Assembly (NCBI GenBank): GCA_019449455.1
Contig: JAGRPO010000078.1
Coordinates: 1 to 34,482, forward strand
Origin: Betaproteobacteria bacterium
GTDB taxonomy: Bacteria; Pseudomonadota; Gammaproteobacteria; Burkholderiales; Usitatibacteraceae
Length of the DNA stretch: 34,482 nt
Direction: 5' to 3'
The notes under the pieces were generated by a model that saw only the letters and a list, made by a program, of their open reading frames with translations, did no database searches and had not been told where the DNA came from. Below are positions 1 to 34,482 of the stretch, piece by piece. The position numbers and the translations under genes were made by a program. The first letter of the stretch is position 1. Each line of letters opens with the position of its first letter.

Positions 1-1067
1 ACGCCGGCCTCGCCGCCCACGCTCGCGGCATAGCCGAAGGAGCGGCCGAGGAAGACGAACTTCGCGCCCAGGGCCAGGGCCTTGAGGACGTCCGTGCCTC
101 GCCGCACGCCGCTGTCGAACATCACGGGCACCGATGGGCACGCGGCCACGATCTCCGGCAGCACGCGCAAGGGGGCGACGGACCCGTCCAGCTGGCGCCC
201 GCCGTGGTTGGAGACGATGAGGCCGTCGGCCCCGCGCTCGACCGCGATGCGGGCATCGTCCGGGTGCAGCACTCCCTTCACGACGACGCGCCCCTTCCAC
301 ATCGCGCGGATCTTCGAGAAGTGGTTCCAGTCGAGGTCGCCGCGGTCGGAGTAGTCGCGCAGCACGTTGGGCGAGAGGATGGGCGCGCCGCGCGTGGCGA
401 AGTTGTTCTCGAAGTGCGGCATGCCGTGCCGGACGATCGTGCGCAGGAACGTGCCGAAGGTCCAGCCCGGCCGGATGAGCCCGTCCCAGGCCAGGCGAGG
501 CGTCGGGCGAAGCGGCGTGGAGAAGCCGGCGCGCACGTTGTTCTCGCGGTTGCCGGCCATGGGCACGTCCACGGTCACCACCAGGGTCTTGTAGCCCGCG
601 GCGGCAATGCGCTCGACGAGCGGCACGAAGCGCGCCTCGTCGCCGGTGAGGTAGGCCTGGAACCAGGAGTCCGGCGCCGCCTGCGCGACGTCCTCCAGGC
701 GGATGAGCGAGGAACCGCTCATCGCGAAGGGAATGTCGGCCTCGCGCGCCGCCTTCGCGAGCACCAGGTCGCCGCGATAGGCGTAGAGCGCCGCGATGCC
801 GATGGGCGCGATGCCGAAGGGCGTGGCGTACTCGTGCCCGAAGAGGGTCGTCGCCGCCGTTCGCCGCGACACGCCCTTGAGCACCCGCGGGACCAGGCTC
901 CACTCGTTGAAGACCGACCGGTTGTCCGCGCGCGAGACGTTGTCCTCGACGCCGCCGCTCAGGTAGGCGAACACGGGGCGCGGCAGGTGGCGGCGGGCGG
1001 CCTCCTCGAAGTCGTCGAGGGAAAGGATGCCGCGAAATCGGGAGGGAACGGGTGCGGGTGCGCTCAT
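1..1067 (-). CDS. FMN-dependent alpha-hydroxy-acid dehydrogenase (lactate oxidase/dehydrogenase family), 3' end missing
   Basis: The minus-strand reading frame opens with ATG at 1067 (MSAPAPVPSRFRGILSLDDF) and stays open to the left edge, giving about 355 codons. The last few dozen residues of this roughly 380-400 aa family are outside the window. The family oxidises L-2-hydroxy acids such as lactate, glycolate or mandelate to 2-oxo acids using FMN and usually passes electrons to the respiratory chain. The active-site signature SNHGGRQLD, which carries the catalytic His, is encoded at about 189-215, and the FMN-barrel segments FAYLSGG, FGIAPIG and FDSGVRRGTDVLKALALGA are present. The gene starts 20 nt after the stop of the PrpF-fusion gene, so the two are probably cotranscribed. 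A weak purine-rich ribosome binding site (AGAAGAAAG) precedes the start. The substrate cannot be told from sequence; lactate is only the default guess. Confidence 0.9.
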   Translation of the reverse strand, partial: MSAPAPVPSRFRGILSLDDFEEAARRHLPRPVFAYLSGGVEDNVSRADNRSVFNEWSLVPRVLKGVSRRTAATTLFGHEYATPFGIAPIGIAALYAYRGDLVLAKAAREADIPFAMSGSSLIRLEDVAQAAPDSWFQAYLTGDEARFVPLVERIAAAGYKTLVVTVDVPMAGNRENNVRAGFSTPLRPTPRLAWDGLIRPGWTFGTFLRTIVRHGMPHFENNFATRGAPILSPNVLRDYSDRGDLDWNHFSKIRAMWKGRVVVKGVLHPDDARIAVERGADGLIVSNHGGRQLDGSVAPLRVLPEIVAACPSVPVMFDSGVRRGTDVLKALALGAKFVFLGRSFGYAASVGGEAG

Positions 1068-1087
1068 GGCTTTCTTCTGGGTTGGAA

Positions 1088-2956
1088 TCACGGGGCGGCG
1101 GGCGCGATCGTCACGTCGCCCTGGCCGCTTTCCTTCAGGGCGCGCTCGACGAAGCCCGATCGCTTGGCGTCCTCGATGAAGGCCGCGAGCCAGGCCGCGG
1201 CCGCCGGGCGCCCTTTCGGGACGCCGGAAGCCTGGCGGATCGTCATGAAGCTCTCCGCGAGCACGCGCAGGCCGTCGTGGGAGGCCGCGTACTTCTCGAG
1301 GGGCTGGCGCACGCCCGCCGCGGCGTCGAGCCCCTGCGCGATGAAGAGGTCGATCGCGGCGCCGGAGGAAGGCACGCGCTCGAGCGTCGCCCTCCTGATC
1401 TCGCGGGTGAGGTAGAGGTCGTAGGCCGTCTTGTTCCCTACCGCGATGCGGCCGCCCTCGCGATCGAGCTCGGCCACGCCCCTGTACGTCGCATCGGCGC
1501 GCACGAGGTAAGTGCCCTCGATGTGGGCGTAGGGCGCGGTGAAGTCGATGTCGGTCGCGCGCGCGGGATCGACGGCGAGGAAGGCCACGTCCCACGCGCC
1601 CTCCTTCACCGCGTCGGCCATCTTCCCGGCCGTGTCGAAGGTGAGGAACTTCACCGGCAATCCCAGCCGGCGCGCGATCTCGCGGCCCAGCGAGGGACCC
1701 ACGCCCTTCGGGTCGCCCCCGTCCTGGCCCTTCTGCGCGATGACGGGGTTGCCGAGGTTGATGCCCACGCGCAGCACGCCGGTGGGCGCGATCTCCGGCG
1801 GCGGAACGCGCACCCAGCCCTCCATGAGGCGTCGCGCGCTGCGGCTCATCACCGCCTTGGTCACCATCCACTCGCCTTCGCGCCGGGTGGCCTGCGCGCC
1901 CACCGCGAGCGTCCCCGAGGCGTGGCCGAATCGCACGAGCGCCGGATCGGTGCCGGGACGAAGCGCGCGCTGCACGATGGTGCCGGGGACGGCGCCGGCC
2001 GCGGCGATGGCCACGGCGCCGGTCCCCGTCATCGCGTGGTGGAGCTTGCCCATGGAAACGATGCGCGCCGTGAGCGCGATGTCGGCCGCGTCCACCGCCT
2101 TGCCGTTGGAGGCCCGGAAGGACTGCGGCGGCGAGACGAAAGCGATCTTGGGCGTTGCGGGCCGGCTCCTCGTGGCCTCGTCCGCGCTTGCCGCGAGCCC
2201 CATGGCCACCGCTCCCTGCGCGCGAACGGCCTCGCACTTCGCGAGCAGCGCCGCGTCACCGTTCACCGCGTCCGGAAGCTCCGTTCCCTCGAGCCCCAGC
2301 GCAGCCGCCTCGACGAATACAGTGGGGTTGCCGGCGGTGATGAGGGTTGCCTCCACCTTGCCGAGGCCGGGCACCTCCAGCGTGTCCACCACGTTGCCCG
2401 TGGGGAACATCGCGCCGCCCTCGTCGCCCTCCTCGCCCCCGCCCAGGTCCAGGTAATCCAGCCGGATCTCCGCCGAGGGAAAGGTCACGCCGTCCAGCTC
2501 GAAGTCGCCCTCCTCCACAACCGCGCCGTCCTGCATCGGGACGTGCGCGACGATGCGCTTGCCGACGTTGGCCTGCCAGATGCGGACCACCGCGGTGCCG
2601 TCGCGCGGGGCATCGACCAGGCCCTCGGAGATCGCGAACGGTCCCACGGCGCCCGTGAGGTTTCCGCAGTTGCCGGACCAGTCGATGACCGGCCGGTCGA
2701 TGGCCACCTGGCCGAAGGTGTAGTCGACATCGCAGTCGGGACGCGAGGACCTCGCCAGGATCACGATCTTGCTGGTGCTGGAGGTGGCCGCCCCCATCCC
2801 GTCGATCTGCTTGCCGTAGGGATCGGGGCTGCCGATCGTGCGCAGGAGCACGCGGTCTCGCTCGTCGGGGTCCTGCGGCAGGTCTTCGGCAAGGAAGAAG
2901 ACGCCCTTGCTGGTGCCGCCGCGCATGTAGACGGCGGGGATGCGGAGCTGGGTCAT
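1088..2956 (-). CDS. PrpF-family isomerase fused to a C-terminal solute-binding (PBP2) domain
   Basis: The protein has 622 aa from ATG 2956. Residues 1 to about 385 are a complete PrpF-type protein of the diaminopimelate-epimerase fold, the family of 2-methylaconitate cis-trans isomerase and 4-oxalomesaconate tautomerase. It has RGGTSKG at 12-18, TSKIVIL with Lys63, SGNCGNLTGAVG with Cys97, and the typical closing segment SRSARRLMEGWVRVP. Instead of stopping, the frame continues from residue 390 (APTGVLRVGINLGNP, nt 1789) into a 233-aa bacterial extracellular solute-binding domain (family 3-like: GVGPSLGREIARRLGL, AWDVAFLAVDPARATDIDFTAPY, GTYLV). That domain resembles signal-peptide-less stand-alone proteins of about 240 aa that I recall from related bacteria. 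No signal peptide is visible, so the product should be cytoplasmic. It is upstream of the hydroxy-acid dehydrogenase and divergent from a TctC receptor, which suggests a role in di- or tricarboxylate breakdown. The longer open frame beyond 2956 is antisense to the TctC gene and is not coding. Confidence 0.85.
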   Translation of the reverse strand: MTQLRIPAVYMRGGTSKGVFFLAEDLPQDPDERDRVLLRTIGSPDPYGKQIDGMGAATSSTSKIVILARSSRPDCDVDYTFGQVAIDRPVIDWSGNCGNLTGAVGPFAISEGLVDAPRDGTAVVRIWQANVGKRIVAHVPMQDGAVVEEGDFELDGVTFPSAEIRLDYLDLGGGEEGDEGGAMFPTGNVVDTLEVPGLGKVEATLITAGNPTVFVEAAALGLEGTELPDAVNGDAALLAKCEAVRAQGAVAMGLAASADEATRSRPATPKIAFVSPPQSFRASNGKAVDAADIALTARIVSMGKLHHAMTGTGAVAIAAAGAVPGTIVQRALRPGTDPALVRFGHASGTLAVGAQATRREGEWMVTKAVMSRSARRLMEGWVRVPPPEIAPTGVLRVGINLGNPVIAQKGQDGGDPKGVGPSLGREIARRLGLPVKFLTFDTAGKMADAVKEGAWDVAFLAVDPARATDIDFTAPYAHIEGTYLVRADATYRGVAELDREGGRIAVGNKTAYDLYLTREIRRATLERVPSSGAAIDLFIAQGLDAAAGVRQPLEKYAASHDGLRVLAESFMTIRQASGVPKGRPAAAAWLAAFIEDAKRSGFVERALKESGQGDVTIAPAAP

Positions 2957-2970
2957 GGGGTGAAATGATA
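2957..2970 (-). promoter_or_regulatory. possible -10 element for a leaderless PrpF-fusion transcript
   Basis: On the minus strand TATCAT (plus-strand 2965-2970, 5 of 6 matches to TATAAT) lies 8 nt before the ATG at 2956. There is no Shine-Dalgarno sequence between them (TTTCACCCC). No good -35 element is seen at the usual spacing. If the element is real, transcription would begin at or next to the start codon. This is a weak call. Confidence 0.25.
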
Positions 2971-3025
2971 GCCTTTGATCTGTCCGCGATCCGCGCACCG
3001 CCCGTACCAGCCCTGGAGAATTTCC

Positions 3026-3949
3026 TTGCACGCCATCCTGTCCCGAGCCGTCCTCGCCGTCCTCGCCACCCTGCTCCCCGCCGCCGCCTTGGCGCAGTCG
3101 CCCATGCGCGTCGTCATCCCCGCCGAGGCGGGCACCGCCTGGGACCGCGCCGGCCGGGCCCTGGGCTCCGGGCTCCTCGCCGTGAAGGCCGCCACCCAGG
3201 TCGAGTACGCCAACCGGGGCGGCGCCGGCGGGACGCAGGCCCTGGCGGGGTTCCTCCAGTCGGCGAAGAACGACCCGGACGCCCTCTTCGTGGCGGGCCA
3301 GGACCTCGTCATTGCCGCCGAGTTCGACGCCACCGCGCCGCGCCTGCAGGACGCCACGCCGGTGGCGCGCGTCGCGCTCAGCCACTTCGCTGTCTTCGTT
3401 CCCGCCGGATCCCCCCACCGGTCCATGGCCGACCTCGCGCGCGCCTTGAAGGCCGATCCCGCGGCCATCGCCTGGGACGCGGGCGCACGCGGCAGCGCCG
3501 AGCACCTGCTGCTCGCCTACCTTGCCAAGACCGTCGGCGCGGACCCGTCGAAAGTTCGCCTGGCCCCCTCTGCGCAGGCGGCCACGGCGGGCGTGGGCAA
3601 GCTGCGCGAGGTCGCCGAGGCCGTGAAGTCCGGCCGCGTGCGGGCCCTGGCCGTCACTTCCCCCGCGGCCACGGGCGGGATCGCCTCGCTCAAGGAGCAG
3701 GGCATCAACCTCGTGTTCGCCAACTGGCACGGGCTCTTCGCCGGGCCGGGGCTGCGCCCCTCGCAGCGCGACGAGCTTCTCGCGAAGGCGAAGGCCGCGC
3801 TCGACACCCCGGGATGGAAGGCGCTCCTCGCGTCCGAGGGCTGGACGCCGGTGTGGCTGCAGGGATCGGACTACGCCCGCTTCCTCGACGAGGAGACGCG
3901 AAGCCTCGGCTACCTCGCCCGGTCCCTGGGGCTTCGTCCGCGCCGCTAG
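3026..3949 (+). CDS. TctC-family tripartite tricarboxylate transporter receptor (periplasmic solute-binding protein)
   Basis: The protein has 307 aa and belongs to the Bug/TctC receptors, which bind carboxylates in the periplasm for TctAB-type carriers or for signalling. I chose TTG at 3026 because GGAGAA at 3015-3020 gives a 5-nt-spaced ribosome binding site and because the product then begins with a clean signal peptide (hydrophobic segment 4-22, cleavage near ALA-Q at 23/24). The frame is also open from a TTG at 2975, which would add 17 polar residues. The mature protein starts with RVVIPAEAGTAWDRAGRALG, typical of the family. No TctA or TctB gene is in the window, which is usual for the very numerous orphan Bug proteins of betaproteobacteria. 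It is divergent from the PrpF-fusion gene and may share control and substrate class with it. Confidence 0.85.
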   Translation: MHAILSRAVLAVLATLLPAAALAQSPMRVVIPAEAGTAWDRAGRALGSGLLAVKAATQVEYANRGGAGGTQALAGFLQSAKNDPDALFVAGQDLVIAAEFDATAPRLQDATPVARVALSHFAVFVPAGSPHRSMADLARALKADPAAIAWDAGARGSAEHLLLAYLAKTVGADPSKVRLAPSAQAATAGVGKLREVAEAVKSGRVRALAVTSPAATGGIASLKEQGINLVFANWHGLFAGPGLRPSQRDELLAKAKAALDTPGWKALLASEGWTPVWLQGSDYARFLDEETRSLGYLARSLGLRPRR

Positions 3950-3954
3950 CCGCG

Positions 3955-4473
3955 ATGGCCGAGAGCGCGCTCCTGCGCTTCTACCGCCGCGCCGGCGGCG
4001 ACCATCGCGGCCGCGGCCTCGACGACATCCGCGCCTTCGACACCGCGCGGCTGGAAGGCACGCACGATTTCATCCAGTGGCTCTTTCCCCTGCCCGAGCC
4101 CAGCGGCGCGAGCGCGCACGCGCCGATCCTCACGCGCGAGGACATCGCGGCCTTCACGGCCGATCCGACGCTGCGCGAGGAGCTTCGCAAGTCGCTGGAC
4201 GCGATGCTCGCGTTCTACGGGCTGGAACGCCGCGGCTCGGGGGAGGAGACCGCCATCACCCGCGCGCCCGGCTACGCGTCGCGCAGCGCCGAGTGGCTGG
4301 ACCGCCCGCACAATTTCCTGCGCATCAGCCGCATCCTGCGCTGCCTCGCGCTGCTGGGATGCAGGCCGGAAGCGCGCGCGCTCCTCGCCTGCCTGGAGGA
4401 GGTCGTCAGGGAAAACGGCTGGGCCGTGGGTTCCGACACCCTGGGCTACTGGCGCAGGGCCGCCGCCTCCTAG
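3955..4473 (+). CDS. bacterial protein with opioid growth factor receptor (OGFr) conserved-region domain
   Basis: The protein has 172 aa from ATG 3955, 5 nt after the TctC stop. The segment RGLDDIRAFDTARLEGTHDFIQWLFPLPEPS (residues about 20-50), then APILTREDIAAF and LRKSLDAMLAFYGL, matches the OGFr N-terminal conserved region found in small cytosolic bacterial proteins of unknown function. A tail with DRPHNFLRISRILRCLALLG follows. There is no signal peptide or membrane segment. The name comes from an animal receptor and says nothing about the role here. Its stop (TAG, 4471-4473) overlaps the stop of the convergent Lrp-type gene within the palindrome CTAG. Confidence 0.75.
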   Translation: MAESALLRFYRRAGGDHRGRGLDDIRAFDTARLEGTHDFIQWLFPLPEPSGASAHAPILTREDIAAFTADPTLREELRKSLDAMLAFYGLERRGSGEETAITRAPGYASRSAEWLDRPHNFLRISRILRCLALLGCRPEARALLACLEEVVRENGWAVGSDTLGYWRRAAAS

Positions 4474-4964
4474 CGCCTGCCCCGCTCCCGCGGCAGCGGC
4501 AGGCGGATGGTGGGGTCGTTCTTCACCTCCTCGATCACCGCGAAGGTGTGCGTCTCGCGCACGGCCGGAAGCTCGACCAGCACCTTGGTGAGGACCTCGC
4601 GGTAGACGGCCATGTTCTCGACGCGCACCTTGATGAGGTAGTCGAAGCCGCCCGCCACCATGTGGCATTCCACGATCTCGGGAATGCCCGCCACGGCGCT
4701 CGCGAAGCGCTTGAAGGCGTCGCTCGTGGTCCGGTCGAGCTTGATCTCCACGAAGACGACCATCGCCTGCCCGAGCCGTCCGGGGTCGAGGACCGCGCGG
4801 TAGCCCAGGATGTAGCCGGCCTGCTCGAGGCCCCTGACCCGCACGAGGCAGGCGGCCGGGCTCAAGTGGCAGCGGCTCGCGAGCGCCACGTTGGTGATGC
4901 GGCCATCGCGCTGCAATTCCATGAGGATGCGGCGATCGGTGACATCGATTGTTCGTTCGTTCAT
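4470..4964 (-). CDS. Lrp/AsnC-family transcriptional regulator, probable proline-responsive regulator of putA
   Basis: The protein has 164 aa from ATG 4964 (MNERTIDVTDRRIL). An in-frame ATG at 4976 would add MVKR. I prefer 4964 because GGTGA sits about 5 nt before it and because family members usually start this way. Residues 5-60 are the winged-helix part (DVTDRRILMELQRDGRITNVALASRCHLSPAACLVRVRGLEQAG). Residues 70-150 are the RAM ligand-binding domain (VFVEIKLDRTTSDAFKRFASAV, GGFDYLIKVRVENMAVYREVL). The gene is divergent from putA with 112 nt between the starts. In proteobacteria whose PutA lacks its own DNA-binding domain, Lrp-type activators beside putA respond to proline; that assignment here is inferred from position. 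Confidence 0.9.
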   Translation of the reverse strand: MNERTIDVTDRRILMELQRDGRITNVALASRCHLSPAACLVRVRGLEQAGYILGYRAVLDPGRLGQAMVVFVEIKLDRTTSDAFKRFASAVAGIPEIVECHMVAGGFDYLIKVRVENMAVYREVLTKVLVELPAVRETHTFAVIEEVKNDPTIRLPLPRERGRR

Positions 4965-5006
4965 GCGTTTCACCATGCTTGCTTCGTCCTGGCGGCCATT
5001 TTGCCA

Positions 5007-5035
5007 TTGTTTCGCCTGCCGAAAGGCTCGATAAC
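5007..5035 (+). promoter_or_regulatory. putative sigma70-type promoter of putA
   Basis: TTGTTT (5007-5012), a 17-nt spacer and GATAAC (5030-5035) lie 41 nt before the putA ATG. The match to consensus is only moderate. The spacer carries the short inverted repeat GCCT-N6-AGGC (5014-5027). The lrp-putA gap is the natural place for Lrp-type binding sites, but I cannot define one by eye. Confidence 0.35.
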
Positions 5036-5076
5036 AAGACGTTTGCCCGCGAGAGGCATGCTACGCTTTCCGCCCC

Positions 5077-8000
5077 ATGACGACCCCGAATCCGCCCGCC
5101 CTCGCCCGCCGCGGCTCGCCGCTCCGGGAAGCCATCACCGCCGCGTACCGCCGCGCCGAACCCGATGCCGTCGCCGCGATGCGCCCGGCCGCCACGTTCG
5201 ACGAGGCCGCGCTGGCCCGCATCCGCTCCCGCGCCGGCGTCCTCGTGCAGCGCGTGCGCGACGAGCGCTCCGGCGCCTCCGGCGTGGACGCGCTGATGAG
5301 CGAGTTCAACCTGTCGTCGGAGGAAGGCATCGCGCTCATGTGCCTGGCCGAGGCGCTGCTTCGCATCCCCGACACCGGCACCGCCGACCGCCTGATCCGC
5401 GACAAGCTCTCGCGCGGCGACTGGCGATCCCATGTCGGCGGCAGCCAATCGCTTTTCGTCAACGCCGCCTGCTGGGCGCTGGTCGTGTCGGGCGCGCTCG
5501 CCCGCGCGGAACCCGAGCCGAGGGGCCTGGACGGCGCGCTCACGGCCCTCCTCGGGCGGGCCGGCGAGCCGGTGATCCGCGCGGCGACCCGGGCCGCGAT
5601 GGGATACCTGGGCTCCCAGTTCGTGCTGGGCGAGACGATCGGCGAGGCGCTGTCGAAAGCGCGCCGGAAGGAAGCGCGCGGCTACCGCTACTCCTTCGAC
5701 ATGCTGGGCGAGGCGTCGATGACGATGGCGGACGCCGACCGCTACCGCGAGATCTACCTCGAGGCGATCGACGCGGTGGGACGCTCCTCGGCCGGGCGCG
5801 GCATCTACGCGGGGCCCGGCGTCTCGGTGAAGCTCTCGGCGTTGCACCCACGCTACTCGCGCGCCCAGCACGGCCGCGCGATGGCGGAGCTGCTGCCGCG
5901 GCTCAAGGAGCTCATGGCGGCCGCGAAGCGCCGCGACATCGGCCTCACCGTCGACGCCGAGGAGGCCGACCGGCTGGAGCTCTCCCTCGACCTGCTCGAG
6001 GCGCTCGCCTTCGACCCGGATCTCGCCGGCTGGAACGGCTTCGGCTTCGTGATCCAGACGGTGCAGAAGCGCGCCCCGAACGTCGTCGACTGGGCGCTCG
6101 ATCTCGCGCGGCGAAGCGGGCGGCGCCTCATGATCCGGCTCGTGAAGGGCGCGTACTGGGATTCCGAGGTGAAGCGCGCGCAGGTCGCCGGCCATGACGA
6201 CTACCCGGTGTTCACGCGCAAGAGCCACACGGACATCGCCTACCTCGCCTGCGCCCGCAAGCTCCTGGCCGAGCCGGCGCTCGCGTTCCCGCAGTTCGCC
6301 ACGCACAACGCCGCCACGCTCTGCCAGGTGATGGAGCTGGCGGGGGAGAACCGGGACTTCGAGTTCCAGTGCCTGCACGGCATGGGCGAGACGCTCTACG
6401 ACCAGGTGGTCGGCGCGAGCGAGTTCGGCCTGCCCTGCCGCATCTACGCCCCCGTCGGCACGCACGAGACGCTGCTCGCCTACCTGGTGCGGCGGCTCCT
6501 CGAGAACGGCGCCAATTCCTCCTTCGTGAACCAGATCGTGGATCCGGGCGTCCCGCTCGAGCGCCTGCTCGAGGACCCGGTCACCGCCGCCATGCCGTTC
6601 CGCGGCAGCCCCCATCCGCGCGTCCCCGCCCCGCCGGCGCTGTATCCGGATCGCCGCAATTCGAGCGGCATCGATCTCACCGACGAGCACGCGCTCGCCT
6701 CCCTCGATGCGGCGCTCGCGGCGGCCGCGGCGCAGTCGTGGGTCGCCGCGCCGATGCCGGCTCACGGCACGTCGCCCGCCGGCTCGGGCGCTGTTGCCGC
6801 CGTGCACAACCCCGCGCGCGCGCACGAAGTCGTGGGGCTGTGCACCGACGCCACCCCGGCCGACATCGATCGCGCACTCGCGCTGGCGCGCGGGGCCGAT
6901 GCCTGGCGGTCGAGCGCTGCCGGGGAGCGCGCGCGCATCCTGGAGCGGACCGCGGATCTCCTCGAGGAAAATGCCGCGCGCCTCGTCCACCTCGCCGTTC
7001 GCGAGGCCGGCAAGACGCTTCCGAACGCCGTCGGCGAGGTCCGCGAGGCGGTCGACTTCTGCCGCTACTACGCGTTGCGCATTCGCGAGGAACCCCCCGG
7101 CGAGCCCCTCGGCGTGGTGGCGTGCATCAGCCCCTGGAATTTCCCGCTGGCGATCTTCCTGGGCCAGGTCGCCGCCGCGCTGGCCGCGGGCAACGCCGTC
7201 ATCGCCAAGCCCGCGGAGCAGACGCCCCTCATCGCGGCCGAGGCCGTCCGTCTCCTGCGGCAAGCCGGCCTGCCCGCCGAGGCGCTGCAGTTCCTTCCCG
7301 GCCCGGGCGAGACGGTGGGCGCCGCGCTGGTGGCCGACCCGCGCGTGGACGGCGTGGTGTTCACGGGCTCGACCGAGGTCGCGGCGATCATCCACCGCAC
7401 GCTCGCCGCGCGCGGCAACGTCGCGCTGATCGCGGAAACCGGCGGCCAGAACGCCATGATCGTCGATTCCTCCGCGCTGCCCGAGCAGGTGGTGGCCGAC
7501 GTGCTCGCTTCCGCCTTCGACAGCGCCGGCCAGCGCTGCTCAGCGCTTCGCGTCCTCTGCCTGCAGGAGGAGATCGCCGGGCGCGTCCTGCCCATGCTCG
7601 CGGGCGCGATGCGGGAGCTGGCCGTCGGCGATCCCGCCCTGCTCGAAACCGACGTCGGCCCGATCATCGACGCGGCCGCGAAAGCGGGACTGGACGCCCA
7701 TGTCGCCCGTCTCGAGAAGACCGCGAAGCTCGTCGCGCGCACGCCGGTGCCGGCCGGGCTCGCGGGGCACTTCGTCGCGCCCGTCGCCTTCGAGATCGGC
7801 TCGATCGCCGAGCTCGATCGCGAAGTGTTCGGGCCCGTCCTGCACGTGCTGCGGTTCCGGGGCGGCGAGCTGGCCAGGGTCGTGGACGACGTGAACGCCA
7901 CCGGCTTCGGCCTCACCCTCGGCATCCACAGCCGCCTCGATTCCACGATCGATTTCATCCTCGACCGCGCGCGCGCCGGAAACGTCTACGTGAACCGCAA

Positions 8001-8799
8001 CATCGTGGGCGCCGTGGTCGGCGTGCAGCCCTTCGGCGGCGAAGGCAAGTCCGGCACCGGCCCCAAGGCCGGCGGCCCGGTCTACCTGCGCGCGTTGGCG
8101 CGCGGGCCCGTGACCGGCGCCTGGCTTCCCGACGTCGCGCCGCCCGGCGCGGCCGCCGCGCCTGCCGCCGGGTTCGACGACGCGGTCGCGGCACTGGCCG
8201 CCGCCGCGCCCGGCCTCGGGTCGCTCGATCGCCTGCCGGTGCTCGCCGCGCTCGGACGCCAGGGCGGCGACGCCGTCGCATCGCTCGCGAAGGACCTCGC
8301 CGCGGCCGTCGAGGAGGGCCGCGAGCGCGAGCTGGCCGGGCCCACGGGAGAGCGCAACACGTGGCGGACGCACTCGCGCGGCCTCACGGTCGCGATGGGC
8401 GACGAAGGCGATCACGCGATGGCGTGGCTCGCGCAGGCGATGGCCGCGATCGCCGCGGGCAATCCTGTTCTGCTCGCTGCGCCCGGCAACGCGTCCACCG
8501 CATCGCGAATCGCCGCGTGGGTACGCTCCGCCGGCTGGCCGGCGATCGCCGCCGCGCCAGCGGCCGTGCACGCCTGGGCGAAGCTGCCTGCCCTCGCGGC
8601 GGTCATGGCGGGAAGCGCGACGCTAGCCGCCGTTGCATGCGCCGCCGTCTCGGCGAGGGACGGGGCGCGGATCCCGGTCGTCGAGCCCTGCGGCCCGGCG
8701 TGGCGCTACCCGGTATGGCGCCTCGAAACGGAGCGCACGGTCTCGGTCAACACGGTCGCCGCCGGCGGCAATGCGCACTTGCTGGCGCAGATGGACTGA
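5077..8799 (+). CDS. putA: bifunctional proline dehydrogenase / L-glutamate gamma-semialdehyde dehydrogenase (PutA, long form without RHH domain)
   Basis: The protein has 1240 aa and oxidises proline to glutamate in two channelled steps, an FAD-dependent PRODH step and an NAD-dependent aldehyde dehydrogenase step, at the inner face of the membrane. The N-terminus enters directly into the PutA domain I region; there is no ribbon-helix-helix DNA-binding domain. The PRODH barrel spans roughly residues 170-460, with RLVKGAYWD at 354-362. The ALDH domain spans roughly 540-1010, with catalytic Glu787 in AETGGQNA and nucleophile Cys821 in QRCSALR. A C-terminal ALDH-superfamily-like domain follows and ends with the conserved tail TVSVNTVAAGGNAHLLAQ. 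This layout is the long, non-regulatory PutA type. Regulation is therefore likely by the divergent Lrp-type gene. No clear Shine-Dalgarno precedes ATG 5077. Confidence 0.97.
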   Translation: MTTPNPPALARRGSPLREAITAAYRRAEPDAVAAMRPAATFDEAALARIRSRAGVLVQRVRDERSGASGVDALMSEFNLSSEEGIALMCLAEALLRIPDTGTADRLIRDKLSRGDWRSHVGGSQSLFVNAACWALVVSGALARAEPEPRGLDGALTALLGRAGEPVIRAATRAAMGYLGSQFVLGETIGEALSKARRKEARGYRYSFDMLGEASMTMADADRYREIYLEAIDAVGRSSAGRGIYAGPGVSVKLSALHPRYSRAQHGRAMAELLPRLKELMAAAKRRDIGLTVDAEEADRLELSLDLLEALAFDPDLAGWNGFGFVIQTVQKRAPNVVDWALDLARRSGRRLMIRLVKGAYWDSEVKRAQVAGHDDYPVFTRKSHTDIAYLACARKLLAEPALAFPQFATHNAATLCQVMELAGENRDFEFQCLHGMGETLYDQVVGASEFGLPCRIYAPVGTHETLLAYLVRRLLENGANSSFVNQIVDPGVPLERLLEDPVTAAMPFRGSPHPRVPAPPALYPDRRNSSGIDLTDEHALASLDAALAAAAAQSWVAAPMPAHGTSPAGSGAVAAVHNPARAHEVVGLCTDATPADIDRALALARGADAWRSSAAGERARILERTADLLEENAARLVHLAVREAGKTLPNAVGEVREAVDFCRYYALRIREEPPGEPLGVVACISPWNFPLAIFLGQVAAALAAGNAVIAKPAEQTPLIAAEAVRLLRQAGLPAEALQFLPGPGETVGAALVADPRVDGVVFTGSTEVAAIIHRTLAARGNVALIAETGGQNAMIVDSSALPEQVVADVLASAFDSAGQRCSALRVLCLQEEIAGRVLPMLAGAMRELAVGDPALLETDVGPIIDAAAKAGLDAHVARLEKTAKLVARTPVPAGLAGHFVAPVAFEIGSIAELDREVFGPVLHVLRFRGGELARVVDDVNATGFGLTLGIHSRLDSTIDFILDRARAGNVYVNRNIVGAVVGVQPFGGEGKSGTGPKAGGPVYLRALARGPVTGAWLPDVAPPGAAAAPAAGFDDAVAALAAAAPGLGSLDRLPVLAALGRQGGDAVASLAKDLAAAVEEGRERELAGPTGERNTWRTHSRGLTVAMGDEGDHAMAWLAQAMAAIAAGNPVLLAAPGNASTASRIAAWVRSAGWPAIAAAPAAVHAWAKLPALAAVMAGSATLAAVACAAVSARDGARIPVVEPCGPAWRYPVWRLETERTVSVNTVAAGGNAHLLAQMD

Positions 8800-8826
8800 C
8801 GGGAAGCGCTCGCCCCGCCGCGCCGT

Positions 8827-10908
8827 TCAGGCAGGCTGTTCCTGCGCGACGAGGCCGCGCTTTGCCAGCATCGGCCCGACGCTCGGGTCGCGCCCGCGGA
8901 ACCCCCGGAACGCCTCGGCGGGATCGAGGGTCGCGCCCGTCGAGTAGACGTAGCGATGAAGCCGGGCGGCCGTTTGCGCGTCGAAGGGATCGCCCGCCTC
9001 GACGAAGGCGCCGTGCCCGTCGGCGTCCAGGACCTCGGCCCACAGGTAGACGTAGTAGCCCGCCGCGTACGAGGAACCGGAGAAGAGGTGGCTGAAGTGC
9101 GGCAGGCGGTGGCGCATCACGATCTCGCGCGGCATCCCGATCCGCGCGAGCTCCGCCGCCTCGAACTCCGCGATGTCCACGCCGCCGGCATCGGGGCGGG
9201 CGTGCAGCGCCATGTCGACGAGCGCGCAGGCGGTGTACTCCACCGTCTCGAATCCCTGGTTGAAGCGGCGCGCCCGCTTGAGCGCCATGACCATCTCCGG
9301 CGGGATGGGCTCGCCCGTCTCGTGGTGCAGCGCGTGCTTCGCGAGCACGGCCGGCTCGAACGCCCAGTGCTCGAAGATCTGCGAGGGCAGCTCCACGAAG
9401 TCGCGCAGCACCTGCGTTCCCGAGAGGCGCTCGTAGGTCACCTGCGACAGCAGGCCGTGCAGGCCGTGCCCGAATTCGTGGAAGAGCGTGCGCACGTCGT
9501 CGGCGGACAGCAGCGTGGGCCCGCCCTCGGGCCCGCGGGCGAAGTTGTTGTGGTTCGCGATGATGGGCAGCGTCTCGCCGCCGGCGCGCGACTGCCAGCG
9601 ATAGGCGCTCATCCACGCGCCGCTGCGCTTGGCCGGGCGCGCGTAGTTGTCGCTGAGGAAAAGGCCCACCGCGCGCCCGTCCGCGCCGCGCACTTCGAAG
9701 GCGCGCACGTCCGGGTGGTAGGCGCGGATGTCGGGGCGCTCCTCGAACTCGAGGCCGAAGAGCCGGCGCGCCGTGTCGAAGGCGGCCGGAAGCATCCGCT
9801 CCAGCGAGAAGTAGGGTTTCAGCTTCGAGTCGTCCAGGCCGTATCGCGCCTCGCGCAGCTTTTCGGCGTAGTAGCGCCAGTCCCACGGCTCGATCGCGTG
9901 GGTCTCGCCCATGGCGCGCGCCTGCGCGGCGAGCGCGTCGCGCTCCTGCGCCGCCCGGGCCTTGGCCGGCTCCCACACCTGCTCGAGGAGTGCCGCCACC
10001 GCGCCGGGGGTGCCGGCCATGCGGTCCACGAGCGCGTAGTCGGCGTAGTTCGAGTAGCCGTGCAGGCGGGCCTGCTCGTTGCGCAAGGCGAGGATCTCGC
10101 GCGCGACCGGCCCGTTGTCGTGCCGGCCCTCGTTGCCGCCGCGGCCGATCCACGCCTTGAACGCCTTTTCGCGGAGGTCGCGCCGGCTGGAGAACGTGAG
10201 GAACGGCACGACGAGCGAGCGCGACAGCGTGATGGCCCAGCCGCCGGCTTCCCCGCCCGCCTGCGCCGCCTCCCGGGCCGCCGCGCGCAGCCATTCGGGA
10301 AGTCCCGCGAGGTCTTCCGCGCCGCGCAACGCGATCCTGATGCCGGCCTCGTCGGCCAGCACGTTCTGGCTGAACCGCGTCGAGAGCTCGGCGAGCCGCT
10401 CGACGATGCCCGCCAGGCGCGCCTTGCCCGCCTCCGGCAGCCGGGCGCCCTGGAGGACGAAATCGAGGTGCACCCGGTCGAGGAGCCGCCGCTCTTCCTG
10501 CGCGAGGCCGAGCTCGCCGCGGCGCCCGTGAAGCGCGTCGATGCGGGCGAAAAGCCCGGGGTGCAGCGCGATCGCGCTGTGGTGCGCGGCGAGGCGCGGG
10601 GCCATCTCGCGCTCGGCCGCCTGGAGCGCGGGCGAAGCCTCGGCCCGCGTGAGGTTCACGAAGAGCGGCTCGATGCGGGCGAGCTCCCTTCCCGCCGCGT
10701 CGAAGGCGGCTACCGTGTTCTCGAAGGTCGGCGGCTGCGCGCAGGCCGCGATCGCGTCCACTTCCGCGCGATGCGCGCGCAGCGCGTGGTCGAACGCCGG
10801 AACGAAGTGCTCGGCGCGGATCGCCGCGAATGGCGGCATGCCGAAGGGCCCGTCCCAGGCCTGGAGCAGCGGATTTGGCGCGTGGTCGGTCAAGTGGGCC
10901 TCCGGCAT
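8827..10908 (-). CDS. dcp: M3-family zinc metallopeptidase, peptidyl-dipeptidase Dcp type
   Basis: The protein has 693 aa, close to the usual 680-700 of Dcp/oligopeptidase A enzymes, which degrade short peptides in the cytoplasm. The zinc-binding HEFGH motif is at residues 477-481 (TLFHEFGHGLHGLLS), followed by LSGTQVLRDFVELPSQIFEHWA, a segment typical of Dcp. The C-terminus (RGRDPSVGPMLAKRGL) also favours Dcp over oligopeptidase A. There is no signal peptide. It is the last gene of the efflux operon, starting 7 nt after the tetR stop, so it is probably cotranscribed with the pump. It converges on putA with a 27-nt gap in which I see no convincing terminator. Confidence 0.92.
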   Translation of the reverse strand: MPEAHLTDHAPNPLLQAWDGPFGMPPFAAIRAEHFVPAFDHALRAHRAEVDAIAACAQPPTFENTVAAFDAAGRELARIEPLFVNLTRAEASPALQAAEREMAPRLAAHHSAIALHPGLFARIDALHGRRGELGLAQEERRLLDRVHLDFVLQGARLPEAGKARLAGIVERLAELSTRFSQNVLADEAGIRIALRGAEDLAGLPEWLRAAAREAAQAGGEAGGWAITLSRSLVVPFLTFSSRRDLREKAFKAWIGRGGNEGRHDNGPVAREILALRNEQARLHGYSNYADYALVDRMAGTPGAVAALLEQVWEPAKARAAQERDALAAQARAMGETHAIEPWDWRYYAEKLREARYGLDDSKLKPYFSLERMLPAAFDTARRLFGLEFEERPDIRAYHPDVRAFEVRGADGRAVGLFLSDNYARPAKRSGAWMSAYRWQSRAGGETLPIIANHNNFARGPEGGPTLLSADDVRTLFHEFGHGLHGLLSQVTYERLSGTQVLRDFVELPSQIFEHWAFEPAVLAKHALHHETGEPIPPEMVMALKRARRFNQGFETVEYTACALVDMALHARPDAGGVDIAEFEAAELARIGMPREIVMRHRLPHFSHLFSGSSYAAGYYVYLWAEVLDADGHGAFVEAGDPFDAQTAARLHRYVYSTGATLDPAEAFRGFRGRDPSVGPMLAKRGLVAQEQPA

Positions 10909-10915
10909 CGTCGGT

Positions 10916-11545
10916 TCAGGGTGGGGCGGGAGATTCGAATCCCATGAGGCGGAACAACGGCTCCAGGGCTTCCCCCAGGATCTCGGCGTCGAATTCCGGA
11001 TCGCGCGCGGCCCGCACCACGAGACCCTCGATCACGCACTGCATGAGAACTCCGCGGGCGCGGGCGACGTCCTCCGGAAGGCCCAGACCGCCCTCCTCCC
11101 GGCCGCGGCGCAGCCAGCGCTCGAAATCCGTGCGCGTAAGCGTATCCGAAGTCCGGATCGCGCGCGCCATCTCGGGGGCGCGAGTGGCCTCGGCGCTCAT
11201 TTCGAGGAAGAGCGCCGCGTTCATCACCCCCGCGCTGCCCGTCTGCCACAGGCGGAACTTCTCGAGGACCTTCGCCGGGAAGTCGGCATCCGTGTAGAGC
11301 TCCTCGATCTTCGCCCGCTTGCCCTCCAGCTCGCGCGCGATGATCGCGAGCATGATGGCGTTCTTGCTCTCGAAGTAGCGGTACATGAGGCCGGCGCTCA
11401 TGTCGGCGGTCTCGGCGATCGCCGCCATGCTGGCGCCGTGGAAGCCCTGCTCGACGAAGCACTTCTGCGCCGCGTCGAGGATTCGCTCGCGCTGGCTCTC
11501 GGCGCGCGCCTCGGCCTGCGCCGAGCGGCGGCGGACCGCGCTCAC
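10916..11545 (-). CDS. TetR/AcrR-family repressor of the efflux operon
   Basis: The protein has 209 aa from GTG 11545. This start overlaps the oprM-type stop as GTGA and is preceded by GGAGAGGAG 3 nt upstream, so I prefer it to the upstream in-frame GTG at 11563. Residues 1-65 hold the TetR DNA-binding domain (QRERILDAAQKCFVEQGF, then GASMAAIAETADMSAGLMYRYFESK with the recognition helix near 48-58). The rest is a helical ligand-binding domain with no obvious relatives by eye. The gene sits inside the operon it most likely controls. A TetR-like operator lies at 17329-17344 over the operon promoter, implying negative autoregulation relieved by pump substrates. Confidence 0.93.
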   Translation of the reverse strand: MSAVRRRSAQAEARAESQRERILDAAQKCFVEQGFHGASMAAIAETADMSAGLMYRYFESKNAIMLAIIARELEGKRAKIEELYTDADFPAKVLEKFRLWQTGSAGVMNAALFLEMSAEATRAPEMARAIRTSDTLTRTDFERWLRRGREEGGLGLPEDVARARGVLMQCVIEGLVVRAARDPEFDAEILGEALEPLFRLMGFESPAPP

Positions 11546-12951
11546 GGGCTCCTCTCCTTCCACCCGCCGCCCAGGGCCTTGTAGAGCGTCACGCGGTTGG
11601 CCTGCTCCGCGCGGCGAGTGGCCACGAGGCCCTGCTGCGCCGCGTAGAGGGTGCGCTGCGCGTCCAGGAGCACGAGGTAGCTGTCGCGGCCCGCCTCGTA
11701 GCGCGAACGCGAGAGCCTGTCGGCGTTTGCCGCGGCCTCCACGAGCGACTCCTGCGCCCGGCGCTGCTCCGCCAACGCGCGCGAAAGGACCAGCGCGTCC
11801 GCCACCTCGCGGAAGCCCGCCTGGATGGCCTTCTCGTATTGCGCGAGGGCGATGTCGCGGTCGGCCGTCGCCGCGTCGAGGTTCGCGGCGAGGCGCCCGC
11901 CCTGGAAGATCGGGACCTGGATCGACGGCATCACGCTCCAGGCGAACGAGCCGCCCCTGAAAAGCCCCGAGAGCTCGTCGCTTGCCGTGCCGACGGCGCC
12001 GGTGAGCTTGATGGAGGGGAAGAAGGCCGCCCGGGCCGCGCCGATGTTGGCGTTGGCCGCGCGCAGCGCGTGCTCGGCGCGCAGGACGTCGGGACGGCGC
12101 AGCAGCGCTTCGGAGGGAAGCCCGGCCGGCACCGCCTCGAGGACGGACACCGGCGTGGCGAAGCCGGCGGGCAGCAGCGACTCCTCCACCGGGGCGCCGA
12201 CCAGCAGCGCCAGGGCGTTGGCGTCATTGGCCGCCAGCCCGCCGTAGCGCGCCGCGTCGGCGCGCGCCGTCTCCACCGTCGTGCGCGCCTGGTTCAACTC
12301 GAGCCCGGAGACGGCGCCCAGCTCGTGGCGCTTGCGCGTGAGCCCGAAGGCCGCTTCCTGGTTGGCGAGGGTGGCCTGCGCCACGCGCAACTGTTCCCGG
12401 TCGGCCGCCAGCGCAAGGTACGCATTGGCCACTTCCGCCACGAGGGAGAGCTGCGCGCCGCGCCTGGCCTCCTCCTGCCCGAAGTACTGCTCCAGCGCCG
12501 CCTGGCTGAGGTTGCGCACGCGCCCGAACAGGTCGATCTCGAACTCCGTGATGCCGAGGTTCACGGTGTAGGCATCGCTCACGTCGCGGTGGTCTCCGCC
12601 GGTGCGCACGAGCGCTCCCGCAACGCCGACAGACGGCACGCGGTCTGCCCGCTGGATGCGGTAGATCGCCCGCGCCCGCTCGACGTTGAGCACGGCCACG
12701 CGCAGGTCGCGGTTGGTCTCCAGCGCCTTCGCGATGAGTTGCGCGAGCTTCGGGTCGGTGAAGAAATCGCTCCAGCCCACGTCGGCAACGCCGGCGACGG
12801 GCATCGCGCCCGCGGTCGGCGAGGTCGCGCTGCCGGTCCACTGCGCCGGGATTCCCGGGTTCGCTTCGGGAAGCGCGGGCTCGAGCATCGCGCAGCCGCT
12901 GGCGGCGAGAGCCGCCGCGAGCGCAGCCAGGGTGCCGACGTTCCTACTCAT
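11542..12951 (-). CDS. outer-membrane efflux channel lipoprotein (OprM/NodT family)
   Basis: The protein has 469 aa. The N-terminus [20 protein letters not shown] is a lipoprotein signal with the lipidated cysteine at residue 20. Two OEP repeats follow (for example [21 protein letters not shown] and the second-half [16 protein letters not shown]), the pattern of the trimeric TolC-like channel. It forms the exit duct of the tripartite pump with the two upstream genes. Its start overlaps the acrB-type stop by 8 nt and is preceded by a strong AAGGAGG site inside the acrB-type gene, so translation is coupled. Confidence 0.95.
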
Positions 12952-15900
12952 GGGACGGCCCTCCTTCGACTTGCGCCGGCGCCGCCGGCTCCTTCTGCCC
13001 GAAGAGGCGGAAGATGACGACGAAGAAAAGCGGGATGAAGACGACGCCGAGGAAGGTGCCCACGGCCATGCCTCCCAGCACGCCCGTGCCGATGGCGCGC
13101 TGCGCCCCGGACCCGGCGCCGGTCGCCTTGGCGAGCGGCATCACGCCGAGCCCGAAGGCGATCGAGGTCATGAGGATGGGCCGCAGGCGGTCGCGCCCTG
13201 CGGCCACCACCGCCTCGATCACGTCCATGCCCTTGTCGAGGTTCTCCTTGGCGAACTGGACGATGAGGACCGCGTTCTTGCTCGACAGCCCCACGGTCGC
13301 GAGCATCGCCACCTGGAAATACACGTCGCGCTCGTAGCCGCGCAGCATCGTGGCGAGCACCGTGCCGAGGATGCCCAGCGGCACCACCATCAGCACCGCC
13401 GTCGGCACGGTCCAGCTCTCGTAGAGCGCCGCGAGGCAGAGGAACACGACCAGGATGGAGAGCGTGTAGAGCATCGGCGTCTGCGCGCCGGCCGCGCGTT
13501 CCTGGTAGGAGGCGCCCGTCCACTCGAGGCCCACGCCCTTCGGCAATTGCGCGACCAGGCGCTCGACTTCCGCCATGGCGTCTCCCGAGCTCACGCCCCG
13601 CGCGGCCTCGCCGTTGATCTGCATGGCCGGCACGCCGTTGTAGCGCTCCAGGCGCGGCGAGCCGTAGGCCCAGCGCGAGGTGGCGAACGCGGTGAAGGGC
13701 ACCATCTCGCCCTTCGCGTTCCTCACCGACCAGCGGTGGAAGTCCTCCGGCACCATGCGGAAAGGCGCGTCGGCCTGCACGATCACGCGCTTCACGCGCC
13801 CGCGGTCGATGAAGTCGTCGATGTACTGGCTGCCCCAGGCCACGGAGAGCGTGGCGTTGATGTCGGCGTCGGCGAGCCCCAGCGCGCCCGCCTTGGCGGT
13901 GTCGATGTCGATGCGGAACTGCGGGGTGTCTTCCTGGCCGTTGGGCCGGACCTTGGCCAGCAGCTTGCTCTTGGCGGCCGCGCCGAGGAACTGGTTCCTC
14001 GCCTGGGTGAGCGCGTCGTGGCCCATGCCGACGGTGTCCTTGAGGAAGAACGAGTAGCCGCCCGACACGCCGAGCTCGGGAACCGCCGGCGGCGAGAAGG
14101 CGAACACGAACGCGTCCTTGATCTGCATGAAGTTGCCCATCGCGCGCCCGGCGACGGCCTCGACGGACTGTTCGGGTCTTTCGCGCTCCGACCAGTCCTT
14201 GAGGCTCACGAACGCCACCCCCGTGTTCTGGCCGAAGCCGCCGAAGCTGAAGCCCTGCACGGTGAAGAGCGACTTGACCGTGTCCTTCTCGTTCTCGAGG
14301 AAGTGCTGCTCGACCTTCTTGATCACCTCCATCGTGCGCTCCTGGGTCGCGCCCACCGGGCCCTGCACCTGGGCGAAGAGCACGCCCTGGTCCTCGGCCG
14401 GCAGGAACGCCGTGGGGATGCGCAGGAACAGCACCACCATCACCGCGGCCATCACCAGGAACACCGCGAAGAAGCGCTTCGAGCGGCTCACCATGCCGCG
14501 CACCGACTTCTGGTAGCTGCCGTTGCCCCGGTCGAACACCTTGTTGAACCAGCCGAAGAAGCCGGAATCGGAGGCGTGGTGGCCCTTCTCGATGCGCACC
14601 ATCATGGTCGCGCAGAGCGCCGGCGTGAGCACGATCGCCACGAGCACGGACAGCGAGATGGCCGAGACGATCGTCGCCGAGAACTGGCGGTAGATGACGC
14701 CCGTGGACCCGCCCAGGAACGCCATCGGCACGAAGACGGCCGCGAGGATCATGCCCACGGCGACCAGGGCGCCGGTGATCTGGTCCATGGACTGGCGCGT
14801 GGCTTCCAGCGGCGTGAGGCCCTGCTCGCTCATCACGCGCTCCACGTTCTCGACCACCACGATGGCGTCGTCCACCAGCAGGCCGATGGCGAGCACCATG
14901 GCGAACATGGTGAGCATGTTGATCGAGTAGCCCAGCGCGGCGAGGACGGCGAACGTGCCCAGCAGCACCACCGGCACGGCGATCGTCGGGATGAGGGTCG
15001 CGCGGAAGTTCTGCAGGAAGAGGTACATCACCACGAAGACGAGGAAGACCGCCTCGAGGAGCGTCTTCACCACCTCCTTGATCGAGGCGGTGACGAACGG
15101 CGTGGTGTCGAACGGGATCACCGCCTTGAGGCCCGCCGGGAAGGAGGGCTCGAGCTGCTTGACCAGCGCTTCCAGGCGCTGCGCCGTGGCGAGCGAGTTG
15201 GCGCCCGTGGCGAGCGAGATCGCCACACCCGTGGACGGCTGCCCGTTGTAGCGGGCGATGATGCTGTAGTCCTCGGCGCCCAGCTCCACCCGCGCCACGT
15301 CGCCCAGCGTGAGCGCCGAGCCGTCGGCGCGGCTCCTCACCACGATGGCGCGGAACTGCTCGGGGGTCTGCAGGCGGTCCTGCCCGGTGATGGTCGCGTT
15401 GAGCTGCTGGCCGGGGATGGCGGGCGTGCCGCCGAGCTGGCCCACGGCGACCTGCGCGTTCTGCGCGCGGATCGCGGCGATGACCTCGGCCGTCGAAAGC
15501 CGGTAGGTGTCGAGCTTGCCGGGGTCGAGCCAGACGCGCATGGCGTAGCGCGCGCCGAACACCCGCACGCTGCCCACGCCGTCGACGCGGCTGATCGGGT
15601 CCGCGATCGTCGCCTTGATGTAGTCGGCGATGTCGCGCTGGGCCATGCTGCCGTCCTGGGAGACGAAGCCCATGACCATGAGGAAGCCGGGGTTCGCCTT
15701 GCTCACGGTGATGCCCTGCTGCTGCACGATCTGCGGCAGCGACGGGGTCGCGACCGCGAGCTTGTTCTGCACCTGCACCTGCGCGGTGTCGGGGTTGACC
15801 GCGCTGTCGAAGGTGAGCGTGATCGTCGAGACGCCGGTGGCCTCGCTCGTCGAGGACATGTAGAGCAGCCCGTCCAGGCCGGTCATGCTCTGCTCGATCA

Positions 15901-16090
15901 CCTGCGTCACCGAGTCCTCGACGGCCTTGGCGGAGGCGCCCGGGTAGGTGGCGCTGATGGTGACCGACGGCGGCGCGATCGTGGGATAGCGCGAGATCGG
16001 CAGCCGCGTGATCGAGATCGCGCCCGCGACCATGATGAGGATCGCGATGACCCACGCGAAGATGGGCCGGTCGATGAAGAAGCGTGCCAT
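12944..16090 (-). CDS. RND (HAE1) multidrug efflux permease, AcrB/MexB type
   Basis: The protein has 1048 aa, the normal AcrB length. The first transmembrane helix begins [20 protein letters not shown]. The proton-relay residues Asp407 and Asp408 ([13 protein letters not shown]) fall at exactly the AcrB numbering, and Lys938 in [11 protein letters not shown] corresponds to AcrB Lys940. The two large periplasmic porter loops lie between TM1-TM2 and TM7-TM8. It exports hydrophobic and amphiphilic compounds from the periplasm or membrane using the proton gradient. The preceding acrA-type gene ends 12 nt upstream, and AGGAAGG gives a good ribosome binding site. Confidence 0.97.
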
Positions 16091-16102
16091 CGCGGCGCCT
16101 TC

Positions 16103-17278
16103 CTATTTCTTCGGCGCCGCGGCGGGCGCGTTCGCGGGCGCGGGTTGCGCGACCTTCGCCGGCATGCCCGGCTGGATCTTCTGCAGGCCCTCGACGATCA
16201 CCCGGTCGCCCGCGGCGAGGCCCTCCTCGACCAGCCACTGGTCGCCGACGGTGCGGCTCACCTTGACCGGGCGCGCCTCCACCTTGCCCTCGGCCGTGAG
16301 GAGCATCGCCGAGGTGTTGCCCTTCGGGTCGCGCGCGATGCCGCGTTGCGGCACCAGGATCCCGCCTTCGCGCACGCCGCTGCCCACCACCGCGCGCACG
16401 TAGATGCCCGGCAGGAGCACCTGCGCCGGGTTGGGGACGACGACGCGAAGCGTGTAGCTGCCCGTGTTCGGGTCGACCGTGGCCTCGGAGAACACGAGCC
16501 GGCCCTGCTGCTGGTGGCGGCTGCCGTCCTCGAGGAGGATTTCCACGGGGAGGTCCCTCGCCTCCTTCACCCGGCCGGCGGCGACCTGCTTGCGCAACGC
16601 CAGGAGCTCGCTGCTCGACTGGGTCACGTCCACGTAGATGGGGTCGATGCTCTGCACGGTGGCAAGCGCGGCGGCCTGGTTGGCCGTGACGAGCGCGCCG
16701 GCGGTGACGGACGAGCGGCCGATGCGCCCGGAGATCGGCGAGGCGATCTGCGCGTAGCGCAGGTTGATCCCGGCGCGCTCGAGCGCCGCCCTCGCGGCCG
16801 CCACGTCGGCTTCGGCCTGCTTGCCGGCGGCCACGGCGTTCTCGTGGTCCTGCCTGCTCACCGCGTCGATCTTCACGAGTTCCGCGGAGCGGCGCGCGTT
16901 CAGGGTCGCGGTCTCGAGCGTCGCCTCCGCGCGCGCGAGCGCCGCCTTCGCGCTCGTGACGTCGGCCCGGTAGGTGGCGTCGTCGAGCTGGTAGAGGGGC
17001 TGGCCGGCCTTGACCAGCCCGCCCTCGGTGAACAGGCGCTCCTTCACGATGCCCGTCACCTGCGGGCGCACTTCGGCCATGAGGTAGGGACTCGTCCTGC
17101 CCGGCAGTTCGCGCGAGAGCGTGACCTTCTCGGCCTTGAGCGTGACCACGCCCACTTCGGCCGGGGGCATCCCGGCGCCTGGGGGCGCGGCCTCCTTCTG
17201 GCCGGAGCAAGCGGCCAGGATCCCGGCCAGGGATAGCGCGCAACCTATTGAAACAATGCGATAAATATTCTTGTTCAT
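16103..17278 (-). CDS. RND efflux periplasmic adaptor lipoprotein, AcrA/MexA type
   Basis: The protein has 391 aa. The signal MNKNIYRIVSIGCALSLAGILAAC has a lipobox with cysteine at residue 24. The order is the usual one: beta-barrel start (RELPGRTSPYLMAEVRPQVTGIV), lipoyl half (GGLVKAGQPLYQLDDATY), a long alpha-helical hairpin (about residues 95-165), second lipoyl half and membrane-proximal domain. A Pro/Ala-rich tail ends PAPANAPAAAPKK. It joins the inner-membrane permease to the outer-membrane channel. It is the first gene of the operon, whose promoter and operator lie about 50-80 nt upstream of ATG 17278. Confidence 0.96.
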   Translation of the reverse strand: MNKNIYRIVSIGCALSLAGILAACSGQKEAAPPGAGMPPAEVGVVTLKAEKVTLSRELPGRTSPYLMAEVRPQVTGIVKERLFTEGGLVKAGQPLYQLDDATYRADVTSAKAALARAEATLETATLNARRSAELVKIDAVSRQDHENAVAAGKQAEADVAAARAALERAGINLRYAQIASPISGRIGRSSVTAGALVTANQAAALATVQSIDPIYVDVTQSSSELLALRKQVAAGRVKEARDLPVEILLEDGSRHQQQGRLVFSEATVDPNTGSYTLRVVVPNPAQVLLPGIYVRAVVGSGVREGGILVPQRGIARDPKGNTSAMLLTAEGKVEARPVKVSRTVGDQWLVEEGLAAGDRVIVEGLQKIQPGMPAKVAQPAPANAPAAAPKK

Positions 17279-17327
17279 GGCATGTTTTCCGATGAATGGC
17301 CGGGCGGCCCGCGGACTGAAGCCAGCA

Positions 17328-17356
17328 AGAATGAACGCTCATTCATTTTCTGTCAA
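17328..17356 (-). promoter_or_regulatory. efflux operon promoter
   Basis: On the minus strand there is a perfect -35 TTGACA (17356-17351), a 17-nt spacer and a -10-like CATTCT (17333-17328, 3 of 6). The -10 lies 49 nt upstream of the acrA-type ATG. The strong -35 and ideal spacing support the call despite the weak -10. Confidence 0.6.
17329..17344. promoter_or_regulatory. TetR-type operator overlapping the efflux promoter
   Basis: Inverted repeat GAATGA-ACGC-TCATTC with perfect 6-bp arms. It covers the spacer and the -10 of the promoter, so a bound dimer would exclude RNA polymerase. Size and position fit a TetR-family operator; the TetR gene is the fourth gene of the controlled operon. Binding is inferred, not shown. 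Confidence 0.6.
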
Positions 17357-17382
17357 CGGGAGTCCGCTGACGGCCGTGAACC

Positions 17383-18312
17383 TCAGGTCCCCTGGGCGGG
17401 GTGCTGCGGGAGACTGGCGCGAGGCTGCCGGCTGCCGGGAACGAGATGGTCGAGGAACTGGCGCGCCAGGAAAGGCAGCGCCTCGTAGTCGCGCACGCAG
17501 GCGAGCATCCCGCGGGTGGCCCAATCGTCGGAAAGCGGCACCAGGCGCAGGCCCATGGCGGCGGCGAAGGACTTGGCCGCGGTTTCGGGAAGCACGCCGA
17601 TCCCGAGCCCGGACTGGATCATGCGCGCCACCACGTCGAAGCTCTTCACCTGGACGCGCAGGCGCAGCGCCTTCTTCGCCGCCGAGGCGTGCGTGGCAAG
17701 CAGCTTCGAAAGGGCGGTGTCGCCCTCGAGCCCCACGAAGTCGTAGTCGAGGAGCCGCGCGAACGCGAGGCGCTTGCCGCGCAGCGGGTGCTTGCGCGGC
17801 AGGACGGCGACCAGGCGATCGCCGCGGTACGCGAAGGTCCGCAGCCCGTGGACCAGCGTGCCTTCGACCACGATGCCCACGTCCGTGTCGCCCGCATGGA
17901 GGGCCTGGACGATCTCGGCGCTGCGCTTTTCCTCCAGCGAGACCTTCACGCCGGGATAGGCCTTCGAGAAGGACGCGAGGTCGTCGGCGAGGAACTGGGC
18001 CAGGGCCGAGGTGTTGGCCTGCACGCGCACCATGCCCTTGGCTCCGTTGGCATAGTCGGACAGGTCGGCGCACATGCGGTCGGACTGCTCCAGGATCAGC
18101 CGCGCGTGCAGGACCAGCGCGCTTCCAGCGGGCGTGAGCTCGACGCCGCGGGTCGTGCGAAAGAGCAGCGTCACCCCGAGCTGGCTTTCGAGCTGGGCCA
18201 CGCGGCGGCTCGCTGCCGCGAGCGCGATGTGCGAGGCGGCCGCGCCCTTGGTGATGCTCTTCGCGTCGGCGATGGCGACGAAAAGCGCGAGGGTGGCGAA
18301 GTCGGGGCGCAT
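17383..18312 (-). CDS. LysR-family transcriptional regulator
   Basis: The protein has 309 aa from ATG 18312 (MRPDFATLALFVAIADAKSITKGAAASHIALAAASRRVAQLE). An upstream in-frame ATG at 18342 would add 10 residues unlike the family N-terminus. Residues 3-62 are the winged HTH; from about 88 on is the inducer-binding domain (KGMVRVQANTSALAQFLADDLASFSKAYPGVKV and others). It lies 117 nt downstream of aceB in the same direction, so it could be the regulator of the glyoxylate genes or of something outside. The target is unknown. The 104-nt gap between its stop and the efflux gene start holds the efflux promoter. Confidence 0.92.
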   Translation of the reverse strand: MRPDFATLALFVAIADAKSITKGAAASHIALAAASRRVAQLESQLGVTLLFRTTRGVELTPAGSALVLHARLILEQSDRMCADLSDYANGAKGMVRVQANTSALAQFLADDLASFSKAYPGVKVSLEEKRSAEIVQALHAGDTDVGIVVEGTLVHGLRTFAYRGDRLVAVLPRKHPLRGKRLAFARLLDYDFVGLEGDTALSKLLATHASAAKKALRLRVQVKSFDVVARMIQSGLGIGVLPETAAKSFAAAMGLRLVPLSDDWATRGMLACVRDYEALPFLARQFLDHLVPGSRQPRASLPQHPAQGT

Positions 18313-18388
18313 CGGGAATCCGGCAGGGCGGCCAGGCCCCATTGTAGGTTGGGACCGCCGCCTCGCGGAAGTTCAATCCGCCGCCGGG

Positions 18389-18413
18389 CGCGCCGGGCGG
18401 CTCGCCCGGCGCG
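18389..18413 (-). terminator. hairpin downstream of aceB
   Basis: Perfect 10-bp stem CGCGCCGGGC / GCCCGGCGCG around a 5-nt loop, starting 17 nt past the aceB stop. No T-run follows on the minus strand, so it may be a weak terminator or an RNA-stabilising 3' hairpin separating aceB from the LysR gene. Confidence 0.45.
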
Positions 18414-18429
18414 GCCGGAACAAGCCGGG

Positions 18430-20049
18430 CTAGTGGACGACGGCGGCGCGCGCGGCGACGAGCTCGTAGGCGGGCTCGGTGAGGAACTCGACGAAATCGT
18501 CCTCCGTCACCAGGTAGTCCAGGAGCTTGGCCGCCTCCTCGAAGCGCCGGTCGACGCCGCCGGAATCCGCGAGCCGCGCCTTCGCGAGCTCCTCGGGCTG
18601 CAGCGCCCGGAAGAGCTCCGTGGTGACCTTGCGGCCGTCCTCCAGGACGCCGCGCGGGCTGCGGATCCACTGCCAGACCTGCGAGCGCGAGATTTCCGCG
18701 GTGGCCGCGTCCTCCATCAAGTTGTTGATCGGCACGCAGCCGCTGCCGGCGAGCCAGGAGGCGAGATACTGCAGCGCCACGTTGATGTTGGTGCGCAGCC
18801 CCTCCTCCGTGATCGGCGTCTGCGGCCCGAAGTCGAGCAGGTCGGAGGCGCGCACGTTCACGTCGTCGCGCTTGCGGTGGATCTGGTTGGGCGTCGGCAT
18901 GGCCGCGTCGAACACGGCCTTGGCCACGCCGACAAGCCCGGGGTGCGCGACCCAGGTGCCGTCGAAGCCGTCGCCGGCCTCGCGCTCCTTGTCGGCGCGC
19001 ACCTTGGCGATGGCCGCGTCGTTGGCCGCCGCGTCGCCCTTGATCGGGATCTGCGCCGCCATGCCGCCCATCGCATGGGCGCCGCGGCGGTGGCAGGTCT
19101 TCACCAGGAGCTGGCAGTAGGAGCGCAGGAACGCGCTCGTCATCGTCACCCGGGCGCGGTCGGCCAGCACGAAATCGGCGCCACGGCGCAGCTTCTTGAT
19201 GCAGCTGAAGATGTAGTCCCAGCGCCCGCAATTGAGCCCCGCGGAGTGCTCCCGCAGCTCCCACAGGATCTCGTCCATCTCGAAGGCGGCGGGCAGCGTC
19301 TCGATGAGGACCGTCGCCTTTATCGAGCCGCGCGGAAGCGCCATGATGTCCTCCGCCTCCACGAAGACGTCGTTCCAGAAGCGCGCCTCCAGGTGGCTTT
19401 CCAGCTTCGGCAGGTAAAAGTACGCGCCGCTGCCCTCGGCCACGAGCTTCTCCGCGTTGTGGAAGAAGTACAGGCCGAAATCGAAGAGCGAGGCCGAAAC
19501 CGCGTCCCCGTCGAGCTGCACGTGGCGCTCGAGCATGTGCAGGCCGCGCGGGCGCACGATCAGCGTCGCCGTCCGCTCCTGGAGCGCGTAGTGCCTGCCG
19601 TCCGGGCTGGTGAAGGTGATCCTGCGGTCGACGGCGTCGCGCAGGTTCATCTGCCCGTGGATCATGTTGTCCCACGACGGCGTCGACGAATCCTCGAAGT
19701 CCGCCATGAACGTGCTGGCGCCCGAATTGAGCGCGTTGATGATCATCTTGCGCTCGGCGGGCCCGGTGATCTCGACGCGCCGGTCCTGGAGGTCCGCGGG
19801 CACGGGCGCGACGGTCCATTCGCCCTGCCGGATGCCGCTCGTCCCGGGAAGGAAATCGTAGAGCTTTCCCTGGTCGAGCAGCGCCTGGCGATCGGCCCGC
19901 ATCGCCATCAGCTCGCGCCGGCGGCGCTCGAACCTGCGCGCGAGGTGGGCGACGAAATCGACCGCCTCGCGGGAGAGGATGCGGTCGAAGAGGTGCGGCA
20001 TCGGGCCGGGAAGCTGGATGCCGGGAATGGCGAAGTTGTCGCGTTTCAT
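18430..20049 (-). CDS. aceB: malate synthase A
   Basis: The protein has 539 aa from ATG 20049 (MKRDNFAIPGIQLPG) and condenses glyoxylate with acetyl-CoA to malate, the second step of the glyoxylate shunt. Length and motifs match the A isoform (E. coli AceB about 533 aa): NSGASTFMADFEDSSTPSW, IVRPRGLHMLERH, ATVLIETLPAAFEMDEILWELR and NCGRWDYIFS, with FDGTWVAHPGLV and INNLMEDAATAEISR in the C-terminal part. It starts 29 nt after the aceA stop, so the pair forms an operon, here in the order aceA-aceB. The frame is open far upstream, but that extension is antisense or out-of-frame sequence over aceA. Confidence 0.97.
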   Translation of the reverse strand: MKRDNFAIPGIQLPGPMPHLFDRILSREAVDFVAHLARRFERRRRELMAMRADRQALLDQGKLYDFLPGTSGIRQGEWTVAPVPADLQDRRVEITGPAERKMIINALNSGASTFMADFEDSSTPSWDNMIHGQMNLRDAVDRRITFTSPDGRHYALQERTATLIVRPRGLHMLERHVQLDGDAVSASLFDFGLYFFHNAEKLVAEGSGAYFYLPKLESHLEARFWNDVFVEAEDIMALPRGSIKATVLIETLPAAFEMDEILWELREHSAGLNCGRWDYIFSCIKKLRRGADFVLADRARVTMTSAFLRSYCQLLVKTCHRRGAHAMGGMAAQIPIKGDAAANDAAIAKVRADKEREAGDGFDGTWVAHPGLVGVAKAVFDAAMPTPNQIHRKRDDVNVRASDLLDFGPQTPITEEGLRTNINVALQYLASWLAGSGCVPINNLMEDAATAEISRSQVWQWIRSPRGVLEDGRKVTTELFRALQPEELAKARLADSGGVDRRFEEAAKLLDYLVTEDDFVEFLTEPAYELVAARAAVVH

Positions 20050-20078
20050 GGGGGACCCCCGGGGTTTTGTGGTCGACG

Positions 20079-21404
<1,326 letters not shown>

Positions 21405-21555
21405 GACTTTTCCTCTCGGTTGGTTGCAGGAATGCTGCACTGCACAGAAATCTGCCATGCCGCAACCCGGGCGGGAATTGGCATGTGGGCAAGCGGGCCT
21501 TCGCCGGATGCGAAGGCCCCCGGCGGCGCCCGATGCAAGGACATGCGGGGCGTTC

Positions 21556-21571
21556 GTTGATACCTGTCAAC
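21556..21571. promoter_or_regulatory. inverted repeat, possible regulator site with a -35 for aceA
   Basis: GTTGA-TACCTG-TCAAC has perfect 5-bp arms. It contains TTGA-N6-TCAA, the sort of dyad that LysR-type regulators bind. On the minus strand it also contains a consensus TTGACA (21570-21565), but no matching -10 is seen at 16-19 nt. It is the most likely control site in this gap, and which regulator uses it is unknown; the nearby LysR gene is a candidate. Confidence 0.35.
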
Positions 21572-21674
21572 AATGCGGGCCCCGAACTTGGAGAGGATGG
21601 AAGCTTCACCCCCGGCGCCGTGCGCCCGCACGAGTCCGTGCCCGCGCGACGTCGATCGCACGAGGAGTCCCGGC

Positions 21675-21737
21675 ATGAGCTGGATCGACTCGCTGAACTT
21701 CGTCCTGCGCGCGCCCGGCGTCTTCGGGAAGACCTGA
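21675..21737 (+). CDS. possible 20-aa leader peptide or microprotein
   Basis: ATG 21675 to TGA 21735-21737 encodes 20 residues beginning MSWIDSLNF and ending VFGKT. GAGGAG lies 8-9 nt upstream, a better ribosome binding site than the one of the following large gene. The frame ends 31 nt before that gene. I do not recognise the peptide. It may be a chance frame, a leader that couples translation to the DUF748 gene, or the remnant of a lost gene. Confidence 0.3.
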   Translation: MSWIDSLNFVLRAPGVFGKT

Positions 21738-21768
21738 CGCGAACCGCGTCGCGGCCCGCAGCAGTCCC

Positions 21769-24700
21769 ATGGCAACGCCCACGCCCCCGATCCGGCCCGC
21801 CTGGCAGCGGCGGTTGCGGATCGTCGTTTTCGTCGTCGCCGGGCTCGTCGCGTTGTTCGCCGTGGCAGGGTTCTTCGCGGTCCCGCCGATCGCCAGGTCG
21901 AAGATCGAGGCGCTGGCGCAAGCCGAGCTCGGGCGCAGGGCCACGGTCGGCAAGGTCGAGTTCAATCCCTTCACGCTGCGCGCGCGGCTCTCGGACTTCT
22001 CCCTCGCGGATCGCGATGCCGGCCGGAAGCTCGTCAGTTTCGAGACACTGGAGGTCAATGTATCGGTGGCCAGCCTCTGGAAGCGCGCCCCGGTGCTCGA
22101 CGCCGTCCGGCTGGTGCGGCCCCGGTTGGAGATCGCGCGAGGCGCGGACGGCAAGCTCAACATCGGGGACCTCATCGAGCGCGCGCTGGCGCCGGCGACA
22201 GGGCCCGAAGCGGCGTTCGCCGTGTTCAACATCGAGATCGAGGACGGCTCGGTCGTCCTGGACGACGCGATGCGCGGGCATAGGACCGAACTGTCGCAAC
22301 TGGCGATCGGCATCCCGTTCCTGTCGAGCCTATCCGCCGATGCGCAAATCCGGGTCACGCCGCACCTGAAGGCCATCGTCGACGGCGCCCCGTTCGAGAT
22401 CGCCGGACGCTCGACCTCCCCGTTCGAGGACACGCAGCGCGCCGCGATCGAGATCGACCTCGACGACCTCCCGCTGCCGCGCTACGCGGAATACGCGCCG
22501 CTGCCCGGCGGGATCAAGCTCACGGACGGCGCGCTCACCACCCGGCTGTCGCTCGCGTTCCTCTCCTGGAAGGGAACGCCGCGCGGCATCACGCTCACGG
22601 GCACGGCGCGGCTCGACCGGCTGGCGATCGCGAGAAAGGACGCCTCGCCGCTCGCCGCCGCCAGGTCCGTCGAGGTGACCCTCGGGCAGGTGAACCTCCT
22701 CGCCCGCTCGGCCGAATTCGACCGGATTGCCGTCGGCGAACCGGAGCTCGATTTGCGGCGCCTTCGCGACGGGTCGCTGGAGCTCGGAAATCTCGTCGCC
22801 GCGACGGCGGCCGACAGCCCCGCGAGCACGGCCGCATCGGCCGCAAGCGCCGGCGCGCCGGCATCGACGGGCGCCACGCCCGCGCCGTGGGAATGGTCGG
22901 TGCGCGAGGCCCGCGTTTCCGGCGGAACGCTGCGCATTGCCGACGAGGCCGTGTCGCCGCCGTTCCGGACGACGCTGACGCAAGCCACGCTCGCGGGCGC
23001 GAAACTGGCGTCCCGGGGCGTCGCCGGCACGCTCGACGTCGCCTTCGATGCCGAGGGCGCCCATTTCGCCGCGCACAGCGAGGTGGACGTCGCGGGCAGT
23101 GCGGCGCGCGGCCGCTTCGACGTGACGAAGCTTCCGCTGGCGAAGCTCCACCCCTACTACGCGAGCGCGCTCGCCATCGACGTGCGTCGCGGAACCCTCG
23201 ACGCCGGCGCGGACTTCGATGCCGCTGCCAGCCCTGCCGTGCGCTTCGCGCTGGCGAACGGCTCCGCGGCGCTCGCCGGCCTCGACGTCGCCCTTCGGGG
23301 CGAGCGAGAGCCGCTGTTGCGCATGGCGAGCGCGGGCGTCGACGGCCTCGCCCTCGACCTAGGCGAACGGACGGTGACGATCGGTTCGGTCGAAGCGCGG
23401 CAGGCCGCCGTTGCGCTGCTTCGGGATGCGGACGGCACGATGCGATTGGAGAGGGTGCTGCCCGCCGGCAACGAGCCGGCGACCGCGCGGGACACTGGAC
23501 CCGGACCCGGCGACGCGAGCTGGCACGTCACCGTGGGCCGGCTGCTCCTCGAGCGGTTCGGCGTCGACTTCGAGGACCGGGGGACCAACCCGCCCGTCAA
23601 GCTGCGCGTGGCCGATGCGAGGGTCGCGGCCGAGAACCTGGACACCGCCCCCGGCGCCAGGGCGAAAGTCGATATCGCGGCGCGCGTCGGCCCGAAGGGG
23701 CGCGTGCGGATCGATGGCGTGGTCGCAGCCCGGCCGGCGAGTGCCGACGTTCGAATCCGGGCGACAGCCCTGGACCTCGTGCCCCTGCGGCCCTACGTGG
23801 GATCCCGGACCAACGTCGACGTGACGAGCGGCATGGTGGGCGCCACGGGCCGGATCACATTCAACGCGGATGGGCCCGCCGGCGCGCAGGCGCGCTACGT
23901 CGGCGATGCCGCGGTAACGGGCTTCGATTCGCTCGACCGTCCCGGCTCCGAGGAACTCGTCCGCTGGGAGACCCTCAACCTGGCGGGCATCGACGTGACG
24001 AGCGCGCCCTTCAACCTGTCGCTCAGGGAAGCGGCACTCGACGGGTTCTACGCGCGGCTGATCCTCCACGCCGATGCCACCCTCAACGTGCTGCGGCTGC
24101 TGGCTCCCGAAACGGATGCGCCGGCCTCGCCGACGCAGACGCCCGCGGCGCAGGCAACCCCGGGCGCGGCCGCCGCGGAACAGCCCGCCCCGCCCGGCGA
24201 GCGCGGCGAGATCCCGGCCTCCATCGGGCAGATCAAGCTCTCGCGCGGCGAGATCGAGTATTCGGATTTCTTCGTGAAGCCCAACTATTCCGCGCACCTC
24301 ACGGAGCTGACCGGCAACGTCGCCGGGATGGCACCGACGCAGTCCGGCGCCTTCGAACTGACCGGGAAGGTCGGCGGGACCGCTCCCGTCGACATTCGCG
24401 GCACGCTCAACCCGTTCTCGCGCGAACTCTCGCTGGAGCTCACCGGCAAGGCCACGGGCGTCGACCTGCCGCAGCTGACGCCCTACTCCGTGAAATACGC
24501 CGGCTACGGGATCGAGAAGGGCAAGCTGTCCATGGAGGTCCGCTACAAGCTGGACAACCGCAAGCTCGCCGCCAGCAACAAGCTCGTGCTGGACCAGCTC
24601 ACCTTCGGCGAGCACGTCGACAGCCCGACGGCGACCAAGCTGCCCGTGCTGTTCGTCGTGTCGCTGCTCAAGGACCGCAACGGCGTCATCCATCTCGACC

Positions 24701-25404
24701 TCCCCATCGAGGGCACGCTCGACGATCCGCAGTTCTCCATCTGGGGAGTGGTCGTGCAGATCATCGTCAACCTCCTCACCAAGGCGGTGACCGCCCCGTT
24801 CGCGCTCCTGGGAGCCATCGTCGGTGGCGGCGGAGAGCAGCTGTCGTACGTCGAATTCGCGCCGGGAAGCGCGGTGCTCACGCCCGCGGCGATCGCGAAG
24901 CTCGAGACGCTGGCGAAGGCCCTCTCCGACCGCCCGGCGCTCAAGCTCGACGCGGCCGGGCGCGCGATCGCGGACGTCGAGGGCGACGCGCTCAAGCGTG
25001 CCGCGCTCGACCGCGCCCTGCGCGTGCGCAAGCAGAAGGATCTCGCCTCCGAAGGAGCTTCCGCCCCCGCGCTCGAGACCCTCGCCCTCGATGCCGCCGA
25101 TCGCGCGAAGTACCTGAAGGCGGTCTATGGCGATACCGACCTGCCGGGCAAGCCGCGCAACTTCCTGGGCTTCGCCAAGGACATCCCGCCCGAGCAGATG
25201 GAGGCCATGCTCCTCGCGAACCATCGCGTCGACGACGACGCCTTGCGCGAGCTCGCGAACCATCGCGCGCAGGCCGTCAGGGACTGGCTTGCCGGCAAGG
25301 GCAACATCCCGGCGGAGCGCGTGTTCATCGTCGCCCCCAGGCTCACCGCCGAGGGCCTCAAGGCGGAGGGAGCGCCGGCGCGCGTGGACTTCGCCATCCG
25401 GTGA
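21769..25404 (+). CDS. DUF748 / AsmA-like large envelope protein
   Basis: The protein has 1211 aa. A single N-terminal transmembrane helix (about residues 18-41, LRIVVFVVAGLVALFAVAGF) follows a short basic stretch, and the rest is predicted periplasmic. The following region (KVEFNPFTLRARLSDFSLAD, VARPRLEIARG-like repeats with LNIGDL) is characteristic of DUF748 proteins, which belong with AsmA-like inner-membrane proteins thought to bridge lipids across the periplasm. Low-complexity Ala/Pro/Thr linkers occur near residues 344-370 and 785-815. The C-terminal part has GEQLSYVEFAPGSAVLTPAAIAKLETLAKAL, the OmpA-like closing segment usual in this family. Lipid transport is inferred from the superfamily. 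It is transcribed alone. Confidence 0.88.
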   Translation: MATPTPPIRPAWQRRLRIVVFVVAGLVALFAVAGFFAVPPIARSKIEALAQAELGRRATVGKVEFNPFTLRARLSDFSLADRDAGRKLVSFETLEVNVSVASLWKRAPVLDAVRLVRPRLEIARGADGKLNIGDLIERALAPATGPEAAFAVFNIEIEDGSVVLDDAMRGHRTELSQLAIGIPFLSSLSADAQIRVTPHLKAIVDGAPFEIAGRSTSPFEDTQRAAIEIDLDDLPLPRYAEYAPLPGGIKLTDGALTTRLSLAFLSWKGTPRGITLTGTARLDRLAIARKDASPLAAARSVEVTLGQVNLLARSAEFDRIAVGEPELDLRRLRDGSLELGNLVAATAADSPASTAASAASAGAPASTGATPAPWEWSVREARVSGGTLRIADEAVSPPFRTTLTQATLAGAKLASRGVAGTLDVAFDAEGAHFAAHSEVDVAGSAARGRFDVTKLPLAKLHPYYASALAIDVRRGTLDAGADFDAAASPAVRFALANGSAALAGLDVALRGEREPLLRMASAGVDGLALDLGERTVTIGSVEARQAAVALLRDADGTMRLERVLPAGNEPATARDTGPGPGDASWHVTVGRLLLERFGVDFEDRGTNPPVKLRVADARVAAENLDTAPGARAKVDIAARVGPKGRVRIDGVVAARPASADVRIRATALDLVPLRPYVGSRTNVDVTSGMVGATGRITFNADGPAGAQARYVGDAAVTGFDSLDRPGSEELVRWETLNLAGIDVTSAPFNLSLREAALDGFYARLILHADATLNVLRLLAPETDAPASPTQTPAAQATPGAAAAEQPAPPGERGEIPASIGQIKLSRGEIEYSDFFVKPNYSAHLTELTGNVAGMAPTQSGAFELTGKVGGTAPVDIRGTLNPFSRELSLELTGKATGVDLPQLTPYSVKYAGYGIEKGKLSMEVRYKLDNRKLAASNKLVLDQLTFGEHVDSPTATKLPVLFVVSLLKDRNGVIHLDLPIEGTLDDPQFSIWGVVVQIIVNLLTKAVTAPFALLGAIVGGGGEQLSYVEFAPGSAVLTPAAIAKLETLAKALSDRPALKLDAAGRAIADVEGDALKRAALDRALRVRKQKDLASEGASAPALETLALDAADRAKYLKAVYGDTDLPGKPRNFLGFAKDIPPEQMEAMLLANHRVDDDALRELANHRAQAVRDWLAGKGNIPAERVFIVAPRLTAEGLKAEGAPARVDFAIR

Positions 25405-25448
25405 GGCGTAGACCGGTGGCTTCCGGCAAACGGGCGCGGCCTCGACAG

Positions 25449-25469
25449 GCGGCCGACTGCGCCGGCCGC
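25449..25469. terminator. hairpin between convergent genes
   Basis: GCGGCCG and CGGCCGC form a perfect 7-bp stem with a 7-nt loop in the 67-nt gap between the DUF748 gene and the TonB-receptor gene. It is symmetric and could serve both directions, but no T-run follows on either strand. Confidence 0.35.
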
Positions 25470-25471
25470 GA

Positions 25472-27619
25472 TCAGAACCCGAATTCGGCGCTCGCCCCGA
25501 TGAACCAGTTGCGCCCCGGCGCCGGCTCGAAATAGCGCCCGTTCGTGTCGCCCACGATGACGGAGCCCGCGTACCTGCGGCCGGCAAGGTTGTTGCCCCG
25601 GACGAATGCGCGCACGGCTGCGCCCGCGAGTTTCCGCTCGAATCCGAGGCGCGCATTGAAGACGGAGTATGCGGGCGCGGCGTCGCTTCCCGAATCGTTC
25701 ACCGTGACCCTTCCGTGGTGTTGCGCTTCGATCGCGGCGCTGAACCCCGCCCAGCCGCCGGGCGTCCACGCGAGCTCGGCGAAGGCGGTGGACGGCGGCA
25801 CGCCGGGCAGGGGCGTCCCCGCAGGCACGGTGACGGGAGGCGATCCCGAAGTGAAATCGCGCGCGAATTCGGCGCGCAGCCGCGCATAGGCGACGTAGGT
25901 CCGGACGCCGCGGCCCCAGTCGGCCTGCCATTCGGCCTCGATCCCGCGGCGCCGCGTCGGCCCGGCGTTCCTGAAGGTGGTGCGCCCGCCGGTCGCGGAG
26001 TTGACGACGATCTCGTCGTCGGTGTCCGTCGCGAACGCAGCGATGTTCACCCGGTGGCGCCGCGCGATGACGGCCTTCACGCCGACCTCGTTCGCGCGGC
26101 TCGTCGAGGCGTCGAGCGCGAGGTTGAGCCCGGGTCCCGAGGGACGGTAGGCGAGCTCGGCGAAGGTCGGCGTCTCGAAGCCTTCGCCGTGGCTCGCATA
26201 GGCGCTCACGCCCTCCCCGATGCGCCATACCGCGCCCGCGACGGGGTTCGCGTGGTGGAAGTCGCGCTCGCCGCTGTCGTCGGGATTGGCCCCGGTGACG
26301 TAATGGTCGGCCGCGCGAAAGGAGACCGACGAAACGCGCACTCCCGCCAGGACGGATACCGCGGGCACGACGGTCCAGTTCACCTGCACGTAGCCGTCCG
26401 TGTTGCGGACGCGGTCGTCCTCGTCGCGGCGCAGGCCGCCCAGGGCCCCGTTCTCGTTGACGAAGCCGCGCCGGTGCTCGCGCTGCCGGCTGGTTTCCGC
26501 GCCCACGGTGGCGGTGAGCGATCCCTGCGCGATTTCCGGCGACCAGACGAGCCGCGCGTCCAGTCCGTCGTAGGTGCGCGCAAGGTCCACGACGCCGCCC
26601 GACGAGGCCGCGCCGGAACCGGAAAAGCCGAGATACTGCCGCACGGCGCGGGCGCCCGCGTGGCCGACGACCTTGAGCGCGAGCGCGCGGGACAGCCGGT
26701 GCTCGAGGTGGGCGCCGCCCTGCGTCTGGCGGATGGTCTTGCGGGTGTCGAACTGCAGCGCCGCGGGATCGACCTGCCGCGGGTCCGCTTCCCACTGCGT
26801 GCGCGTGAGCCCCAGCGGATCCTGGCTTTCCGGCTGCTCCTGCTGGCTCCCGAGCAACGTGAGGCTCGTATCGGCCGACGGATCGAGCGTGAGCTTGACG
26901 TTCGCCAGGTCGCGGGTGGCCGCGGAGTGGCGCCGGTACCCGTCGGTGTCGAACCGGGATGTCGCGACGACGTATCCCAGGGAGCCCGCTACGCCGCTCG
27001 CCTTCAGGCCGGCGGTCCGCGCGCCGTAGCTTCCCGCCCCGGCACTGGCCGTGAGCGAAGGCGGCGAGCGCCCGTCTTCGGTAAAGACGGCGATGACGCC
27101 GCCCGAGGCGTTCCCGTAGAGCGAGGAGAACGGGCCGCGCAGCACCTCGATCGCCCGCGCCGAGAGCAGGCTGAAGCTGCCCGTCTGGCCCTGGCCGTCG
27201 GGCATCGTGGCGGGGATGCCGTCCTGTTGCAGGCGCACGCCGCGCACGCCGAAGGACGCGCGCGCGCCGAAGCCGCGGGAGCTCACCTGGAGGTCCTGCG
27301 CGTAGTTCTGCCGGTTGTTCGAGACGAGCCCGGGAACGCGAACCAGCGTCTCCGACAGGTTCACCATGGGCTGGCCGTCCCGGATCGTCGCCGCGTCGAT
27401 GCGGGTGACCGACGCCGGCACGTCGAGGCTGCGCTCGGCCGTGCGGGTGGCGGTCACGACGATCGAGTCCACGGCCACCGGCGTCGGCTCCGGTGACTGC
27501 GCGACGGCGGACCCGGCGTGCGCCGCCGCGACCGCCAAGGCCCATCGCGACGCGACGAGTGCGGGATTGCCGGCGGCGCCGCGCGATCGCGAGGGCATCG
27601 GGGGCTTCGGAGGCGACAT
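25472..27619 (-). CDS. TonB-dependent outer-membrane receptor, possibly for PQQ
   Basis: The protein has 715 aa. A signal peptide (cleavage near AVA-Q, residues 40/41) is followed by a TonB box (DSIVVTA, 51-57), a plug domain (residues about 60-175: VPASVTRIDAATI, VPGLVSNNRQNYAQDLQVSSRGFGARASFGVRG, IEVLRGPFSSLYGNASGGVI) and a 22-strand barrel ending in a terminal Phe. The C-terminal part has NGRYFEPAPGRNWFIG, typical of receptors in the FecA/YncD-like group. It lies 27 nt downstream of a cytochrome c gene and the PQQ-type dehydrogenase. I infer that it may import PQQ, as shown for E. coli PqqU (YncD); a sugar or siderophore remains possible. No clear ribosome binding site precedes ATG 27619; ATG 27598 is an alternative start. 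Confidence 0.88.
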   Translation of the reverse strand: MSPPKPPMPSRSRGAAGNPALVASRWALAVAAAHAGSAVAQSPEPTPVAVDSIVVTATRTAERSLDVPASVTRIDAATIRDGQPMVNLSETLVRVPGLVSNNRQNYAQDLQVSSRGFGARASFGVRGVRLQQDGIPATMPDGQGQTGSFSLLSARAIEVLRGPFSSLYGNASGGVIAVFTEDGRSPPSLTASAGAGSYGARTAGLKASGVAGSLGYVVATSRFDTDGYRRHSAATRDLANVKLTLDPSADTSLTLLGSQQEQPESQDPLGLTRTQWEADPRQVDPAALQFDTRKTIRQTQGGAHLEHRLSRALALKVVGHAGARAVRQYLGFSGSGAASSGGVVDLARTYDGLDARLVWSPEIAQGSLTATVGAETSRQREHRRGFVNENGALGGLRRDEDDRVRNTDGYVQVNWTVVPAVSVLAGVRVSSVSFRAADHYVTGANPDDSGERDFHHANPVAGAVWRIGEGVSAYASHGEGFETPTFAELAYRPSGPGLNLALDASTSRANEVGVKAVIARRHRVNIAAFATDTDDEIVVNSATGGRTTFRNAGPTRRRGIEAEWQADWGRGVRTYVAYARLRAEFARDFTSGSPPVTVPAGTPLPGVPPSTAFAELAWTPGGWAGFSAAIEAQHHGRVTVNDSGSDAAPAYSVFNARLGFERKLAGAAVRAFVRGNNLAGRRYAGSVIVGDTNGRYFEPAPGRNWFIGASAEFGF

Positions 27620-27646
27620 GGGGACGGTCGAGGCGGATTCGCCGCG

Positions 27647-27976
27647 CTACTTCGGCGGCTTCGCGTCGATCGCGATGGACGCGAACCAGGCCGCCAGGTC
27701 CGCGATCTCGGCATCGGTGAGCGGCTTGGCGATGACGCTCATGATCTCGTTGGACCGCGCGCCGCCGCGATAGGCCTTCAGTTGCGCCGCCACGTAGGCT
27801 TCCGGCTGCCCCGCGAGGTGCGGGGCGTTGGGTAGCACGCTGATGCCGAGCTCGCCGTGGCAGACGACGCACATTCGCGCCTTTGCCCGGCCGGCCTGGG
27901 CGTCGGCCTGCGCCGCGCCCATCCAGCCGCAGGCCAGCAGGCACGCGAGCAAGGCGCGAGCCGGTCTTGCCGTCAT
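27647..27976 (-). CDS. small periplasmic class I cytochrome c
   Basis: The protein has 109 aa. The signal peptide ends near AAQA (residue 24). The heme-binding motif CVVCH is at residues 36-40, and the distal Met is probably in EIMSVIAKPL. The C-terminal helix AEIADLAAWFASI is typical of c5/c553-type proteins. It is the likely electron acceptor of the PQQ-dependent dehydrogenase encoded upstream. A strong ribosome binding site (GGAGAGGG) precedes the ATG at 27976. Confidence 0.93.
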   Translation of the reverse strand: MTARPARALLACLLACGWMGAAQADAQAGRAKARMCVVCHGELGISVLPNAPHLAGQPEAYVAAQLKAYRGGARSNEIMSVIAKPLTDAEIADLAAWFASIAIDAKPPK

Positions 27977-28004
27977 GGACCCTCTCCTCTCCTGGACGAC
28001 AAAC

Positions 28005-28024
28005 GGGCCGGGAATCCCCGGCCC
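28005..28024 (-). terminator. stem-loop after the sugar dehydrogenase gene
   Basis: GGGCCGGG-AATC-CCCGGCCC is a perfect 8-bp stem with a 4-nt loop. On the minus strand it is followed by GTTTGTCG, a short T-rich tract. It sits 32 nt after the dehydrogenase stop and before the cytochrome c start, so it may act as a partial terminator setting a high dehydrogenase-to-cytochrome ratio. Confidence 0.55.
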
Positions 28025-28055
28025 ATCCGTCGTCGGCTTCCGGGCGAAGCCGCGA

Positions 28056-29339
28056 TCACTTCTTCGCGTCGTCGCTCGAGTAGGTCACGCGGTAGAGCGC
28101 GCCCGCGAAGTCGTCGCTGATCAGCATCGAGCCGTCCTTCATCATCGCGACGTCGACCGGGCGGCCGCGGTACAGGCCGGTTTCGCCGTCGAGCCAGCCT
28201 TCCGCGAAGACCTCGGTCTTGTCGGCCGTTCCGTCGGCCTTGAGGGTCGTGAACATGATGCGCGCGCCGATCGGCTTGGTGCGGTTCCACGAGCCGTGCT
28301 GCGCGGAGAAGAGGCCCCCACGATACCTGGCCGGGAACTTGCTGCCCGTGTAGAACGCGAGGCCCAGGTCGGCCGCGTGCGCGTCCATGTAGACCTGCGG
28401 GTCCGTGATATTGGGCGGCAGCGGGTCCTTGTCGTAGCCCTCGTCGGTCATGCGCGTGCGGCCCTGCTTCCAGGGGTAGCCGAAGAACATGCCCGCCTTG
28501 GTGGCGCGGTTGATCTCGCCCGCGGGAATGTCGTCTCCCATGCCGTCGGTCTGGTTGTCGGTGAACCACAGCGACTTGTCCTTCGGGTTGAATTCAAGGC
28601 CCACCGAGTTGCGCAAGCCCGTCGCATAGACCTCGCGCTTGGAGCCGTCGAAGGCGTTCATGCGCACGATGCCGCCGATTCCCCACTTGTTGAAGAGCGC
28701 GAGCTTGGCGCGCGGCGGAACGTTGAACGGCTGGCCGAGCGTGATGTAGAGCATGCCGTCGGGGCCGATGCGGCAGGTGCGGGCGTGGTGGTTGTACGAC
28801 TCTTCCTCGGGAGGGATCAGCTTGCCCTGCGCCACCACCTCGATCACGGCGACGTCGCCGCCTTCGTAGAAGAACTCGGCGGCCGGGAAGTTGAGCACCC
28901 GGTTGTGCTCGACCACGACCAGGAACCCGTCCTTGGTCCAGCAGACGCCGTTGGGCACGTGGAACTTCGCCGAAGGCGCGAAGGGCTTCACCTCGTCGGC
29001 GATGCCGTCGCTGTTGCGGTCGGTGACGGCCCAGACCGTGTTCTTGCGCGTGCCGACGAACAGCATGTTGGTCGACGGCGCCACGGCCATGTGCCGCGCG
29101 TCCGGCACGATCGCATAGAGGTCGATCCGGAAGCCCGGCGGCAGCTTGATGCGCTTGAGGTTCGCGCGGATGGCCTCGGCATTCCGGCCTTCCTGCGCCA
29201 CGGGCGGCAGGCTCGCGTCCACGCCCGAGAGCTTCATTTGCTTGAGGTTCTCGATGTTCTGCTGCTGCGCGGAAGCGATCATCGGCAGCGCAAGCGCCAA
29301 CGCGGCAACCGCAATTCCCAACGGCTTCGAGGCAGTCAT
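28056..29339 (-). CDS. PQQ-dependent sugar / L-sorbosone dehydrogenase family protein
   Basis: The protein has 427 aa with a signal peptide (MTASKPLGIAVAALALALPMIASA, cleavage near 24). The six-bladed propeller of the soluble glucose/sorbosone dehydrogenase family is recognisable from ARHMAVAPSTNMLFVGTR, HVPNGVCWTKDGFLVVVEHNRVL, NHHARTCRIGPDGMLYITLGQP, ATGLRNSVGLEFNPKDKSLWFTDN and QHGSWNRTKPIG. It oxidises a sugar or similar alcohol/aldehyde in the periplasm with PQQ and passes electrons to a cytochrome c, probably the next gene. The substrate is unknown. A good ribosome binding site (GGGAGAAAG) precedes ATG 29339. It is divergent from kaiC. Confidence 0.9.
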   Translation of the reverse strand: MTASKPLGIAVAALALALPMIASAQQQNIENLKQMKLSGVDASLPPVAQEGRNAEAIRANLKRIKLPPGFRIDLYAIVPDARHMAVAPSTNMLFVGTRKNTVWAVTDRNSDGIADEVKPFAPSAKFHVPNGVCWTKDGFLVVVEHNRVLNFPAAEFFYEGGDVAVIEVVAQGKLIPPEEESYNHHARTCRIGPDGMLYITLGQPFNVPPRAKLALFNKWGIGGIVRMNAFDGSKREVYATGLRNSVGLEFNPKDKSLWFTDNQTDGMGDDIPAGEINRATKAGMFFGYPWKQGRTRMTDEGYDKDPLPPNITDPQVYMDAHAADLGLAFYTGSKFPARYRGGLFSAQHGSWNRTKPIGARIMFTTLKADGTADKTEVFAEGWLDGETGLYRGRPVDVAMMKDGSMLISDDFAGALYRVTYSSDDAKK

Positions 29340-29600
29340 TCGCTTTCTCCCAGGTAGATTTGAGGAACCGATGAGCCCGTCGCCGAAGGGCGGCGTGGAG
29401 CCGGTTCCCGAATTTTTCTTGTCCCAAAACAGCCGAGCGCGCCTTCAAAAAGCAGGTCAGCTTACACCCGCCCGGATGCAGCATTCGACAATTGGGCATC
29501 GGGGCGGCTTTTACATCCGGCGTCCGGTGCTCGAAGGGGCCGGGAGGCTCGCGACGCGCTCGAGCCACGGCCAAGGCGGTGCAGGATGGCCACCGGCTAT

Positions 29601-29614
29601 GTGCGTCAACGCAC
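29601..29614. repeat. palindrome GTGCGT-CA-ACGCAC upstream of kaiC
   Basis: Perfect 6-bp arms around 2 nt. The half-site AACGCA (29608-29613) recurs at 29623-29628, 15 nt later, and a related AAGCGCA follows near 29632. The cluster lies just upstream of the AT-rich patch and could be a regulator-binding region for the kai operon. Confidence 0.4.
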
Positions 29615-29638
29615 AGACCGTTAACGCATGCAAGCGCA

Positions 29639-29644
29639 TATATT
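29639..29644 (+). promoter_or_regulatory. possible -10 of the kai operon
   Basis: TATATT is one of the few AT-rich hexamers in this GC-rich gap and lies 81 nt before the kaiC ATG. No convincing -35 is seen 17 nt upstream (the sequence there is GACCGT), so an activator or another sigma factor may be needed if this is real. Confidence 0.25.
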
Positions 29645-29665
29645 TCAAGGGAATTTGGCCGATTG

Positions 29666-29704
29666 GCGCGATCCCGGCCGCCCCTGCCGGGAGGTTCGTC
29701 GCGC
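29666..29704 (+). other. stem-loop in the probable kaiC leader RNA
   Basis: Outer stem GCGCGA / TCGCGC and inner stem TCCCGGC / GCCGGGA give 13 bp in total with a 7-nt loop and a one-sided 6-nt bulge (GGTTCG). It ends about 10 nt before the ribosome binding site region of kaiC. It may affect kaiC translation or transcript stability; no known riboswitch is recognised. Confidence 0.4.
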
Positions 29705-29725
29705 GGATCTCTCAGGGGCGAAAAA

Positions 29726-31468
29726 ATGCTGAAAACCGTCCGCTCCCCGCTCCGGAAGGTGCCTGGCAAGGCGCCGACCGGCATCGCGGGATTCGATGCA
29801 ATCACCGGCGGCGGCCTGCCACGCGGTCGCACGACGCTCCTGGTGGGCGGCGCCGGCTCGGGCAAGACCGTGCTCGCGCTGCAATTCCTGGCGCATGGAG
29901 CGCGAGCCTGCAAGGAGCCGGGCATCTTCGTCGCCTTCGAGGAGCCATCGGAGCGCGTCGTGGAAAATGCCGGCAGCTTCGGCTGGAAGCTCGAGGAATT
30001 GCAGCACCGAAGGCTGTACTTCATGGACGCCCGGCCCTTTCCCGACGTGGTCCAGTCCGGGGATTTCGATCTCGGCGGAATGCTGGCGGCGCTGGAGGCC
30101 AAGACCCGCGAAATCGGGGCGCGGCGCATCGTGTTCGATGCCCTGAACAACGTGCTGGCGCTGCTGCCCGGCCCGGCGGCGAGAAAACGGGAACTCTTCC
30201 GGCTGCACGAATGGCTCGTGGCGCGCGAACTGACGGGCCTCATCACCTTGCAGACCGGCGGGGACGAGGCGGGCACCATCGGCCAGGAGCCGTCCGGCTT
30301 CATGCAATTCATGGTGGACTGCGTCGTGATCCTCAACCACAGCGTGGTGCAGGGCGTATCGCAACGCAACCTGCGCGTGCAGAAGTACCGCGGCTCCGGC
30401 TTCGACGAGGACGAGGCACCGTTCCTGATCGGCAGTGGCGGCCTGGACCTGGCGGTCGCGCGGGCGCCGGGCCGCGCCGGCCTCAAGGTGACCACCGAGC
30501 GCGTGTCCAGCGGCGTGGAGCGGCTCGATACCATGCTGGGCGGCGGCTACTACCGCGGCGCCAGCGTGCTGATCACCGGCTCCTCCGGCACGGCCAAGAC
30601 CACGTTGAGCGGTGCATTTGCCGAGGCGGCCTGCCGTCGCGGCGAGCGCACCCTGTTCTTCAGCTTCGATTCGGAATACACCGAGGTGATCCGCAACCTG
30701 GCCTCGGTCGGCATCCGGCTGGATCGCTACGTGAAGAACGGGTGCCTGCGCATCATCCCGGCACGAACGATCACCGGCAGCGCAGAGGTCCACCTCGGGC
30801 GCTTCAAGACGCTCGCGAGGGAACACTCGGCGCGATGCATGGTGATCGACCCCGTGTCCTCCTGGTCCACATCCGGCAACGACTCGACCGCCCAGGGCGT
30901 GGCCGAACGCCTGATCGACTGGGCCAAGTCCGAAGGCATCACCCTGGTCTGCACCAAGCTGCTCTCCGGGACGTCCAGTCCGGTCCAAGGCGGCTTGCCG
31001 CTGCAGATATCGACGCTCGCGGACACCTGGATCCACCTCAACTACCTGGTCCAGGCCGGGGAACGCAACCGCGGCCTGTCGATCGTCAAGTCGCGTGGCA
31101 CGGCGCATTCCAACCAGGTGCGCGAGCTGATCCTCAGCGACGCGGGGGTGACGCTCGCCGACACCTACACCGCCGGCGGCGAGGTGCTGATGGGCACGAT
31201 GCGCTGGGAAAAGGAAAGCGCCGAGCGCGGCGCGCATGAAGCCGCCGAAGTCGCCACGAAGCTCAAACGCGTCCGGCTGGACGCCGAGGAGGCCGAGCTG
31301 GCCGTGCGTTTGAAGGCGCTGCAGGTGGAAATCGAGGCGAAGCAGATCGAGAAGGCGTTGCTGGCCCGGACCACGCAGACCCACAAGGGCGAGTTGTCGC
31401 AGGGCCGCACCCGGATGCATGAGCTGCGCGGCTCCGACGCGCCGAAGCCGGGGCGGAGGAAGCCGTGA
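29726..31468 (+). CDS. kaiC: KaiC-family double RecA-domain ATPase
   Basis: The protein has 580 aa from ATG 29726 (MLKTVRSPLRKVPGKAPTGIAGFDAI), with AGGGG about 7 nt upstream. It has the two tandem domains of KaiC. CI carries Walker A GGAGSGKT (41-48) and catalytic Glu72-Glu73 (FVAFEEPSE). CII carries GSSGTAKT (285-292) and the segment QISTLADTWIHL, with Ser429-Thr430 at the place of the Ser431/Thr432 autophosphorylation pair of the cyanobacterial protein. In CII the usual catalytic Glu-Glu is Asp315-Ser316. Residues about 500-580 are a charged, Ala/Glu/Lys/Arg-rich extension with coiled-coil character that cyanobacterial KaiC lacks. It is the first gene of an operon with kaiB, overlapping it by 4 nt. 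No kaiA is present, as usual outside cyanobacteria. It could act as a damped timer or stress switch rather than a true clock. Confidence 0.95.
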   Translation: MLKTVRSPLRKVPGKAPTGIAGFDAITGGGLPRGRTTLLVGGAGSGKTVLALQFLAHGARACKEPGIFVAFEEPSERVVENAGSFGWKLEELQHRRLYFMDARPFPDVVQSGDFDLGGMLAALEAKTREIGARRIVFDALNNVLALLPGPAARKRELFRLHEWLVARELTGLITLQTGGDEAGTIGQEPSGFMQFMVDCVVILNHSVVQGVSQRNLRVQKYRGSGFDEDEAPFLIGSGGLDLAVARAPGRAGLKVTTERVSSGVERLDTMLGGGYYRGASVLITGSSGTAKTTLSGAFAEAACRRGERTLFFSFDSEYTEVIRNLASVGIRLDRYVKNGCLRIIPARTITGSAEVHLGRFKTLAREHSARCMVIDPVSSWSTSGNDSTAQGVAERLIDWAKSEGITLVCTKLLSGTSSPVQGGLPLQISTLADTWIHLNYLVQAGERNRGLSIVKSRGTAHSNQVRELILSDAGVTLADTYTAGGEVLMGTMRWEKESAERGAHEAAEVATKLKRVRLDAEEAELAVRLKALQVEIEAKQIEKALLARTTQTHKGELSQGRTRMHELRGSDAPKPGRRKP

Positions 31469-31755
31469 GCCGCCCTGCCCGATTCAGGTTCCGGCTTTAT
31501 GTGGCCGGCGACGCGCTGAATTCCGGGCTCGCGCATGCCAACCTGACGGCGCTGTGCCGCCAATACCTGCCGGACAGGCACGAGATCGAAGTCGTGGACG
31601 TGTTCCGGGAGCCGAAGCGCGCACTCGAAGACGGCATCCTGCTGACGCCGACCCTGGTAAAGCTTGCGCCGTCCCCCACCCGAAGGATCGTCGGCACCCT
31701 CGGCCAGATCCAGCCCGTGTTGCAGGCGCTGGGCCTGGAAGCCTTGGCTCCATGA
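31465..31755 (+). CDS. kaiB: KaiB-family protein
   Basis: The protein has 96 aa from GTG 31465, overlapping the kaiC stop as GTGA, with GGAGG about 6 nt upstream. It keeps the KaiB core: FRLYVAGDALNS (thioredoxin-like first strand and helix), IEVVDVFREP, ILLTPTLVKL and PSPTRRIVGTL. The length is that of short KaiB proteins (cyanobacterial KaiB is about 102 aa), without the acidic C-terminal tail. KaiB binds the KaiC CI ring after a fold switch; whether this one switches cannot be judged by eye. Its stop overlaps the ATG of the next gene as ATGA. Confidence 0.95.
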   Translation: MSRPARFRFRLYVAGDALNSGLAHANLTALCRQYLPDRHEIEVVDVFREPKRALEDGILLTPTLVKLAPSPTRRIVGTLGQIQPVLQALGLEALAP

Positions 31756-34482
31756 AGAGGAAGGCCTCGCTGCCCCGGCCGGACGCGGAAGAACAGGAGC
31801 TTTCCGCGCTGATCGAGACCTTGCACCGCACCGGTCAGCGCCTGGAGGAACTGACGGCGGGCGAGGTGGACGCAGTCTCGGATCGCGAAGGCCGGACGTT
31901 CGTGCTGCGGCGCGCCCAGGAACAGCTGCGCATCAGCGAGGTCGCGAAGCAGGCGGCGATTCTCGATGCGCTGCCCGCGAATATCGCGTTGCTCGATGCC
32001 CACGGGCGCATCGTTTCCGTGAACGAGGCGTGGCGGCAGTTCGCCGGCGCGAATGCGCTCCGGACCCCGGATTACGGCGTCGGCGCCAGTTACGTCGACA
32101 TTTGCGACCGCGCGGACGCCGACGACGCCTCCGAGGCCCGGCAGGTGGCCGAAGGCATCCGGTCGGTCCTGAGCGACGGGTCGAAATTCTTTTCGATCGA
32201 ATATGCCTGTCATTCGCCGGCGAGGCGGCGCTGGTTCCTGATGACGGTGACGCCCATGGCCGAAACGGGCCTGCACGGCGCCGTGGTCATGCACCTGGAC
32301 ATCACGGAGCGAAGGCAGGCCGATGACGATCTCCGGGAATCGAAGACCCTTCTCCAGCTCGTCGTGGAGAACGTGCCGCAGCGCATATTCTGGAAGGATC
32401 GCCAACTGCGCTACCTCGGCTGCAACACCCGGTTCGCGAAGGACGCCGGACGCTCCACTCCCGGCGAACTGGCGGGCAAGACCGATTTCGACATGGCGTG
32501 GAAGGATCAGGCCGAGTTGTACCGCGGCGACGACAAGGCGGTCCTGGCCTCGGGCGTGCCCAGGCTCGATATCGAAGAGCCGCAGACGACGCCGGATGGA
32601 CGCACGATCTGGCTGAGCACGTCCAAGGTGCCGCTGCGCGACGGGGAGAGCCGGGTCATCGGGATCCTCGGTCTCTACCAGGACATCACGGAACGCAAGC
32701 TGGCCGCCCAGGCGTTGTTCGAAAGCGAGCGGCGCTTCAGCGACATGCTCGACAACGTCCAGCTGGTGTCGGTGATGATCGACCGCGAAGCGCGGATCAC
32801 GTACTGCAACGAATACCTGCTCCGCCTGACCGGCTGGCGACTCGAGGAGGTCATCGGGCAAGACTGGTTCGAACTCTTCCTGCCCCCGGAACTCGGCGAC
32901 TTGAAGGGAGAGTTCTTCGAGGCGCTCCTCGCGAGCCAGCCCGAGGTTTCGCATCACGAGAACGAGATCCTGACGCGCACGGGCGGGCGCCGGCTCATCC
33001 ACTGGAACAACTCGGTGCTGCGCTCGGCAAGCGGCGACGTGATCGGTATCGCGGGCATCGGCGAAGACGTCACCGAGCGCAAGACGGCCGAAGCAAGGGT
33101 CGCCTACCTCAGCCGCGTCCATGCCATGCTGAGCGGCATCAACGCGCTGATCGTGCGCGTGAAGGACCGCGGAGAACTGTTCACGGAAGCATGCCGCATC
33201 GCGCTCGAGGCGGGCGGGTTTCGCATGGCCCTGGTCGTCATCGTCGACCGGCTCTCGCGCAAGGCCGAAGTCGTGGCCTCCGCGGGCAAGGACGAGAGCC
33301 TGCTTGGCGCCGTCAGGGAACTTCTGCGCTCGAACGAGCATGCGCCCAATACCATGATCGCCCAGGCGGTGAGCGGGAAAGTGCCCGTCGTATCCAACGA
33401 TTCGCAAAGCGACCCGCGCGTCCTGCTCGGCACGCGGTACGCCGAATCCGGCATCCGCTCCATGGCCCTTTTCCCGCTGGTCGTCGCGCAGGAGTCGGTA
33501 GGCGTCCTCTCGTTGTACGCGAGCGAGCTCGACTTCTTCCATGAGGACGAGTTGAAGCAGCTGACGGCGCTGGCGGGCGACATCGCGTTCGCGATCGATC
33601 ACCTCGACAAGCAGGCCCGGCTCGATTACCTCGCCTACTACGACGCGCTCACGGGTCTCGCGAACCGGACCCTGTTTCTCGACCGGGTGGCGCAGTCCCT
33701 GCGCGGCGCGGCCAGCGGCGGGCACAAGGCAGCGTTGTTCCTGATCGACCTGGAGCGGTTCAAGAACATCAACGACAGCCTCGGCCGGCCGGCCGGCGAC
33801 GAGATCCTGGCGCAGGTGGCGGATTGGCTGGCGCGCAGGGCCGGCGACGCCAGCCTGGTGGGGCGATTGGGCGCGGACCATTTCGGCGCGCTGCTGCCGG
33901 AAGTCAGGCGCGACGGCGACCTGGCGCAGCTCGTCGAGAGCACGCTGGAGTCCTTCGCGGGCCATCCTTTCCGCCAGGGCGACTCCGTGTTCCGGCTCGC
34001 CGCCAAGGTCGGAGCGGCGGTGTTCCCGGATGACGGCACCGACGCCGACACGCTGTTCAAGAACGCCGAGGCCGCGCTCAAGAATGCCAAGGCGAGGGGC
34101 GACCGATACCTGTTCCACACCCGCAAGATGACCGAGGCTTCGGCCGGCAAGCACACCCTGGAAAATCAGCTGCGCCTGGCGCTGGACAAGGGCGAGTTCG
34201 TGCTCCATTACCAGCCCAAGGTGAGCCTCGCGAGCGGCAAGCTCACCAGCGCCGAGGCGCTGATCCGGTGGAACGATCCGCGAACCGGCCTGGTACCGCC
34301 GGGCCGGTTCATCCCGCTCCTGGAAGAAACCGGGTTGATCTATGACGTCGGGCGCTGGGCGCTGCGCACCGCCATCGCGGACTACCTGCGCTGGCGCAAT
34401 GCCGGACTGGCTGCCGTGCGAATCGCGGTGAACTTGTCTCCGCTCCATCTGCGTCGTCGCAGCTTCATAGCAGACATCGGAC
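31752..34482 (+). CDS. PAS-PAS-PAS-GAF-GGDEF-EAL signalling protein, 3' end missing
   Basis: The frame is open from ATG 31752 to the right edge (910 codons), with the start inside the kaiB stop (ATGA). Residues 1-65 are a helical N-terminus with GEVDAVSDREGRTFVLRRAQEQLR, a segment I associate with sensor proteins of this type. PAS domains lie at about 68-185, 195-312 and 325-440, each closed by D(I/V)TER. A GAF domain follows at about 455-615, a GGDEF domain at 625-790 and an EAL domain from about 808. The GGDEF signature is degenerate, GADHF at 707-711, and the usual GH of GHxxGD is GR, so cyclase activity is unlikely. The EAL part shows intact EAL at 835-837 and the VNLSPLHL segment. It is probably a c-di-GMP phosphodiesterase, but the remaining catalytic residues lie outside the window. 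No transmembrane helix is seen, so it is likely cytosolic, near KaiC/KaiB. Confidence 0.92.
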   Translation, partial: MKRKASLPRPDAEEQELSALIETLHRTGQRLEELTAGEVDAVSDREGRTFVLRRAQEQLRISEVAKQAAILDALPANIALLDAHGRIVSVNEAWRQFAGANALRTPDYGVGASYVDICDRADADDASEARQVAEGIRSVLSDGSKFFSIEYACHSPARRRWFLMTVTPMAETGLHGAVVMHLDITERRQADDDLRESKTLLQLVVENVPQRIFWKDRQLRYLGCNTRFAKDAGRSTPGELAGKTDFDMAWKDQAELYRGDDKAVLASGVPRLDIEEPQTTPDGRTIWLSTSKVPLRDGESRVIGILGLYQDITERKLAAQALFESERRFSDMLDNVQLVSVMIDREARITYCNEYLLRLTGWRLEEVIGQDWFELFLPPELGDLKGEFFEALLASQPEVSHHENEILTRTGGRRLIHWNNSVLRSASGDVIGIAGIGEDVTERKTAEARVAYLSRVHAMLSGINALIVRVKDRGELFTEACRIALEAGGFRMALVVIVDRLSRKAEVVASAGKDESLLGAVRELLRSNEHAPNTMIAQAVSGKVPVVSNDSQSDPRVLLGTRYAESGIRSMALFPLVVAQESVGVLSLYASELDFFHEDELKQLTALAGDIAFAIDHLDKQARLDYLAYYDALTGLANRTLFLDRVAQSLRGAASGGHKAALFLIDLERFKNINDSLGRPAGDEILAQVADWLARRAGDASLVGRLGADHFGALLPEVRRDGDLAQLVESTLESFAGHPFRQGDSVFRLAAKVGAAVFPDDGTDADTLFKNAEAALKNAKARGDRYLFHTRKMTEASAGKHTLENQLRLALDKGEFVLHYQPKVSLASGKLTSAEALIRWNDPRTGLVPPGRFIPLLEETGLIYDVGRWALRTAIADYLRWRNAGLAAVRIAVNLSPLHLRRRSFIADIG

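Follow-up and report, generated by a model that had tools for sequence, protein, structure and literature searches.

Our main finding is that genes placed third, behind kaiC and kaiB, share an N-terminal module of about 50 amino acids, whatever output domain they carry. The module begins all 74 of the third genes aligned, and one more that is cut by a contig end (L084), so that each of the 75 readable examples has it. Note that it is the module that is added here; the gene order is already known. The constancy of the module directly behind kaiB, with outputs that differ, points to a likely Kai docking piece. Put another way, an unchanging N-terminus joined to exchanged outputs is the pattern to be expected if it docks on one driver common to all. 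The initial annotation of this DNA missed the module.

The window, meaning the whole stretch of 34,482 nucleotides analysed, is the entire contig C218 of a metagenome-type assembly of 3.48 Mb. It contains kaiC, kaiB and a third gene, which we call X (Table 1). As initially annotated, adjacent genes overlap by 4 nucleotides at both junctions. Between kaiC and kaiB (CCGTGAGCC), the TGA stop codon at 31466-31468 overlaps the GTG start codon at 31465-31467. Between kaiB and X (CCATGAAG), the TGA at 31753-31755 overlaps the ATG at 31752-31754. A protein search within the same genome located the continuation of X on contig C332, where the remainder of the EAL domain is found and the gene ends at base 939. 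Bases 1-511 of C332 overlap window positions 33972-34482 at 97.8% identity, and the two contigs combined give a full X protein of about 1053 amino acids. The break within X is likely due to strain variation in the bin. Upstream, a sorbosone-dehydrogenase-like gene (28056-29339, minus strand) diverges from kaiC, and the gene after X, on C332, is convergent on the opposite strand. Hence, X closes the operon. Scanning the kai region for promoters gave no match, which is uninformative.

Table 1. Positions of the kai operon genes, and of motifs and domains they encode, in the window.
Feature	Position	Strand	Description
kaiC	29726..31468	+	two-domain KaiC ATPase, 580 aa; PF06745 x2; best solved relative 8dba
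CI Walker A GGAGSGKT	29846..29869	+	KaiC residues 41-48
CII Walker A variant GSSGTAKTT	30578..30604	+	KaiC residues 285-293
CII catalytic Glu-pair position	30668..30673	+	here Asp315-Ser316
CII phosphorylation-site pair Ser429-Thr430 (QIST)	31010..31015	+	equivalent to S431/T432 by alignment
kaiB	31465..31755	+	96 aa; GTG start, 4-nt overlap with kaiC stop
X (third gene)	31752..34482	+	PAS3-GAF-GGDEF-EAL; ATG start, 4-nt overlap with kaiB stop; truncated by contig end
N-terminal module of X	31791..31949	+	residues 14-66: helix, LTAGEVDAV, beta hairpin, helix
PAS domain 1	31962..32324	+	X residues 71-191; conserved within clade
PAS domain 2	32364..32699	+	X residues 205-316
PAS domain 3	32733..33071	+	X residues 328-440
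GAF domain	33165..33599	+	X residues 472-616
GGDEF domain	33633..34100	+	degenerate motif RLGADHF
EAL domain, first half	34164..34482	+	EALIR, IAVN

The kaiC product (P0001) has two KaiC domains (PF06745, 3.5e-84). It scores above the cut-off for NCBIfam PRK09302 (463 bits against 408) and below the curated cut-off for the circadian KaiC equivalog TIGR02655 (263 bits against 546). The KaiC of Rhodobacter sphaeroides (8dba) aligns to residues 14-557, including the C-terminal tail, which is charged and coiled-coil-like after about residue 495. The CI domain looks complete, with an intact catalytic FEE at residues 71-73. At the corresponding place CII reads FDSEY, where FEE is expected, and the catalytic Glu pair is absent. 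Hence, phosphorylation cycling may be reduced. Most of the KaiC clade has D-S at this position, and a few members have D-E or D-T; the Ser of the CII phosphorylation pair is nearly invariant and the Thr is mostly kept. With CII Walker A of the form GxxGTAKTT followed by FDS, and CI intact, the whole clade is one with an altered kinase domain. The kaiB product (P0002) matches PF07689 (9.2e-20; 70.6 bits, above the cut-off of 27) and scores under the NCBI circadian cut-off. The operon had been annotated as KaiA-less. Consistent with this, PF07688 had zero matches in the genome, and the S. elongatus control was matched by the same search.

The X protein (P0003) contains three PAS domains, a GAF domain, a GGDEF domain (3.1e-34) and, in the window, the first half of an EAL domain (8.8e-27). 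The remaining EAL motifs (LEITE, DDFGTG, LKID, AEGVE and MQGF) are on C332, hence the catalytic set is complete. The same motifs are intact in all 35 complete homologues. The GGDEF motif is more varied: among 36 homologues, 17 have GADHF or GADQF, 10 an intact motif, and nine none that is recognisable. In X, the degenerate GGDEF domain is probably not a cyclase. Complete EAL motifs beside a degenerate GGDEF lead us to predict c-di-GMP hydrolysis as the chemistry of X. The domain architecture in the initial annotation is confirmed, with the correction that the GGDEF motif is degenerate. The link drawn there between Kai and c-di-GMP gains from the 35 homologues with intact EAL motifs; its direction, from Kai to the enzyme or from the sensor to Kai, we can only infer.

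A single search of genome contigs found 80 relatives with KaiC identities of 48-78%. These come from several proteobacterial lineages, and from metagenome-assembled genomes (MAGs) labelled Verrucomicrobia, Acidobacteria (Terracidiphilus), Bacteroidetes and Myxococcales. The order kaiC-kaiB-X recurs in nearly all relatives, so that about 75 further loci were recovered, and the overlap of kaiB with X is exactly 4 nucleotides in 58 of 73 loci. Hence, the arrangement is not chance, and both a conserved neighbourhood and the translational coupling originally proposed for the three genes are strongly supported. In KaiA-less bacteria, KaiC and KaiB often come with a signalling gene in third place, tightly coupled to theirs. 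The type of partner is a smaller surprise than first stated. This is because a 2011 report already describes non-cyanobacterial kaiC-kaiB clusters as having, almost always, a histidine kinase or GGDEF/EAL protein encoded immediately downstream (PMC3164672). We therefore rejected gene order as a novelty.

Across the loci, X is of the GGDEF/EAL type in 40 cases, a histidine kinase in 17 and a Crp/Fnr-type regulator in seven; the rest are cut or mixed. The module-bearing Crp/Fnr-type genes (L099, L100-L104 and L107) are in Competibacteraceae/Contendobacter and Rubrivivax MAGs. They would be a direct transcription output of the Kai operon. On a KaiC tree of 81 rows, built with a quick method, the output must have switched among EAL, HK and Crp at least nine times, and four to five of these switches are required by branches with strong support. 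Within the family of the window, only one other genome (G023) has a close kaiC copy, and there too a module gene follows kaiB; this kaiC is absent from seven genomes of the same genus. Some loci are arranged differently. Two long loci of the same clade (L066 and L077) have kaiC-kaiB without a third gene. In four genomes (L121, L130, L131 and L132), two tandem kaiB genes precede the module-bearing gene. On the Rhizobium plasmid pRPC2, an EAL gene (L124, 10824-13577) lies two genes behind kaiC-kaiB-HWE kinase.

The module has the consensus EIxALIxxLHxTxQRLExLTxGEVDxVxDxxGRxFLLRxAQExLRxxE. Pfam scans of 55 members gave no real match, the best (E 0.0034) being to a DUF, and we rejected the idea that this is a known Pfam domain. 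An AlphaFold model made with 52 homologues predicts, with high confidence, a helix (10-34), a hairpin (41-43/49-51) and a second helix (53-73) that runs into PAS. A PDB fold search with the module plus the first PAS domain returned PAS matches only among the best 50 listed. The model of a Crp-type partner has the same order of elements at low confidence (66), and we draw no support from it. In most X proteins the module precedes PAS. However, it directly precedes HisKA in L108, and Crp-type domains, without PAS, in L099-L104. Since the module stands ahead of all three alike, it is not part of PAS. Mean identity within the clade is about equal for the module (53%) and the first PAS domain (49%), whereas other clades are reached by the module alone. 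A recognisable form, RRRLxEAEETLxAIRxGEVDALVV, occurs in histidine kinases adjoining kaiC-kaiB in R. sphaeroides 2.4.1, Rhizobium, Sinorhizobium and Falsirhodobacter. The module-bearing protein of R. sphaeroides 2.4.1 is its KaiBC-linked HWE kinase.

A module profile, trained on Kai-linked genes, was run over a class sample of 274 genomes and, after broadening to the R. sphaeroides type, a phylum sample of 329. Both samples were also searched for KaiB with PF07689. The class sample gave seven module matches and the phylum sample nine, always one per genome. Every match (7/7 and 9/9) was directly 3' of KaiB on the same strand. Together these represent 15 distinct genomes, since G000 is in both samples. 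Scoring in these searches was limited to the 19-23 best first-look candidates of each genome, so we repeated the search with up to 150. Among 17 kai-bearing genomes this deeper scoring gave 21 matches, 19 of them at kai loci, one of which (L156) was newly recovered. Of the other two, L157 sits at a contig start, where the neighbourhood is undecidable, and L158 (G618:C75:14175-14315) lies away from KaiB. The latter has a decayed motif, GNAKETI in place of GEVDAV, and this PAS protein is possibly a detached paralogue. There were zero matches at E<=0.001 in 19 control genomes, six of which have KaiB in other arrangements. In the control-genome run, G023 matched only at its kai locus. Leaders similar to the module precede PAS kinases. 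The module as a general leader of this kind is unsupported, almost all detectable copies being behind kaiB.

The operon can be compared with known systems. The 'orange group' of the 2011 report is alike in gene order, kind of partner, and ST or SS phosphorylation sites; a shared N-terminal module, Crp/Fnr partners and repeated output exchange are not described in the sections of that report available to us (PMC3164672). The KaiC-KaiB hourglass of R. sphaeroides (PMC10076222; PDB 8dba and 8fwj) has the order kaiC-kaiB-X, a tailed KaiC, no KaiA, and the same module in the partner. However, its KaiC is 36.7% identical to that of the window (tblastn) and belongs to a different KaiC clade. It also has the CII Glu pair with S-S sites, whereas the window has D-S at the Glu pair and S-T sites. 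Its partner is an HWE histidine kinase, and the output of the window partner is EAL. The R. sphaeroides type of hourglass is further characterised by a dodecamer formed through a coiled coil and by phosphorylation that ATP/ADP sets. The kaiC-B-PAS/HK arrangement is present in both Rhodopseudomonas palustris and R. sphaeroides (PMC4794148). The R. palustris operon also has three genes and lacks KaiA, but its output is a histidine kinase (PMC4794148). With cyanobacterial KaiABC and SasA/CikA, the likeness is in the KaiC and KaiB homologues and in the expectation of a state-dependent output partner. In contrast, KaiA is absent here and the N-terminus of X is a predicted helix-hairpin-helix, whereas that of SasA is KaiB-like; a Pfam domain search found no such KaiB domain in P0003. 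The open-access papers that we searched yielded no account of this common module, or of its tie to Crp/Fnr outputs, which is not proof of absence.

We give slightly better than an even chance to the following explanation. KaiC and KaiB would act, without KaiA, as a switch or hourglass with a dedicated output, all in one translationally coupled operon, and the module would couple Kai state to c-di-GMP hydrolysis. In R. sphaeroides, the KaiA-less KaiC/KaiB switch changes state with nucleotide and phosphorylation (PMC10076222). Similarly, ATP or ADP and the phosphorylation state of KaiC would govern KaiB binding. KaiB, or a KaiC-KaiB ring, might then dock on the helix-hairpin-helix module of X, as suggested by its position and conservation. 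Docking would change the signalling helix, the second of the module, that enters the PAS/GAF array. This would set the activity of the predicted C-terminal EAL phosphodiesterase, with environmental information added through the PAS and GAF inputs. The outcome would be c-di-GMP hydrolysis that depends on Kai state. Several points weigh against this explanation: kaiC-kaiB occurs without X at L066 and L077, CII of the window KaiC has D-S at the catalytic Glu pair, seven genomes of the same genus lack this kaiC, and the module profile was trained on Kai-linked genes. More broadly, the module may serve generally as the docking domain through which KaiC-KaiB pairs lacking KaiA, that of R. sphaeroides included, control interchangeable outputs, in a modular grammar of clock output distinct from SasA/CikA; here the chances seem evenly balanced. 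The outputs so controlled would be c-di-GMP phosphodiesterases, HisKA and HWE kinases, and Crp/Fnr regulators.

Signals could instead flow the other way. X would then sense through PAS and GAF, and set or reset KaiC and KaiB through the module, with EAL serving other targets or being an input itself. X is indeed rich in sensory domains, and the coupling and module conservation fit both directions. Furthermore, c-di-GMP reportedly affects timing in S. elongatus, whose clock changes in period and phase when c-di-GMP is altered (PMC13001216). Hence, crosstalk between c-di-GMP and a clock exists in one organism, which also counts in favour of the main explanation. However, the module is kept while the output swaps (EAL, HK or Crp/Fnr), as would suit one driver acting through several outputs, and PAS domains are few or absent in partners of the Crp and L108 types. 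We consider the input direction quite unlikely. A mobile origin is possible, though still unlikely. Here, the operon would be a sporadic mobile cassette that plays no part in timing, and the Kai proteins would switch stress responses according to energy state. The patchy distribution, with G023 alone in its family having a close kaiC, the spread of KaiC homologues across several phyla and the loss of the CII catalytic Glu pair would all suit such a cassette, which nevertheless agrees with the favoured explanation save for the word 'timer'.

The module could also merely travel with the operon as a folding or dimerisation cap. If so, it would serve PAS proteins in general for dimerisation or N-terminal capping, its link with kaiB would be inherited operon membership, and co-expression would occur without binding. 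Signalling helices ahead of PAS are common, and in most X proteins the last module helix enters PAS. Conversely, the HisKA (L108) and PAS-free Crp-type (L099-L104) proteins also carry the module, and PAS-rich genomes yield zero second copies. We regard a simple cap as decidedly improbable.

If the module does dock Kai proteins, c-di-GMP, kinase and transcription outputs would fall under one Kai logic. The module would then bear on how KaiBC-only systems outside cyanobacteria hand on their state, including that of R. sphaeroides, whose structures are solved. Being short and constant, with varying outputs, it is a precise and cheaply testable target, and searches with its profile could find Kai-controlled outputs. 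Elsewhere in the window, a bacterial open reading frame (2965-4473) encodes a C-terminal OGFr_N domain, a region of the opioid growth factor receptor, and is adjoined by a proline utilisation A gene (5077-8799).
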